Shown here one piece after another: positions 1 to 64,000 of a stretch of 64,000 bases of DNA (position 1 is its first letter; every line of letters begins with the position of its first letter). Source of the DNA: Maribacter sp. MJ134. Its GTDB lineage: Bacteria > Bacteroidota > Bacteroidia > Flavobacteriales > Flavobacteriaceae. Location: assembly GCF_003970695.1 (NCBI RefSeq), contig NZ_CP034570.1, positions 1,488,001 through 1,552,000 of the forward strand, read 5' to 3'. A program made the position numbers and the translations under genes. The notes under the pieces are model-generated. The model had not been told where the DNA came from and made no database searches. It worked only from the letters and a program-made list of their open reading frames with translations.

Positions 1-267
1 CTCATTCAAAAAATAGCCCTATTGTACGTCCCCTTCTACTTATGTACTTTAATCTGTGTTAATTTTTTGACGGCTTTAAATAAGAACAAATTTATGGCTT
101 GGGTTTCATTTTGGAATTTAATAACAAATTTAATTCTGAATATGGTTTTAATAAAAAAGTTTGGTGTTTATGGTCTAGTTTGGAGTACAACAATTGTATA
201 CATAATATCAAGTTTTATTTATTTAGGATATACTTACAAACAGTATAATTTGAACAGAGCTTTGTAA
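1..267 (+). CDS. C-terminal end of a Wzx-type polysaccharide flippase (partial)
   Basis: The reading frame is open from the first base, so this is the 3' end of a gene that starts outside the window; about 88 codons remain. The visible part is hydrophobic, with two to three predicted membrane segments separated by a short basic loop (AWVSFWNLITNLILN, then VYGLVWSTTIVYIISSFIYL). This is how the last helices of oligosaccharide flippases (MATE/MOP superfamily) look. The family moves undecaprenyl-linked repeat units across the inner membrane. The following glycosyltransferase and polymerase genes support the call. Too little is present for certainty; a polymerase or another multi-pass protein cannot be excluded. 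Confidence 0.55.
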   Translation, partial: LIQKIALLYVPFYLCTLICVNFLTALNKNKFMAWVSFWNLITNLILNMVLIKKFGVYGLVWSTTIVYIISSFIYLGYTYKQYNLNRAL

Positions 268-307
268 ATCAGGATAAAGGATATTCTAATTTTATTTATT
301 TAGTATC

Positions 308-1363
308 ATGAAAATAGATTTTATTATAGGCTCATTAAGTGGTGGTGGGGCGGAGAGAGTACTTGTTTTATTAGCAACTGAAATGGCCAAAACACATAAT
401 GTTACCATTATTACTTTTGGTGGTGATGACAAGTACACTATTGAAAATACGATAAAGCGGGTTAGTCTAGACAAATTTTCTATTCAAAATCACACTGTCA
501 GAAGGTATTTTGAACTTTATTCATTTTACAGAGATAAGAAGAATAGGCCTAATATCTTGATTTCATTTCTACCCACAATAAGTCTTGTCACCATCCCAAT
601 AAGTAGATTATTAGGTATTAAAATTATATGTTCAGAACATATTAATTACCTCCAAGTAGAAAATAAAGCGGTTAAATTCACTAGGAACAATGTATATAAG
701 TATGCCAATGCTTTAACCGTCCTTACCAATTTTGATAAAGATTATTATTTAAATAAAGGTATTAAGACCTTTGTAATGCCAAATCCCAGCACGTTCAAGG
801 TATTTCGCAAGGACAACCAAAGAAATAAAGAAATAATAGCCGTCGGCAACTTAGATAGGTATTATCATAAGGGCTTTGACAATTTAATTGATTTAATAAC
901 CCCTGTACTGCTTCAGTACCCTGATTGGAAATTACGAATCATAGGTTCTGGCGGTGAAGGAAAAGAATATTTACAAAGTCTAATAGGTAAAACTAAGCTA
1001 CAAGACCAAGTAATTTTTGATGGTTTCAGGAATGATGTAGATAAGATTATGCAATCTGCATCCATTTTTGTTTTATGTTCTAGATTTGAGGGTTTACCTA
1101 TGGTTTTACTTGAAGCAATGTCTCAAGGTATGGCCTGTATTGCCTATGATTGCAAAACAGGACCATCTGAAATGATTACGCACAATTATAACGGAATGCT
1201 GATAGAAGATCAAAACAAAACTGAGATGAAGAAAGGGCTTTTAGAATTAATATCTAATGAAAAACTTAGATATGATTTAGGCAACAAAGCATTAAAAGCG
1301 GTAGACAAATTTGCAATGCCCGTTATCTTGAAAAAATGGGAAGCAATTTTTAATAATTTGTAA
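308..1363 (+). CDS. GT4 family glycosyltransferase
   Basis: A 351-residue retaining glycosyltransferase of GT-B fold, probably cytoplasmic and acting at the membrane on a lipid-linked glycan. The N-terminus has the glycine-rich GSLSGGGAERV loop (residues 8-18) typical of GT4. The C-terminal half has the nucleotide-sugar E-x7-E motif EGLPMVLLE (E261 and E269). The length is normal. Its donor and acceptor cannot be read from sequence. The gene at 2606-3691 is a close paralogue (shared blocks GNLDR, HKGFDNLI, DWKLRIIG and EGLPMVLLEAMSQGM), so the two flank the polymerase gene as a probable duplication. The polymerase gene follows after 9 bases, suggesting one transcript. Confidence 0.9.
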   Translation: MKIDFIIGSLSGGGAERVLVLLATEMAKTHNVTIITFGGDDKYTIENTIKRVSLDKFSIQNHTVRRYFELYSFYRDKKNRPNILISFLPTISLVTIPISRLLGIKIICSEHINYLQVENKAVKFTRNNVYKYANALTVLTNFDKDYYLNKGIKTFVMPNPSTFKVFRKDNQRNKEIIAVGNLDRYYHKGFDNLIDLITPVLLQYPDWKLRIIGSGGEGKEYLQSLIGKTKLQDQVIFDGFRNDVDKIMQSASIFVLCSRFEGLPMVLLEAMSQGMACIAYDCKTGPSEMITHNYNGMLIEDQNKTEMKKGLLELISNEKLRYDLGNKALKAVDKFAMPVILKKWEAIFNNL

Positions 1364-1372
1364 TTTTAAAGT

Positions 1373-2563
1373 GTGAAAAGACTTGTGCTCATTTTGTTTA
1401 TTGTCCCATTTATATTTAGCTCCTTAAGTATACAGGCTTTTATTCAAAAATTTATTTCAGTAGGTATAAGCCAAGTGATTGCCTACATGAATGTTGGTCT
1501 AGTCCTTTTAGGTCTATTTCTTTATATTAAATTTCTTGAAATAAGACCGCTCCCGTCTACTTTAAAATATTGGTTCCTTTTTCTATGTGCTTTCTATAGT
1601 ATCGGCATCATAGGCAATATCAGGTTTAATACAGAAGTTCCATTTCTAAAGACCTTAATATCACCTATTTATTTAGTTGGCTATACTTTTTTCCTTTCAG
1701 ACAGGGAGTATAGAAAAGTTTTCGTCAATTGCGTGTTAATTACTTTTAGCTTAGCAAATATACTTCTGATTTATTTTAAATACATTAATTTTTCTTTAGA
1801 TGAAACCGATGGCATCGCTAGGTATTTGCTAGACCGGGCAGGAGGTGTTTATGGAGATGCTAACAATGCTGCAGTAGTTTGCCTTCTTTCTCTAGTATTT
1901 TTACATTACTATTATAAGCCACTCAAAATACAATTCAAAAGATTAAAATGGCTCTTAATGGCCATGACGGTCTATAGCTTACTTTTGACATTTTCTAAAA
2001 CCGGCTTAGTAGTATTATTACTGGTTGTACTTTTATCACAGTATAAATATTTTAATCCAAAAAAAATCTTTCTGATTATAGTGGTTATGCCGCTTCTCCT
2101 TTTTGGCTTGGTGAAGTTTGCATTGGAAAGCGATACACTATCTTCCGTACAAAAAGAGCGAATAGAGAACGTAGTAAACATAGTAACCCTAAATACTGAC
2201 AAGATAGAACTTTCCGGACGTGATGTTCTTTTCAAAAGAATGATGGAGTACGTTTATGAAAATCCTTTCCTAGGAAATGGAATCTATTTTTCTGATCTTA
2301 TCAGAGGGCATAATACTATATTCGGTGTTTGGGCAGATGCTGGTATAATCAGCTTTATTCTATTTCTTTTCCTTTTATTTAACTATTACAAGGAAGCTTT
2401 TTCATCTTCTTTAGAATTACGATATTTCTCTTGGTCCGTACTATTAATTTTAACAATTTTCATGTTAAGCCTACAAACAATCATTAACCAACCTTATCTT
2501 ATTGTTCTATTCTCCTTTCTTTCCTTTGAATTACAAACAACCTCTATACTGAAATTAAAATAA
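1373..2563 (+). CDS. O-antigen polymerase / ligase-like membrane protein (Wzy type)
   Basis: A 396-residue polytopic membrane protein with about ten to twelve hydrophobic segments. It has a larger hydrophilic stretch near residues 255-320 with the ENPFLGNGIYFSDLIRGHN region. A conserved NPFLGxG followed by a HN pair in the big periplasmic loop is usual in the O-antigen ligase/polymerase (Wzy_C) family. Such proteins join lipid-linked repeat units or transfer finished glycan in the periplasm. The start is GTG, chosen because no ATG lies upstream in frame after the previous stop and the first hydrophobic segment begins at once. Polymerase and ligase cannot be separated by sequence; its place between glycosyltransferases favours polymerase. 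Confidence 0.75.
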   Translation: MKRLVLILFIVPFIFSSLSIQAFIQKFISVGISQVIAYMNVGLVLLGLFLYIKFLEIRPLPSTLKYWFLFLCAFYSIGIIGNIRFNTEVPFLKTLISPIYLVGYTFFLSDREYRKVFVNCVLITFSLANILLIYFKYINFSLDETDGIARYLLDRAGGVYGDANNAAVVCLLSLVFLHYYYKPLKIQFKRLKWLLMAMTVYSLLLTFSKTGLVVLLLVVLLSQYKYFNPKKIFLIIVVMPLLLFGLVKFALESDTLSSVQKERIENVVNIVTLNTDKIELSGRDVLFKRMMEYVYENPFLGNGIYFSDLIRGHNTIFGVWADAGIISFILFLFLLFNYYKEAFSSSLELRYFSWSVLLILTIFMLSLQTIINQPYLIVLFSFLSFELQTTSILKLK

Positions 2564-2605
2564 TTACGTTCTAAAGAAGTATTTTGACCTACCAATAGTT
2601 GAGAA

Positions 2606-3691
2606 ATGTCCAGATTAAAAATAGACTTTATAATAAGTAAAATGTCATCCGGTGGAGCTGAGAGAGTTGTGGCAAATCTAGCAAATTATTTTGCAGAAAA
2701 TTCCTATACAGTTAGAGTTGTTACTTTTTATGGTGATGATCACTATAGTTTGAACAAGTCAATTGATAGGATTAAACTTCACAATAAAGGAATCATTAAG
2801 TCTGTCTTGGTAAATGGTTTTATAAATCTTATTAAATTTTATTCTAAAGCAACTAACAGGCCTACCGTCATAAGTTCACATATTGATATGTTAGGAATAG
2901 TAACAATTCCTATTGCAAGATTATATAATATCAAAATCATTGTATCTGAACACTTTAATCATAAATTCCCGGTTTACCACCCTCTTAGGAACTTTCTGTG
3001 GAACAAACTTTATAAATATCCAAATGCTGTAACTGTTTTAACTGAGTATGACCTTTCGTTTTTTAGACAAAGAGCTAAAAAGGTTATAGTCATGGAGAAT
3101 CCCTGCTCATTTTCTATTAATCAGTCAAAAACCGAAATCAGGGATAAAACTATATTGGCTATTGGCAATCTTGATCGTTTGGAGCACAAGGGCTTTGATA
3201 ATCTAATCAAAATAGCTCAAAATGTTTTACCAAAAAACCCCGATTGGAAACTAAGGATTATTGGTCCTGGTGATTCCGGAAGGATTAAACTGGAAAGGAT
3301 GATAGAAGCATCGAATATGGAGCGTTACATTGAGCTATTGGGTTTCAGAGATGATATACAGTCTCTAATGTCTACATCCTCTATTTTTATACTTAGTTCT
3401 AGAAATGAAGGTCTTCCTATGGTTTTGTTAGAAGCTATGTCCCAAGGAATGTCATGTATTGCCTATAATTGTGTTTCAGGACCTTCTGATATCATAGATA
3501 ATAATATAAACGGGATTTTGGTAGAAGATCAAAATCTTTACAAAATGTCTCAAGAATTAGACAGCCTAATTAAAAATCCAAAAAAACGTAATGAATTAAT
3601 TATAAATTCCACGAGTACTCTAGAGAGATTCTCTATCAAAAGTGTTGGAAGCAAATGGGAACGTTTAATAGAACAGTTAATAGCATCATAA
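2606..3691 (+). CDS. GT4 family glycosyltransferase (paralogue of 308-1363)
   Basis: A 361-residue GT-B glycosyltransferase. The N-terminal SSGGAERVVANLA loop and the E-x7-E motif EGLPMVLLE (E268 and E276) are intact. It shares long blocks with the protein at 308-1363, including GNLDR, HKGFDNLI, DWKLRIIG and EAMSQGM. The two probably came from one duplication and may add related sugars. The gene lies 42 bases after the polymerase gene and only 4 bases before the next glycosyltransferase, so it is likely part of the same operon. Substrate unknown. Confidence 0.9.
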   Translation: MSRLKIDFIISKMSSGGAERVVANLANYFAENSYTVRVVTFYGDDHYSLNKSIDRIKLHNKGIIKSVLVNGFINLIKFYSKATNRPTVISSHIDMLGIVTIPIARLYNIKIIVSEHFNHKFPVYHPLRNFLWNKLYKYPNAVTVLTEYDLSFFRQRAKKVIVMENPCSFSINQSKTEIRDKTILAIGNLDRLEHKGFDNLIKIAQNVLPKNPDWKLRIIGPGDSGRIKLERMIEASNMERYIELLGFRDDIQSLMSTSSIFILSSRNEGLPMVLLEAMSQGMSCIAYNCVSGPSDIIDNNINGILVEDQNLYKMSQELDSLIKNPKKRNELIINSTSTLERFSIKSVGSKWERLIEQLIAS

Positions 3692-3695
3692 GGAC

Positions 3696-4796
3696 ATGGC
3701 CAAACTTTTTCATTATTTAACGATACTTCCAACAGATAGTCTTGGCGGAGGAGCAGAGCAACTGCTTTACAACGTATTTGAATATCACACTACAAATAAT
3801 AAAATATGTAAAATTATATTTCTCAGTAAAAAAAAATCGGGAAGATGGGAAACCTTAAAGAACAAAGCGGAAATAACATATTTACCTTTTAATAATGTTT
3901 ATCTAGGTTATTTATTCATAATCCCAATTTTACTGAAAATTAATTTAACTACTACGGTAGAAAAAACGTTCACCTCGCAAACACTTATTAATAGTCTCCT
4001 AGGCTTATTAAAGCGGGTGGGCTTTTTCAAAAAGACAAAGGTTATTGCTCGGGAGTCAAATTCCATCTTTCATTTACTCAGCGGTAAAAAACTAAGAATG
4101 TATAAAAATGCATATAAGATTGGCTACCCAGGTGTTGATTTAGTAATATGCCAAACTAGTTATATGAAAGCGGAGCTCATAAAAGGGATGCCATGGATGC
4201 AAGATAAACTAAAGATTATTGTTCTGAACAATCCAATTAATATTGATTTGATAAAGAAAAATGCCAAAAAGGTTTTGACCACTAAATTACCTGAAAAATT
4301 CTTGGTTGCTGCCGGAAGATTAGCTCCTGTAAAAGGTTTTGATATTTTAATTCCTGCCTTTAAAAGACTTTTGAGAGATTTTCCTCAATTAAAATTATTG
4401 ATACTGGGTGAAGGAAATGAGCGAAAGAGATTAGAACGCATAATTTCTTCAGAATCCCTGCAGGATAAGGTAATATTAATTGGTTTTGTCAATAATGTTT
4501 ATCCTTATTTTAGGGATGCTGAAATGTGTGTAATGTCATCACGCATAGAAGGCTTTCCCAATGTGTTATTACAGATGATGTCTCAAAACCAAAAAGTTGT
4601 TACTACTTTAAGTGCAGGAGATATAGAAAAAATAGATGGTCTTTACACTTGTGAAACCAACAACATAAGCGCCCTTGCGGCCACGATGAGAAATTGTCTT
4701 AGTGCGGATTTAAAGGAAAATCGCTTAAAATTTGATTTAAACCTGAATAAAAGAACAATCGAAAATTTTGTTGATTCCATCTTATTGGAATTATAA
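3696..4796 (+). CDS. GT4 family glycosyltransferase with E-x7-Q variant motif
   Basis: A 366-residue GT-B protein with a glycine-rich N-terminal loop (DSLGGGAEQLLYNVF), a VAAGRLAPVKGFDILI block typical of the GT4 donor domain, and the signature region EGFPNVLLQ. The second acidic residue of the E-x7-E motif is glutamine here (E285, Q293). Q variants occur in some active GT4 subfamilies, so loss of function should not be assumed. It starts 4 bases after the previous gene and ends 16 bases before the amidotransferase gene. Substrate unknown. Confidence 0.87.
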   Translation: MAKLFHYLTILPTDSLGGGAEQLLYNVFEYHTTNNKICKIIFLSKKKSGRWETLKNKAEITYLPFNNVYLGYLFIIPILLKINLTTTVEKTFTSQTLINSLLGLLKRVGFFKKTKVIARESNSIFHLLSGKKLRMYKNAYKIGYPGVDLVICQTSYMKAELIKGMPWMQDKLKIIVLNNPINIDLIKKNAKKVLTTKLPEKFLVAAGRLAPVKGFDILIPAFKRLLRDFPQLKLLILGEGNERKRLERIISSESLQDKVILIGFVNNVYPYFRDAEMCVMSSRIEGFPNVLLQMMSQNQKVVTTLSAGDIEKIDGLYTCETNNISALAATMRNCLSADLKENRLKFDLNLNKRTIENFVDSILLEL

Positions 4797-4812
4797 ATAA
4801 TAACTGAATTTT

Positions 4813-6660
4813 ATGTGTGGAATTTATGGAACAACCATTCCCTATGAGGAAATAGATGTTTTAGATAAGCTAAAAAGAACCTCCTTTAGAGGTCCTGACC
4901 AATTGGGATTCGAAAAAATAGAAAAGCAAGGTCATAATGTTAGTTTTGGACATAACCGTTTATCTATAATAGATTTAGACCCAAGATCTAATCAACCATT
5001 CCGCTACATGCAAAAAACACATATAGTTTTCAATGGTGAAATATTTAATTTTAGGGCCATAAGGGATAATTTAGAGAAAGAAGGGTATGTATTTAATACC
5101 ACTAGCGATACGGAGGTAGTCTGTGCGGCATATGAACTTTATGGTGAAGACTGCGTAAACCATTTTAATGGAATGTTTGCTTTTGTAATTTACGATAAGG
5201 GAAACAATAAATTTTTTGGAGCCAGAGATAGGTTAGGCCAGAAGCCTTTTTACTATTACCATAAGGGATTAGACTTTGAATTTTCAAGTCAAATATCTTC
5301 TATACAATTAAAACATTCTGGTTTAAGCATTTCTAAAGCATCTATAGAAAGTTATCTAATGTGGGGCTATGTACCAGACACAAAAAGTATATTTAATGAA
5401 ATAGCTACGTTGCCGGCTGGTCATTCATTTCAATTTTATTTGGAATCAGGGGAACTTAGCATCAAGCAATACTGGGATATAGATACTTCAGGAGAACAGA
5501 ACTTTAACAAGAACTACATAACGGCATTAGGGGACTTGGAAGAATTATTGACTGATTCAGTGAGATTAAGATTATTTGCAGATGTTCCAGTGGGCATATT
5601 TCTATCTGGTGGTGTAGATTCCTCCCTTATCGCAGCTCTGGCTTCAAAAGGCACTTCCGAAAAAGTAAAAACCTTCTCGGTTAAATTTGATAATAAGAAA
5701 TTAGATGAAAGCGAATATGCCACCAAAGTGGCTTCCCATTTAAGAACTGAACATACTACTATAGAATGTGACTATAAAGAGGGGTTAGATTTAATTGAAA
5801 ACTTTAGTTATTATTATGACGAGCCATTTTCAGATTCTTCTGCCCTACCCTCTATGCTACTTGCAAAGCATACCAAAAAACATGTTACTGTAGCACTATC
5901 AGGAGACGGAGGAGATGAACTATTTTTAGGCTACCAACGCTATAATTGGATGAAATATATCTCAAATATTTATGCGCTCCCTAATTTCTTAAGAGCTCCA
6001 TTTGCTAAAGTAATAGAACGACTTCCCAATTATAGATTAAATACAATTGCACATGTACTAAATCAGAATAATATCAATGAGGCGTACATGTCTACAATGT
6101 CCAATCCATCTGCAGGATGGTTAAAACAGGATTTGAGCTATGACAATATTAACTCATCCTATTTATTCAATAAAAATAAATCCAATCTAGAAAGAGTCTC
6201 TGATTTTGATATAAAAACCTATTTAAATTTAGATATCAATACCAAGGTTGATAGGGCATCAATGGCAAATTCTTTAGAGGTACGTTCTCCATTAATGGAT
6301 TATAGAGTTGTTGAGTTTGCAAAAAAGCTACCTACTTCTTTTAAATTTAAGGGTAATAATCAAAAAAGGATTTTAAAAGATGTCCTTTATAAGTACGTGC
6401 CCAAGAATTATTTCGACAGACCTAAAGCCGGCTTTACGATGCCCTTTAAAGATTGGTTCAGAGATGAACTCAAAAGCTATGTTCTAGATGAATTAAATGA
6501 AGAGAGCCTGGCCGCTCTACCCTGCATTAGACCAAAAGAAGTTTTACGGATAATAGAAGATCATATGAATGGTAGTTCTAATAATTATACCTTAATTTGG
6601 AGACTTTTAGTTCTGAAACAGTGGTTAAAATCCAATGGTTCAGGTTTCGTTATAACTTAA
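4813..6660 (+). CDS. asnB: Asparagine synthase (glutamine-hydrolysing) type amidotransferase
   Basis: A 615-residue, two-domain amidotransferase. The N-terminal class II glutaminase domain (about 1-200) begins MCGIYG, so Cys2 becomes the nucleophile after methionine removal; the glutamine-pocket motifs HNRLSI (48-53) and FNGEIFN (73-79) are present. The synthase domain follows, with the PP-loop LSGGVDSS near residues 264-272 for ATP binding. Classical AsnB makes asparagine, but copies inside surface-polysaccharide loci are common and are thought to amidate uronic acids or similar carboxyl groups of the glycan. Its position between glycosyltransferase genes supports that role here. Housekeeping asparagine synthesis remains possible. 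No key residue is missing. Confidence 0.9.
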   Translation: MCGIYGTTIPYEEIDVLDKLKRTSFRGPDQLGFEKIEKQGHNVSFGHNRLSIIDLDPRSNQPFRYMQKTHIVFNGEIFNFRAIRDNLEKEGYVFNTTSDTEVVCAAYELYGEDCVNHFNGMFAFVIYDKGNNKFFGARDRLGQKPFYYYHKGLDFEFSSQISSIQLKHSGLSISKASIESYLMWGYVPDTKSIFNEIATLPAGHSFQFYLESGELSIKQYWDIDTSGEQNFNKNYITALGDLEELLTDSVRLRLFADVPVGIFLSGGVDSSLIAALASKGTSEKVKTFSVKFDNKKLDESEYATKVASHLRTEHTTIECDYKEGLDLIENFSYYYDEPFSDSSALPSMLLAKHTKKHVTVALSGDGGDELFLGYQRYNWMKYISNIYALPNFLRAPFAKVIERLPNYRLNTIAHVLNQNNINEAYMSTMSNPSAGWLKQDLSYDNINSSYLFNKNKSNLERVSDFDIKTYLNLDINTKVDRASMANSLEVRSPLMDYRVVEFAKKLPTSFKFKGNNQKRILKDVLYKYVPKNYFDRPKAGFTMPFKDWFRDELKSYVLDELNEESLAALPCIRPKEVLRIIEDHMNGSSNNYTLIWRLLVLKQWLKSNGSGFVIT

Positions 6661-6704
6661 AGATTCCCATTAAACAAACAATGTTATAGTCTGTCTACAA
6701 TCAT

Positions 6705-7883
6705 ATGAATCAAAAATTAATACGAGTAACCACAGTCCCCGCATCTCTTGGTGGTCTTTTAAGAGGTCAGCTTAAGTTTATGAGTAACCATTACGAAGTT
6801 CTTGGCGTGTCCTCTGCAATTTGCGGCGCTAAGACTGCGTTTATAGATGTTCTTGAAAATGTAGGTAAGGAACAAGGTTGCAGGGTTTTTGCAGTGGAGA
6901 TGACCAGACAGATTACACCTATTGCCGATTTAAAAGCAACATGGAAACTTTATAGACTTTTTAAGCGAGAAAAGCCATTTATTGTACACACACATACTCC
7001 TAAAGCAGGGACATTAGGAATGATAGCTGCTTATTTAGCTAAGGTTCCTCATAGACTACACACCATAGCGGGTTTACCACTGCTGGTCGCCAAAGGAAGA
7101 AAAAGAACATTACTGAATATCGTAGAAAAATTAACTTATTCGTGCTCTACACGCATCTATCCAAATTCTTTTGGTCTAAGAGATATCATAATCGAAAATA
7201 ACTTTACAAGAGAAGAAAAGTTAAAGGTAATTGGGAATGGTAGTTCAAATGGTATCGATACTTCTTTTTTTGACCCGCAGCTCATTAAGGATGATACTAA
7301 AAAAGAGTTAAAGGTCAAATTAGGAATTTCTGATAAAGATTTTGTTTTCGTCTTTGTAGGTAGATTGGTAACAGATAAAGGTATGAATGAGCTGGCACAA
7401 GCCTTTGATATCCTATCAAAAGAAATTTCGAACATTAGATTAGTCCTAGTGGGCTCTCGAGAAAACGAATTAGACCCGCTACTAGCGTCTTCTGAAAAAA
7501 TTCTTGAATCCAATAGTAGTATTATAGCGGTAGGTACCCAAGCAGATGTTCGCCCGTTCTATGCTATTGCAGATTATCTCGTTTTTCCCAGTTACCGAGA
7601 AGGCTTTCCTAACGTAGTAATGGAAGCTGGTTCTATGGGATTACCCAGTATTGTTTCTAACATAAATGGTTGTAACGAAATTATTATAGAAAACGAAAAT
7701 GGACATATAGTTCCTGTTAGTGATATGGAGGCATTATTGAAATCTATGAGAAATGTTGTAACCTTGCATATGAATAATCAAGGACTTGTTCCGGACCAAA
7801 TCAGAAAACTAATAATTTCTAGATATAGCCGATCATTCATTTGGAACGAGATTTTGAAAGAATACAAATTATTGGAAAAATAG
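6705..7883 (+). CDS. GT4 family glycosyltransferase
   Basis: A 392-residue GT-B glycosyltransferase. The first domain has the HTHTPKAGTLGMIAA segment seen in the branch of GT4 that includes N,N'-diacetylbacillosaminyl-lipid alpha-1,3-GalNAc transferases (PglA-like). The donor domain has FVFVGRLVTDKGMNEL and an intact EGFPNVVME motif (E299 and E307). PglA-like enzymes add the second sugar to an undecaprenyl-linked primer. A PglC-like primer enzyme lies 1.3 kb downstream, which fits such a role, but that is inference. It follows the amidotransferase gene after 44 bases. Confidence 0.88.
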   Translation: MNQKLIRVTTVPASLGGLLRGQLKFMSNHYEVLGVSSAICGAKTAFIDVLENVGKEQGCRVFAVEMTRQITPIADLKATWKLYRLFKREKPFIVHTHTPKAGTLGMIAAYLAKVPHRLHTIAGLPLLVAKGRKRTLLNIVEKLTYSCSTRIYPNSFGLRDIIIENNFTREEKLKVIGNGSSNGIDTSFFDPQLIKDDTKKELKVKLGISDKDFVFVFVGRLVTDKGMNELAQAFDILSKEISNIRLVLVGSRENELDPLLASSEKILESNSSIIAVGTQADVRPFYAIADYLVFPSYREGFPNVVMEAGSMGLPSIVSNINGCNEIIIENENGHIVPVSDMEALLKSMRNVVTLHMNNQGLVPDQIRKLIISRYSRSFIWNEILKEYKLLEK

Positions 7884-8018
7884 CCTAGTTTCAGAAGCAT
7901 AGATTCCCCAGTTTTTAAAATCATTTGACAAAATTTTTATCGAACATCGTTTGGTATAGTTAATTTTCAAAAATTATGAAATGAATTTGAAATAAAGACG
8001 TTTTAAAAAAGGGATTTA

Positions 8019-9155
8019 ATGCAACCATGTACCATGAGAATAGTTTTTCTTTTAAGTAGAATAGAACAAAGCGGCGTTACCACACACACCATAGATTTAG
8101 CAAGGGGCTTGATAGATATGGGTCATCAGGTTTGTCTCATTACTGGAGGAAAAATATTGGATGGCACAAATAGAGTAGATGATTTTTATCGGGAATTTGA
8201 AGATATGGGAGTTACCATAAAAGAATTTGACACCCCTCGGGGCTCAATTCTAAAAAAAACCTATTTATCTATTACCTCAATTTTAAAAGTAATAAAAGAT
8301 ATAAAAGCTTACACTCCGGATGTAGTTCACAGCCAATCTCCTTATATGACCTTTATTCCGTGGTTAATGGGAATAAAATATACAACGACACTTCATATTT
8401 TGTATTTGAAAAAAAACTTCAAATTCAAAAACCCTACGCATTTAATAGCTATTAGCCAAGAGTCTTACGAATTCAGTAAAAAAACTTTTGGAATATTAGA
8501 CAAGAATATTTCCCTTATTCATCATGGTGTTTCATCTCGTTATGCGGAAACTATAGATGATACAGAAAAAATAGCACTAAAAAATAAACTCGGTATTCCC
8601 GGTGAAAAACTTGTTATAGGTTTTGCCGGTAGTATATCTCTGAGAAAAGGCAGTGATATTTTAACGGCTGCATTATCAGAAATTAAGAAAGAGGTGAGAG
8701 ATAAAATTAAATTTGTTTTTCTGGGTGGTGTGCAAGGCAGTGAAGAATACTTATGGCTAAAAAAATTGGTTAAGGAAGCACAGATAGAGGATATTTTCAT
8801 CTATGTGCCTTTTGAAGATCCTAAACCATTCTACGATATCTTTGATATTTTTGTATTACCCTCCAGAATGGAATCATTCCCTTTAGTAACACTAGAGGCG
8901 ATGATGAGTCAGTGCTGCCCCATTAGAAGCAATACGGAAGGGGCCTATGAACAAATAGACCATGGTGTAAACGGTATGTTATTCGAAAATGAGAATGTAC
9001 AAGAGCTCACAGAAACCCTCAATGAACTTATACAAAATTCTGACCTACGCAAAAGACTTGGAACTGCAGCCAAGCAAAAGGCATTAGAGGAATTTACCAT
9101 ACCGGTTATGACAAATAAAACCTTGCAGGTTTATGAAAAAATAAGACTTAATTAA
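8019..9155 (+). CDS. GT4 family glycosyltransferase
   Basis: A 378-residue GT-B glycosyltransferase with a GVTTHTIDLARGL N-terminal block, the donor-domain segment IGFAGSISLRKGSDIL and an intact ESFPLVTLE motif (E285 and E293). Two starts are possible: the ATG at 8019 or the ATG at 8034, which gives MRIVFLLSR, the usual first strand. A purine-rich AAGGGA about 7 bases before 8019 favours the longer form. A gap of 135 bases before it is the largest inside block A before the FemAB gene and could hold a promoter. The sugar transferase gene follows after 11 bases. Confidence 0.88.
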   Translation: MQPCTMRIVFLLSRIEQSGVTTHTIDLARGLIDMGHQVCLITGGKILDGTNRVDDFYREFEDMGVTIKEFDTPRGSILKKTYLSITSILKVIKDIKAYTPDVVHSQSPYMTFIPWLMGIKYTTTLHILYLKKNFKFKNPTHLIAISQESYEFSKKTFGILDKNISLIHHGVSSRYAETIDDTEKIALKNKLGIPGEKLVIGFAGSISLRKGSDILTAALSEIKKEVRDKIKFVFLGGVQGSEEYLWLKKLVKEAQIEDIFIYVPFEDPKPFYDIFDIFVLPSRMESFPLVTLEAMMSQCCPIRSNTEGAYEQIDHGVNGMLFENENVQELTETLNELIQNSDLRKRLGTAAKQKALEEFTIPVMTNKTLQVYEKIRLN

Positions 9156-9166
9156 AATAAGTATGA

Positions 9167-9787
9167 ATGTATAGGCTTTTTTTAAAAAGGATTCTAGATT
9201 TTATGTTTGCAATTTTTATCCTCGTGGTACTTGCGCCTGTAATACTAACCGTTCTGGTTGTACTAAGTATTCATCACAAAGGAAAACCGTTTTTTGTACA
9301 AGCCAGACCAGGAAAAAATGAACGCATCTTTCACTTGATTAAGTTTAAGACAATGACTGATGCTAGGGATGAACAGGGAATGCCGCTACCGGATAAGGAA
9401 AGGTTAACCAATATTGGCAAATTCATTAGAAAGACTTCTTTAGATGAGCTTCCTCAAATTTTAAACGTTCTAAAAGGTGATATGAGTTTTATAGGACCAC
9501 GCCCCCTATTGCCCAAATACTTAAATTTTTATACGGAAAACGAAAAAAAGAGACATTGTGTGCTTCCAGGAATTACAGGCTTAGCCCAAGTTTCTGGGAG
9601 AAACAATATAAACTGGGACGACAAACTGGCATTTGATGTAAACTATGTTGATCAGTTATCATTAAAACTAGACATTAAGATATTCTTTAAAACCATTAAA
9701 AATGTTCTTTCATCACGGGATGTAATTGTTGATGCAGGGACCGTAATATCAGATTTAGATGCATATAGATCAAAAGCAAAAGCTTAA
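9167..9787 (+). CDS. PglC-like initiating undecaprenyl-phosphate sugar phosphotransferase
   Basis: A 206-residue monotopic phosphoglycosyltransferase. It has one N-terminal membrane segment (about 10-32), then the family signatures KFKTM (about 64-68), DELPQILNVLKGDMSFIGPRP (split as DELPQ and GDMSFIGPRP, about 92-113) and PGITGLAQVSGR. Short members like this (about 200 residues) correspond to the catalytic core and include PglC. They move a phospho-sugar from UDP-sugar to undecaprenyl phosphate and so begin the repeat unit at the inner membrane. The formyltransferase gene overlaps its last 29 bases. A second enzyme of this kind is at 29751-30341. Confidence 0.92.
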   Translation: MYRLFLKRILDFMFAIFILVVLAPVILTVLVVLSIHHKGKPFFVQARPGKNERIFHLIKFKTMTDARDEQGMPLPDKERLTNIGKFIRKTSLDELPQILNVLKGDMSFIGPRPLLPKYLNFYTENEKKRHCVLPGITGLAQVSGRNNINWDDKLAFDVNYVDQLSLKLDIKIFFKTIKNVLSSRDVIVDAGTVISDLDAYRSKAKA

Positions 9788-10361
9788 ATGGGCTATTTTA
9801 ACTACAGGTTGGGGTCGCAATGCTAAAGATACAATTCTTGCTTATCAAGAAGGATTGCTCCAAAACTCATCAATAAACCTTTTAATCTATCAGTCAGAAC
9901 CATCTGGAGCGCATGAGGCTGCGCAGTTGGCCGGCATTCCTGCAATAAGATTGGTTAAAAAAAACTTTGTCGATACTATTTCATATCAACAAAAACTTGT
10001 TGCTTTGTTAAAGGAACATCACATTGATTACGTTTTTTTATTGAGTTATAAATATATAGTTAGAAAGCCACTTTTGGATAACTATCCCAACAGGATAATT
10101 AACATTCATCCATCGTTATTTCCAAGTTTCCTTGCCACCACTACTGCTATTCAAGAAGCACTAGATTTTGGAGTAAAAATTTCAGGAATTACAACTCATA
10201 TCATTGATGATAAAATTGATGAAGGAACCATATTGTGTCAAGAACCCATAAGGTTTGATGAGGGCGAAACATTTGAAACTGTTTATCCAAAATTTGCCAT
10301 GATGGGTAAAAAGATAATTTTGGATACGATACAACTGATTGAAAAAAAATCGAATACATAA
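9759..10361 (+). CDS. PurN-like formyltransferase, probably for an amino sugar
   Basis: A 200-residue protein of the formyl-tetrahydrofolate transferase fold. The catalytic triad of this family can be matched: Asn115 and His117 in NIHPSLFPS, and Asp154 in DDKIDEGTIL. The first strand begins at WAILTTG, so the ATG at 9759 is the only suitable start, and the gene overlaps the preceding sugar transferase by 29 bases. PurN itself acts in purine synthesis, but the tight coupling to a PglC-like primer enzyme suggests formylation of an amino sugar (an N-formyl group). The nucleotide-recognition part of the protein is too short to name the substrate. An uncharacterised PurN paralogue is the alternative. 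Confidence 0.8.
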   Translation: MHIDQKQKLKWAILTTGWGRNAKDTILAYQEGLLQNSSINLLIYQSEPSGAHEAAQLAGIPAIRLVKKNFVDTISYQQKLVALLKEHHIDYVFLLSYKYIVRKPLLDNYPNRIINIHPSLFPSFLATTTAIQEALDFGVKISGITTHIIDDKIDEGTILCQEPIRFDEGETFETVYPKFAMMGKKIILDTIQLIEKKSNT

Positions 10362-10389
10362 TTTTTTTGAATCATAGAGATTAAGACCC

Positions 10390-11394
10390 ATGCAAGAGAT
10401 AAAGGATAAGAATCAGTGGATGCATATTTTAGAAACAATTGGTGAATTTGACTTTTACCATACATACGATTATCACAACATTTCTAAAAACAAGGATGAA
10501 ACACCTGTTCTTTTGCTTTACAATAGAGATAATATTTCAATTGCGATTCCATTTTTAAAAAGAACGATACCCGAAACTTCTTATTTTGATTTAACATCGG
10601 TATACGGATATGCAGGTCCTGTTTATAAAAATATGACTGAAGACTTTGACAATTCTGCTTTCATTACTGAGTTTCGCAATTATTTAGACGAAAATAATAT
10701 TGTTAGCATATTTTCTAGGCTCCACCCCTATTTAGACCAACAAACAAGAATATTATCAGGGATGGGTGAAACACCAATTTGTGGAAAAGTGGTCAACATT
10801 GATTTAACCAAAGATATTAACGAGCAACGATCACAGTATGGAAAAAGTACTAAAAATAGAACAAATAAATGCAGGCGCATTGCAACAGTTAAGGAAGTAG
10901 TATCCAAAGAAGAACTTAATACATATATAGACATCTATTATGAAAACATGGATCGTTTAAAGGCAGATAAAACCTATTATTTTTCTAGAGAGTACTTTTT
11001 CAATTTTCTCGATTGTAAGGACTTCAAAACAAGAGTTTTACTAGTAATAGAAAATGAGACTGGCAAAACAATGGCTGGCTCCATGTTCGTGGAAACCAAT
11101 AATATTGTTCAATTTCACTTATCCGGCACTAGGACGGAATACCTAAATTGGGCACCAGCAAATCTTTTTTTGGATGAGATGCGCCTTCTTGCAACCGCTG
11201 AAGGCTATGAGATATTTAACTTAGGGGGTGGTCTTGGCGGTAAGGAAGATTCGCTATTCAACTTCAAATCTTCTTTCTCAAAAGACTATAGGGACTTTAG
11301 GCTTTGGCGTTATGTTCATATACAAGAAATTTACAAAGATTTATCAAAGGGAAAAACTGCCGATTTTTTCCCACGCTACAGAGCCAAGAATTAA
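10390..11394 (+). CDS. FemAB/GNAT-fold aminoacyl- or acyltransferase-like protein
   Basis: A 334-residue protein of the FemAB-like branch of the GNAT superfamily. The C-terminal half has the features of this group: an acceptor stretch around HLSGTRTEYLNWAPANLF, then FNLGGG and a DSLFNFKSSF segment. True FemAB proteins transfer amino acids from aminoacyl-tRNA to peptidoglycan precursors. Members in polysaccharide loci are believed to put an amino acid or acyl group on an amino sugar, but few have been tested. It starts 28 bases after the formyltransferase and is the last gene of block A on this strand. No signal peptide; probably cytoplasmic. Confidence 0.78.
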   Translation: MQEIKDKNQWMHILETIGEFDFYHTYDYHNISKNKDETPVLLLYNRDNISIAIPFLKRTIPETSYFDLTSVYGYAGPVYKNMTEDFDNSAFITEFRNYLDENNIVSIFSRLHPYLDQQTRILSGMGETPICGKVVNIDLTKDINEQRSQYGKSTKNRTNKCRRIATVKEVVSKEELNTYIDIYYENMDRLKADKTYYFSREYFFNFLDCKDFKTRVLLVIENETGKTMAGSMFVETNNIVQFHLSGTRTEYLNWAPANLFLDEMRLLATAEGYEIFNLGGGLGGKEDSLFNFKSSFSKDYRDFRLWRYVHIQEIYKDLSKGKTADFFPRYRAKN

Positions 11395-11612
11395 TTTCAA
11401 AGACTGTAGCAGTGGTACTTTTCAAAAAGTGAAGCTATGGTGATTTCTTAATTAAAAGTAAAATTGGTACCAGTATGTTAAAAACAAGCGTAATTCGTCG
11501 AATAAATAGGTAGTTAATAGACTAATCATACGAATCTCCCGTATTATTATGGTAAAGCATATTTTATCTCAAAAAGTCCCGGGTTTTTAACCTAAAAAGA
11601 TTAGACCTACTT

Positions 11613-13250
11613 ATGATTAAATTTAAAAATTCAATGGTGGTTTTATATATCTCCGCCTTAGCCATCTCCCAATTGGTTTCTTGTAGTAAAGATTCAGATT
11701 TATTATCGGAATATGTAATTAATGAAGAAAAAGAACTATCATCATTAAACTTTTTAGTTGATGATTTCTTTACTACTCAGTTTAATAGCACCCAAATATT
11801 AGATGTATTGGCCAATGATGATATTGGAGCCACAGAAGGGGTTACCATTACCTCTGTTTCCGAACCAAGCTATGGCCAGATAGAAATATTAGAAAATAGT
11901 ACGCTCAAATTCATTTCTATTTCAGATAACGAAAGCTCAGGAACCACGGAATCAGTAACAGACACCATAGTATATACTACGGGGACAACAGATGTAAATT
12001 CACCAATAGAGACAGATTCTGCTACTGTGGTCATAACCATTAGTAATGAAGAACAAGCATACGATTTACTTTCTGTTGATGTTTTAGCCGCAAAAGCTGA
12101 TGATGCGCTTTATGAAAGAATATTACCTGCTAGTATTAATGATACCTCTAGTAAATTCTATCAAGGTGAATACGGTCGTATTTTAAGAATTTGTGAGAAT
12201 GGCGACCAAGGTGACATATATAATTTAGACGCCCTCCAGGGAATGGTTGCATTATTTGAAGCAACAGGCAATAAAAAATATCTGAACGATGTCATTAGGG
12301 CCTATACAACCCTTTTTAAAGCGGCCAAACCTAGTAGAGAATTATCACAAAATGGAGCCAGTTATAATGATGAGTATTTAAGTTGGTATGGTAACCCCGA
12401 AACAAATCTTACTAGAACAGGCATTTTAGGACAACAACAACTATCAGAAAGTAGAAGTTTTATGCACTTATCCAGACTGCTATGGGTGTTGCATCATAGT
12501 CCTAATCTAAGGACAGAAAGGAATGAATTAAGTAGTAATACCTATCAAGTAGATTTTGACTACCTATTGGATTTTTTAGAGGTGAACTTTTGGGAAAAAT
12601 GGTTTATGAGGAATAGTCTTGTTTTTCAACACTCAGGTATGGACAGTTCATCTTCTTGGGCCTATATTGGATGGAACTTAGGGGATATAACGGGTAATTC
12701 TATCTATAAAGCAATAGCCACAAGATTTAATTTTAACATTGGTATTCCAGGTGTTACAGGTGGTTTCGGAAATCATTTAGACCCAAACAGATTTAATGAG
12801 AATGCCTATCAATGGAATACTAAATTTAATGATATTCCTTATCAAGGGAGAACCATTACAGACCACGGTCACGCAGCCAGAACAGTTAAATACTTAGTTG
12901 AAGATTTTACATACCAGGACAGAAATTACAATCAAAATGATATGGCCAAACTTATTAATACAATTGAGATTTTTTGGCCTAAAAAATTTGATGGCACAAA
13001 ACGAATTCATTATTGGTTAGATGGCGAAGATAAAGAGGGTGATGAATACCGTAATTTTATGCCAGAGGGCTGGATGTGTTTAGGAAGATTTGATAAGGCT
13101 TTACAATTAAGGTTTCAAAACATGCTAAAAGGCTATTTTAACGAAAATAAAACGGAGGGCACTTTTTGGGGTGAATTAGCCTATAATCAGGCTTATCTTA
13201 CACAGAACATTAAATATCCTGAAAACTACAAAATCGTATATAACAGATAA
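11613..13250 (+). CDS. Lipoprotein with Ig-like domain and all-helical (toroid-like) domain
   Basis: A 545-residue predicted lipoprotein; the lipobox LVSC puts the lipidated cysteine at residue 24. Residues about 50-145 form an Ig/cadherin-like domain with a VLANDDIG start motif and many Ser/Thr. The rest (about 160-545) is mainly helical, with repeated helix pairs and clusters of aromatic and polar residues (SWYGNPETN, DHGHAARTVKYL, NFMPEGWMCLG). This resembles alpha/alpha-toroid glycan-active enzymes, but I cannot assign a family or active site. Its place between two polysaccharide blocks suggests it binds, cuts or modifies the exported glycan at the cell surface or in the periplasm. About 218 bases precede it, so it may have its own promoter. 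Confidence 0.7.
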   Translation: MIKFKNSMVVLYISALAISQLVSCSKDSDLLSEYVINEEKELSSLNFLVDDFFTTQFNSTQILDVLANDDIGATEGVTITSVSEPSYGQIEILENSTLKFISISDNESSGTTESVTDTIVYTTGTTDVNSPIETDSATVVITISNEEQAYDLLSVDVLAAKADDALYERILPASINDTSSKFYQGEYGRILRICENGDQGDIYNLDALQGMVALFEATGNKKYLNDVIRAYTTLFKAAKPSRELSQNGASYNDEYLSWYGNPETNLTRTGILGQQQLSESRSFMHLSRLLWVLHHSPNLRTERNELSSNTYQVDFDYLLDFLEVNFWEKWFMRNSLVFQHSGMDSSSSWAYIGWNLGDITGNSIYKAIATRFNFNIGIPGVTGGFGNHLDPNRFNENAYQWNTKFNDIPYQGRTITDHGHAARTVKYLVEDFTYQDRNYNQNDMAKLINTIEIFWPKKFDGTKRIHYWLDGEDKEGDEYRNFMPEGWMCLGRFDKALQLRFQNMLKGYFNENKTEGTFWGELAYNQAYLTQNIKYPENYKIVYNR

Positions 13251-13262
13251 TACTATAAGCTT

Positions 13263-14240
13263 TTAAACTTCTTTTGGTTTAGTTTTTTTAAGACTACTGT
13301 AAATAAACTTTAGATTTTTCATAGTTTGAGCCATATTAAATTCTACCACATGTTGCCTTAGGTTTTCTTTATATGCACCCAATGATTTTTCTAATGCGAT
13401 GGCAAGTTCTTGGGCGTCGTCGTCACAAGTAAAACAACTTACGGTTTTTTGAGCTACTTTTTCAAGGTCACTGACTTTAGTACTCACAAAAGGTTTGTTA
13501 CAGGCTAACATTTCTTTTACCACATTGGGCCAACCTTCGTAAACAGAGGTTAACAGTATTACATCCATGTTGTTCATAAAAGCGCAGACTTCATGATGTG
13601 GAATTTTACTCATAATTACTAGCTCTGTATCCGGTTTACGTTTTTTTAATAGTTCAAAAGCCTCTTTGGCCAAACCAAAGCGTTTAACCGGGGTTTCAAT
13701 ATCTACTGCAGCAAATAATATTTTTTTCGTTTTATTAACATTTTTACCTATTTCAGAGCTAGGTTTAAAGCGATTTAGATTAATAGGGTCAACAATAGTT
13801 GTTACCTTGAGTTTTGGGAATTTTTCTAAAACCTGACTTTTCATTAAATCAGACATTACTATTACATGGTCAACCCTTCTAATAGAAAATTTCGTCATAA
13901 CATTACCAACATAAATTCTTAATTTATCGCCTAATGACGGATTGGGTGCAGAATACCAATCAGAACCTTTTAAGGAGATAATTTTAGTGCTACTAAGTAA
14001 ACTTGTAATAAACCCAACGGCCGAACCGTATTGCGCATGTACTATTTTGTATTGTTTGGATAATTTTCTTAATCGAAATATATGTTTAATAAAAGAGAAG
14101 GGGTTTCTTAAGTTATCCAAGAAATATAAATCTACATCATCTTTTATAAAATTGTATTGGTTAAACATCCAACCACCCCCTTTACCAGTGCCTTTTTCAA
14201 AATTATGAATCCAGAGTATTTGTTTTTTTTTCATTGTCAA
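13263..14240 (-). CDS. GT4 family glycosyltransferase
   Basis: A 325-residue GT-B glycosyltransferase, at the short end for the family. It has GKGGGWMFNQYNFIK near the N-terminus, the donor-domain block KKILFAAVDIETPVKRFGLA and an intact EGWPNVVKE motif (E235 and E243). It is the last gene of the minus-strand block B; its stop codon is only 12 bases from the stop of the convergent lipoprotein gene. The upstream gene ends 2 bases before its start, so translation is probably coupled. Substrate unknown. Confidence 0.87.
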   Translation of the reverse strand: MTMKKKQILWIHNFEKGTGKGGGWMFNQYNFIKDDVDLYFLDNLRNPFSFIKHIFRLRKLSKQYKIVHAQYGSAVGFITSLLSSTKIISLKGSDWYSAPNPSLGDKLRIYVGNVMTKFSIRRVDHVIVMSDLMKSQVLEKFPKLKVTTIVDPINLNRFKPSSEIGKNVNKTKKILFAAVDIETPVKRFGLAKEAFELLKKRKPDTELVIMSKIPHHEVCAFMNNMDVILLTSVYEGWPNVVKEMLACNKPFVSTKVSDLEKVAQKTVSCFTCDDDAQELAIALEKSLGAYKENLRQHVVEFNMAQTMKNLKFIYSSLKKTKPKEV

Positions 14241-14242
14241 TA

Positions 14243-15328
14243 TTACTTTCTTAACAGGTCCGTAAGTTTTGTAACATTCTCCGTTACCGAAAATAGATTT
14301 ATAGCCTTTTTCTTAATCTCCGCACTTATGGTCAAATAGTCTTTATTTTTTAAAATACTTTCTATGCCCATTTTTAATGCTTCTACCTTACCCTCGCAAT
14401 TAATGCCCAAACTATAGCGGTTCATAAAACCATCGGGGTCAGAGTTTAGTGCTACTACTGGTGTGCCACACATCCAAGCCTGTATAAAGGTATTGGAAAA
14501 CCCCTCGGAAACAGAGGTGTTAACCAAAAGTGCAGCTGTTTGTAAAAATGAGTTTATGAATACATTGTCCTTACGACCATGATATTCCAAATTAAAGCAC
14601 TCCTCCATTTGTATTAAAAGATCATGACCGTATTCATTTTCCGGAACACCTCCAATAACATGAAAACATAAGGTACTATCTTTAAAATCTTGGGCCACCT
14701 TACAAAAAAGCTCTAGTTGTTTTACTTCCCGCGCATTTCCTATCCATACAACACGTTTCATATCTCTAGAAATTACCTCTTCCTTTATGGGAGGGTGCAT
14801 ATTGGGTATCTTCAAGCTAGGTTCATAAGACCATTCCTTAATTTTGGCTACTTGATAACTGGTCTGACAAATAATAAAGGGGTTAGCTCCTAATATCTGT
14901 TTGAATAAATACCGTTTTAATAAACTACGGATACCCTTGGTAAATTCAACAGAATAGTTATCGGCGATATGCAAAAGAAATGGTATCCGTTGTTTTTTAG
15001 CATACCCTGACAAACGGTAAGTAAACGTATTCAATATCCTTTGATAAATAAAGTTAGGCGCTTCTTGTTCTATTATTTTTAAAACCTTTGCCATATAGTT
15101 TTGATACAGCAACATCTGCTCCTTAGCAGAATTATCTACAAAAAGCTCATATACCTTAAAGCCCTCGTGTTCCGATATCGTATCAGCTAAATGCCCGCCG
15201 GAAATGAATACTATCTCATAACCACTGCGGGTCAGCTCCTGTGCAATAATTTTAGATTGATATTCCGCCCCTCCTTTAATTAGAGGATAGAACGGAACAA
15301 AAAAACATATTTTTAAAGGTTGCATCAT
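14243..15328 (-). CDS. GT4 family glycosyltransferase
   Basis: A 361-residue GT-B glycosyltransferase. It has a GGAEYQSKIIAQEL loop near the N-terminus, a VVWIGNAREVKQLELF donor-domain block, and EGFSNTFIQAWMCGTPVV at the donor site (E275, Q283). The E-x7-Q form with TFIQAW is a common variant, not a sign of decay. It sits 2 bases before the downstream GT4 gene and 7 bases after the GT2 gene, so the three are almost certainly co-transcribed. Confidence 0.88.
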   Translation of the reverse strand: MMQPLKICFFVPFYPLIKGGAEYQSKIIAQELTRSGYEIVFISGGHLADTISEHEGFKVYELFVDNSAKEQMLLYQNYMAKVLKIIEQEAPNFIYQRILNTFTYRLSGYAKKQRIPFLLHIADNYSVEFTKGIRSLLKRYLFKQILGANPFIICQTSYQVAKIKEWSYEPSLKIPNMHPPIKEEVISRDMKRVVWIGNAREVKQLELFCKVAQDFKDSTLCFHVIGGVPENEYGHDLLIQMEECFNLEYHGRKDNVFINSFLQTAALLVNTSVSEGFSNTFIQAWMCGTPVVALNSDPDGFMNRYSLGINCEGKVEALKMGIESILKNKDYLTISAEIKKKAINLFSVTENVTKLTDLLRK

Positions 15329-15335
15329 TCATTAA

Positions 15336-16235
15336 TTATAGCGTCATAGAAATAAAGGCAAATGCCTTAAATCCAGAGGTGAATTTTCGTTTTAGTCTAT
15401 TAAAAATATACAGTAAAATGTCCGATATTTTTACAAACCCTATATGTTTTCTAAACAATCTTATGGCATAACTAAAACTACCCTGTACCGTATAATCGTG
15501 CATATAAACAAGTATTCTATTCTTTTGGTATTTAACTTCTTCTAAAGATAATTTCTCTTCAGAATTGAATTGGTAAACACGGGTTTTATTTGGGTGGGGC
15601 AATGTTGTTGATGCGCGATTCTCTGAGTCTTGGATATAATAGGATAGTACTTTATCTATAATAAATATCTTATGTTTTCTGGCCAGCTTTTCAAACACTT
15701 CCATATCTTCTCCATGGGTTATCGTTGTACTAAAAATACCAGATTCCAACAAACTAGATTTTCGTACACAAAAGCTAGACATGTTAAGAATATGAAACCC
15801 GATTGTATTAGTAATTTCAAAAAAATCCTCGTAATCCCTTTTTCCAGAAACGTAAGACTTTATAAGCGTACCATCGGCTGCTTGCGTTTCATAATCGGTA
15901 GTAATTACGTTTACCTCTTTTTCATTATGAATAACCTCAGTGACATATTTAAGAAAATCCTTATGCCAAATATCATCAGCATCTAAAAAAGCGATCCACT
16001 CGTATGTAGCATTTTTTATACCGGTATTTCTTGCAGAAGAAACACCGCCGTTCTCCTGCGCTATAATACGTATTCTGCCATCCTTAATATTTTCTACTAC
16101 CTTTAAACTATTATCTGTGGAGCCATCATCTATAATCAATAGCTCAAAATCCATATAAGTTTGAATCAATACAGAATGTATAGTTTTTACAATACTGTGC
16201 TCCTTGTTATAAAGGGGAATAAGGACGGATATCAT
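15336..16235 (-). CDS. GT2 family glycosyltransferase
   Basis: A 299-residue inverting glycosyltransferase of GT-A fold. The N-terminus reads SVLIPLYNKEHSI, followed by IIDDGSTDNS (about 34-43), GGVSSARNTGI, and the metal- and nucleotide-binding FLDADD (D85, D87, D88). The C-terminal part is basic with amphipathic helices that may hold it to the inner membrane. No transmembrane segment is clear. Donor sugar unknown. Confidence 0.9.
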   Translation of the reverse strand: MISVLIPLYNKEHSIVKTIHSVLIQTYMDFELLIIDDGSTDNSLKVVENIKDGRIRIIAQENGGVSSARNTGIKNATYEWIAFLDADDIWHKDFLKYVTEVIHNEKEVNVITTDYETQAADGTLIKSYVSGKRDYEDFFEITNTIGFHILNMSSFCVRKSSLLESGIFSTTITHGEDMEVFEKLARKHKIFIIDKVLSYYIQDSENRASTTLPHPNKTRVYQFNSEEKLSLEEVKYQKNRILVYMHDYTVQGSFSYAIRLFRKHIGFVKISDILLYIFNRLKRKFTSGFKAFAFISMTL

Positions 16236-16267
16236 TATGGAAGGATTATATTCGATAAGATTAACGA

Positions 16268-17440
16268 TTAATTATCTGAAGTAGTACTTAATAACAGTAA
16301 AATCATCCCCTGTGATAATTCACTTTCACCAAATTCTAAACTATATTTATTTACGCCAAAAGCTTCGGCAGAACATTGATCTAAAACACCGTTATCCTTT
16401 ACAAAAGGTTTAAAAGTATTAATAATCATTTCTTTTGTATGGGTTCCAGGACGCAACACGTTTTCGCCGTACATTAACATCGTTGATGATGATGAATCAA
16501 AATCTATTGAAGTTCCTGGAAACTGCGTATAGTACATAGAATCTTTTAATGAATTCATAGTTCTAAGAAATAAAACTTCCCTTTTTTTAAATGAAATCAG
16601 TGAGTCCATTTTTTTAGAAGACATGTTAGATATAGACTTTAATGCCAACATATACCAACCCATACCCCTACCCCAATTATTTGGACCTAATCCTTCTTTA
16701 GTTTTCAAGTCTATTGCGTGGAAAGGCAGGCCAGTTTCCTCCTCTAAACCGTATTTGAAAAAAAAATCCATTTGTGATTTTGCTAAATCAATAGCATAAT
16801 CGTTTTGGAACTGTTCCCCATAAGCCTGAAGGAAGGGAACTACTAAAGCTAAAGCATCTACTAAAAGGTCATTTTGGTGGTCTCTATATAATACAAAGGA
16901 GTATTGCTCTTTTTTAGATATCATTTTCTGTAATTCACCAAAAATTACATCTGCAATATTCTTATACTTTTCTCTTCCTGTTATTTTATAAAGTTCCAAG
17001 GCCGCATGTCCCAAAGGGACCTGATCTACATATTCAAAATCAAAACCTAATGTGTCATCGCGAACGTAGTAGCGATCATAGAGAGTTACCACTTTATCAA
17101 ATAATTTTTTGTCAAACTTAGAACTATATTTTATAAGTCCTAAAGCAAGATAAGCCCTAGGGAAGTAACTAATACGATCTATTTCATCAGAACCTAAGTT
17201 TCTAAGCTTTTGAAGGAAGTTTAGTTGTCTGCCATAAGGCATATAAATTTGTGTAGAAGCAAACATTTCAAAAGAGGCGTTCACCACCTTTCTCTCCACA
17301 CTAGCATTCGCCTCATTTACCAAATAAGTTGTCTTCGATAATTTTCTCTTTACAACTGGAAAAATATCAACACTAAAAAAAACTAAATTAAAAATGATAG
17401 ATAATAGGAATACAAACCAAAGTGTTCTTTTTAGTAGCAT
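16268..17440 (-). CDS. Membrane-anchored GH88/GH105-like unsaturated glycuronyl hydrolase homologue
   Basis: A 390-residue protein with one N-terminal hydrophobic segment (about 7-28) that should anchor it facing the periplasm. The rest is an alpha/alpha toroid. DLLVDALALVVPFL lines up with the catalytic-aspartate helix of the GH105 family, and WGRGMGWYMLALK matches its conserved GRGxGW motif. Those enzymes hydrate and remove unsaturated uronic acids left by polysaccharide lyases. Finding one among assembly genes is unusual: it may trim the new glycan or recycle lyase products. Activity is not proven, since the second acidic residue cannot be placed with confidence. The call rests on motifs and helical pattern. 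Confidence 0.72.
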   Translation of the reverse strand: MLLKRTLWFVFLLSIIFNLVFFSVDIFPVVKRKLSKTTYLVNEANASVERKVVNASFEMFASTQIYMPYGRQLNFLQKLRNLGSDEIDRISYFPRAYLALGLIKYSSKFDKKLFDKVVTLYDRYYVRDDTLGFDFEYVDQVPLGHAALELYKITGREKYKNIADVIFGELQKMISKKEQYSFVLYRDHQNDLLVDALALVVPFLQAYGEQFQNDYAIDLAKSQMDFFFKYGLEEETGLPFHAIDLKTKEGLGPNNWGRGMGWYMLALKSISNMSSKKMDSLISFKKREVLFLRTMNSLKDSMYYTQFPGTSIDFDSSSSTMLMYGENVLRPGTHTKEMIINTFKPFVKDNGVLDQCSAEAFGVNKYSLEFGESELSQGMILLLLSTTSDN

Positions 17441-17497
17441 TTTCTTTTTCTTTAGAACTTTATTTCATTATGTAATCTTAACAAATGCCTAAATTAC

Positions 17498-18643
17498 TTA
17501 TAGGTGTTTTTTTAAAAAGCCTATAGACTTTTCTCTTTCAGCTGCAACTAAGCCATTAACCTTTTGCCAATCTATCTCTCGACTAAATAGTTCTACATTG
17601 AAATCTTCAACATCTAAAAGTAACCTATCTTCCAAATTCAATAGTTTTAAAATCGATGTAAACCTAGAAAGCCCCCGTCTCTTATTCCCTATTGAAATAA
17701 ACTTTTTATTAAAAATAATTGAAAATAAAGTCCCATGAAATGAATCTGTAATAATATAATCTGCATTCATAAAACCACTAATCCATTCTTCCACTGGAGG
17801 AAAAATAAATTCTATAATATTTGATTTATTCAAATTATGCATATCCTTTCTAGGCATAGCTGTAAAGTGTGTGGTATTCAGAAAATTAGCCGCCTTGTTC
17901 TCTATTTGTACATTGGCTTCCGACCGATCTAAGATATAACAGAACAGTTTACCTTTTGGTTTTGGTACTTGGGCTTTCTCTACAAGCCTAATATAATCAA
18001 CCCTTGGAATTAAGAGCGTGGGATCCAAAGTTTTTATAGCGTCAACTTTTAGAAAATCTTTACATAATTTTATAGCCGCGTCCTCTCGGACGGCAATAGC
18101 ATCAAACATTTGTGCTAATTTTGAACACTGTGTTGTCTCCTTTTCGTTGAAGCGCCAAGCATCTACACCAAAAGAAGCGGCATATGCAATCCTTTTTACT
18201 GCATCTTTAGCATCCAAAAAATCATAAAAATAGTTCGCAATGGCAGGAGTATAATTAGGACGCCATACTTGATCACTGCCCACAACATAGCCCTCAAAAT
18301 TATATTTAGCAATATCTCGGTAGGAGAAAATAGCTGGTACCAAATCTGTTTTGGAAATATACTGTTCTACAAAAGTGGCCGAATGTTGTCCAATAATTTT
18401 TTTATTCGTTTTAGAGGTTAAATCTGGTCTCAAAACAGCTTTACCATTAAGAAAACCTAATAAGCTTTGTTTTATATAAGAAAGACGCTTACGCCAATTA
18501 GGATAATTACTTACATCGTTATTAATCAGCAATACCTCATGTCCAAGATTTTGTAAGGCCCCTTGTAATGCAAAGGCTTGTAAAAGCCCTCCATAGTTAG
18601 AATGTAATGGGAGCGTTAAAATTGCTATTTTCCTTTTTTTCAT
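17498..18643 (-). CDS. Polysaccharide pyruvyl transferase family protein
   Basis: A 381-residue protein with the start KIAILTLPLHSNYGGLLQAFAL, the GDGN/NYGG-type N-terminal signature of the family. VVGSDQVWRPNY in the first third and DYIITDSFHGTLFSIIFNKKF in the last third are further hallmarks. Members move a pyruvyl ketal from phosphoenolpyruvate to a hydroxyl of the lipid-linked glycan, adding negative charge. Some relatives instead act as glycosyltransferases with the same fold. It probably works in the cytoplasm before export by the flippase encoded next door. Confidence 0.9.
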   Translation of the reverse strand: MKKRKIAILTLPLHSNYGGLLQAFALQGALQNLGHEVLLINNDVSNYPNWRKRLSYIKQSLLGFLNGKAVLRPDLTSKTNKKIIGQHSATFVEQYISKTDLVPAIFSYRDIAKYNFEGYVVGSDQVWRPNYTPAIANYFYDFLDAKDAVKRIAYAASFGVDAWRFNEKETTQCSKLAQMFDAIAVREDAAIKLCKDFLKVDAIKTLDPTLLIPRVDYIRLVEKAQVPKPKGKLFCYILDRSEANVQIENKAANFLNTTHFTAMPRKDMHNLNKSNIIEFIFPPVEEWISGFMNADYIITDSFHGTLFSIIFNKKFISIGNKRRGLSRFTSILKLLNLEDRLLLDVEDFNVELFSREIDWQKVNGLVAAEREKSIGFLKKHL

Positions 18644-18674
18644 AAAATGATATATTATATTGATAACTGCATAG

Positions 18675-20195
18675 TCAGTCCGCGCGCTTAATTAACTTTA
18701 AAACTGGTTTTTTCAATAAATCCCGCTCATTAGCGTTCATACTCAAAATCCAAAAAGCAGGAACATATACAAGGCTAAATAATCCAATGCTTATACCTAA
18801 TCCAATAAAAGAATCGAATATTAAATCTCTAACAATAAAATAAGCACTTAGGCCGATTATTAGAGGAGCAAATGACATTTTGAATATTTGTTTCCAAAAT
18901 TCTAACATGTTAATATGCTGAACGCGATGATAGTAGATATTCATAATCACCACGTTACCAAGAACTAGACATCCTGCAATAGCAAATGCTACTCCTAAAC
19001 CACCATATTCCTTAGCTAAGCCCACCTGAAATACTAAACTTAACATAGCCATGGCAAAATAAAGCCAAGACCTAAACTCCATTTGATTTCTTGCCTGTAG
19101 AATAGTAATTCCTAGATTTTGTATCAAAGGAATTGTTAATGCTACAAAAAACAAAAGTGTCACATAGTAAGCATCCTCATAACCTTCCCCTGCCCATAAT
19201 ACAATGAATTGTCTGCCAAATAAAATAAATCCTGATAAGATAAAAGCCATTACCACATACTGAATTCTACCGGTACGAATGAATAAATCTGACACTTCTT
19301 TATTTGTGGATTTGCTAGCAATCATACCCGTTACTTTAGGTAAAAAAACACCAGAAATGGCTGTTGAAAAGCCCATGTACATACCCTGAAATTGAATAGC
19401 TATAGCGAAAACTGCAACTGCAGCAGTGCCCATATACATCCCCAACACAAATTGACCAGTACTCCAATAGACCTTATTCATTATAATATTTAGAAAAATA
19501 TAGAAGGAATAAACACTTACTTCTTTCAACAGACCAAGTTTCATGTTCTTGAAAGAAATTTTAATTTTTATTTTGTTCTTACAGTACCAGTAATTAATAA
19601 GTAAAGTCAGCAAATTTAAGATTGTGGCCAGAACAACCATCCCTACCGCCCTGTATCCTATTTCCAACAAGAGAATCATTATCAATGTATTCAACACTAT
19701 CCTACTAAGCGCTACAATTTTTACAAAAATAAAATTTTCATAAGCAGAAATTATAGAACCAAAAATACTGAGTGGGAAGGTAAAAGCAATATTAAAGACC
19801 ATTAAAAGCATCATTACCTTAGCTTTGCCTAATTCGCTTTGAGACATCGTATCCCCAAAAAGATTTTCAACGTTAAAATAGAGTCCTAAACCAATCACAA
19901 AAGATAGTATCCCAATTGCAGAATAGAGTATGATAAAAAGACCGAACATAGAATATTGCTCCTGCAGTTTACCCTCTGCCCTAAATTTTGCCGTATATCT
20001 TATGATTGCATTCCCAAAGCCGAAATCCAAAATAGTCAAATAGGCTATTACAGATCCAACAAGAGCATAAAGCCCATATTCACTCTTCCCCATCATACGG
20101 AGCATATAAGGAGTGTATAATAGACCAACAATATTACTCAACCCCAGAACGGCATATGATAATAAAGCGCCAGCTTTTCTTTGATTAACAGACAT
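18675..20195 (-). CDS. Wzx-type lipid-linked oligosaccharide flippase
   Basis: A 506-residue polytopic protein with about fourteen hydrophobic segments, the number expected for MOP-superfamily flippases. The N-terminus (KAGALLSYAVLGLSNIVGLL followed by a PYMLRMMGKSEYGLY motif) is typical of polysaccharide biosynthesis Wzx proteins. It should move undecaprenyl-diphosphate-linked repeat units to the periplasmic side. This is the second flippase in the window, after the fragment at 1-267. The polymerase gene lies directly upstream with a gap of 67 bases. Confidence 0.9.
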   Translation of the reverse strand: MSVNQRKAGALLSYAVLGLSNIVGLLYTPYMLRMMGKSEYGLYALVGSVIAYLTILDFGFGNAIIRYTAKFRAEGKLQEQYSMFGLFIILYSAIGILSFVIGLGLYFNVENLFGDTMSQSELGKAKVMMLLMVFNIAFTFPLSIFGSIISAYENFIFVKIVALSRIVLNTLIMILLLEIGYRAVGMVVLATILNLLTLLINYWYCKNKIKIKISFKNMKLGLLKEVSVYSFYIFLNIIMNKVYWSTGQFVLGMYMGTAAVAVFAIAIQFQGMYMGFSTAISGVFLPKVTGMIASKSTNKEVSDLFIRTGRIQYVVMAFILSGFILFGRQFIVLWAGEGYEDAYYVTLLFFVALTIPLIQNLGITILQARNQMEFRSWLYFAMAMLSLVFQVGLAKEYGGLGVAFAIAGCLVLGNVVIMNIYYHRVQHINMLEFWKQIFKMSFAPLIIGLSAYFIVRDLIFDSFIGLGISIGLFSLVYVPAFWILSMNANERDLLKKPVLKLIKRAD

Positions 20196-20262
20196 TTAAT
20201 AAAATATCTTTAGACATAAAACAGTGAAACAAAATTTTCTGAAAATCATATATTTTGACTTT

Positions 20263-21450
20263 TTAAATCGCCATGTCAACTGACCTTTTATTATGATGAA
20301 CAACGGTGGATCCTATAATCACTCCAAAAAATATCCAAGCAAATATAAGTCCTAAACTGCCCCCACTTTTAATCATATTTAGCATTACGATTACAAAAAG
20401 AGATAAATAAAGCAAATTACCATCTTTCTTTAATTTAGCAAACAGGGACCTTATTAGCCTAAATAGAAATAAAAGAAAAAATAACAAACCTATTATTCCT
20501 GATGTCAACCAAAGTTCTAAAAACAGATTGTGCGGTTGTTGATTTATACCGCTGTACAATCGCATAGCTGGCATCATACCTGGGTTACCTACTCCGAAAA
20601 TAACGTTATCTTCTATAATTCGATAAGCTGCTTCCCATAATTCTGTTCGCCCGGCAGTGTCACCTTTTTCAATAGAACGTTCAATTCTGATTCTAAAATC
20701 TCTGTCGTTGTTATAAATAAAAACCAAAATACTCGCAGAAAAAAGTAACGCTACTAATCCAAGTCCTATTTTCCTAACTACACTTATTTTTCCAAACATA
20801 ATAAATAAAAATACTCCTATAATTAATGACAGTAAAGCACCCCTTGAACCACTTGATATTAATAAGTTCAAAATTGGTATTATGATTATTAGATTAAAGA
20901 TTCTAATTCTGAGCTTAATATTTTTTCTAGTAATTTCATAAATAATAATTATCAAGGAGAGAGCACATTTCATGCCTGTTTGATTAGCATTTTCACCAAA
21001 TAATAACAGGCGCCCACCTTTATATTGCTCTCCAATACCCAAAATAAAAAGAATGGACATAACGAACATTCCTGCTACGTAAACTTTTAATAGCCCACTC
21101 AGAACTTTATTGTCTAGATATATATGGGCGGCAATCAATACCATTAAAAGAACCAATTGCACTAGCCGATCATTAATTATATCAAAGACTGAGTCTGCAT
21201 ACTGATCATTAATGGTGGTAGCAAAAATACCTGCCAAAATAAAAATAAGTAAAGGAACCAGGTATCTTGACAAAAAAGAAAATCTCAAATAATCTTTTAG
21301 GAAAGGTAAAGAACTTATAAAATATGGAATAGTACCAATTTTAGCTATGGAAATGGTTTTTGCAAAACCGAAAGGATCCCAATATTCAAAGCATGCAGCA
21401 AATACAAGAAGGTAAAGACAAAACCGATTAATTTTAATAAGATTATCCAT
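20263..21450 (-). CDS. O-antigen ligase / Wzy-like polymerase
   Basis: A 395-residue polytopic membrane protein. It has a SSGSRGALLSLIIGVFLFI segment, which is a signature of the O-antigen ligase (Wzy_C) domain, followed by a periplasmic loop containing RTELWEAAYRI, FGVGNPG and QQPHNLFLELWLTSG. The HN pair in that loop is conserved in the family. It would polymerise or transfer the glycan in the periplasm. It is the first gene of the minus-strand block B, and a TACTTTTG element on the minus strand at 21524-21517 could be its -7 box, though no -33 TTTG is at the right distance. Confidence 0.85.
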   Translation of the reverse strand: MDNLIKINRFCLYLLVFAACFEYWDPFGFAKTISIAKIGTIPYFISSLPFLKDYLRFSFLSRYLVPLLIFILAGIFATTINDQYADSVFDIINDRLVQLVLLMVLIAAHIYLDNKVLSGLLKVYVAGMFVMSILFILGIGEQYKGGRLLLFGENANQTGMKCALSLIIIIYEITRKNIKLRIRIFNLIIIIPILNLLISSGSRGALLSLIIGVFLFIMFGKISVVRKIGLGLVALLFSASILVFIYNNDRDFRIRIERSIEKGDTAGRTELWEAAYRIIEDNVIFGVGNPGMMPAMRLYSGINQQPHNLFLELWLTSGIIGLLFFLLFLFRLIRSLFAKLKKDGNLLYLSLFVIVMLNMIKSGGSLGLIFAWIFFGVIIGSTVVHHNKRSVDMAI

Positions 21451-21830
21451 TAAAATAAGTACAGGGGATATTTAAAATTTTAAAGAGATATTAATTTATT
21501 TCCTTAATAGTATTTTCAAAAGTAAATTTAAAGCTCAAAAATAACTAATTATGAAACTCTTCTTGGTTAATTAGGAAGCTATAATAGGTTAATATGCAAT
21601 AAACTTAACTAAAGCTGTTACATGAACTATTAAAGAAACGTAAGAGTACCAAAATTATTCTAGAACTTATGAACATTCGTTTAGTAATCCTATTTCATTA
21701 AAAGTATGCTGCTTAACGTTTTTAAAATTTTTAATAATTAAAATCATAATTATAATTATTTATCGTTACTTAATATTTGAAGTAAATTTTATTCTCAAAA
21801 TAGGTGTTTTTCTTAAAGAAATATAAATAA
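21451..21830. other. Divergent, very AT-rich intergenic region between blocks B and C
   Basis: These 380 bases separate the minus-strand polymerase gene from the plus-strand MBOAT gene, so promoters for both blocks must lie here. I see no open frame of note, no RNA gene and no strong hairpin. A CAAAAGTA at 21517-21524 reads TACTTTTG on the minus strand and matches the Bacteroidota -7 consensus TAnnTTTG, about 67 bases from the polymerase start. On the plus strand only near matches are present. The stretch 21720-21790 is almost pure A and T. Confidence 0.5.
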
Positions 21831-23252
21831 ATGCTTTTCAACTCTTTTGAATTTTTATTGTTCTTACCTTCAGTATTCACACTTTACTGGTTCGTTTTTA
21901 ACAATAAACTTTGGAAGCAAAATTTGTTAGTTTTAGTAAGCTCATACCTATTCTACGGATGGTGGGATTACAGATTTTTAGGATTGATTCTACTGTCTAC
22001 CATTGTTGATTACTTTATAGCGCAGAAAATTTTCATTTCATCCATAAAAAAAAGGAAAAAAATATTTCTTGGTATCAGTATTATATTTAACCTAAGTGTT
22101 TTGGGTTTTTTTAAGTACTATAATTTTTTTCTAGACTCATTTATAGAAATGTTTAGATTCATTGGTTATGATATGCAGAATCAATGGACTTTAAAAATTA
22201 TCTTACCGGTGGGCATTTCATTTTACACATTCCAAACAATGTCGTACACGATTGATGTATACAGGAAAGACTTAAAGCCTACTAGGGATTTCATTTCGTT
22301 CGCTTCTTTTGTGTCATTTTTCCCACAACTTGTTGCAGGGCCAATAGAAAGAGCAACTAACCTATTGCCACAAATATTAGAGCAAAGAATTTTTAATAAA
22401 AACCAAGTTGTTTCAGGTCTGCGGTTGATAACCTGGGGATTGTTTAAGAAAGTTGTAATAGCCGATTCACTATCTCCATTGGTAAATACAATTTTCGAAA
22501 ATTATAATACGTCATCAGGTGTTACTTTGTGGTTGGGGGCCATTTACTTCTCATTTCAAATTTATTGTGACTTTAGTGGTTATTCAGATATAGCTATAGG
22601 TACGTCGAAATTATTTGGTTTTGAATTAATGTCAAATTTTAAATTCCCTTATTTTTCACGAAATATTGGTGAGTTTTGGAGAAAATGGCATATATCTCTA
22701 TCGACTTGGTTTAGGGATTACTTGTATATACCTTTAGGTGGCTCCAAAGGTAATAAGCTCATAGCCTTTAAAAATATCTTTGTGATATTCATAGTAAGTG
22801 GGTTCTGGCACGGCGCAAATTGGACTTTTCTATTTTGGGGTCTGTTGCATGCTCTGTTCTATATTCCTTCGTTTATATTTAAAAAAAATAGAAAGTTTAT
22901 CGGTACAGTTTCTGGAGGAAATAAAAATCTACCTACAATCAAAGAATTATTTCAAATGTTATCCACATTTTTGTTTGTGATGTTAGGTTGGGTTTTTTTT
23001 AGGAGTGAAACCATAGTAAAAGCTTTTGATTATTTAAAAAGAATGTTTTTTGATTTTAGTTTTGATTTTGGATTAACCCAAGGCTTATATTATGTACTTG
23101 TGCTTATTTGTTTAGATTGGATTATACGAAAAGATGAAAGGAATATTTATCCGATATCATCCAATATAGTTTATATTTCAATACTTATTTGGGCAATAAT
23201 TTTATATTCGTTTGACAATGAACAAGCTCAATTTATTTACTTTCAGTTTTGA
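21831..23252 (+). CDS. MBOAT family O-acyltransferase (AlgI/DltB/PatA-like)
   Basis: A 473-residue polytopic inner-membrane protein of the MBOAT family. The N-terminus NSFEFLLFLPSVFTLYW is characteristic of AlgI-like proteins, and the catalytic histidine is found in SGFWHGANWTF (His327). Further marks are FFPQLVAGPIERA and QIYCDFSGYSDIAIG. AlgI-like proteins pass an acyl group, usually acetyl, across the membrane to a periplasmic partner that puts it on an exported polysaccharide. The next gene, an SGNH-type protein that overlaps by four bases, is the likely partner. The length is normal and no key motif is missing. Confidence 0.93.
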   Translation: MLFNSFEFLLFLPSVFTLYWFVFNNKLWKQNLLVLVSSYLFYGWWDYRFLGLILLSTIVDYFIAQKIFISSIKKRKKIFLGISIIFNLSVLGFFKYYNFFLDSFIEMFRFIGYDMQNQWTLKIILPVGISFYTFQTMSYTIDVYRKDLKPTRDFISFASFVSFFPQLVAGPIERATNLLPQILEQRIFNKNQVVSGLRLITWGLFKKVVIADSLSPLVNTIFENYNTSSGVTLWLGAIYFSFQIYCDFSGYSDIAIGTSKLFGFELMSNFKFPYFSRNIGEFWRKWHISLSTWFRDYLYIPLGGSKGNKLIAFKNIFVIFIVSGFWHGANWTFLFWGLLHALFYIPSFIFKKNRKFIGTVSGGNKNLPTIKELFQMLSTFLFVMLGWVFFRSETIVKAFDYLKRMFFDFSFDFGLTQGLYYVLVLICLDWIIRKDERNIYPISSNIVYISILIWAIILYSFDNEQAQFIYFQF

Positions 23253-24181
23253 GAAAAAATACTAAGTACATATCATATCTAATAACTTTCTTGATAATTG
23301 GAGAACTCCTCGCCAGACTTCATTTAAATTTTAATGAAGTAAAAACCTTTAAGGACGTTCAAGTAGAGAGTTCAACGTTTACTACCAACTCAAGTAAAAA
23401 AATATATCTTCTGGGAGATTCTTTTTCTAAAGGATTGGGTATTGCTAAGGAACAAAGATTAGCAAACAAAATAAACAAAAAAGGCTATACTTTAATTAAC
23501 AAAACAGTTTCTGGAGATAATTGGACTGATTATATAAATCATTTAAATCAGTTAGAAAATACTTTAAAGAATGATGACCTTGTAATTATTGGAATTAATT
23601 GGAACGATATAATTTTCAAAAATGGAGAATTGAATAAAAAACTTAATTCAAATAAAAAAAACCGAAAAACAACTGAAAAAACAACTGAAAAAACAACTGA
23701 AAAAAAAGATAAGAATCATTTAAGGAAAATTTTAAATTTTGTTTACCGAAATTCTAAACTAGCTAATTTTCTAAGTTCCAATATTCAAAATTTATTAAAA
23801 AGACGAGGTATGGCTCTACCAATTGGGAACTTTCATTATTTTAGAACTAATGGTTATAAAGAGAAAAAAAGAGAACTAAACAATACGTTGACCTATCTAG
23901 ATGAAAAAAATAAAAATATTGGAAGTACAACGATACTATATCTTTATCCCGAATTCAATCTGTTGGGGAATCCCAAATATTTTGAGGAATATCTTAATTA
24001 TTACAATACATTAAATTTCAGCACAATCAAGGTAATCAATGGTGTTGATAACTTCGAAAAAATTCATATGCGGAATAAAAATAGATATTATCTGTCGAGT
24101 CATGATGGCCATCCTAATGGCGCCGCACATCACGAAGTTGCGAATCAAATAAATGATTTCATAAACAATATGGCGGATTAA
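23249..24181 (+). CDS. SGNH-hydrolase-like partner of the MBOAT acyltransferase
   Basis: A 310-residue protein with one N-terminal hydrophobic segment (about 7-25) that should tether it to the periplasmic side of the inner membrane. The SGNH signatures are LLGDSFSKG (G56, D57, S58) and DGHPNGAAHH near the C-terminus (D286, H288). In the AlgJ/AlgX type such proteins receive the acyl group from the MBOAT partner and transfer it to the polymer. The start is TTG, overlapping the MBOAT stop codon in a TTGA junction, which points to coupled translation. A low-complexity Thr-Glu-Lys repeat lies near residues 140-153. The gene is notably AT-rich. Confidence 0.8.
   Translation: MRKNTKYISYLITFLIIGELLARLHLNFNEVKTFKDVQVESSTFTTNSSKKIYLLGDSFSKGLGIAKEQRLANKINKKGYTLINKTVSGDNWTDYINHLNQLENTLKNDDLVIIGINWNDIIFKNGELNKKLNSNKKNRKTTEKTTEKTTEKKDKNHLRKILNFVYRNSKLANFLSSNIQNLLKRRGMALPIGNFHYFRTNGYKEKKRELNNTLTYLDEKNKNIGSTTILYLYPEFNLLGNPKYFEEYLNYYNTLNFSTIKVINGVDNFEKIHMRNKNRYYLSSHDGHPNGAAHHEVANQINDFINNMAD
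23671..23706 (+). repeat. Three in-frame 12-base tandem repeats in the SGNH gene
   Basis: The unit AACTGAAAAAAC occurs three times in a row (last copy ending in A instead of C), with a degenerate copy just before it. It codes for a Thr-Thr-Glu-Lys repeat in a linker of the SGNH-like protein. Because the unit is a multiple of three, slippage would change linker length without breaking the frame. Confidence 0.85.
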
Positions 24182-24246
24182 TCAAATTTAAATACGAGTT
24201 GAATGTCAACCGTGTTTAAAATTTCAGCCGTCTACAAATACAGATA

Positions 24247-25902
24247 ATGGTAATTGAAACTAATAATAACTGGGAATTAAACGCTCCTGCAACACAAAGA
24301 GAAATTGAAGGATACGCTTCTATGAGCAGTATTAATAAGGGGGAAACTATTGCCTTATATATAAATACCAAAGCAGCATCTTTAAGTCTTTCCGTTTTTA
24401 GAACGGGCTGGTACAACGGTAGCGGAGCACTACAAGTAGTTTCTCCGATAATAATCGCTGGCCAGGTTCAGGCCGTACCCTTACCGGATAAAGACGGTAT
24501 GGTGTCCTGTGATTGGAAAAATCCGTATATTCTACAAACTTCCGAAGACTGGCAATCTGGAGTTTACTTGGTAAAACTAGAAGAAAGCCTATATAAAAAA
24601 CAAAGCTATATTATTTTCGTGTTAAGGGATGACGAAGCAAATGCGGATATTCTCTTTCAACTTCCGGTTACCACCTACCAGGCCTATAATTATTGGGGGG
24701 GTAAATGTTTGTATCCCTTTGGCAGCGGTTCTTTAGAAAATTGGGGTGCCATCTCGGGAGAAAGAGCTAAAAAAGTTTCATTTGATCGCCCCTACGCGGC
24801 GAGTAATAATCCAAAAGCAGCCTACGGTACAGGGGCGGGTGATTTCCTCACCAATACAAGACCCGTAACCACACATGACTATCCCATAAGTAGTGCCGGT
24901 TGGGATTATAATATGGTGCGTTGGCTAGAAAAACACAACTACAAGGTTAAATATTGCACCAATATTGATATTCATATAAATCCCAAAATCTACGAGAACA
25001 TAAAGATATTTTTGTCTAACGGCCACGACGAGTACTGGACCTATGAAATGAGGCAAAACCTTACCAAAGCAAGAAATACGGGTACCAACTTGGCCTTTTT
25101 CTCTTCTAATACCATGTATTGGCAAATACGTTTGGAGGATAATCCTTTGACCAGCAGATTATGTGGAACCATAGTATGTTTTAAAGAACGAGATTTAGAC
25201 CCAGTGAATTCTAAAAAAGTAAGTATCAATTTTGAAAATATTCCAGAAATAGGGTCTCAAGCCAAGTTGATCGGCGTACAGTATTTAGCAGATCCGGTCC
25301 TTGGAGATATACGAATATCAAATCCAAAACACTGGGTGTTTAAGGGCACTGGACTTAAAAAGGGTTCTAGACTAAAAGGTTTATTGGGTTATGAAATTGA
25401 TGGTGTTGTAAAAGAATCCCCTGAGGAAATAGCAGTTTTGGCCGCGACAAAATGTCGAAAAGTAAAATCAAAAACGCATCACGTACTTTTGCATATGACC
25501 AATAAACTAACAAAACCCGTAATTAAAATTATTCCTAATTCTTGGATTAAAGAAAAAAGAAATTCATTGGCCTCAAAATTGGCGCTATTAGCCCTTATAG
25601 CCATCCTTATGGCCAGCCTTTTATATAGTATAAGTATTTTACTATTCTTTATCAGTTTTTTTATGGTTTTACTCTTTATTACATTATGGTTTTTGAAAAT
25701 TAAGTTATCCACCACATACGAATCTCATATGACCATCTACACAAAAGATTCCGGAGGTACCGTATATGCTACAGGAAGTATGCAATGGTGTTGGGGTTTA
25801 GATAACTATAATTCACCTAGTCTAAGAAAAGATTTGACCTCCAAAAGCGCTCAAATTATAACTAAAAATGTATTGGCCAAATTAGGAGCAAATCAAAGAT
25901 AG
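24247..25902 (+). CDS. N,N-dimethylformamidase beta-subunit-like protein with internal membrane hairpin
   Basis: A 551-residue protein related to the large subunit of N,N-dimethylformamidase. Family features include the N-terminal beta-rich domain with FRTGWYNGSGA (about 50-60), TYQAYNYWGGKCLY (about 142-156), the NGHDEYWTYEMR motif (about 258-270) and a C-terminal SMQWCWGLDNY. The known enzyme splits N,N-dimethylformamide with a mononuclear iron held by two Tyr and one Glu; I cannot assign these residues here with certainty. Residues about 441-486 are two hydrophobic helices inserted into the conserved domain just before YESHMTIYT, which the soluble enzyme lacks. The gene also has a G7 run at 24695-24701. 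It has no signal peptide. In a glycan locus the substrate is probably a formamide or amide on a sugar, but this is inference. Confidence 0.75.
   Translation: MVIETNNNWELNAPATQREIEGYASMSSINKGETIALYINTKAASLSLSVFRTGWYNGSGALQVVSPIIIAGQVQAVPLPDKDGMVSCDWKNPYILQTSEDWQSGVYLVKLEESLYKKQSYIIFVLRDDEANADILFQLPVTTYQAYNYWGGKCLYPFGSGSLENWGAISGERAKKVSFDRPYAASNNPKAAYGTGAGDFLTNTRPVTTHDYPISSAGWDYNMVRWLEKHNYKVKYCTNIDIHINPKIYENIKIFLSNGHDEYWTYEMRQNLTKARNTGTNLAFFSSNTMYWQIRLEDNPLTSRLCGTIVCFKERDLDPVNSKKVSINFENIPEIGSQAKLIGVQYLADPVLGDIRISNPKHWVFKGTGLKKGSRLKGLLGYEIDGVVKESPEEIAVLAATKCRKVKSKTHHVLLHMTNKLTKPVIKIIPNSWIKEKRNSLASKLALLALIAILMASLLYSISILLFFISFFMVLLFITLWFLKIKLSTTYESHMTIYTKDSGGTVYATGSMQWCWGLDNYNSPSLRKDLTSKSAQIITKNVLAKLGANQR
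24695..24701 (+). repeat. G7 homopolymer inside the formamidase-like gene
   Basis: Seven consecutive G residues encode Trp150-Gly151-Gly152. It is the longest G or C run I noticed in this low-GC window. It is in frame here, and a slip by one base would truncate the protein soon after. Such runs can be sites of phase variation or of sequencing error. Confidence 0.8.
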
Positions 25903-25930
25903 ACAAAGGATTTACCCGCAAGCAAAATAG

Positions 25931-27553
25931 ATGAAAAAAGCTCAATTACGTATTGCATTTATTATAGACACTATAAAAGTGGAGAAATGGAAACATAGGG
26001 TAATTAATACTATAGAAAATGCAAGCTACCTTAAAGATTTTGTCGTTTTAAACCTTTCGGATAAAAATGAGAAAATTGAAAGTAGTTTTTCTTTGAACAA
26101 AAAGTCATTTTGGTATGACCAATACTTACGTCTTGATAATAGACTATTTAGACCTAATCCGAATGCCGATGAGCTTGTAGCTTTGGACAAAAACTACTTA
26201 TCCGAATTTATACAATATCCTTACGACCAAAAAGACTATACTTCGTTACAGGACCGTCTTAGAAAAATGGAATTAGATGTCATAATAAATTTAAGTAATA
26301 GAAATATTGATTTTTCCGTGCTAAATATGTCAAAGTATGGCATGTGGCACCTGAAGTTGGCAGACAATATCCATCATCTAAAAAAATATGACGGTATTAA
26401 TGAAATCATCAAAAAAAAAGTTACCCTAGACTCCCATTTGATAGGCCGAAATTCTGACAATAAAGAATACCTTCTTTTTAGCACAAAATCTTTTGTAGAC
26501 TATTTAAGCATTAGTAGAACAAAAAATGCCCATTTATGGAAAAACAGCCTATTCATCACGAGAAAATTAGCAGAACTTTATCGCCTAGGTAATAATTTTT
26601 ATGATTTACAGCCTATTCTAGCAGATAAGGAACTTGAAACAAAAATTCATGCGCTACCAAGTCTGTCCCATCTTTTGGGTCATACACTCAAGACCTCTTT
26701 GAAATTATTAAGTAAAAAAATAACAAACCGATATAGGTTTCAGCAGTGGATATTGCTATTCAAATTTACCGATGACTTTTTTATTAATGAACATCTAGAG
26801 TCATATATAAGAATTAAACCTCCAAAAGATCGTATTTGGGCAGATCCTTTTCCGTACGTAAAAGATGGGAGGTATTACATCTTTATAGAAGAAATGCTTT
26901 TCTCTGACAATAAAGGTTTTATCTCGGTAATGGAACTTTATAAAGATGGGACTTTCTCCAAGCCCAAAAAAATTATTGAGAATGACTACCATATGTCCTA
27001 CCCCTTTTTATTCGAACATGAAAACAATTTGTATATGATTCCAGAAACCGGTAGTAATAAGACCATTGAATTATATAAATGTTCTGAATTTCCCTATAAA
27101 TGGGAGTATACTAAGACCTTAAGGAAGGGCGTTAAATCTGTAGATACCACTTTCTTTGAACACGATAATAAATATTGGATTTTCACCAATGAAAAACAAA
27201 TTGAAGGTGTGTCGGCCCATGAAGAATTATTTCTTTACTACACAGATGACATAATCAACGGAGAATGGAAAGCACATCCCAAGAATCCAATAGTTTCGGA
27301 TGTTAGTTGTGCGAGATCTGCTGGAAATATTTTTTTTAAAGGAAAACGTATTTTTAGGCCAGCTCAAAACTGTTCTAAAAGATATGGTTATGGAATTAAA
27401 ATACAAGAAATAATTAAATTGAACGAACATGACTACGAAGAATATAATATTAATTCTATTTATCCCGATTGGGCTAATGATTTGAAAGGTACACATACAA
27501 TTAATTCCACAGATGACCTTATTGTCATTGATGCCTTAGTCAATAAGTTTTAA
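25931..27553 (+). CDS. GINT1-N-like beta-propeller protein (putative glycan synthesis enzyme)
   Basis: A 540-residue protein. The N-terminal half (about 1-270) has an alpha/beta character, with RIAFIIDTIKVEKW at the start and a stretch (IINLSNRNIDFSVLNMSKYGMWHLKL) like that of formyltransferase-fold proteins. The C-terminal part (about 290-540) is a beta-propeller like the N-terminal domain of plant glucosamine inositolphosphorylceramide transferase 1: RIWADPFPYVKDGRYYIFIEE, SYPFLFEHENNLYMIPE and SVDTTFFEHDNKYWIFTN blades resembling GH43-like folds. Bacterial relatives sit in polysaccharide loci but have no proven function that I know of. It follows the formamidase-like gene after 28 bases and precedes a GT2 gene. 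Confidence 0.65.
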   Translation: MKKAQLRIAFIIDTIKVEKWKHRVINTIENASYLKDFVVLNLSDKNEKIESSFSLNKKSFWYDQYLRLDNRLFRPNPNADELVALDKNYLSEFIQYPYDQKDYTSLQDRLRKMELDVIINLSNRNIDFSVLNMSKYGMWHLKLADNIHHLKKYDGINEIIKKKVTLDSHLIGRNSDNKEYLLFSTKSFVDYLSISRTKNAHLWKNSLFITRKLAELYRLGNNFYDLQPILADKELETKIHALPSLSHLLGHTLKTSLKLLSKKITNRYRFQQWILLFKFTDDFFINEHLESYIRIKPPKDRIWADPFPYVKDGRYYIFIEEMLFSDNKGFISVMELYKDGTFSKPKKIIENDYHMSYPFLFEHENNLYMIPETGSNKTIELYKCSEFPYKWEYTKTLRKGVKSVDTTFFEHDNKYWIFTNEKQIEGVSAHEELFLYYTDDIINGEWKAHPKNPIVSDVSCARSAGNIFFKGKRIFRPAQNCSKRYGYGIKIQEIIKLNEHDYEEYNINSIYPDWANDLKGTHTINSTDDLIVIDALVNKF

Positions 27554-27576
27554 TTAATCCATAAACATAGTAATAA

Positions 27577-28341
27577 GTGATTATTAATAAAAACCCGCTA
27601 ATCAGCATTATTAGTCCTTCATATAATTCTGCCCCGTATATAAAATTGACTATAAATTCTATTATTGCTCAAAGTTATCGAAATTGGGAACTCATTGTAG
27701 TGGATGATTATTCCAATGATGATACCGTTGAAATCTTAAAAGAATTATCAGGCATTGATACTCGTATAAAATATTTTCTGAATAAAAGAAATCAAGGAGC
27801 TGCTGTTAGCAGAAATAGAGGGCTTGAAGAATCTAATGGAAGGTTCATAGCATTTTTAGACAGTGATGACCTTTGGTATCCTACTAAATTAGAAGTACAA
27901 TTGTCTTTTATGATAAAAAATGATTGTCCCATTAGCTTCACCTCATATGAGCTAATTGATGAAAAAGGAAAATCCTTGAACAAAATTATTCCAGTTGTTA
28001 GAAGTATAAATTATACGGGGTATTTAAAAAATACTATTATTGGAATGTCGACCTCTATGATTGATACCAAGTTGGTGGGTAAAAAATTTAGATTCGTTAA
28101 TATTAGAACCCGTCAAGATACCTACTTATGGATAACACTACTTAAAACTGGAATTAAAGCTTACGGTATACCAGAAATACTAACAAAATATAGAGTTCGT
28201 TCTAATTCTATATCCGCTAATAAAATAAGTGCTGCTAAGAGAGTATGGCACTTATATTATAAGTTGGAAAAATTAGGTATTTTAAAATCATCCTATTATT
28301 TCACTTTTTATATCTATAATGCTTTAAAAAAAAGGATTTAA
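27577..28341 (+). CDS. GT2 family glycosyltransferase
   Basis: A 254-residue GT-A glycosyltransferase. Motifs are ISPSYNSAPYI at the N-terminus, VVDDYSNDDT (about 41-50), GAAVSRNRGLEES and FLDSDDLW (D95, D97, D98). The later CPISFTSYELIDE and RQDTYLW blocks are usual in WcaA/EpsJ-like members. The start is GTG, 23 bases after the previous stop; no ATG is available upstream in frame. The length is at the short end for GT2 and no membrane segment is seen. Substrate unknown. Confidence 0.88.
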   Translation: MIINKNPLISIISPSYNSAPYIKLTINSIIAQSYRNWELIVVDDYSNDDTVEILKELSGIDTRIKYFLNKRNQGAAVSRNRGLEESNGRFIAFLDSDDLWYPTKLEVQLSFMIKNDCPISFTSYELIDEKGKSLNKIIPVVRSINYTGYLKNTIIGMSTSMIDTKLVGKKFRFVNIRTRQDTYLWITLLKTGIKAYGIPEILTKYRVRSNSISANKISAAKRVWHLYYKLEKLGILKSSYYFTFYIYNALKKRI

Positions 28342-28342
28342 C

Positions 28343-28354
28343 AAGTTTAAACTT
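28343..28354. repeat. 12-base palindrome after the GT2 gene
   Basis: AAGTTTAAACTT is a perfect palindrome starting one base after the GT2 stop codon. It is AT-rich, so chance is not excluded, but it shares the intergenic space with a second, larger inverted repeat and a candidate promoter. Confidence 0.5.
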
Positions 28355-28402
28355 AAATTGTAGTAATTTTAAACCAGAAAAATTAAAATAATCGATAGAA
28401 GT

Positions 28403-28429
28403 AAGTAGTTAAACTAGTTTGTACTACTT
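28403..28429. repeat. Nested inverted repeat upstream of the aminotransferase gene
   Basis: The arms AAGTAGT (28403-28409) and ACTACTT (28423-28429) are exact reverse complements and enclose the perfect palindrome AAACTAGTTT (28411-28420). On the plus strand T-rich sequence follows, so it may be a weak terminator for the GT2 gene. It also sits just before the candidate promoter at 28434-28463 and could be a regulator site. Confidence 0.55.
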
Positions 28430-28433
28430 TTAG

Positions 28434-28463
28434 TTTAAAATAGCATAGGACAACTTATATTTG
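28434..28463 (+). promoter_or_regulatory. Candidate promoter of the aminotransferase/sugar-transferase pair
   Basis: TATATTTG at 28456-28463 matches the Bacteroidota -7 consensus TAnnTTTG exactly. TTTA at 28434-28437, 18 bases upstream, is one base off the -33 TTTG. Transcription would begin about 50 bases before the ATG at 28522. Confidence 0.35.
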
Positions 28464-28521
28464 CTTTATTTAATTTATTCTGGGCTATTAACAATGTGAC
28501 CAAATTTATAAAGTAGTACTC

Positions 28522-29747
28522 ATGATTCCATTCTCCCCCCATATATTAACGACGATGTTATAAAAGAAGTTGTAGACTCCTTAAAATCAGGATGGATAAC
28601 AACTGGCCCAAAAGTTAAGGAGCTAGAAAATGAAATCGGTCAGTTATTGCATCTAGAGAATATTCTTTGTGTAAATTCCTGGACCTCCGGGGCTATAATG
28701 ATATTACGTTGGTTAGGTCTGGAAAAAGGTGATGAGGTAATTATACCCTCTTACACTTATAGTGCCACCGCTCTTGCAGTTATTCATGCAGGAGGAACCC
28801 CAATTATGGTCGATGTTTGTGATAATTTCAATATAGATGTTAAAGCAATAGAAAAAGCTATTAGTCCGAGAACTAAAGCAATAATGTCCGTAGATTTTTC
28901 TGGCTATCCCTGTGACTATTCGGAAATACAGAAATTAGTAGTTGACGCTAAAATTCAAAAATTATTTAAACCCAATTCCAAAGTTCAAAAAAAACTAGGT
29001 AGAATTCTATTTATATCAGATGCAGCGCATTCATTAGGTGCTAGCTATAAAAACAAAGGAATCGGTCATTTTTGCGATATATCTATTTTCTCGTTACACG
29101 CCGTAAAAAATATAACTACAGCTGAAGGTGGTGCCATAGTAATTAATATGCCAGAACCTTTCAACAATACCAAATTATATAGTGAGTTGAGGTCAATGAC
29201 CTTAAACTGCCAAACAAAAGATGCATTTTCCAAATCACAGGGTGGTAATTGGAAATATGACATTACAGGTTTGGGAATGAAAATTAATATGGCAGATGTA
29301 AACGCTGCAATCGGATTGGCGCAAATAAGGGAGTATCCAACATTGTTAAAAAGACGAAAATCAATTTTTAAAGCTTACAATAATATATTTAAACAAACTG
29401 ACTGGGCTATTTTACCCCCAATGTCCGCAGAAGATAGAGAATCATCATTTCATCTTTATCCACTGCGTTTTAAAAATATTACAGAGGAACAAAGAGATCA
29501 AATTATTAAATGTATCAGTGAGCGTAAAATTGCAGTTAACGTACACTTTATTCCATTGCCATTATTAACATATTTCAAAGAACTTGGTTACGATATGAAT
29601 GAGCAACCAAAAGCTTATTCAAATTACAAAGCAGAGATTAGTTTACCTATATATCCTCAACTATCCGATATAGATGTTGAACTTATAATTAGAACTGTAA
29701 TTGAGTGTTACGAGCAAGTAATGGGTATTACTTCTAAAATAAATTGA
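28522..29747 (+). pseudogene. DegT/DnrJ/EryC1 aminotransferase with an apparent frameshift at a C6 run
   Basis: A PLP-dependent sugar aminotransferase, about 408 residues if repaired. ATG at 28522 begins MIPFSP, but at a run of six C (28535-28540) the conserved sequence moves to the next frame: PPYINDDVIKEVVDSLKSGW, then ITTGPKVKELENEI. One extra C would join them as MIPFSPPYINDDV, the exact usual N-terminus. The second frame has no ATG, GTG or TTG between its upstream stop (28509) and a TTG at 28647, and starting there would remove about 42 conserved residues. The body is intact: SDAAHSLGA and the catalytic lysine in SLHAVKNITTAEGG. It would transaminate a keto-sugar nucleotide, as PglE does. 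The next gene starts 3 bases after its stop. The break could be phase variation, a real mutation or a base-count error. Confidence 0.85.
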
Positions 29748-29750
29748 TAA

Positions 29751-30341
29751 ATGTTGAAACGTATTTTCGATATTTCATCGTCTATAATTGGGATTATCTT
29801 ACTTATTCCTTTTTTCATTATCATTTCAATCTTAATTAAATTAGATTCAAAAGAGCCCATATTTTATAGGCAAGTAAGAGTAGGGAAAAACAATAAAGAT
29901 TTCAAACTTTTCAAATTTAGAACCATGTCCTTGGGATCTGATAAAAAAAGTTTAATAACCATTGGCAATAATGACCCTAGGATTACAAAACCTGGTGTTT
30001 TTTTAAGAAAATACAAATTGGATGAACTGCCTCAAATTTTTAATGTTTTTATTGGAGATATGAGTTTTGTTGGGCCAAGACCTGAGGTTAGAAAATATGT
30101 TAAACTGTACACTACGAATCAACTGAGAGTCCTTTCTGTAAAACCAGGTATTACAGATTTAGCGTCGATTAAATATAGTAATGAAAATGAGCTATTAAAA
30201 AATCAAAAGAATCCTGAAAAGTATTATGTTGAGATTCTAATGCCAAAAAAATTAAAGCTTAATATTGATTATATAGAAAAGCGCAATCTATTTTTTGACA
30301 TAAAGTTGATTGTGCTGACTTTTAAAAAAATTTTATCTTAA
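29751..30341 (+). CDS. Second PglC-like initiating undecaprenyl-phosphate sugar phosphotransferase
   Basis: A 196-residue monotopic phosphoglycosyltransferase. It has one N-terminal hydrophobic segment (about 8-30), KFRTMS (about 59-64), YKLDELPQIFNVFIGDMSF (about 90-108), GPRPEVRKYV and PGITDLAS. The fold and length match the catalytic core found in PglC. It starts 3 bases after the aminotransferase gene, so the pair probably makes and loads one amino sugar onto undecaprenyl phosphate. It differs clearly from the enzyme at 9167-9787 (PGITDLAS instead of PGITGLAQVSGR), which suggests a different donor sugar. It is the last gene of the polysaccharide locus. Confidence 0.9.
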   Translation: MLKRIFDISSSIIGIILLIPFFIIISILIKLDSKEPIFYRQVRVGKNNKDFKLFKFRTMSLGSDKKSLITIGNNDPRITKPGVFLRKYKLDELPQIFNVFIGDMSFVGPRPEVRKYVKLYTTNQLRVLSVKPGITDLASIKYSNENELLKNQKNPEKYYVEILMPKKLKLNIDYIEKRNLFFDIKLIVLTFKKILS

Positions 30342-30612
30342 AAATAAATAAAACCATTAACTATACCTTATCCTCTGTAGAAGCTATTAACAGAATTACT
30401 CAATATATCAGCTAAACTAAAAATCAATGCCGCTTTCAAATATCATCTAATAATTTTTTAATTTCATTATAGTCAATTCAAAAGTCTCGCATAGAAAATA
30501 AAATGAATCATCCTTTTTAACATTGATTAACAAGATTCTTATCCATGAAATACCATGTTAATTAGATTCAAAAAATTCAAAATTTTTACCATAAATTAAG
30601 TTATATTCCTTG

Positions 30613-30620
30613 TACATTTG
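30613..30620 (+). promoter_or_regulatory. Candidate -7 element before the T9SS-secreted protein gene
   Basis: TACATTTG matches TAnnTTTG exactly and lies 19 bases before the ATG at 30640. No clear -33 TTTG is found at 17-23 bases. The 298 bases from 30342 to 30639 hold no other feature that I can see. If the element is real, the in-frame TTG at 30610 cannot be the start. Confidence 0.3.
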
Positions 30621-30639
30621 TTTTTCCATTACCCCCATA

Positions 30640-33600
30640 ATGAAGAACATCCGTAGCTGGCATAAGCATTCTATTTTTATTGCTTTCTTTTTGATAATAA
30701 ACTTAGTGCTAGCTCAAACTGACGTAGCTTACCAAGAAGCTTTTCCTAATATCTCATTTAATTTTCCCGTAGAAATGCAGGGTTCTGTAGATGGGTCCAA
30801 CAGAATTTTTGTTGTTGAACAACCCGGAATAATAAAGGTTTTTCCTAATGACAGGAATGTATCTTCAGGCCAAGTAGACACATATCTAGATATTTCTTCA
30901 ACGGTATCCTATAGCTCCGGACAGGAAATAGGACTTTTGGGGTTGGCGTTTCATCCAAATTACGCCTCTAACGGATTTGTCTTTGTTTATTATATAGATC
31001 GGCCAAGTAACTACAGAATTAATATTGCCCGCTATACAGTAAGCCAAACTAACCCAAATGTTTTAGATACCGCTACGGGAACAATTATAGCTCAATTCAC
31101 AAAAAACCAAGGAGATTCTAACCATAATGGTGGTAAAATTGCCTTTGGACCAGATGGATATCTCTATATATCAATTGGTGATGGTGGCGGTGGCGGTGAC
31201 CCCCAAGGCAACGGTCAAAATCTAAATACTGTTTTTGGTAGCTTATTGCGTATAGATATTGATTTGGACGGAAATAATCCCACAGAAACAAATCCAGAAT
31301 CGCCAAGCGGTAATTATGAAATTCCGAGTGATAATCCCAGAGTAGGACTCTCCGGACTGGACGAATTGTATGCATGGGGAATTAGGAATACGTGGAAATT
31401 CTCATTTGATTCCAGTGGTAATTTATGGGGTGCGGATGTGGGTCAAAACACTTACGAAGAAATTAATTTAATTACCAGAGGTGGCAACTATGGTTGGAAT
31501 CGTTTTGAAGCAAACGCCCAACCCAGTTATGGGTCTGGCACTACCTTAGCAAGTTCACCAGACGTTAAACCCATTTTATTCTACGATCACAGTGCAGGTG
31601 ATGTTTCTATAACCGGGGGGTACAAATACCGGGGTAGCCTAAGCAATTCCTCTCTACAGGATAGATATATCTATGGTGACTATGTATCAGGCAGAGTATG
31701 GGGTCTTTCTTATAACAGCTCCGCGGGAGCTACAAGTAATGATTTACTTTTTAAAACAAACGGCCAGTTTATTTCTTCCTTTGGAGAGGATGAAAATGGT
31801 GAACTATATTTTTTAGACTACGGAAGCAGTGTAAAAGTTTATAGAATTACGGGTGATAACTCCGACCCAGAACCTACAACCGTAGCAGTAAATGGTATCG
31901 GCTCCTGGTTAAATGCAGGAACAAATTCAGTAAACGGTGTTGTAGAAACCATAGCGAACGATGGTGCCGACACATTTTATGTCGGAGGACTATTCTCGCA
32001 AGCATCTGGACTCACCGTTTCCAACTTAGCAACATATAATAAAGCAACCGGATGGTCTACCTTCGGTTCTGGAACAAATGGCAAGGTTTCTTCGATTGCC
32101 ATTGCGGATAATGGTACAGTCTATGTTGGGGGAGAGTTTTCAATCATTGATGGTGTTTCAGTTTCAAATATAGCATTTTGGGATGGTAGCAATTGGAATT
32201 CCATGAACGGAGGCACGAACGGTCCGGTTTCTAAGATTAAAATAGACTCTAATAATACGGTTTATGTTGGTGGTGCTTTTGAAACGGCTGGCGGAATTAA
32301 CGTTAACAATATTGCCCGTTGGTCCAGTGGCAATTGGTCTGCCTTAAACGATGCTACGAATGGCGTAGCCGGTACCAATAACGAAATTAGATCTATAGCC
32401 TTTGATGAGAGCGATAACCTTTATATAGGTGGAAATTTTGATACTGCTGGTGGTAATAGTGCGCCCAGGTTGGCGATATGGAACGGAAGTAATTGGTCTA
32501 CGCTTGGTAATGGCACTAGTGGTTTTGTGCAAGGAATTCTAATTAGACCGGAATATATTTATGTCGGTGGCAATTTTAGTCTGGCAGGTTCGGAAACCGT
32601 TAATAGAATTGCACGTTGGAATAGAAACACAGCTGCTTGGGAATCCCTGAACAATGGACTAAGTGGAAGTGCAAACTCTCTAGCACATGACGGCACCTAT
32701 CTTTATGTGGGAGGAACCTTCGAAACCGCATCAGATATCACTAATGTAAACGAGATAATGAACAACATAGCCCGTTATAGCGATACAAATGGATGGGAAG
32801 CTCTTGGAAAAAACACAACCGTCGGTGTAGGAACCGCTATCAATGCACTCTGCTTTAGTACTGATGATTTATCCCTGTATGCAGGGGGTAACTTTACTTC
32901 GACAGGAGAAATTTCTGCCAAAAATGTAGGAATTTGGAATATTGACAAAGAATGCATCACTTCAAGTATAACTCCAGAATATGAAATAAATGGAAATCTT
33001 GCAAATGGTGAAAACCAAATAAATATTGCCGAAAACAGTTCTTTTTCCCTAGGCATAGTTCAGGATTTATACTTTCAGATAACACTACCTGATAATTCTA
33101 CGGTTAATGGAACTTATAGCATCTCTTCCACCAGTTCTAACAACAGTGGCACATATACGATTACCTCAACAGAAGGATGCATAGAAACTTTTATTCTGAA
33201 TGTGAAATTAAACCCAAATGTAGACGAAGACAATGATGGGATTATTAACTCAAATGACATATGCAGTAACACTCCCTCTGGCGAAGCTGTTGATGCCGAT
33301 GGTTGTTCAGAGTCTCAACTTGATACAGATGGTGACGGAGTAAATAACAGTAATGACAATTGTCCTAATACGCCTGTTGGAGCAATTGTGAGTTCTGATG
33401 GATGTGAAATAACCTCATTACCAGTAAATCAATTTTCAATAACGTCTAATGGAAATTCTTGTGTGACTACCACTAATGGAAGAATTAATGTGGTTTCCAA
33501 AAGCACTGGGCTTTATACGGCTCATTTAATAACAATAGATGAAAGTGATAGCTTCCAATTCACTGATTCCTTAGAAATTGAAGGATTAGTTGCAGGCGAA

Positions 33601-34137
33601 TATACCCTTTGTATTACCGCCCAAGATTATTCGGATTACGAAAATTGTTCTAAGATTGTTATTACGGCACCACAGGCATTAGAAGTAGATTCCGTATTGG
33701 ATAACGAACTTGAACTGAACAGCGTAACACTTAAAATGTCAGGTGGTTCTAAATATTCCATTTCCCTTAACGGTCGCATGACTGAAACCGAAGCGGATGA
33801 GATCACCCTAATTTTGGATGAAGACGTGAACACAATTAAAGTAAGTACTGGATTAACCTGCCAAGGGATTTATGAAGAGACTATAGTTCTGAAAAATACC
33901 GTAATACTGTATCCAAATCCAGCTACGGACTTTGTAGCTATAGACCTCAGTCATATTAACTTGGAGACCGTGCGCATTAGCCTCTATTCCGAATCTGGCG
34001 TACAATTGTCATCCGATCAGTTCGTTACCACGGAAGGTACGGCAACTTTGAACACGTCTAGCCTAGCCAAGGGAATCTATTTTATCAGGGTAAAAAATGA
34101 GGAAATGGATAAAGCACTTAAACTTATTAAATTATGA
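30640..34137 (+). CDS. Secreted quinoprotein sugar dehydrogenase-like protein with T9SS sorting domain
   Basis: A 1165-residue multidomain protein. A signal peptide (about 1-24, ending LVLAQ) is followed by a PQQ-dependent glucose/sorbosone dehydrogenase-like propeller (about 34-405), with the family segment SNHNGGKIAFGPDGYLYIS near residue 160. Residues about 415-770 carry around seven repeats of the form VYVGGxF..AGG..NIARW, likely a second propeller. Calcium-binding thrombospondin type 3 motifs (DEDNDGIINSNDIC, DTDGDGVNNSNDNC) lie near 860-923. The end (about 1088-1165) is a type A T9SS sorting domain with LYPNPATDF and GIYFIRV. So the protein should cross the outer membrane by type IX secretion and stay on the surface or be released. 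I chose the ATG at 30640 over a TTG at 30610 because of the signal peptide. PQQ use is not proven. Confidence 0.85.
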   Translation: MKNIRSWHKHSIFIAFFLIINLVLAQTDVAYQEAFPNISFNFPVEMQGSVDGSNRIFVVEQPGIIKVFPNDRNVSSGQVDTYLDISSTVSYSSGQEIGLLGLAFHPNYASNGFVFVYYIDRPSNYRINIARYTVSQTNPNVLDTATGTIIAQFTKNQGDSNHNGGKIAFGPDGYLYISIGDGGGGGDPQGNGQNLNTVFGSLLRIDIDLDGNNPTETNPESPSGNYEIPSDNPRVGLSGLDELYAWGIRNTWKFSFDSSGNLWGADVGQNTYEEINLITRGGNYGWNRFEANAQPSYGSGTTLASSPDVKPILFYDHSAGDVSITGGYKYRGSLSNSSLQDRYIYGDYVSGRVWGLSYNSSAGATSNDLLFKTNGQFISSFGEDENGELYFLDYGSSVKVYRITGDNSDPEPTTVAVNGIGSWLNAGTNSVNGVVETIANDGADTFYVGGLFSQASGLTVSNLATYNKATGWSTFGSGTNGKVSSIAIADNGTVYVGGEFSIIDGVSVSNIAFWDGSNWNSMNGGTNGPVSKIKIDSNNTVYVGGAFETAGGINVNNIARWSSGNWSALNDATNGVAGTNNEIRSIAFDESDNLYIGGNFDTAGGNSAPRLAIWNGSNWSTLGNGTSGFVQGILIRPEYIYVGGNFSLAGSETVNRIARWNRNTAAWESLNNGLSGSANSLAHDGTYLYVGGTFETASDITNVNEIMNNIARYSDTNGWEALGKNTTVGVGTAINALCFSTDDLSLYAGGNFTSTGEISAKNVGIWNIDKECITSSITPEYEINGNLANGENQINIAENSSFSLGIVQDLYFQITLPDNSTVNGTYSISSTSSNNSGTYTITSTEGCIETFILNVKLNPNVDEDNDGIINSNDICSNTPSGEAVDADGCSESQLDTDGDGVNNSNDNCPNTPVGAIVSSDGCEITSLPVNQFSITSNGNSCVTTTNGRINVVSKSTGLYTAHLITIDESDSFQFTDSLEIEGLVAGEYTLCITAQDYSDYENCSKIVITAPQALEVDSVLDNELELNSVTLKMSGGSKYSISLNGRMTETEADEITLILDEDVNTIKVSTGLTCQGIYEETIVLKNTVILYPNPATDFVAIDLSHINLETVRISLYSESGVQLSSDQFVTTEGTATLNTSSLAKGIYFIRVKNEEMDKALKLIKL

Positions 34138-34811
34138 GAAGAGTTTGGGTTTTAGTGATACTGGTTTTAACTGCTGCCTGCGGTGTTGATCAAGATTTAG
34201 TTGATGCACTTATAGGAATTGAAGACGTGGAATTAATATTTCCCGAAAATGTTTCCGAATGCACGGAAGGTACCATAATCTCAGAAAGCCTAAGTGAAGT
34301 TGTCTTCCGATGGTTAGCTAATGAGGAGGATGTTACCTATCAAGTAAATCTCACCAATCTAATTTCAAATTCAACGGAGCTATATCATAGTAACAATACC
34401 GAACTACCCATTATTTTAGAGCGAGGTATCCCCTACTCTTGGTTCGTTGCTGATTCGTTATCGGGTAATCCAAGAAGTGAGGTCTGGACCTTTTACAATG
34501 CAGGTCCCGGAGTGGAATCCTTTATTCCTTTCCCCGCTGAGGCCATCGCACCGGCACAAGAAGCTATTATAGAAACAGTATCTTCAGTAAACTTAATTTG
34601 GCTTGCTAATGATTTAGATGATGATATCGCCGAATATGATGTTTACTTTGGTCAAAATGAAAATCCTAGTTTACTACAACAATCCGTAACCACAAGTTTT
34701 TTTAATGATATCCCCGTTATATCAGGTAACACCTACTATTGGAAAGTTATTACAAGGGATTTTATAGGTAATGAATCAAATTCTGAGATATTCCGTTTTC
34801 AGGTCGAATAA
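34134..34811 (+). CDS. Lipoprotein with two fibronectin-III-like domains
   Basis: A 225-residue predicted lipoprotein. The lipobox LTAAC puts the lipidated cysteine at residue 16. Two beta-rich repeats follow, both with the pattern of hydrophobic strands around VFRWLANEEDVTYQV and NLIWLANDLDDDIAEYDVYF, and ending in YSWFVADS and YYWKVITRD; this resembles fibronectin type III. The ATG overlaps the stop codon of the T9SS-secreted gene (ATGA), so the two are translationally coupled and may work together at the cell surface. No enzymatic motif is visible. Confidence 0.7.
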   Translation: MRRVWVLVILVLTAACGVDQDLVDALIGIEDVELIFPENVSECTEGTIISESLSEVVFRWLANEEDVTYQVNLTNLISNSTELYHSNNTELPIILERGIPYSWFVADSLSGNPRSEVWTFYNAGPGVESFIPFPAEAIAPAQEAIIETVSSVNLIWLANDLDDDIAEYDVYFGQNENPSLLQQSVTTSFFNDIPVISGNTYYWKVITRDFIGNESNSEIFRFQVE

Positions 34812-34815
34812 GCTT

Positions 34816-35997
34816 CTAGTAGTTCAAAATTATAAATTCTGACCTTCTATTGATGCGGTGTTTTTCTTCGGGACAATACGTATCATCATCGCATTCGTTT
34901 AACAGTTTACGCTCCCCGTAAGCTTCGGCAACCAATCTTTCAGGGGTAATTCCAGAAGCAATTAGGTATTCCTTGGTTTTATCTACACGCCTTTGTGACA
35001 ACCAATCGTTGTAATTTGAGCTTCCTCGGGAATCCGTATGTGATGTGATTTTTAATTTTAAAGTTGGGATTTCGTCAAAAATTTTGACGAGAGAATCAAG
35101 TACATTTTTCGACGTTTTATTTAAGAACGAGGAGTTCAGGTCAAAATACACATATCCTAGATCATTAATGCGATCTGTAAGGCCTTGTCGTCTCTTATTC
35201 TCCGCATCCTGTTTCGCTTTTTCTGCTGCTGCCAGTGCTGCACGTTCTTTTTCTTTTTGTAATCTTTCTGCCAATAACAACTCTTCTTTTATGCGATTAA
35301 CTTCGTTAATAGAGTCTTGTTGTCGTTGTTTTTCTTTTTCGATAGCAGCGAGTAATTCTAACTTCTCCTCCCCTCTTTTTGATAATCCTTTCTCTATACC
35401 AAACTGATAAACAACTCCAGCAGCATGCTGAAGGTGGTTGGTAACGTTAGCCTCGTTACCCATAGACCATTTACCTGTTGAATTAAAATCTAGACCCCAT
35501 TTATCAGAAAACCATGTCCTAAAACCAACAACGGCATTATATGTGCCTCTAGACTGGTCATTTGCATCAGTATATCCCAATCCTATGCCAACATAAGGGT
35601 CAAACCAACCCGTTTGACCAATAATCTTGTTTAAATCGTAAGTCAACCTAGCATCTAAACCTAAATAGACCCTGTCCTCGGTATTAACCAAACCATCTAT
35701 TATTTTTCCTTCCTTATACTTGTTATAAGATCCAATAGCTTCTATCCCTAAGCCATTTTTAAAGTATCGTCCAATACTTATCCGAGAAGGATAAGGCAAA
35801 AGGTTCCATTCATCGGAAACATTGAATAGACCGTCAAAAACGTTTCCAGAATCATCAACTGCATTATATCCAAGACCAATAATCCAAGAGCTTTGAACAA
35901 TGCTGTCTTTAGGAGTTATTTGCAGGTTTTCTTGACTTGTGGCAAAGTTTATGACACCAACAGTCAGTATTAGTAGGAGAAGTGAGGAAGTCTTCAT
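34816..35997 (-). CDS. OmpA family outer-membrane protein
   Basis: A 393-residue protein with a signal peptide (about 1-21), an N-terminal beta-barrel-like region (about 30-195) with repeated aromatic-Gly strands, a charged coiled coil rich in Glu, Lys and Ala (about 202-270), and a C-terminal OmpA peptidoglycan-binding domain (about 275-393). That domain contains ITSHTDSRGSSNYNDWLSQR, with the Asp and Arg that bind diaminopimelate, and RRSEFII at the end. It should link outer membrane and cell wall. Its stop lies 4 bases from the stop of the convergent lipoprotein gene. Confidence 0.92.
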   Translation of the reverse strand: MKTSSLLLLILTVGVINFATSQENLQITPKDSIVQSSWIIGLGYNAVDDSGNVFDGLFNVSDEWNLLPYPSRISIGRYFKNGLGIEAIGSYNKYKEGKIIDGLVNTEDRVYLGLDARLTYDLNKIIGQTGWFDPYVGIGLGYTDANDQSRGTYNAVVGFRTWFSDKWGLDFNSTGKWSMGNEANVTNHLQHAAGVVYQFGIEKGLSKRGEEKLELLAAIEKEKQRQQDSINEVNRIKEELLLAERLQKEKERAALAAAEKAKQDAENKRRQGLTDRINDLGYVYFDLNSSFLNKTSKNVLDSLVKIFDEIPTLKLKITSHTDSRGSSNYNDWLSQRRVDKTKEYLIASGITPERLVAEAYGERKLLNECDDDTYCPEEKHRINRRSEFIILNY

Positions 35998-36119
35998 ATT
36001 CTAAATTTGGGTTTAAAATGTAAAATTACTTCTATCAAATGAATGTGGCAAAATAATAACTGTGTAACGTAAGAATATTCGTTAGATAGATAAAGACAGC
36101 TAATTCATCGTTGTCCTAC

Positions 36120-36545
36120 CTATTCTAAAACTATTTTTTTGTTTCTAATTGGAAGTTTATAGATACTGAAGGGACTAACCACAGCTTTGCTTGCAGTCTT
36201 TTTTCTAGTTCGTTTCTTTTCAAATATGAGCTCTTTATCTGTTTCTTTCTTCAAAGCCAATGTTGGAGTCTGGGAATAAGCTTCACCTGCACACCAAACA
36301 ATGAGGAAGTCCTTCGTAAAATCTACAACCGGAACCGGAAGTCCAGGTTTTCGTGTTCTATTGATTTTGGCAAAAAAAGAGCTCAATTCTTTTTGATTTT
36401 TTACGGTCAACAATTCCTCAGCTTCTGCTCCGCTATAGTTGTCCTGAACAATTAGTTCCATCTCTAACGGGTTTGAAATAGTTTGTGACTTACAGGAAAA
36501 TAGCATTATAGAGGTCAATAACAAGAGAAGTATAGGCCTAGACAT
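36120..36545 (-). CDS. Small lipoprotein of unknown function
   Basis: A 141-residue protein with a lipoprotein signal (lipobox LFSC, Cys at about residue 18). The mature part has one small alpha/beta domain with DFTKDFLIVWCAGEAYSQTP and a basic segment near KKRTRKKTASK. I do not recognise a family; the pattern recalls small secreted protease-complex-inhibitor-like domains found in Bacteroidota, but that is weak. Its start overlaps the end of bshA by 8 bases, so they are probably co-transcribed. Confidence 0.65.
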   Translation of the reverse strand: MSRPILLLLLTSIMLFSCKSQTISNPLEMELIVQDNYSGAEAEELLTVKNQKELSSFFAKINRTRKPGLPVPVVDFTKDFLIVWCAGEAYSQTPTLALKKETDKELIFEKKRTRKKTASKAVVSPFSIYKLPIRNKKIVLE

Positions 36546-37677
36546 TTTTCAATCGTGCTTTGTAAGCCCTTTCATATACCTCTTCATAACGTGGGAGCAC
36601 TTTAAGGATGTCAAATTTTTGGGCTTCATTGACAGCATTCTGCTTAAAATTCTTTAAGGTTTCATCTTTTCCTAGAATTACCAATGCGTTTTCAGCCATA
36701 TCCTCAATATCTCCGACATCACTTAAAAAACCTGTAACACCGTCTGTGTTCACCTCTGGGATTCCACCTGCGTTACTTGAAATTACAGGGGTCTTATTTA
36801 TCATAGCCTCCAGTGCTGCTAGTCCAAAACTCTCTGATTCGGAAGGTAAAAGGAATAAGTCGGAAAAGCATAGGATTTTATCGATTTCATTACTGTTCCC
36901 TAAGAATATGACACTGTCCGAAATACCCAATTTTTCGCATAAGATTTCGGCGCCGGCCTTCTCTGGACCGTCGCCGACCATTATTAGTTTAGACGGAATG
37001 GTCTTCTGTATATTATGAAAGACCTTTATAACATCCGGAATACGCTTAACCTTTCTAAAATTACTTATGTGCGTTACTATACGTTCGTCATCTCTGGCCA
37101 TATTGGTTCGCTGGCAATCAGTAAAAGAAGTGCTGTACTTCTTGGCATCTATAAAATTTGGTATCACTTCAATCTCGCCCTTGATGTCAAAAATTTCTAA
37201 CGTACGTTCTTTGAGGTTTTGTGATACAGAAGTTACAATGTCAGATTCATTGATGCTAAAGGTAACCGCGGGTTTATAAAAAGGGTGTTTTCCTACTAAG
37301 GTTATATCGGTTCCGTGCAGTGTGGTGACCATTGGCACGTGTATACCTTCTTCTTCCAACATTTTTTTTGCCATGTAACCTGCATAGGCGTGCGGAATTG
37401 CGTAATGCACGTGCAACAAATCTATATGATGCAATTTAATGGTATCTACAAGCTTACTGGAAAGTGCCAACTCATAAGGTTGGTACTGAAAAAGAGGATA
37501 TTCAGGAACGTGTACCTCGTGAAAAAAGATATTATTATTCAATAATTCTAAACGAACAGGTTGTTTGTACGTTACAAAATGAACCTCATGCCCCCTATTG
37601 GCTAGAGCTATACCAAGCTCTGTGGCAACAACACCACTACCTCCAAAAGTAGGGTAACAAACAATAGCTATTTTCAT
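36538..37677 (-). CDS. bshA: BshA, N-acetyl-alpha-D-glucosaminyl L-malate synthase
   Basis: A 379-residue GT4 enzyme that joins GlcNAc from UDP-GlcNAc to L-malate, the first step of bacillithiol synthesis. The N-terminus KIAIVCYPTFGGSGVVATEL is close to diagnostic for BshA, as are VHYAIPHAYAGYMA and TTLHGTDITLVG. The donor-site motif ESFGLAALE (E-x7-E) and VISSNAGGIPEVN are intact. Bacillithiol is the low-molecular-weight thiol of Bacillota and many Bacteroidota. The length fits the family. The other bsh genes are not in this window. Confidence 0.95.
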   Translation of the reverse strand: MKIAIVCYPTFGGSGVVATELGIALANRGHEVHFVTYKQPVRLELLNNNIFFHEVHVPEYPLFQYQPYELALSSKLVDTIKLHHIDLLHVHYAIPHAYAGYMAKKMLEEEGIHVPMVTTLHGTDITLVGKHPFYKPAVTFSINESDIVTSVSQNLKERTLEIFDIKGEIEVIPNFIDAKKYSTSFTDCQRTNMARDDERIVTHISNFRKVKRIPDVIKVFHNIQKTIPSKLIMVGDGPEKAGAEILCEKLGISDSVIFLGNSNEIDKILCFSDLFLLPSESESFGLAALEAMINKTPVISSNAGGIPEVNTDGVTGFLSDVGDIEDMAENALVILGKDETLKNFKQNAVNEAQKFDILKVLPRYEEVYERAYKARLKNV

Positions 37678-37694
37678 AGATACAAAACTATGAT

Positions 37695-40604
37695 TTAATT
37701 TAATATTGAATCATAAATAGCTTGTTGAATTCTAGTTCTTAAGCCAGATTTAACTAACAGTGTATTAGAAGCCGTTGGGTAAGTTCTATTTGAAAGGAAA
37801 ACGTAAATAATTTCCTCCTCAGGGTCTGCCCAAGTATACGTACCCGTAAATCCGCTATGTCCAAAACTCTTTCTTGAAACACAACCGCAAGTAGGGCCGC
37901 TATTCTCTAGTTGTGGTTTATCAAAACCTACGCCACGTCTCACATTTTTATCGCAAAAGTAACAGGTGTTGAACTTTTTGACGGTTCTAGAAGTAAAGAA
38001 TCTAGATCCCCCGTAATAACCTTCCTGAAGGTACATCTGCATAATTTTCGCTACGTCATTTGCATTACTGAATAACCCTGCATGACCCCCTACACCTCCC
38101 TGCATTGCCGCTCCCATATCATGAACGTATCCATGAACAGTTTGGTAGCGATAGTATTTATCCTCCTCAGAAGGAATGATTTTGTTTTTAGGAAACTTCT
38201 CTAAGGGATTATAACTCGTATGTTGCGCACCTAGTTTATCGTATAGAAAGTCTGACGTGAGTTTGTCCAAACGTTGACCATACGTATCTTCTATATATTT
38301 TTTCATTACATAGTAAGGTACGTCGCTATATCTATAACGATTGGATTTTAAGTCTTGACGTCCTATTCGGTTATAGATAGAATCCTTATATGCGTCCGTT
38401 AAATACAAATTTTCTGCCACCTTATAAGAAAAGCCAGGTGTAGGAACTTTTCTGTAAAATTCCTCTGAGGGCTGTCTCTTTTTATCCAACGTTCGTACGT
38501 AAAAAGGAATCCATGCCGGTAATCTTCCATAATGCGATAAGGCCTTTAACACGGTAACATTTTTAATTTCCGTATCCGAATAATCCGGAACAAGTTCTTC
38601 AAAAGTATCGTTTAACCTAATTTTGTTTTCTTCGTCCATCTTCATGACCATGGGCAATGTGGCCAGGATTTTGGTAAGAGATGCCAAATCATAAACATCG
38701 TCCTCCTTAACCTCTCGATTGGATTTGTAGGTAGGTTTTCCAAAACTTTTATTATATACAATTTTGCCTTTTCTTGCTACCACTACTTGAGCTCCAGGGT
38801 ACATTAAACTATCTAGACCATTTTGCACTAACTGGTCTATTTTAGACAGCTTTAAAGAACTGAAACCAACTCTTTCCGGTATGCTATAACCCAAACGTTT
38901 TAAGGATTTTAATAGGACACCCGTTCCTGCCGGAAACTCCATATTTGTTGATACTGGCAATTTACCGGATGCCGGTATAGCCCCAAATAGCAGCTCGGCG
39001 GTTTTCTTTTGTGACAAACCACTATTTTGATACGACATCACCACCGCATCTATATTCTGAAAGGTAGCCACTTCTTTCAGTGCATAGGGTTTTGCAAAAA
39101 CACAAAGGATTAAATTAGAAGACCTAAGATTAGAAATTTCCTGTAGCCAAGCCAACTCTTTTTTGGAAAATTTGTATCCTTTCCAAGGGCTCTCATTACT
39201 CTTATGGTGTCCTATAATCACCAAATTATAGTCCGCCAATTTAGTCTTTAAGGTCGTTATATTCTCCCCGTTTACTTCCGTTACCTTCGCGTATCTTTTT
39301 AAGCTCTTTAAAAATTCATCGTTGGGAGCATCACCAAATTTTACGTAGGCTATCTTTTTATTTTGTAAATTTCGTATTCCTAATAAGTTAAATTTATTTT
39401 TTACTACAGTAATCGCATTTTCTATTGCCTCTTCGTATATCAAATCATCTTCCAAAGAATTTAAGTCTTGATATAGACTCGCTGTTTGAATAGGTCTATA
39501 ATTGTTAAGCCCAACCTTATATTTGGCCATCAATATCTTTTTAACGGATAGCGCTAGGCGTTGTTCGCTTATTTTCCCCTTATTATAAGCCTGTACAATT
39601 TTTTCTTTGGCGTCCGCTACGCTCTCTGGCATTAAGAGCATATCGTTACCCGCTATAAACGCTGCGAGCTCTACCTCGCCGTCCACTCCGTATTTGGTGG
39701 CTCCTTTCATATTAAGTGCATCGGTAAAGACAAGCCCTTGAAAACCCATTTCTTCCTTTAATATTCCAGAAATTATCTGTTCTGACAAGGACGATGGCAA
39801 GCCTTCTTTTAGTTCCATCGACGGCACCTCCAAATGGGCCACCATGATACTACTAAGACCTTCCTTGATTAATTTTTTATAGGGATATAGTTCCACACTA
39901 TCCAAGCGTTCCCTTGAAAAGGGAATTACCGGCAATGCATGATGGGAATCTACGGCGGTATCTCCGTGTCCTGGAAAGTGTTTTCCACTGGACAGTACTC
40001 CAACGCTTTCCATTCCTTTCATAAAAGCAATTCCTTTTGCAGTAACCGCCTCTCTGTCTTCACCAAAAGAACGATTGCCAATAATTGGATTCTCCGCATT
40101 GGTATTGATATCAATATCAGGAGCAAAATTAATATGTACCCCTAAACGTTTGGCATGCTTCCCAACTTGACGTCCTACTTTTTCTACTATTCCGTCATTT
40201 TGAATAGCTCCCAATGTCATATTCCAAGGAAACGCATAAGTGGAATCTAAACGCATTGCTAATCCCCATTCCGCATCCATACCAATAAGAAGTGGTGTTT
40301 TTGAAAGCGATTGGTATTCATTACAGAGTTTAGCCTGTCTATTTGGTCCTCCTTTAGAAAATATGACACCTCCTATATGATGGTTCTTAATCAACTCTTT
40401 AATACGGTCCGTACGCTGGCCACTTTCATTCGAAGCTACACTTACCATGAACAATTGACCTATTTTCTCATCTAGGCTCATGGCATCGTACTTATTATTT
40501 ACCCAAGTAGCCTGTAAAAGACTGTCAGTAGTAACCAAGGGGTTCTGGGCAAAAAGCCCTTGTAATCCTAAAAAGAAAAATAAATAGTAAAGATTGGGGC
40601 GCAT
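37695..40604 (-). CDS. GH3 beta-N-acetylglucosaminidase fused to a class C beta-lactamase-like serine hydrolase
   Basis: A protein of about 969 residues with two enzyme domains. A signal peptide (MRPNLYYLFFFLGLQGLFAQ) supports the start at 40604 rather than a more distant one at 40652. The GH3 NagZ-like domain has the His-Asp loop KHFPGHGDTAVDSHHA near residue 205 and the nucleophile Asp in FTDALNMKGA near 290. A GH3 C-terminal-like domain leads to a beta-lactamase-fold domain (about 590-969) with the SxxK motif SLTK near residue 643. This fusion is common in Bacteroidota and probably cleaves muropeptides in the periplasm: the first part removes GlcNAc, while the second may be a peptidase or esterase. 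The YxN motif of the serine hydrolase is not exact (YSD). Confidence 0.9.
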   Translation of the reverse strand: MRPNLYYLFFFLGLQGLFAQNPLVTTDSLLQATWVNNKYDAMSLDEKIGQLFMVSVASNESGQRTDRIKELIKNHHIGGVIFSKGGPNRQAKLCNEYQSLSKTPLLIGMDAEWGLAMRLDSTYAFPWNMTLGAIQNDGIVEKVGRQVGKHAKRLGVHINFAPDIDINTNAENPIIGNRSFGEDREAVTAKGIAFMKGMESVGVLSSGKHFPGHGDTAVDSHHALPVIPFSRERLDSVELYPYKKLIKEGLSSIMVAHLEVPSMELKEGLPSSLSEQIISGILKEEMGFQGLVFTDALNMKGATKYGVDGEVELAAFIAGNDMLLMPESVADAKEKIVQAYNKGKISEQRLALSVKKILMAKYKVGLNNYRPIQTASLYQDLNSLEDDLIYEEAIENAITVVKNKFNLLGIRNLQNKKIAYVKFGDAPNDEFLKSLKRYAKVTEVNGENITTLKTKLADYNLVIIGHHKSNESPWKGYKFSKKELAWLQEISNLRSSNLILCVFAKPYALKEVATFQNIDAVVMSYQNSGLSQKKTAELLFGAIPASGKLPVSTNMEFPAGTGVLLKSLKRLGYSIPERVGFSSLKLSKIDQLVQNGLDSLMYPGAQVVVARKGKIVYNKSFGKPTYKSNREVKEDDVYDLASLTKILATLPMVMKMDEENKIRLNDTFEELVPDYSDTEIKNVTVLKALSHYGRLPAWIPFYVRTLDKKRQPSEEFYRKVPTPGFSYKVAENLYLTDAYKDSIYNRIGRQDLKSNRYRYSDVPYYVMKKYIEDTYGQRLDKLTSDFLYDKLGAQHTSYNPLEKFPKNKIIPSEEDKYYRYQTVHGYVHDMGAAMQGGVGGHAGLFSNANDVAKIMQMYLQEGYYGGSRFFTSRTVKKFNTCYFCDKNVRRGVGFDKPQLENSGPTCGCVSRKSFGHSGFTGTYTWADPEEEIIYVFLSNRTYPTASNTLLVKSGLRTRIQQAIYDSILN

Positions 40605-40699
40605 AGGTTTTACGTGTATGGAGATAACTAAAAACCATGAAAAATATTGCATTTCATCGATATAACCTAATAAATACAGCCATTAACCGCTTTTAAAGT

Positions 40700-41182
40700 T
40701 TAAACAAAACGGGCGTGCCAACTTTCTGAAGCAGGCACCTCCCAATGCTCTTTGTATTCACCCTTGGTAGCTACCAAATTATTGAAGACTATAGTATTTT
40801 TAGAAATGGCCTTCTGTTTGGCCATGGTCTTGAAATCCGATAATTTTTTATAGGCCACAAACTCCCCTTGTTTATAGGATACGTTCATTTTGTCCAATAA
40901 CTCCACGCCATACTTCTTTTCCAATTGCTGGATAAAATGCACAGAGGCATCTATAGAACAACCTGTAGCCGATTGGGAACTCTGGTCAAGGGCAATTACG
41001 ATAAACCTATTGTACCGTATTTCATAACCTGCATTCAAATCGTTACCGTGTGCTGTCCAATTTTGGATAAAAGCATCTAGCGCCCCTGTTATTTCGAGTA
41101 ATTCGTTTTCTTTAAACGTTCTACTGGCCTGATATATCCATATTCTTGAAGAGTCGGGTAACATATTAAAATCTACTAGCAT
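40700..41182 (-). CDS. Conserved Bacteroidota protein of unknown function
   Basis: A 160-residue soluble protein with a mixed alpha/beta pattern. It begins LPDSSRIWIYQASRTF and ends EHWEVPASESWHARF, with a conserved DQSSQSATGCSIDASVHF centre. Proteins like this occur across Bacteroidota and are often labelled ABC transporter ATPase, but there is no Walker A or signature motif here. The central Cys and Asp-Gln-Ser segment could be an active site; that is a guess. It sits 23 bases after the CCG-domain gene, on the same strand, probably in the same operon. Confidence 0.75.
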   Translation of the reverse strand: MLVDFNMLPDSSRIWIYQASRTFKENELLEITGALDAFIQNWTAHGNDLNAGYEIRYNRFIVIALDQSSQSATGCSIDASVHFIQQLEKKYGVELLDKMNVSYKQGEFVAYKKLSDFKTMAKQKAISKNTIVFNNLVATKGEYKEHWEVPASESWHARFV

Positions 41183-41205
41183 TGATGATGTCTATTAACG
41201 AGTGG

Positions 41206-41997
41206 TTATAAATCTTGTGCAGTGGCAATAAGTTCAGCAATATCCATCACCGCAATCTCACCTTCCTTTTCTTTATTCTTAACGCCGTCCGTCATCATCG
41301 TATTACAGAAAGGACATCCAGCCGCTATAATTTCAGGTTTTGTTTCTAAAGCTTGTTCCGTTCTTTCGATATTAACATCTTTATCACCCTTTTCGGGTTC
41401 CTTGAACATCTGAGCCCCTCCGGCACCACAACAAAGACCTCGTTTTTTACAGTTCTTCATTTCCACGAGTTCTGCATCCAACTTACGTATTAAATCCCTT
41501 GGAGCTTCGTAAACATCATTTGCCCTACCCAAATAACATGGGTCATGAAAAGTGATTCTTTTTCCTTTGAAGGTACCACCCTCCAATACCATACGACCGT
41601 CGTTTAAAAGGGATTTTAAAAACTGGGTATGATGCACTACTTCATAAGATCCTCCAAGCCCGGGATATTCATTCTTGATCGTATTAAAGCAATGAGGACA
41701 AGCAGTGACCACTTTCTTTATGCCATAGGCATTCATTACTTCTATGTTAGTTACAGCCTGCATCTGAAACAAAAACTCGTTTCCTGCTCGTTTGGCCGGG
41801 TCTCCGGTACAACTTTCCTCAGTTCCCAATACCGCAAACGAAATACCTGCATTATTCAATATCTTCACAAAGGCTTTGGTAATCTTCTTTGCTCTGTCAT
41901 CAAAACTTCCTGCGCATCCAACCCAAAACAACACTTCTGGCTGTTTACCAGCAGCGAATAGCTCCGCCATTGTGGGTACTTTTAGTTCGCTCGACAT
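41206..41997 (-). CDS. CCG-domain Fe-S protein (HdrB / GlcF-like)
   Basis: A 263-residue cytoplasmic protein with two cysteine-rich CCG-type domains. The visible motifs are VGCAGSFDDRA with LGTEESCTGDPA, CPHCFNTIKNEYPG (about 97-110), CCGAGGAQMF (about 187-196) and GCPFCNTMM (about 226-234). In heterodisulfide reductase subunit B such motifs hold unusual Fe-S centres; in GlcF and LutA relatives they serve electron transfer. The partner is the membrane Fe-S protein encoded directly upstream with an 11-base gap. Together they look like a small quinone-linked redox complex. Its substrate is unknown, since no catalytic dehydrogenase subunit is nearby. Confidence 0.9.
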   Translation of the reverse strand: MSSELKVPTMAELFAAGKQPEVLFWVGCAGSFDDRAKKITKAFVKILNNAGISFAVLGTEESCTGDPAKRAGNEFLFQMQAVTNIEVMNAYGIKKVVTACPHCFNTIKNEYPGLGGSYEVVHHTQFLKSLLNDGRMVLEGGTFKGKRITFHDPCYLGRANDVYEAPRDLIRKLDAELVEMKNCKKRGLCCGAGGAQMFKEPEKGDKDVNIERTEQALETKPEIIAAGCPFCNTMMTDGVKNKEKEGEIAVMDIAELIATAQDL

Positions 41998-42008
41998 ATT
42001 ATAATTTT

Positions 42009-43334
42009 TTAAGATTCCTGACTCCAGTTGAGTCTATCCATCTGATTAAAAGGCCATGGGGCGCCATTATTTTCAATATTCCCCATCATGTTGTTCAAAT
42101 CGGAAGGCGCTGCTGACTGCTCCATGACTAAATACTGTCGCATATCCATAATAATTGAAAGTGGGTCTATACTCACAGGACAAGCTTCAACACAAGCATT
42201 ACATGAGGTACAAGCCCAAAGTTCTTCCCTTGTAATATAATCATCCAAAAGTTGCTTTCCGTCATCCTTGAACGTTCCTTTGTTCAAATCTATATTCTTC
42301 CCAACCTCTTCCAGACGGTCCCTAGTATCCATCATTATCTTCCTAGGCGATAATTTTTTCCCTGTTTGGTTTGCCGGACACTCACTTGTACAACGACCAC
42401 ACTCGGTACAGGTATACGCATTCAACAATTGAACCCAATCCAAATCCTTTACATCCGAAGCTCCAAATTTCTCAGGAACGGGAGCATCTTCTGCAGGAGT
42501 TGCAAAAGGATCCGCAGAGGGATCCATCATTAGTTTTACCTCGTTCGTAACAGCTTCTAAATTCTTAAATTGTCCCTTAGGCCTTAGTTTGCCATAATAC
42601 GTATTAGGAAATGCCAATAGAATATGTAGATGCTTTGAATAGTACAAATAATTAAGAAAGAAAAGAATTCCGGATATATGTAACCACCAAGCAATTCTTT
42701 CGACCATAATAAGGTTTGCCTCCGACATTCCCTGAAATAATGGAGCTATAAAAGCACTTACTGGAAAAGCCCCAGCCTGGACATAATGTGCTGAACCAAG
42801 TTGCTGTAATTGAAAATCGGCCGCGTTCATAGTCAAAAAAAGCAGCATCAGTACCACTTCTATGTACAGAATAAGATTACCATCTTTTTTTGGCCATCCC
42901 TCCATTTCTGGCTTTAAAAAACGTTGTAACCTTATTACATTTCGTCGTATCCAGAAAACTACTACGGCAATAATTACCAGTAAGGCCAAAATTTCAAAAG
43001 ACGCGATTAGAAAATCATAGACTTTACCCAAACCGGCAAATATTCTGTGTGTTCCAAAAAGCCCATCAATGATGATTTCCAGTACTTCAATATTTATAAT
43101 TACGAATCCTACGTAAACAATAATATGCAGAATACCGGGTATTGGACGGACAACCATTTTTGTTTGACCTAATGCAATTTTTGCCATATTTTTCCAGCGT
43201 AGCGGTTTGTTATCACTAACATCTACGTCCTTTCCAAGAAAAATATTGCGTTTTAACCGTCCGACATTCCTTGCAAAATAGCCTATCCCGAATACCAGAA
43301 GAATCGCGAATATCACATTTGGTAAATACTCCAT
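42009..43334 (-). CDS. Membrane-bound 4Fe-4S dicluster protein (HdrC/NarI-like)
   Basis: A 441-residue protein. The first half (about 1-260) has five to six transmembrane helices with His residues suited to heme b or quinone contact. The second half has two 4Fe-4S motifs: CTECGRCTSECPANQTG (about 305-321) and CTSCNACVEACPVSIDP (about 373-389). This arrangement passes electrons between the quinone pool and a soluble partner. The CCG-domain protein encoded next is the likely partner. It starts 3 bases from the end of the MlaD-like gene. Confidence 0.9.
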   Translation of the reverse strand: MEYLPNVIFAILLVFGIGYFARNVGRLKRNIFLGKDVDVSDNKPLRWKNMAKIALGQTKMVVRPIPGILHIIVYVGFVIINIEVLEIIIDGLFGTHRIFAGLGKVYDFLIASFEILALLVIIAVVVFWIRRNVIRLQRFLKPEMEGWPKKDGNLILYIEVVLMLLFLTMNAADFQLQQLGSAHYVQAGAFPVSAFIAPLFQGMSEANLIMVERIAWWLHISGILFFLNYLYYSKHLHILLAFPNTYYGKLRPKGQFKNLEAVTNEVKLMMDPSADPFATPAEDAPVPEKFGASDVKDLDWVQLLNAYTCTECGRCTSECPANQTGKKLSPRKIMMDTRDRLEEVGKNIDLNKGTFKDDGKQLLDDYITREELWACTSCNACVEACPVSIDPLSIIMDMRQYLVMEQSAAPSDLNNMMGNIENNGAPWPFNQMDRLNWSQES

Positions 43335-43337
43335 AAA

Positions 43338-44303
43338 TTAGTTTTCTATTTTTTGAGCTGGATCGTCCTCAGGAACTTCGTATTCTTTCTGTTTCTTGCC
43401 GAATACCGATACGTTCACATAGCGCTTGGGATTTAGCCTAAAATCTTGCAGTAGCAAATCTAGTTCTCGTGAGGCACTATTTAGGTTTGAGTATAATTCC
43501 TTATCGTTCATTAATTTGCCCAAAGTACCATCTCCCTTTTCTATTTTAGCCATCACTTTATCCAAATTGGCTACCGTTGATTCTAGACTCGATAGTGTCC
43601 TTGCTAAACCGGCATTATTTAGGGAATCGGATAGTTTGGCAAAATTAGCGGTAAGGGCCTCAAAATTTGTTAGCGAGGCATCTAGTTTACCTTCGTTGTT
43701 TTTTAAGATGGAATTCAAGGTCTGTGCACTACCATTTAGGCTGGCCATAAGGTCACTTAATCCGCTTATTGCTTTCTGAAGGTCTTTCTTCGTTTTGGTG
43801 TCCAAGACATTGTTCACGTTCATCAATACCGAATCAGCATCAGTGACCGCAGATTCGAATTTTCTAAACAAGGGGGTTAATTTTTGCTGAGCAAGCTCCG
43901 TAAGTCCTGGACGTGTATCCGTTTGCAGGGTATCTCCTGATGTAGCGTTTGGAGAACTATCGAAAATAGGTGTTATCTGTAGCCCCTTGCCACCAATGAT
44001 TCCCGTATCATAAAGCTCTACCCTACTATTCTTTGAAAATTCGAATTCACTACTCACTGTAAACGTCACCAATAAATTGCCTTGAGTATCTATGAACTTG
44101 ATGTCATTGACCTTACCAACGCCAAAACCGTTAATGGATACCACCGTACCTGCCTGTAAACCACCTACATTGGGATAAACAGCGTAAAGCGTTCTACTAT
44201 TGTCAAAAAGAGGTGTTGATTTCAAATAACTGAATCCTAAAATAAATAGAAGAATGCCTCCTACTACGATAACACCAGTTTTAAGTTCCCTAGATAATTT
44301 CAA
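43338..44303 (-). CDS. MCE/MlaD family lipid-transport protein
   Basis: A 321-residue protein with one N-terminal membrane helix (about 10-28), then an MCE domain (about 38-115) with YPNVGGLQAGTVVSINGFGVG, and a long helical C-terminal part (about 150-290) rich in Leu, Ser and Asn. MlaD proteins form hexamers in the periplasm and carry phospholipids between the membranes with an MlaE/MlaF transporter. Neither partner gene is in this window. The helical tail may form a tunnel-like tube, as in larger MCE proteins. Confidence 0.9.
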   Translation of the reverse strand: MKLSRELKTGVIVVGGILLFILGFSYLKSTPLFDNSRTLYAVYPNVGGLQAGTVVSINGFGVGKVNDIKFIDTQGNLLVTFTVSSEFEFSKNSRVELYDTGIIGGKGLQITPIFDSSPNATSGDTLQTDTRPGLTELAQQKLTPLFRKFESAVTDADSVLMNVNNVLDTKTKKDLQKAISGLSDLMASLNGSAQTLNSILKNNEGKLDASLTNFEALTANFAKLSDSLNNAGLARTLSSLESTVANLDKVMAKIEKGDGTLGKLMNDKELYSNLNSASRELDLLLQDFRLNPKRYVNVSVFGKKQKEYEVPEDDPAQKIEN

Positions 44304-44360
44304 GCAAATAGATTTATGGTTACAAACAAAATTAGGAATAATTATTACACCAAAGTGGGT

Positions 44361-45677
44361 TTATTGTGCAACCTGTTTCAACGCCTCTTGAACTGAAATT
44401 CGCTCGCCGTCCTTATAAGCAACTATGTAAGCACTTGGATACCCTTTAATTGCAGCATTAGACTTCAGCATTTCTGCTTCTCTATGAGAAGCGGTCTCAC
44501 CATATAGATACCTGTATAAATTCTTATATGGCTCTTTAGAAAGCCTACCGAGTCCATTAAAATTAGCCGGGATTAGGTCAAGGTTCTTTCCACTCGCCAT
44601 TAACTGAACTTTAAAAACTACAGTTGTGCCCCGCTTTTCAGAAACTACTTCTTTTGGGTCTTTTGACGTCTCTTTATTAGCAATGACGGGAGTAGGCATT
44701 TCTGGTTTTACCTCTTTGACTTCGCCGACTACCTCGGTTACTTCGTTCGCTTGTGATGGCGCAGGCTCTTCTGCTTTTTTAATTTGGGTCTCCTCTTTTA
44801 CCTGGGCAGCTATTTCTTCTTGCTTGACAGCTACTTCGGTAGCAGGTTTATCCTCTGCAATAGTCGTTTGTTTCGCAATAATGCTAGGTGCCACATTGTT
44901 TTGCGTTTGCTCTTTATAATTTAATATAGCATTGGCAATTGCCGTTCCCATTTCTTCTTGCCCTTTTTTAGAGTTCAGATAAGCACCCTCATCCTTATTG
45001 GTCAGAAAGCCTGTTTCTACTAGTACACTTGGCATAAAAGTCTGGTGCAGAACTATAAAACCAGCTTGCTTTACTTTCCTATCGGTCCTTTTCAATTTTT
45101 TTGAGAAGTTGTCTTGGATAATTTTAGCCAACGCTATACTCTGGTCCAAGAACTCTTCTTGCATTATGGTTAGACCAATGACCGACTCTGGTGAGTTAAT
45201 ATCATAATCCGCGTATCTAGTTTCGTAATTGTCCTCTAAATAGATTACCGAATTTTCCTTTTTGGCAATCTCAAAATTCTGTTTGTTGGCATGTAATCCC
45301 AGCACAAATGTTCCCGCTCCATGAGCATCGGACGAATGCGAATCACAATGCACGGATACAAAAAGGTCTGCATTGGCCTTATTGGCAACCTCACCTCTAA
45401 CAAATAAGTCAATAAAGGTATCGTCCTTTCTGGTATAAATTACTTTTATGTCCTTATTGGTACTCAAAATTTCACCGACTTTCAGGACTATGTTGAGCGC
45501 AATATCCTTTTCTAAGTATCCATTACCCAGATTACCTGGATCATGACCTCCGTGTCCCGCATCTAAAACGACCACAAAAGGATCATCAGTTCTGGTGGCG
45601 TGCCCTGGGTTATGAAATGAAGATACAAGTAAGAAAACTACGATAAGAAATAAGGTAGATAGCTGTTTAATTTTCAT
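44361..45677 (-). CDS. N-acetylmuramoyl-L-alanine amidase with SPOR-like tail
   Basis: A zinc amidase of about 438 residues that cuts the bond between MurNAc and the peptide stem. A signal peptide (MKIKQLSTLFLIVVFLLVS) supports the start at 45677 instead of 45707. The Amidase_3 domain (about 38-245) has the zinc-ligand motifs DAGHGGHDPG, LEKDIAL and SVHCDSH, and the catalytic Glu in VLVETGFLTN. A Glu/Ala/Lys/Pro-rich linker (about 250-350) leads to a C-terminal SPOR-like domain (about 365-430), which would bind denuded glycan strands at division sites. It is divergent to lptD. Confidence 0.93.
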   Translation of the reverse strand: MKIKQLSTLFLIVVFLLVSSFHNPGHATRTDDPFVVVLDAGHGGHDPGNLGNGYLEKDIALNIVLKVGEILSTNKDIKVIYTRKDDTFIDLFVRGEVANKANADLFVSVHCDSHSSDAHGAGTFVLGLHANKQNFEIAKKENSVIYLEDNYETRYADYDINSPESVIGLTIMQEEFLDQSIALAKIIQDNFSKKLKRTDRKVKQAGFIVLHQTFMPSVLVETGFLTNKDEGAYLNSKKGQEEMGTAIANAILNYKEQTQNNVAPSIIAKQTTIAEDKPATEVAVKQEEIAAQVKEETQIKKAEEPAPSQANEVTEVVGEVKEVKPEMPTPVIANKETSKDPKEVVSEKRGTTVVFKVQLMASGKNLDLIPANFNGLGRLSKEPYKNLYRYLYGETASHREAEMLKSNAAIKGYPSAYIVAYKDGERISVQEALKQVAQ

Positions 45678-45753
45678 ATTCCTGTGGGTTTCGAACGCCC
45701 TTGTCATGGTTAAAATTATGGTAATACCCTGCGAAGGGAATAAAAAATATATG

Positions 45754-45761
45754 TAAGTTTG
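45754..45761 (+). promoter_or_regulatory. Candidate -7 element of the lptD-ridA transcript
   Basis: TAAGTTTG matches the Bacteroidota -7 consensus TAnnTTTG. No good -33 TTTG is seen at the expected distance. It overlaps the most distal in-frame TTG (45759), which argues that lptD starts further downstream, at 45783 or 45822. Confidence 0.35.
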
Positions 45762-45821
45762 ACATCTGAAACCAATGGCTCATTGGACCACCAAACCTTT
45801 ACAAAAATAGGATATATAGCC

Positions 45822-48551
45822 TTGCAATCAAATAAACAGTACTTACTTTTCCTGTTATTCCTTTTTGTTGGTGTAATATCATTGCAGGCTCAAGAGGATA
45901 AAATTGTACCGCTCCCTATAAAAGCACAAAAGGATACGATTATAGCGCCACTATTCCCCGTACCTGTAATGAGAGACAGTGTAGCTGCCGATTCACTGGC
46001 CATTGACTCCCTCAATAATAAGCCGCCACTACTTCTTGATAAGATTACTTATAAAGCAAAAGACTACGTAAAACTCAGTCAAAAAGAGAACAAGATATAC
46101 CTGTACAACGAAGCGGAAATCTATTATCAGGATACCGAATTAAAGGCAGGTATTATCATAATGGACTATGTTAAAAATGAGGTTTATGCCGGCCGTATGG
46201 TTGATTCTTTGGGGAATTACACCCAACTCCCCTATTTCAAACAAGGCTCAAATGTTGTTATTCCAGATTCCATTCGCTTCAATTTCGACACTCAGAAAGC
46301 TTTAATATGGAACTCGCGCACAGAGCAACAAGCAGATGCCGGAGCCTTAGGTGGCGATGCCATGAAAGTTTATGCGGAAATCACGAAAAAGGAGAACGAT
46401 TCCGTCTATTTTTTAAGTGAAGGAAAATTAACGACCGCATCCGATACCATAAATCCTGACTATTATATTAGGGTTCGTAAAGCTAAATTTGTACCCAAGA
46501 AGAAAGTAATTGCAGGCTTTAGTAATCTATACATATCGGATGTTCCCACCCCGATTGCAATGCCATTTGCATATTTCCCGTTGTCCGTCGGGAGATCGGC
46601 CGGTATATTGATGCCTAACTTCGGTAACGACCCTAATACAGGCTATTTTTTACAGGACATGGGTTACTATGTTCCTTTGGGAGATTATGCGGACGTTACC
46701 TTTACCGGGGATTTCTATACTAACGGAAGCTGGGGTGTCAGGGCTACCTCCATTTACACGAAGAGATATAAATATCGAGGAAACATTAATTTTAGATACG
46801 AAAACCAAGTTAGAAGTCAAAAAGGCTTCAGTGATTATAGCTTAACGCGGAACTACAACATTCAATTCTCGCATTCCCAAGACACAAAAGCTAGTCCAAA
46901 TTCTAGATTCTCTGCATCTGTGAACCTAGGAAGTAGCGAGTTCTTTAGAAATTCATTGCAACAACGAAATTTACCGAACACCCAAAACAATACGTTGTCC
47001 TCATCCATATCGTATTCTAAGACCTTTCCGGCGTATCCTTCCGTGAATATGAGTTTAACAGCTACGCATTCGCAACTTACGTCTCCCACGTCCACGGCTA
47101 CTAATACGGATAATATCACCATGACATTACCCACATTGCAAGCTAGTATGGAGCGGATTTTTCCTTTCGCAAAGCGGGATGGGATAAAAAAAGGGCTTAT
47201 CCAGAACATAAACTTTCAATATGATCTAAACGCCCAAAACCGTCTTACGACCAACGATGAGGACTTCTTAACAGGGCGTATGTTCGATAATGCACGTGTG
47301 GGAGCAAGACACCGTATACCGATTAGCACCAATTTTAAGGTGGCAAAATTTTTTAGTGTGAGTATGGGTGCAAGTTATGAGGATGTATGGACCTTAGAAA
47401 CGTTTGACAGAAGTTTTGATGCGGAAACAAACTCGGTTGCCATAGACACTGTCAGCGGCTTTGACCGCTACAACCAATATAATTTCAGTGCCAGTATAGG
47501 TACAACGGTTTACGGTACCTTTAATTTTGGGGAAGATAAAAAGATACAAGCTATAAGGCATGTGATGCGCCCCTCCCTAAGTTATGGCTATGCTCCGTCT
47601 TTTGAGCAGTTTTATGACGAATACATTGATGGAAACGGAGAGGTTGTTGAATTCAGCAGATTCCAAGGAACATTGAACGGAGCGCCGAGATTGGGTAAAT
47701 CTAACAGCTTTAATTTTTCACTGGCCAACACGCTTGAAGCAAAAGTAAGAGACAAGGACTCCACCAAATTAGAAGCGAAAAAGGTCCCGATATTAAGTAA
47801 TTTTAATATCACCACAGGTTATAATCTAGAATCGGATTCCTTACGACTCAGCCCGTTAAATATTAATGGAGGTACCAATATTCTTGATAATAAAATGTCC
47901 ATCAACTTTGCGGCTAGTCTTGACCCTTATGCCATAGACAATAATGGAAGGCGAATTAACACCTTTAATGTGGATAATGGTGGAAGTCTTTTAAGACTAA
48001 CTAGGGCCAATGCAAACATCACCTACTCCATTAGTAGTGAAATGTTCGGTAAAAAAGATAAAGATAAGGAGGAGGAAGAAGAGGAAACGGATCCTTTTGA
48101 TTATGTAGCACAAAGTGGTGGACGAACCGATGACCTATTTGGACGCGCAGATAGTTTCTCCGATAATCCCGTTAGGAGGTCTAAAAAGGATGATGATATC
48201 GAAAATCCTATTTTCGGGACCAAGATACCCTGGAATTTTAGACTTGCATATTCTGCGAACTTTACCAACTCTGCCAGACAGAACGAATTTAGTAGTCACT
48301 CGCTGATGTTCTCTGGGGACATAGAGCTTTCCCCCCGTTGGAAAGTTGGTGGCTCTTCGGGTTACGACTTTAAAAATCAAGGATTTACGTTGACCCAATT
48401 ACGGTTTGAGCGAAACTTAGGTAGTTTTAATATGCGTTTTAATTGGACACCCTTTGGGCAGTTCAAAAGATGGTACTTTTTTATAGGAATCGACGCTTCC
48501 ATATTAAGCGACTTAAAGTGGGAAAACAGAAGTCAACCCATTAGAAATTAA
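45822..48551 (+). CDS. lptD: LptD-like LPS-assembly outer-membrane protein
   Basis: A protein of about 909 residues. A signal peptide (ending GVISLQAQ) leads to an OstA/LptA-like beta domain (about 65-200, with NKIYLYNEAEIYYQDTELKA) and a long C-terminal beta-barrel (about 240-909) with alternating aromatic strands. It should place lipopolysaccharide in the outer leaflet of the outer membrane. The start is uncertain: in-frame TTG codons exist at 45759, 45783 and 45822. I prefer 45822 because it gives a compact signal peptide, has AGGA 9 bases upstream and lies downstream of the TAAGTTTG element. An acidic low-complexity segment (KDKEEEEEETDPF) sits near residue 750. ridA follows after 10 bases. 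Confidence 0.88.
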   Translation: MQSNKQYLLFLLFLFVGVISLQAQEDKIVPLPIKAQKDTIIAPLFPVPVMRDSVAADSLAIDSLNNKPPLLLDKITYKAKDYVKLSQKENKIYLYNEAEIYYQDTELKAGIIIMDYVKNEVYAGRMVDSLGNYTQLPYFKQGSNVVIPDSIRFNFDTQKALIWNSRTEQQADAGALGGDAMKVYAEITKKENDSVYFLSEGKLTTASDTINPDYYIRVRKAKFVPKKKVIAGFSNLYISDVPTPIAMPFAYFPLSVGRSAGILMPNFGNDPNTGYFLQDMGYYVPLGDYADVTFTGDFYTNGSWGVRATSIYTKRYKYRGNINFRYENQVRSQKGFSDYSLTRNYNIQFSHSQDTKASPNSRFSASVNLGSSEFFRNSLQQRNLPNTQNNTLSSSISYSKTFPAYPSVNMSLTATHSQLTSPTSTATNTDNITMTLPTLQASMERIFPFAKRDGIKKGLIQNINFQYDLNAQNRLTTNDEDFLTGRMFDNARVGARHRIPISTNFKVAKFFSVSMGASYEDVWTLETFDRSFDAETNSVAIDTVSGFDRYNQYNFSASIGTTVYGTFNFGEDKKIQAIRHVMRPSLSYGYAPSFEQFYDEYIDGNGEVVEFSRFQGTLNGAPRLGKSNSFNFSLANTLEAKVRDKDSTKLEAKKVPILSNFNITTGYNLESDSLRLSPLNINGGTNILDNKMSINFAASLDPYAIDNNGRRINTFNVDNGGSLLRLTRANANITYSISSEMFGKKDKDKEEEEEETDPFDYVAQSGGRTDDLFGRADSFSDNPVRRSKKDDDIENPIFGTKIPWNFRLAYSANFTNSARQNEFSSHSLMFSGDIELSPRWKVGGSSGYDFKNQGFTLTQLRFERNLGSFNMRFNWTPFGQFKRWYFFIGIDASILSDLKWENRSQPIRN

Positions 48552-48561
48552 CAAGACAAGT

Positions 48562-48942
48562 ATGAAAAAAATTATAAACACAACAAAAGCACCTGCCCCG
48601 ATAGGCCCTTACAATCAAGCAGTTCTTAGCGGTAATACGCTCTATATTTCAGGACAAATACCGTTGAATCCTGAAACCGGATTACTGGTTCAAGGAGATA
48701 TCAAGGAAGAAACCAAACAATCCATGGAAAACTTAAGGGTAATACTGGAAGAGGCAAAAATGAGTTTTGAGAACGTGGTAAAGTCTTCGATTTTTTTAAG
48801 CGATATGAATCAATTCTCAGAGGTGAACGAGGTATACGGCACCTACTTCAAAGCAGATACTGCTCCGGCCAGAGAAACCGTTGAAGTAGAGAATTTACCA
48901 AAGTTCGTGAATGTCGAAATTTCTATGATTGCAGTTCAGTAG
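48562..48942 (+). CDS. ridA: RidA family reactive intermediate deaminase
   Basis: A 126-residue protein of the YjgF/YER057c/UK114 family, which hydrolyses 2-aminoacrylate and other enamine/imine products of PLP enzymes. The motifs are APAPIGPYNQAV (N-terminus), GNTLYISGQIPLNP and the C-terminal APARETVEVENLPKF with the conserved substrate-binding Arg. The length is exactly normal. Its stop codon lies in the first unit of a heptamer tandem repeat. Confidence 0.95.
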   Translation: MKKIINTTKAPAPIGPYNQAVLSGNTLYISGQIPLNPETGLLVQGDIKEETKQSMENLRVILEEAKMSFENVVKSSIFLSDMNQFSEVNEVYGTYFKADTAPARETVEVENLPKFVNVEISMIAVQ

Positions 48943-48980
48943 TTAGTAGTTCGTAGTTCGTAGTTCGTAGTTCGTAGTTA
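48939..48980. repeat. Heptamer tandem repeat GTAGTT(C/A), six units
   Basis: Six uninterrupted 7-base units run from 48939 to 48980: the first and last read GTAGTTA and the middle four GTAGTTC. The ridA stop codon TAG is inside the first unit. The remaining bases up to 49177 show no gene. Confidence 0.95.
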
Positions 48981-49177
48981 ATATAAGATGTTCAACTCTG
49001 ACTACCACCATTTCAATTTCGTTGAATAGTGAGAATTTAAATTTTAAAAAATCTATTTCATTAAGTTCTTACAAGTAAACAACCTCAGAGCAGACTCACA
49101 AGACATTGGAAGCAAACTCTACATTTATTTCAACGCAAGCGTCGGAAGTATTGCAAATCTCTATTATCAAGTAAAAA

Positions 49178-50029
49178 CTACATATTATCCCTGTGAAACT
49201 CTACTAAACCTTCAATAGGTCTTTGTCTGATAACACCTACAATAAGATCGTTTCGTTTTAAGACGTTGATCAATTCTTCTTTCAAGTAATGCGATATGCT
49301 ACCAACAAAATTGATGGGCACTTTGGTAGCCAATTCAAATTGCATGACGTAATTATTGATAAATTGCTGAAATCCCTTGTCTATTACCCCCTTTGAATAA
49401 GGATGATCTTTATTCTCAATTAAAAACCGTGCAAAAGTAGCGAGGTAGGTATTGGGGTTGGGCTGTTTGTACAGGTTTTCTTTAATAACATCCGCTTCAA
49501 GATCGTATTGTTTAGCAAATTTTATTCCTAAATCCTGAGGCATTTTGTGGAAATAGTAGTCCCGTATAAGTTTACGACCAAAATAATTACCACTGCCATC
49601 ATCCATTGGAATATAGCCCAAGGAAGTTACTTTCTGAAATAACTGATGACCGTCGTAATAGCTACAGTTGGATCCCGTACCCAGAATACAAACTATCCCT
49701 TGGTGACCTATTTTTACCGTTGCGAATATAGCGGCATAGGTATCTTCCTTCACTTCGGCCTTTGCATTGGGAAAGAAATCACTGAATATATCACGAAGGA
49801 ACTTTTTCATACGATCTGTTCCGCAGCCTGCACCATAAAAATAGAGATGAGATACCTTCTCTTTGTTTTTAGAAAGCTCAAAATTGTTCGCCAAACGATC
49901 TTCGATTACCTCTCTAGTTAACACCTCCGGACTAAGTCCTAAAGTCTGTGTCAAAAAAAGCTGATTACCCTTATCATCCAATGCTATCCAATCTGACTTG
50001 GTTGCGCCACTATCAACAATTAAAACCAT
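49178..50029 (-). CDS. N-acetylglucosamine kinase-like protein (BadF/BadG ATPase family)
   Basis: A 283-residue ASKHA-fold kinase. The phosphate-binding motifs are VLIVDSGATKSDWIALD (phosphate 1), GIVCILGTGSNCSYYDG (phosphate 2) and DDGSGNYFGRKLI. This family includes human-type N-acetylglucosamine kinase, which makes GlcNAc-6-phosphate, and Bacteroidota copies probably salvage amino sugars from cell-wall turnover. It is separated from the upstream gap gene by a strong terminator and so is likely transcribed on its own. Substrate choice is not provable from sequence. Confidence 0.87.
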   Translation of the reverse strand: MVLIVDSGATKSDWIALDDKGNQLFLTQTLGLSPEVLTREVIEDRLANNFELSKNKEKVSHLYFYGAGCGTDRMKKFLRDIFSDFFPNAKAEVKEDTYAAIFATVKIGHQGIVCILGTGSNCSYYDGHQLFQKVTSLGYIPMDDGSGNYFGRKLIRDYYFHKMPQDLGIKFAKQYDLEADVIKENLYKQPNPNTYLATFARFLIENKDHPYSKGVIDKGFQQFINNYVMQFELATKVPINFVGSISHYLKEELINVLKRNDLIVGVIRQRPIEGLVEFHRDNM

Positions 50030-50041
50030 ATGCTCATCTAT

Positions 50042-50088
50042 TTAAAAAAGAATCCTGAAAATAAGGAAAAAATACCTCATTTTCAGGA
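50042..50088 (-). terminator. Rho-independent terminator after gap
   Basis: TCCTGAAAAT (50053-50062) and ATTTTCAGGA (50079-50088) are exact reverse complements, and the AGG/CCT bases inside can extend the stem. On the minus strand the hairpin is followed by TTCTTTTTT. It lies 26 bases past the gap stop codon and before the kinase gene, so it should end the pfkA-gap transcript. Confidence 0.8.
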
Positions 50089-50113
50089 AAATTCAATGTT
50101 AACTTTATACGTA

Positions 50114-52125
<2,012 letters not shown>

Positions 52126-52248
52126 GAAAAAAATTAAGCCAACGAAATTACTAAAACTTATAGCAATAAAGAAATATTACTGGCTTGCTTTTGAAACGAA
52201 AACGATAGAAAAGACCTTCATTACGTTATTTTAACGATTAAACAAAGA

Positions 52249-52269
52249 TTCCTAACAATTTCCTAACAA
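52249..52269. repeat. Direct repeat TTCCTAACAA, two copies 11 bases apart
   Basis: The two exact 10-base copies (52249-52258 and 52260-52269) are offset by 11 bases, about one helical turn, and lie between tamB and pfkA, upstream of pfkA on the minus strand. They could be a tandem regulator site; chance is not excluded in AT-rich DNA. Confidence 0.5.
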
Positions 52270-52294
52270 AAGACATCGTTTTATTACAATAAAT

Positions 52295-55200
52295 TTATTG
52301 AATTGACTTAGGCTTTGCATAAAAGTTAAGAAGACTATCCCTCCCCATGACGGTTGGAATTTGCAAGCTATCATTTGGGATTTTCTTTTTTTCGACCTCG
52401 CTCCCTTGCTCCTTTTTTCGAAGTATTTTTCGGAACAGTTCCTTAAAGCTATTGAAGTCTACCTCATAGGATAACCCTGCCCCTTGTGTAGAACCCTGTT
52501 GGTCCGGTAAAAATGTTTGGATTTCGCTCTGACGGCTAAAAAATTTAGCGCTTAAAGTTCCTTCCTCGTTTAACAACACTTGTATTTCAAAATCCCCCGC
52601 TACCAGCGTTTCACTGGAAGCTCCTACCGGAACCCCTACTTTTCCATTAAACAGTACTCTGTCGCTTATCTGGGTCGAAACCGTTACCCCAATACGATCA
52701 TCTGTTTCTATAGCGGCGTTCCTATCCTGGAGACCCTGTTCATAGGAAAGGCCAAAGTTTAGTTTATCATCGCCCCCTCCTAGAATAGAATTAAGTATAC
52801 CGGATGCACTTTGCACTAAATTCCCGGTAATGGCTTGCTGATTGATACCACTTTGATCATTAACAAAAGTTCCTTGAGCCAATAAGAATATGGCATTCTT
52901 TTCTTCCACTGTTGGGTCTTGCAATCTGTATTCCAATTCGGATTGCACAATGGAATTAGTGCCAGGGAAATCTATTCCAAAATCAATATCCGGATTTTCC
53001 AGTTCACCCGTTAATTTGATGACCACATTGGTCGGAATCCTTCTGGTAAACCCTTGGTCATCCAATAGAGGAGCGGGGTTGGCATTTAAAGCATAAACCG
53101 CCTCCATACTAAGATTGGCCTCCAATGGTTTTTGGTCCCAATTAATGGTACCCCCAGGTTTCACGGTAAACTTTTTATCAATAATACCTCCAAATTTATA
53201 GTTGAATTCTCCCGTTACTACAACAAAGTCTCCATACATCTCAAACTTACCGTTCGTATTGATCTGTATCAAAATAATACCTTCCCCAGTACCTTTCAAT
53301 GAACTTCCCGTTTTGGTGTCCGTCACTATTTCTACCTCAGCTTCGGGCGTTACATCGAGATTAAATTCTAGCTCTAGTCCCTGATAATCTTTTAGTTGGC
53401 GTTGCTCAGCTATTGTTTTAAGATCGTTCTTCTCGATAAAATTGATGAAGGAATAGTCACCGACACTAGCTACATCACTCAAAGGTATTTTTAAAGAGGT
53501 ACCCCTTGCGGTTTCTCCATCAACATCTATGTTCAATGCAGTTGTGGGGCCATAAATACGCCCAGTACCATTAAGATAACCCGTGCCGTAATACAGGTCA
53601 CCTTCCTCAAAATCTTTATTAAGGATAAGGAAACGATCATTGTTTGTATCTACGTTTAGATTAAGCACCCAATTATCAAAATAACTATGAGAAATGGTAC
53701 CGTCCAAAGTAGCTTTTGTGCTATTGTACACATCTTGTAATGCTATATTTTCAAAGTTAAAGGTTTGATTTTCTAGTCGCACCCGTGATCTTGGGCCAAA
53801 ACCATAATCAACATTGAGATAAGGAATTGCAATACCGGCATCATCCAGGGTCAAAAGACCATTAAAATCAGGATTGTCCACCTCTCCCGTAATATTGACC
53901 CTGCCGGACAGGTCTCCTCGAATATTATCTATAACACCTTCTCCCAAAGGGCTAAAAGGTTCTAAATCAAAATCATTGAAATTAGCGACCAAATTAGCCG
54001 TTGGCATTTTATTCGTATTATCCAACTTACCTACTACGGCAAATTTTTCGACCCCGTTATCTGAAAGTTGAGAATTTACCTGAAACTCCGTTAAATCTCT
54101 ATTACCCACAATACTAATAGCCAAATCTCCCAAGCTCATTCCGTTGATTCCAAAGCCTTCAATATTAAGATTGGAAGAAGGTAAATAAATACCGTCCTTT
54201 TGCAGCACGTTGAGATTTCCGTTGACCTCGCCTTGCAGTTTAAGGCTGTCTATGACCGGGGTTATTTTATTCAGGGAAACTATCTTAAACTGCAATTGCA
54301 AATCTTTATAGGTAGAATCGGCCAATTGTCCTCTTAACCGTATCTGTTCTCGTTGCTCATTGTTCATTACGATTTCTTGTATGGTAATGCTATCCAATGA
54401 GCGGTTTAAAATAACCTTGTTCTTGGAATCCCCGTCCTTATTAAGGACCCAAGTATTCCCCTTAAAGCTTACATCCGAGGTCTTTAGACCTATGACGGAC
54501 TTGTTTTCTTTATTAAAAGTGTGATAAAAGTTTAGATTGTAACTATCATTGAACTCGCTTCCTCCTTTAAATTCTGATCTAAAGAATAAGGTATCCTTTA
54601 GGGTGGTATTGATGAGATTAAAATCCTTTAAATTATAATACGGTGTATTTAGGTCACTTACTGTAACATAGGTATTGAACAACGGATTCTTATTATCAAT
54701 TTTAACTTCAATATTATCCGCACTGTTCCCGAATGCCTGTATACTCGGGGACTCAAAATTAAGTTTAAAATCTCCCTCATCCGCAACTATTTTACCTTTA
54801 ATAAAAGTATTAGGGTCAAACTTTACTTCCGGAAAAAAAACATCGACTATTTTGTTATATATTTTAAAATTGAAGGTGAGGTTCTGTCCATCCGATATTT
54901 GAAAAGGTCTATAATTGGTATAGATACTACCCAAGGAATTCTGCACCAATTTCCCTAGCTCTTTTACTCTAAAATCGCCTTTCATAAACCCGGTTATGAT
55001 ATCGGGGGAATTAATTTTTATGATGCGGGTATTTGGGTTCTCAAAAGAGGAGGTCACCGAAAAATCATCAAAATAATAGGTGTCGTTGGCATTCTGATAG
55101 TTGGTCTTACTGAAGTTGATATCTCCCACGATATTGTCTAAAGTGGTTCCATTGATGTTCATGTCCACATTACCTTTAAATATGGAAACACTATCGTTGA

Positions 55201-56743
55201 TAAAGTTCAATTTCTTAAAATCAGCATAGGCTACTGCCGCTTTGAAATTAAAGTTATTCCTAGTTTCACCAAAGTCTGCCAACCCTTTAAAATCGAACTT
55301 AATGTTCTCATCATTACTACTCAAAGACCCATCGAACAACTGTTCTTTTAGAATACCGGAGACTTTTAAATCTTTATAATTGTATCGGTTAAATTCAATG
55401 CTATATATCTGTCCTATAACCTCGGTGTTCAGTTTTTCTTTTACAAAACCTTTACCCTCAACATTAAAATCAAGGCTGGTTTTTCCTAGACTTTTACTGT
55501 CCACGAAATCACCAAGGTCAAAATCTATCAAAGAAACAAAGCCTTTGTAGGCCGCATTATCTATGTTATTGAAATCGGTTATCACCATATCGGCATAACT
55601 ACTACCAACGGCGGTATTGAGATTTACTTTAGCATCGATGGATGAATCTGTTATCAATGCATTTCCTCTAATGGTGAACTGTCCCAATTTACTAAACGTA
55701 GAAGGCAAAGAATTACCTATTAAATTAGGTAACAATGCATTTAATTGATAGTAACTACTGGTTACGTTCTTCATCTTAGCATCTAGTATGAAGCTTTTCT
55801 GTTTGTTAAAGAGATTTTTGAAATTAAAATCCCCGCGGATGCCCGTATTATCCGAAAACAAGAATAGATCGTCCGTATTGAGGTCATTGAGAACGCCGTT
55901 GACATTAGTTGTTAATGTGGCTATTTTGCCTTTACCAAACTCGTTATAAATTAAATTTATTTCATCAAAAGCAACTACCGATTCTTGAAAAACTGCCTCT
56001 ACGTTGACCTTATTTAGGAAATCCTTGAAATCTTCTCGATTATAGTTAAATATTAAGTTGCCTTCCAGGTTAGACAAGGGCGTTTTTATATGTAAAGAAT
56101 CAAAACGCATTTGTTGCTTGGTATATTTAAAATCTGTCTTTAGCCGCTCTACCTGTAGCCCCCGTTTACTGTAAAAAGACATTTCGTCTATATCTGCAGA
56201 AACTTCTGGACCCAGTATTTGAAAGTCGTTTGCCTGTATGTTTAATTTCTTGAACAACAGTACCTCGGCATTCTCAAGATTATCGTCTATATATTGAAAT
56301 TTACTACGCTTTATATCTACGAAAGAAGAAGAGAAGAAAAACGGCGGAGTTCCTGGATTCCTGGGTTTGCCATCGTCCAATTTATCTATAAATACTTCCA
56401 AATTGGTATTACGTTCGCCGTAGTAACTTTTGAGTTTAAAGTGAAGGTCATCAACATCGATATCTCCAAATTCCAATTTTCCTTTGGCAAGGTTGCCAAC
56501 ACTGAGAATTGATGTTTTAAGTTCGCTAACGTAAAAAAGTGTGTCTTTTTGATAGTCTTCGATATACACACCTCTTAAAGCGGTATCCCATGTAATTAGC
56601 GATACTCTTAACTTTTCAATATTAATATTGGTGCCAAATTCTTTGTTTATAGTAGTGGTAGCATAGTTTGCCAATCTGGTCTGCACCACTTCAAGGGAAA
56701 GTATTATGGTACCCAAAACACATATCAATATCAGCACTAACAA
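52295..56743 (-). CDS. tamB: TamB-like translocation and assembly / intermembrane lipid-transport protein
   Basis: A protein of at least 1482 residues. One N-terminal membrane helix (LVLILICVLGTIILSLEVV) anchors it in the inner membrane. The long middle part is repetitive beta-strand sequence, as in AsmA/TamB bridge proteins, and the C-terminal TamB domain (about 1050-1420) includes TVKPGGTINWDQKPLEANL and GVTVSTQISDRVLFNG. TamB spans the periplasm and is tied to phospholipid transport and outer-membrane protein assembly. The start is unclear: the first usual start codon in frame is the TTG at 56743. An upstream stretch reads IKKLRKILIRT in frame, which looks like the natural basic N-terminus but begins with ATC, not ATG. 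Divergent to tsaD. Confidence 0.88.
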   Translation of the reverse strand: MLVLILICVLGTIILSLEVVQTRLANYATTTINKEFGTNINIEKLRVSLITWDTALRGVYIEDYQKDTLFYVSELKTSILSVGNLAKGKLEFGDIDVDDLHFKLKSYYGERNTNLEVFIDKLDDGKPRNPGTPPFFFSSSFVDIKRSKFQYIDDNLENAEVLLFKKLNIQANDFQILGPEVSADIDEMSFYSKRGLQVERLKTDFKYTKQQMRFDSLHIKTPLSNLEGNLIFNYNREDFKDFLNKVNVEAVFQESVVAFDEINLIYNEFGKGKIATLTTNVNGVLNDLNTDDLFLFSDNTGIRGDFNFKNLFNKQKSFILDAKMKNVTSSYYQLNALLPNLIGNSLPSTFSKLGQFTIRGNALITDSSIDAKVNLNTAVGSSYADMVITDFNNIDNAAYKGFVSLIDFDLGDFVDSKSLGKTSLDFNVEGKGFVKEKLNTEVIGQIYSIEFNRYNYKDLKVSGILKEQLFDGSLSSNDENIKFDFKGLADFGETRNNFNFKAAVAYADFKKLNFINDSVSIFKGNVDMNINGTTLDNIVGDINFSKTNYQNANDTYYFDDFSVTSSFENPNTRIIKINSPDIITGFMKGDFRVKELGKLVQNSLGSIYTNYRPFQISDGQNLTFNFKIYNKIVDVFFPEVKFDPNTFIKGKIVADEGDFKLNFESPSIQAFGNSADNIEVKIDNKNPLFNTYVTVSDLNTPYYNLKDFNLINTTLKDTLFFRSEFKGGSEFNDSYNLNFYHTFNKENKSVIGLKTSDVSFKGNTWVLNKDGDSKNKVILNRSLDSITIQEIVMNNEQREQIRLRGQLADSTYKDLQLQFKIVSLNKITPVIDSLKLQGEVNGNLNVLQKDGIYLPSSNLNIEGFGINGMSLGDLAISIVGNRDLTEFQVNSQLSDNGVEKFAVVGKLDNTNKMPTANLVANFNDFDLEPFSPLGEGVIDNIRGDLSGRVNITGEVDNPDFNGLLTLDDAGIAIPYLNVDYGFGPRSRVRLENQTFNFENIALQDVYNSTKATLDGTISHSYFDNWVLNLNVDTNNDRFLILNKDFEEGDLYYGTGYLNGTGRIYGPTTALNIDVDGETARGTSLKIPLSDVASVGDYSFINFIEKNDLKTIAEQRQLKDYQGLELEFNLDVTPEAEVEIVTDTKTGSSLKGTGEGIILIQINTNGKFEMYGDFVVVTGEFNYKFGGIIDKKFTVKPGGTINWDQKPLEANLSMEAVYALNANPAPLLDDQGFTRRIPTNVVIKLTGELENPDIDFGIDFPGTNSIVQSELEYRLQDPTVEEKNAIFLLAQGTFVNDQSGINQQAITGNLVQSASGILNSILGGGDDKLNFGLSYEQGLQDRNAAIETDDRIGVTVSTQISDRVLFNGKVGVPVGASSETLVAGDFEIQVLLNEEGTLSAKFFSRQSEIQTFLPDQQGSTQGAGLSYEVDFNSFKELFRKILRKKEQGSEVEKKKIPNDSLQIPTVMGRDSLLNFYAKPKSIQ

Positions 56744-56820
56744 AGTCCTGATGAGTATTTTCCTTAGTTTTTTGATAGCGCTTTATGTTTTACCTTTATC
56801 ATCCAATTTTTATTCCAAAA

Positions 56821-57846
56821 ATGCTAGAAAGCAAAAATATTTATATCCTCGCCATAGAATCTTCTTGTGACGACACTTCGGCTGCAGTACTTCAGAACAA
56901 TATTGTGCTAAGTAACGTGGTTGCCAATCAGAAAATACATGAGGAATATGGAGGTGTGGTTCCGGAGCTCGCGTCTCGTGCACACCAACAAAATATAGTT
57001 CCCGTAGTAAATCAAGCTTTGGCTAAGGCAAATATCGATAAAAAACAGTTATCAGCCATAGCATTTACAAGAGGCCCGGGTCTAATGGGTTCACTTTTGG
57101 TCGGGACCTCTTTTGCGAAATCTCTAGCATTAGGTCTGAATATCCCATTAATAGAGGTAAATCACATGCAAGCCCATATTTTGGCGCATTTTATTAAGGA
57201 AGAACACATGGCTGCACCCAGTTTTCCATTTTTGGCATTGACCATTAGTGGAGGGCATACCCAAATAGTCAAGGTAGAGGACTATTTTAAAATGGAAATT
57301 CTTGGTCAAACATTGGACGACGCCGTTGGAGAAGCCTTTGATAAGAGTGCGAAAATCTTAGGATTACCCTATCCAGGAGGACCCTTAATAGACAAGTACG
57401 CTTCTAAGGGAAATCCTTTGCGTTTCGAGTTTCCCCAACCAAAAGTGGATGGTGTAAATTTTAGTTTTAGCGGACTAAAAACAAGCATCCTGTATTTCAT
57501 TCAAAAGAAAACGAAAGAGGACCCCAATTTTATCAAAGAAAATCTAACGGACATTTGTGCCTCCATACAGTATACCATAGTAAAAATATTGATGAGTAAA
57601 CTTAAAAAAGCGGTGAAGCTAACGGGTATAAAGCAAGTTGCCATAGGTGGCGGGGTATCCGCTAATTCTGGAATTAGAAGGGCCTTACAAGAAGCAGAGG
57701 AGAATTTAGGGTGGGTAACCTATAGTCCTAAATTTGAATACTGCACGGACAACGCGGGTATGATAGGAATCGTAGGGTATTTAAAGTTTTTGAACAAGGA
57801 TTTTTCAGCACAGCATATTACTGCGAAAGCCAGATATATTATCTAA
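56821..57846 (+). CDS. tsaD: tRNA N6-adenosine threonylcarbamoyltransferase TsaD
   Basis: A 341-residue ASKHA-fold enzyme that, with TsaB and TsaE, transfers threonylcarbamoyl to A37 of tRNAs that read ANN codons. The N-terminus YILAIESSCDDTSAAVL, the metal-binding HMQAH (about residues 115-119), ISGGHTQIVKV and GGGVSANSGIRRAL are diagnostic. I chose the ATG at 56821; an in-frame start at 56785 would add 12 residues that the family lacks. rsmE follows after 15 bases. Confidence 0.97.
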   Translation: MLESKNIYILAIESSCDDTSAAVLQNNIVLSNVVANQKIHEEYGGVVPELASRAHQQNIVPVVNQALAKANIDKKQLSAIAFTRGPGLMGSLLVGTSFAKSLALGLNIPLIEVNHMQAHILAHFIKEEHMAAPSFPFLALTISGGHTQIVKVEDYFKMEILGQTLDDAVGEAFDKSAKILGLPYPGGPLIDKYASKGNPLRFEFPQPKVDGVNFSFSGLKTSILYFIQKKTKEDPNFIKENLTDICASIQYTIVKILMSKLKKAVKLTGIKQVAIGGGVSANSGIRRALQEAEENLGWVTYSPKFEYCTDNAGMIGIVGYLKFLNKDFSAQHITAKARYII

Positions 57847-57861
57847 TTAAAATAAGAAATT

Positions 57862-58572
57862 ATGCAATTGTTTTTCAACGCCGAATTGACCAAAACCACC
57901 ACAAGTTTTGAATTTGATGCCTTGGAGAGTAAGCACATCATTAAAGTGCTTAGAAGAAAACGTGGTGACCAATTGCAGATCACCAATGGAAAGGGCGCTA
58001 TTTTTGAGGCAACTATAACCGATGACCATGTTAAAAAGTGCACCGTTACCATAACCAAGGTATCACATACCATTCCAAGAAGATATTGGCTACATATGGC
58101 AGTTGCTCCAACAAAAACAAACGAGAGATTTGAATGGTTTTTAGAAAAGGCTACTGAAATTGGCGTAAATGAAATAACACCCATAATCTGCGAAAGGTCC
58201 GAAAGAAAAACAGTGAAAACAGAACGCTTAAAGAAGGTGGTGCAAGCTGCTATGAAACAGTCTTTTCAATCCTATTTGCCCAAAGTTAACGAACCCGTTT
58301 CCCTTAAAGCATTTTTAGAACGACCTAAAGAAGGCTTACTGTTTGTTGCACATTGCGAAGATGATGTAGAAAAGTATGAACTTAAAAGAAGGGTGGCGCC
58401 AGACAAACCGGTAACCATCTTAATTGGGCCTGAAGGCGATTTTAGCTCCCAAGAAATCAAACAAGCCACTACGAATGGATTTCTACCCGTTTCCATGGGT
58501 AGAAATAGGTTGCGAACAGAAACGGCCGGCATCGTAGCATGCGCTACCATAGCCATGATTAACAATGGCTAA
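57862..58572 (+). CDS. rsmE: 16S rRNA (uracil1498-N3)-methyltransferase RsmE
   Basis: A 236-residue SPOUT methyltransferase that methylates N3 of U1498 in 16S rRNA. It has an N-terminal PUA-like domain (about 1-70; SKHIIKVLRRKRGDQLQI) and a trefoil-knot domain with EKATEIGVNEITPIICERSER, LIGPEGDFSSQEI and GRNRLRTETAGI. Length is normal. It is probably co-transcribed with tsaD, and its stop overlaps the end of the convergent DUF1223 gene by four bases. Confidence 0.97.
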   Translation: MQLFFNAELTKTTTSFEFDALESKHIIKVLRRKRGDQLQITNGKGAIFEATITDDHVKKCTVTITKVSHTIPRRYWLHMAVAPTKTNERFEWFLEKATEIGVNEITPIICERSERKTVKTERLKKVVQAAMKQSFQSYLPKVNEPVSLKAFLERPKEGLLFVAHCEDDVEKYELKRRVAPDKPVTILIGPEGDFSSQEIKQATTNGFLPVSMGRNRLRTETAGIVACATIAMINNG

Positions 58573-59348
58573 TTGCCAAGGGCTAACTTAGCTCCTCCCG
58601 TAATATCAAGATTATGGTCCTGTACCAGTAGAAAGACAGAAACTTTATCTTTACTTGTAACCATATCTGGAATCAAGACAGCACCTTCTCCATTTTCAGC
58701 TGTTAAGGGAATTGTCTTCTCGCCTACCACTATGTTCGCGTTTTTTAGACTTCTATTTCTATTCTCACCCCTTTTTACCTGAGTAATACGTTCATTCAAA
58801 ACCGTAACAAGTCGTAATTCCTTATCCTTCAAATTACCCTCAACTTCGTAACTAAAAACAAATTTATCATCTACCCTTTTCCCTTGAAAACTGATCGGAT
58901 TTATTTGCTCTAGGTTCTTATACGAATCTATTTTATTAATGATTTTCGTTTTATGAGACCCTACGAGATGTTCCTTACCATTAATGACCAATTGCGGTGT
59001 ATAATTACTTCTACTTCTAAACTTGATATTATAATTGCGCTGTTTTTGCGTATAATCACTTGAGCTAAAAGGGTCTTCCCAGCCGATGTAGTTCCAATAA
59101 TCTACGTGATAGGAGAGCGCCAGCACATTGTCCGGATATAAATTTTGAACATCGTGCAGAAATGCATCAGCTGGCGGACAACTAGAGCATCCCTGAGAGG
59201 TAAAAAGTTCTAAGACCACAAGACCGTTGGCCGCTTCAGAACTTTTCCATTCCTTCGTAAGAGTAGCCGTTTTTTCTGTATTGTACTCTTTAAACGCCAT
59301 TAGCACAAGGACTAAACTGAATATGACCGGAAGTATTAATTTTCTCAT
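58569..59348 (-). CDS. DUF1223 thioredoxin-like secreted protein
   Basis: A 259-residue protein with an N-terminal signal or anchor segment (about 3-20). The DUF1223 core begins VLELFTSQGCSSCPPADAFL, with a thioredoxin-like C-x-x-C (CSSC), then ALSYHVDYWNYIGWEDPFSS and TPQLVINGKEHLVGS, a cis-Pro-like loop. The fold suggests a periplasmic thiol-disulfide or metal-related role; no function has been fixed for the family as far as I know. The promoter region lies in the gap shared with the divergent DUF4159 gene. Confidence 0.88.
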   Translation of the reverse strand: MRKLILPVIFSLVLVLMAFKEYNTEKTATLTKEWKSSEAANGLVVLELFTSQGCSSCPPADAFLHDVQNLYPDNVLALSYHVDYWNYIGWEDPFSSSDYTQKQRNYNIKFRSRSNYTPQLVINGKEHLVGSHKTKIINKIDSYKNLEQINPISFQGKRVDDKFVFSYEVEGNLKDKELRLVTVLNERITQVKRGENRNRSLKNANIVVGEKTIPLTAENGEGAVLIPDMVTSKDKVSVFLLVQDHNLDITGGAKLALGN

Positions 59349-59411
59349 AACTGAATATTTAAAACTTGAACTATTTTAAAGCACTGGTCCAATTATCAAC
59401 CGTACTTTTGA

Positions 59412-59441
59412 TTTGTTTCAAAGTGATTATATGTAAATTTG
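59412..59441 (+). promoter_or_regulatory. Promoter of the DUF4159 / AI-2E / methyltransferase operon
   Basis: TTTG at 59412-59415 and TAAATTTG at 59434-59441 are separated by 18 bases, which fits the Bacteroidota primary sigma factor consensus TTTG-N17-23-TAnnTTTG. Transcription would begin about 15 bases before the ATG at 59464. Confidence 0.6.
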
Positions 59442-59463
59442 ATAAAGGATTATTCGAACGGAC

Positions 59464-60114
59464 ATGAAACACCTTACAGCCATTTGCATTTTTTGGCTTT
59501 TATTTATGAATTCGACAACGAATGCTCAGGATATTGCAATTTTAAAATATCCCGGCGGTGGAGACTGGTACGCCAACCCTACGGCATTACCAAATCTAAT
59601 TAAGTTTTGTAATGCCAATATCGGTACACAGATAAATGAAAAACCTGGAACTGTAGAAGCAAACAATAGTCTCATTTTTCAATACCCACTGTTACACATG
59701 ACAGGACATGGCAACGTAGTATTTACCGATGTTGAAATTGAAAACCTTAGACAGTATCTTTTAGGAGGCGGCTTTCTTCACATAGATGACAACTACGGAA
59801 TGAAGCCTTACGTAATAAGGGAAATCGCTAGATTATTTCCGAGCAAGTCTTTGGAGGAATTGGGAGCCGACCATCCCCTATTTTCTCAAGAATTTAAATT
59901 CAATCAAGGGCTTCCCAAAATTCATGAGCACGACGGTAATAGACCGCAAGCGTTAGGTATTTTTCATAATAATAGATTGGTGCTCTTACTTACGGTTGAG
60001 TCAGACCTGGGTGATGGCTGGGAAGATCCAGCTGTACATAACGATTCCGAAGAAGTTAGAGCTAATGCGCTGAAGATGGGAGCGAACATAATTTCCTATG
60101 TTTTTAAAAGTTAA
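59464..60114 (+). CDS. DUF4159 domain secreted protein
   Basis: A 216-residue protein with a signal peptide (about 1-21, ending TTNAQ). The rest is a single DUF4159 domain with ILKYPGGGDWYANPTALPNL, MTGHGNVVF, LGGGFLHIDDNYGMKPYVI and the segment HNDSEEVRANALKMGANII. The fold is related to glutamine-amidotransferase-like Rossmann domains, but no enzyme function is known to me. The next gene starts 3 bases later and encodes a membrane permease, so it may be a periplasmic partner of that protein. Confidence 0.9.
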   Translation: MKHLTAICIFWLLFMNSTTNAQDIAILKYPGGGDWYANPTALPNLIKFCNANIGTQINEKPGTVEANNSLIFQYPLLHMTGHGNVVFTDVEIENLRQYLLGGGFLHIDDNYGMKPYVIREIARLFPSKSLEELGADHPLFSQEFKFNQGLPKIHEHDGNRPQALGIFHNNRLVLLLTVESDLGDGWEDPAVHNDSEEVRANALKMGANIISYVFKS

Positions 60115-60117
60115 ACT

Positions 60118-61218
60118 ATGACATCGAAGATTATTGCCAATGGCATATTAAAAGCAGTCGGGATTATCACTGGGGTTTTACTTCTTTTATACTTCCTCTA
60201 TATCATTCGCTCCGTAATAGCATATTTGGCAATAGCCGTAGTGATTGCTTTGATAGGAAGACCTATTGTTATATTCTTGAGAAGAAAACTAAAATTCCCG
60301 AACATTTTGGCCGTTGTCCTGGCCATGCTTATTATGGTAGGAATTTTAGCGAGTATTGTGGCCTTGTTCATACCTCTGATTTCCGAACAGGGCAAGAATT
60401 TATCACTTCTAAATATAGACGAACTTCAGGACAGCATCAATAAATTGTATGACCAAATAACCCAGTATTTGGGGCTATCTTCTGAGGTGGTGGAAGATGT
60501 TATTGAAGATGCGAAAATTGAGAAAAATATCCTGGAGGGACTAGACCTGGGGTTTATACCAGATTTTTTGAACTCGTTTTTAGATGTTTTAGGAACAGCG
60601 AGTATTGGTCTATTTTCCGTTTTATTTATTTCTTTCTTTTTTCTTAAGGACAGTAAACTTTTTCAGAATGGACTTTTAACTTTTGTTCCAAAAACAAAAG
60701 AAGGAGGTACTATCAATTCAATAGATAAAATAAACAATTTACTTTCCAGATATTTTCTGGGTCTTCTCCTTCAGATATTCATTTTGTTCGTTATCTACAC
60801 CATAGTCCTCTTGATTGTAGGTATTGAAAATGCAATAGTAATCGCTTTCCTATGCGCCTTATTTAATGTCATCCCGTATATAGGGCCAATTATTGGAGGG
60901 GTCATCATGATTATGTTGACCATGACCAGCAATCTTGGTTCGGATTTCAGTACTATAATCCTTCCGAAAACAGGCTATGTACTCATAGGGCTAGTCATTG
61001 GTCAGTTAGTGGATAACTTTTTCTCTCAGCCTTTAATTTTCTCCAATAGTGTTAAATCACATCCGTTGGAAATATTCTTAGTGATTATCATTGCCGGACT
61101 TCTCTTTGGTGTGGTAGGAATGATAGTTGCCGTTCCTGGTTACACGGCAATTAAGGTCATTTTAAAGGAGTTTTTATCGGATAATAAAATAGTTAAATCT
61201 CTTACAAGGAATTTATAG
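60118..61218 (+). CDS. AI-2E / PerM family membrane transporter
   Basis: A 366-residue inner-membrane protein with about eight helices. Helix pairs sit at the N-terminus (VIAYLAIAVVIALIGRPIVI) and at the C-terminus (PYIGPIIGGVIMIMLTM, FLVIIIAGLLFGVVGMIVAVP), with a long soluble stretch near residues 90-150. The PYIGPIIG and GLLFGVVGMIVAVP motifs define the family. Members move autoinducer-2 or act as Na+/H+ antiporters; the substrate here is unknown. The methyltransferase gene starts 7 bases after its stop. Confidence 0.92.
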   Translation: MTSKIIANGILKAVGIITGVLLLLYFLYIIRSVIAYLAIAVVIALIGRPIVIFLRRKLKFPNILAVVLAMLIMVGILASIVALFIPLISEQGKNLSLLNIDELQDSINKLYDQITQYLGLSSEVVEDVIEDAKIEKNILEGLDLGFIPDFLNSFLDVLGTASIGLFSVLFISFFFLKDSKLFQNGLLTFVPKTKEGGTINSIDKINNLLSRYFLGLLLQIFILFVIYTIVLLIVGIENAIVIAFLCALFNVIPYIGPIIGGVIMIMLTMTSNLGSDFSTIILPKTGYVLIGLVIGQLVDNFFSQPLIFSNSVKSHPLEIFLVIIIAGLLFGVVGMIVAVPGYTAIKVILKEFLSDNKIVKSLTRNL

Positions 61219-61225
61219 CGTTAGA

Positions 61226-62413
61226 GTGAATTTAAACTTACTTAAACCCGAAGTACAAGACTATATAGAGGATCATCTTTATGACGATGTCACCAAAATA
61301 GTTCTCAAGAAGTCGCCCTTCCCAGGCTGTACATCGCAAGAAATAGCGGTGCAAATTGAAGCAAAATCTAGAATCGCCAAGAAGCTGCCTTCTTGGTTTC
61401 ACAAGAAAGGAATCTACTACGCCAACAAGTTGAACCTATCACAGACTTCTTCTGAAGCTACGGCAACCTACAAGGCGAATATTGTAAAGGGTAGAACTCT
61501 TTTAGATTTAACCGCAGGTTTCGGGGTAGATAGTTATGCATTTAGCAAAAAAATGAACCAGGTTTGGCATTTAGAGAAAAATACGGAGCTTTCTCAAATT
61601 GCCACGTATAATTTCAAGGTACTAAATGCAACCAATATTAAGTCGATACCTGAAAATGGTCTAAATTTTTTAAAAAAGACTAATCTCGTTTTTGACTTCA
61701 TTTATCTAGACCCTTCAAGACGCAATGAATCCAAGGAAAAAGTATTTTTCCTCTCCGATTGCGAACCGGACGTCACCGAACATTTAGAATTTCTTTTCAC
61801 CAAATCCAATAATATCCTCATAAAGACCGGACCATTGTTGGATATTAAGGCGGGGCTAAATCAACTTAGTTGTGTAAATGCAATTCACGTGGTAGCATTG
61901 GATAATGAGGTTAAAGAAGTCATCTGGGAGTTAGAAAAAGGCTTTTCGGGCCAACCTGTGATCAGAGCCGTCAACTTAAGAAAAAATAAGAGCGATACCT
62001 TCATATTTAAGGAGCAGGAAGAGAAAGATGCGTTAGCTTATTTTTCTTCACCCTTAAACTATTTATACGAACCTAATGCAGCCATACTGAAATCAGGCGC
62101 CTACAAATTAATCGGTAATCGTTTTAACATCAATAAGATTAGCCAACATACTCATTTATATACCTCTAAAAGTTTAGAAGATTTTCCAGGAAGAAGCTTT
62201 AAGATACTTAAAGTCTTGCCCTATAATAAAACTGAACTAAAGATACTTCGTTCTACAAAAGCCAATATTACCGCTAGAAATTTCCCTGAATCCGTTTCGG
62301 AAATAAGAAAAAGATTGAAAATAAAGGATGGTGGGGAGAAATACCTATTTTTTACTAAAGATGTAAATGAAGGGCTTATTGTAATATGCTGCATTAAAAC
62401 GGCTTCTTTCTAA
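61226..62413 (+). CDS. SAM-dependent methyltransferase with THUMP-like domain
   Basis: A 395-residue protein. A Rossmann methyltransferase core has the SAM motif GRTLLDLTAGFGVDSYAF (about 90-107), an acidic end of strand 2 (HLEKN) and FIYLDPSRRN, a DPP-like motif IV. The C-terminal third (about 300-395) matches the THUMP-like domain of this Bacteroidota group (SVSEIRKRLKIKDGGEKYLF). The substrate is probably RNA, but the base is unknown. The start is GTG at 61226, 7 bases past the previous stop. It is the last gene of this operon. Confidence 0.87.
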   Translation: MNLNLLKPEVQDYIEDHLYDDVTKIVLKKSPFPGCTSQEIAVQIEAKSRIAKKLPSWFHKKGIYYANKLNLSQTSSEATATYKANIVKGRTLLDLTAGFGVDSYAFSKKMNQVWHLEKNTELSQIATYNFKVLNATNIKSIPENGLNFLKKTNLVFDFIYLDPSRRNESKEKVFFLSDCEPDVTEHLEFLFTKSNNILIKTGPLLDIKAGLNQLSCVNAIHVVALDNEVKEVIWELEKGFSGQPVIRAVNLRKNKSDTFIFKEQEEKDALAYFSSPLNYLYEPNAAILKSGAYKLIGNRFNINKISQHTHLYTSKSLEDFPGRSFKILKVLPYNKTELKILRSTKANITARNFPESVSEIRKRLKIKDGGEKYLFFTKDVNEGLIVICCIKTASF

Positions 62414-62826
62414 AGCGGATGAAGCAGTAAAAAATTAACATAAAATTTCAAAAAAATCAAAGCGTTCTATAACGTTATAGTAGGGCTTACTCAAACGTTA
62501 TAGAGACACCCTTGAGGCCATAAATCGATAACATTTTATCCGGCAATTGTTAAAAAAAGTAAATTGTCGAAATGACAATATTCTCCTTACGAAATAACAG
62601 AAACTTATATTTTATAGGCACTACAGTGGTAATCCATTAAAAATTTAAGATATTATCTATATGCCTCCATTATAAAAAATCAGTTGAAGTTGTCACTATT
62701 TTCACTTAATTGTATTATAATTATGCTAAATTTTGTTTTTTTTAACACATCTGAGTGGTCAACAGATGAGGAAAAAATGGCAAAATTTTAAAATTTTATT
62801 TTTAAACTAACAAACAACAAAAGATT
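62414..62826. other. Long AT-rich upstream region of the susC-like gene
   Basis: These 413 bases hold no gene that I can see. They include a 14-base palindrome and a partial second copy (62467-62503), and a short inverted repeat TTGTC/GACAA at 62564-62578. No exact TTTG/TAnnTTTG promoter is found; TAAATTTTG near 62727 is one base too long. A regulator such as a hybrid two-component or anti-sigma/ECF system may act here. Confidence 0.5.
62467..62503. repeat. Palindrome CTATAACGTTATAG plus half-site direct repeat
   Basis: CTATAACGTTATAG at 62467-62480 is a perfect 14-base palindrome. Its right part AACGTTATAG recurs at 62494-62503, offset by 23 bases, about two helical turns. The arrangement looks like an operator with a main and an auxiliary site. 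Confidence 0.6.
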
Positions 62827-64000
62827 ATGAATCAAGAACATGATTACAAATCGGTAAAATCCCGAAGAAGAGGATTTCCTCTCAAGATGGGTCTTTTATC
62901 GATGCTTATTTGTCTAGGTGCTCAAATAGCACAGGCAAATGAAGGAACTATTTTTCTGAACGAAACACTTGACGTCAAAATGCAGTCAACGGTCACTGGA
63001 ACGGTTACTGATGACACAGGCTCCCCATTGCCTGGTGCTAGTGTAGTAGTAAAAGGTACCACTAATGGTACTCAAACTGACTTTGATGGTAATTTCACCT
63101 TGGACGTAAATGGTGATGCCACATTGATATTCAGCTATATTGGTTTTAAAAGTCAAGAAATTGCAGTTAACGGTAATAGCGTAGTGAACGCGACTCTTTC
63201 AGAAGATGCGGCTGCATTAGACGAGGTTATTGTAACGGGTTATTCTACTCAAACTAGAGGTGACTTAACAGGTTCCGTAGCGTCGGTAGACATTTCGGAA
63301 GCTACAAAGCAACCACTTGTTAACGTAGCGGAGGCCTTAGAAGGTAGGGTAACTGGGGTAACCATTACCAACGCAGGTACGCCGGGTGGAAATCCAGTAG
63401 TACGTATAAGAGGTTTTGGTACGCCGAACAACAATAACCCGCTTTATATAATTGATGGGTTACAGACCACTGACCCTGGTATTTTGAATAACATAAACCC
63501 TGCGGATATCGCACAGATGAACGTTTTAAAAGATGGTGCAGCGTCTATTTATGGTGCAAGAGCTTCTAACGGTGTAATCATTGTGACTACCAAAAACGGA
63601 GCTTACAATCAGAATAAACTATCTGTAAACGTTGAATTTTCTTCGGGATTTGCTACGGTAGCAAACCTTCCTGACCAAGTAAATGCACAACAATTGGGAG
63701 ATGTTATCTTTGAGAGTAAATTAAATGATGCCATTAGAACAGGTGGTGATGTGAACGCCATTACACATCCGCAATATTTCCCTAATGGAGGTGCTCCAAC
63801 AGTACCATCGCAATTATTAGGGGTTAGCCTTCAAGGTACTGGTGAAGCAGTTACTGCCGTTGTAAGACCTGGCGGCACAAGATGGTTAGAGGAAATTTTT
63901 AGGGTTGCACCGGCACAAAATTTTAGTGCTACCATATCAAACGGTAACGAAAGCGGTAAATATTCTTTTAGTGCGGGTTACATTAATAGGGACGGTATTC
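62827..64000 (+). CDS. SusC/RagA family TonB-linked outer-membrane protein (5' part)
   Basis: The gene begins with ATG at 62827 and runs off the window end; 391 codons are visible. A signal peptide with a long basic n-region (MNQEHDYKSVKSRRRGFPLK, then a hydrophobic core) ends near AQIAQA. A carboxypeptidase-D regulatory-like domain (about 55-128; GTVTDDTGSPLPGASVVVKG) follows, then the TonB box DEVIVTGY (about 131-138) and the plug domain with VRIRGFGTPNNNNPLYIIDG and IYGARASNGVIIVTTKNG. These porins work with a SusD lipoprotein to import glycans or peptides. The susD gene should be just past the window. Substrate unknown. Confidence 0.96.
   Translation, partial: MNQEHDYKSVKSRRRGFPLKMGLLSMLICLGAQIAQANEGTIFLNETLDVKMQSTVTGTVTDDTGSPLPGASVVVKGTTNGTQTDFDGNFTLDVNGDATLIFSYIGFKSQEIAVNGNSVVNATLSEDAAALDEVIVTGYSTQTRGDLTGSVASVDISEATKQPLVNVAEALEGRVTGVTITNAGTPGGNPVVRIRGFGTPNNNNPLYIIDGLQTTDPGILNNINPADIAQMNVLKDGAASIYGARASNGVIIVTTKNGAYNQNKLSVNVEFSSGFATVANLPDQVNAQQLGDVIFESKLNDAIRTGGDVNAITHPQYFPNGGAPTVPSQLLGVSLQGTGEAVTAVVRPGGTRWLEEIFRVAPAQNFSATISNGNESGKYSFSAGYINRDGI

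Follow-up and report, generated by a model that had tools for sequence, protein, structure and literature searches.

What does a dimethylformamidase (DMFase)-like protein that carries a hydrophobic insert do in a bacterial glycan locus? The question arises from a 64,000-nucleotide stretch of the Maribacter sp. MJ134 genome (here called the window, meaning the whole stretch analysed). The source genome is assembled as one contig of 4.0 Mb, and the genome of Maribacter sedimenticola falls within the same genus group. The protein and its N-terminal domain are encoded as follows:

24247..25902, + strand: DMFA2_C (dimethylformamidase large-subunit-like) protein of 551 residues with a probable membrane insert; ATG start; called from the open reading frame, Pfam and a structure model
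24292..24645, + strand: Ig-like N-terminal domain, residues ~16–133, equivalent to DMFase domain I; beta-rich in the model

The window protein matches the Pfam family PF20254 (DMFA2_C) with an E value of 8.9e-100 and 335 bits against a cut-off of 27. The match runs over residues 48–520 and profile positions 2–371 of 374, with the insert included in the span, and it is the sole PF20254 match in the genome (genome-wide profile search, E up to 0.001). An AlphaFold2 model built on a 21-row alignment reached a mean pLDDT of 85.3 and a pTM of 0.83, with 332 of the 551 residues at 90 or above; 10-residue blocks of the insert lie at pLDDT 42–78, and loops 161–166 and 209–215 also fall below 50. In a structure search, DMFase overlaid on the model with Z 33.7 and an rmsd of 2.6 Å over 408 residues, spanning model residues 16–549, and N-acetyl-(R)-beta-phenylalanine acylase with Z 34.5 and an rmsd of 2.9 Å over 407 residues, after which the next row falls to Z 17.2. 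The overall fold of DMFase domains I and III is present in the model, and the DMFase-like fold proposed in an earlier, sequence-only reading of this DNA is thus borne out by the Pfam match and the DMFase overlay alike. Matches below these two include a GH42 arabinopyranosidase (Z 17.2) and beta-1,2-glucosyltransferases (Z ~15–16), at about 220 residues each.

The pentraxin domain II of DMFase, which occupies residues 74–337 inside domain I (PMC7686228), is absent: the window protein has just 551 residues and its Ig-like domain is continuous. Furthermore, a genome-wide search with a single query, the Methylobacterium DM1 small subunit, found no homologue of the DMFase small subunit at E values up to 0.1; the control, a self-match on the source plasmid, scored 6.3e-90, and a very distant homologue could escape a single query. 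The large subunit of Paracoccus DMFase is inactive alone (PMC7686228).

The iron of Paracoccus DMFase is bound by Y399, Y440 and E521, and H519, N547 and E657 are required for activity, E657 being the proposed catalytic base (PMC7686228). Equivalents of these residues were located in an alignment of 36 sequences, comprising 8 plasmid DMFase-type genes and 28 others including the window gene:

24685..24687, + strand: Y147, corresponding to iron ligand Y399; Tyr in all 36 sequences
24712..24714, + strand: Y156, corresponding to iron ligand Y440; Tyr in all 36 sequences
25024..25026, + strand: H260, corresponding to essential H519; His in all 36 sequences
25030..25032, + strand: E262, corresponding to iron ligand E521; Glu in all 36 sequences
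25108..25110, + strand: N288, corresponding to essential N547; Asn in 35 sequences and Asp in one, L050 (Paracoccus aminophilus)
25393..25395, + strand: E383, corresponding to the proposed catalytic base E657; Glu in all 36 sequences

By this alignment all six mapped ligand and catalytic residues are conserved in the window protein, including the full Tyr/Tyr/Glu iron set (Y147, Y156 and E262) that the sequence-only reading had singled out for checking; ligand loss was not seen. A first mapping with a HMMER profile had set Y440 opposite a non-Tyr position and was overruled by the deeper alignment, which assigns it to Y156. Model confidence around Y156 is only moderate (block mean pLDDT 70). 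A larger automatic alignment of 123 rows, some of them duplicates or fragments, has rows deviating at the six positions: L050 (Asp in place of Asn), L120, L129, L130, L100, L103 and L104, together with L023, which is present as two pieces, and L034, both incomplete rows. The window protein is predicted to bind Fe(III) and to hydrolyse an amide.

The insert and its hydrophobic part lie at these positions:

25462..25710, + strand: clade-specific insert, residues ~406–488, between strands 396–405 and 490–499, at the DMFase F693 loop
25579..25692, + strand: two hydrophobic stretches, residues 445–462 and 465–482; probable membrane hairpin with both ends cytoplasmic, from hydropathy, Lys/Arg counts and the model helix

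A hydrophobic interruption at about residues 441–486, followed by the motifs YESHMTIYT and QWCWGLDNY, had been noted from the sequence. Both motifs do occur after the insert, and at a hydropathy limit of 1.6 the interruption is made up of the two stretches above (taken as a single run, the hydrophobic part covers 439–490). The insert region is 89 residues long in the window protein and 89–99 across nine homologues, that is, the window protein and its eight close homologues L007–L014, vs. 4–17 in the 12 other rows of alignment A1. Eight plasmid DMFases have 28–32 residues at this site, counted over a slightly wider span, and none of the eight has a hydrophobic stretch there, in keeping with the earlier statement that the soluble enzyme lacks the insert. 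Both stretches are found in all nine homologues (mean hydropathy 1.69 to 3.47). Mean pairwise identity among the nine is 19.8% in the insert vs. 62.8% in the core, so that hydrophobicity, not sequence, has been retained, and the persistence of the stretches in nine of nine despite such low identity argues that they are not chance. We infer from this conserved hydrophobicity that the window protein is membrane-tethered through its insert, as previously supposed.

The shape of the insert is less clear-cut. In the model of the window protein, residues 441–482 form a single continuous helix at medium confidence, with no clear hairpin. Eight of the nine homologues have Pro, Gly, a charged residue, Asn, Gln or His within the middle 12 residues, and from these breaker residues a hairpin is probable; the window protein has none. 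Of the inserted membrane hairpin first proposed, the hydrophobic insert therefore stands, and the hairpin shape does not appear in the window's own model. The flanking strands 396–405 and 490–499 are confident in that model, so that the insert is a loop extension and leaves the core unbroken; the expectation that it would pack outside the catalytic core is borne out in the AlphaFold2 model.

Alignments place the insert at DMFase loop 678–707, which holds F693, a residue that lines and restricts the substrate pocket of the partner subunit (PMC7686228). The hairpin would thus have grown from an active-site loop, and a membrane-facing pocket is a reasonable expectation if the dimer is kept. In all nine homologues, 3–5 Lys/Arg residues fall in the 15 residues before the first stretch, 2–4 in the 15 after the second, and 0–2 in the loop between them. 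Under the positive-inside rule this bias places both ends of the insert, and hence the catalytic domain, in the cytoplasm. Moreover, none of the nine has a hydrophobic stretch elsewhere in the protein, and so there is no usual signal peptide; this, combined with the charge bias, suggests that the catalytic domain faces the cytoplasm. L015 and L016 likewise lack a signal, and many other relatives start, by reading, with a sequence of the Sec, lipoprotein or Tat kind.

In a tree of 90 cores, built by a quick method without bootstrap and with the insert columns removed, the nine insert proteins form one clade (SH-aLRT 99). The insert is absent from the other 81 rows of the tree, and a single origin therefore suffices to explain it. 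The sister group (support 95) consists of six proteins that look secreted; four come from named Burkholderiales. Contigs of the eight homologues are named as Flavobacteriaceae or its genera, except L009 (Bacteroidia only). Across the 123 aligned rows, none besides the nine reaches the hydropathy limit at the insert site; L129 has a 73-residue segment there with a maximum hydropathy of 1.24, below 1.6. All rows named above as deviating at the active-site positions, with the exception of L050, were omitted from the tree. Also omitted were L001–L005, L088 and L107, whose genomes are represented by other rows, and L116, L132 and L134, which are incomplete or align poorly. Few of the sampled genomes have PF20254: it was found in 6 of 199 in the bacterial family sample (five of these six carry the insert), in 4 of the 395 genomes of the order set and in 10 of the 395 of the phylum set, each count taking in the window's own genome.

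Around the gene lie glycosyltransferases, O-antigen ligase-type proteins, sugar-1-phosphate transferases and a DegT aminotransferase, and the region also encodes an asparagine-synthase-like protein, a FemAB protein and a formyltransferase. The glycan setting described in the sequence-only reading is supported by all nine homologue loci, which sit among glycan genes, some of these neighbours being assigned by reading only. Two genes of the right flank have homologues in the right flank of L007–L011:

28647..29747, + strand: DegT-type sugar aminotransferase
29751..30341, + strand: initiating sugar-1-phosphate transferase (Bac_transf)

This shared flank indicates that several homologues occupy largely one orthologous glycan locus of variable content. 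The DegT frame is broken near its 5′ end (window ~28500–28650), and the listed open reading frame starts late as a result; relatives have intact copies, and the break is either a sequencing error or a real mutation. A GH88-type hydrolase-like protein is encoded at 16268–17440, within an otherwise biosynthetic glycan locus.

As read from sequence, the link to glycans comes mainly from domain fusions in relatives. Among 198 genomes sampled from the phylum to which the Nitrospira genome of L016 belongs, 25 have a PF20254 match and five encode a GT2-DMFA2_C fusion (L174–L178). The fusion proteins are 1235–1273 residues long and consist of a GT2 glycosyltransferase and hydrophobic segments with DMFA2_C as the C-terminal part (e.g., L174:2731–6468); two of the five full proteins were checked against Pfam, and the others were read as near copies. 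The next gene begins 11–62 bp after each fusion and contains Acyl_transf_3 in all three cases tested of the five, and fusion and following gene likely form a synthase-plus-hydrolase glycan system. The fused GT2 scores best against a cellulose-synthase model (72 bits, cut-off 699), with 33 bits against a poly-GlcNAc synthase model, so that the product need not hold amides.

Other relatives carry further pairings. A GT28-type glycosyltransferase gene ends 4–37 bp before the DMFA2_C gene in L015, L016 and L023; in L023 (7950–9427, Polaromonas) the DMFA2_C gene behind it is split into two open reading frames. Ricin-type lectin domains were found in all five sister-clade proteins tested, of the six in the tree; L018, L019, L020, L021 and L109, secreted-looking DMFA2_C proteins of which four come from named Burkholderiales, carry such domains at the C terminus. 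L027 has a CBM5/12-like match just below the cut-off (25.9 vs. 26.2 bits), and no carbohydrate module was found in L028, L006 or L099. The genes of L135–L137 (Nitrospira group, secreted-looking) lie, by reading, beside apparent riboflavin and chaperonin genes rather than glycan genes. An apparent GT4-type glycosyltransferase gene follows within 10 bp of the DMFA2_C gene at L138 8402–11292, also by reading.

The bond that the enzyme cuts was weighed against its neighbours, among which are two formyltransferase-related genes:

25931..27553, + strand: protein with a formyltransferase-like N-terminal fold and a GINT1_N five-blade propeller; adjacent downstream in 6 of 9 loci
9759..10361, + strand: sugar-type Formyl_trans_N gene, ~14 kb upstream in the same glycan region

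These genes would suit a sugar N-deformylase that edits or balances the N-formyl groups set by a formyltransferase of the same locus, and Paracoccus DMFase does cleave formamides (PMC7686228). The propeller of the adjacent downstream protein is of GH43/GH62/GH130 type (best Z 20.3, in a structure search that listed only propeller matches), and its N-terminal domain matches an ArnA domain at Foldseek rank 38 (E 3.6e-6, with a TM-score by query of just 0.24). The L011 counterpart has a formyltransferase-like domain by sequence, at 15.1 bits below the Formyl_trans_N cut-off of 26.1, whereas the downstream proteins of L010 and the window have no Formyl_trans_N match, and by our reading the formyltransferase motif is degenerate in the window and L007. 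An extra sugar-type formyltransferase paralogue lies 14–22 kb away in four of the nine insert genomes (window, L008, L009 and L011), and the L011 genome has a further weak Formyl_trans_N match of 35 bits ~2.5 kb away. The remaining five, however, have three Formyl_trans_N genes each, a number common in the family, and 22 of 149 family genomes have at least four matches (four genomes are common to the two sets, two of them among the 22), which makes the association weak. Deformylation was rejected as the main reading on this count, the formamidase label of the sequence-only reading is unproven, and we judge a sugar N-deformylase unlikely. As separate observations, the L009 genome has four GINT1_N copies; the Formyl_trans_N gene at 9759–10361 overlaps the end of a sugar-1-phosphate transferase gene (9167–9787) and is followed by the FemAB gene; L010 and L007 (L172, L173) also have the sugar transferase and FemAB genes, in these cases with the Formyl_trans_N gene missing.

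The same fold and metal site could also act on another bond, as an ester hydrolase or an acyl/amide transferase on the glycan. MBOAT and SGNH-like genes in the window, the latter with a match far below its cut-off, would fit such a role, as would the Acyl_transf_3 genes behind the fusions. The MBOAT/SGNH pair had been taken as a clue to the substrate, yet neither gene has a match within 8 kb on either side of the gene in the other eight loci, and the clue was dropped. Every residue proposed for hydrolysis in DMFase is kept and both solved relatives are named as amide hydrolases, which leaves this option quite unlikely. Scavenging of formamide or other small amides, by an enzyme that came to lie in a glycan locus through an accident of synteny, would agree with the characterised member, which degrades DMF and formamides (PMC7686228), and with the tendency of stray genes to gather in such loci. 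It is very unlikely given that the glycan setting is kept in nine homologues while the neighbours vary, that the AmiS/UreI or ABC transporter genes found beside plasmid DMFases were not recognised beside the window gene, and that no small subunit homologue was found. Finally, a membrane insert in a polysaccharide locus would fit a scaffold without catalytic activity whose hairpin serves to anchor glycosyltransferases. We hold this to be highly improbable, as even distant relatives keep the metal and catalytic residues and core identity lies far above that of the insert.

The most economical account remains an amide hydrolase that is anchored in the membrane and has a glycan intermediate as its substrate. 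On this reading, which we hold tentatively and at somewhat under an even chance, the window protein would be a membrane-held, iron-dependent amide hydrolase that works on the cytoplasmic side and de-N-acylates an amino sugar within a surface glycan that is lipid-linked or nascent. It draws on the computed fold, the conserved ligands, the insertion point, the single origin of the insert, the glycan locus and the glycan-linked fusions in relatives. Iron occupancy, activity, membrane topology and substrate are predictions. The protein would use the DMFase fold and a 2-Tyr-1-Glu Fe(III) site; the hydrophobic hairpin would hold it at the cytoplasmic face of the inner membrane; and, as the hairpin would derive from the F693-type loop, the mouth of the active site may lie near the bilayer. 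The bond cut would most likely be the amide that joins an acyl group (acetyl, perhaps formyl) to an amino sugar of a lipid-linked or nascent surface glycan, before export. N-deacylation is the preferred reaction because enzymes of this fold are known to hydrolyse amides and amino-sugar genes are present in the locus.

Several observations count against parts of this account. The exported look of many relatives, judged by reading, speaks against a cytoplasmic amide hydrolase, and the inactivity of the lone Paracoccus large subunit, with no small-subunit homologue here, against an amide hydrolase as such. The non-glycan genes beside L135–L137 weigh against the glycan reading, the nearness of the fused GT2 to cellulose synthase against an amide-bearing product, the one long helix of the window model against the hairpin, and the moderate model confidence around Y156 against the metal site. 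A wider proposal, which we regard as possible rather than probable, is that the GT2-fused, lectin-bearing, GT28-paired and hairpin-bearing DMFA2_C proteins form an undescribed class of iron-dependent glycan N-deacylases, in which a flavobacterial active-site loop became a hairpin for lipid-linked sugars at the cytoplasmic face.

Judged by title and start of abstract, none of 13 papers that mention dimethylformamidase concerns glycan synthesis, in a search that preprints and most subscription papers lie outside; one paper names the enzyme in a gene list and assigns it no glycan role. A search for DUF6605 gave no result. In the part of the literature thus covered, the 2-Tyr-1-Glu iron site appears only in a pollutant-degrading enzyme. 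If the de-N-acylation reading is true, this site would have a natural role in the editing of bacterial surface glycans, polysaccharide N-deacylation would gain a new metal chemistry and fold, and many DMFA2_C proteins annotated merely as dimethylformamidase-like would gain a function. It would also provide an example of a membrane anchor that evolved by growth of an active-site loop.

Among known systems, DmfA2 of Paracoccus (PDB 6LVB–6LVE) shares with the window protein the Ig-like domain, the alpha/beta/alpha core and the residues of the 2-Tyr-1-Glu iron site, at 20% identity. The pentraxin domain II occurs only on the DMFase side, and no small subunit homologue was found for the window protein, which has a membrane insert in the F693 loop and is encoded in a glycan locus, where DMFase belongs to an operon for the breakdown of DMF. 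N-acetyl-(R)-beta-phenylalanine acylase (PDB 8HUY, 8I59 and 8I5A) has the same fold over most of the model and is an amide hydrolase by name only; it shows 19% identity, has no membrane insert in the alignment and is named for an amino acid amide. The GT2-DMFA2_C fusions belong to the same wider DMFA2_C clade as the window protein and are likewise membrane-linked and tied to glycan synthesis, but they are anchored by the glycosyltransferase's own membrane segments and not by a loop insert. No CE4-type match was listed for the window protein in the Pfam and structure searches. PgaB/IcaB and NodB, which belong to CE4, are carbohydrate N-deacetylases with an unrelated fold and metal site; their type of role, N-deacetylation of a growing amino-sugar glycan from a GT2 synthase, resembles the one proposed here.
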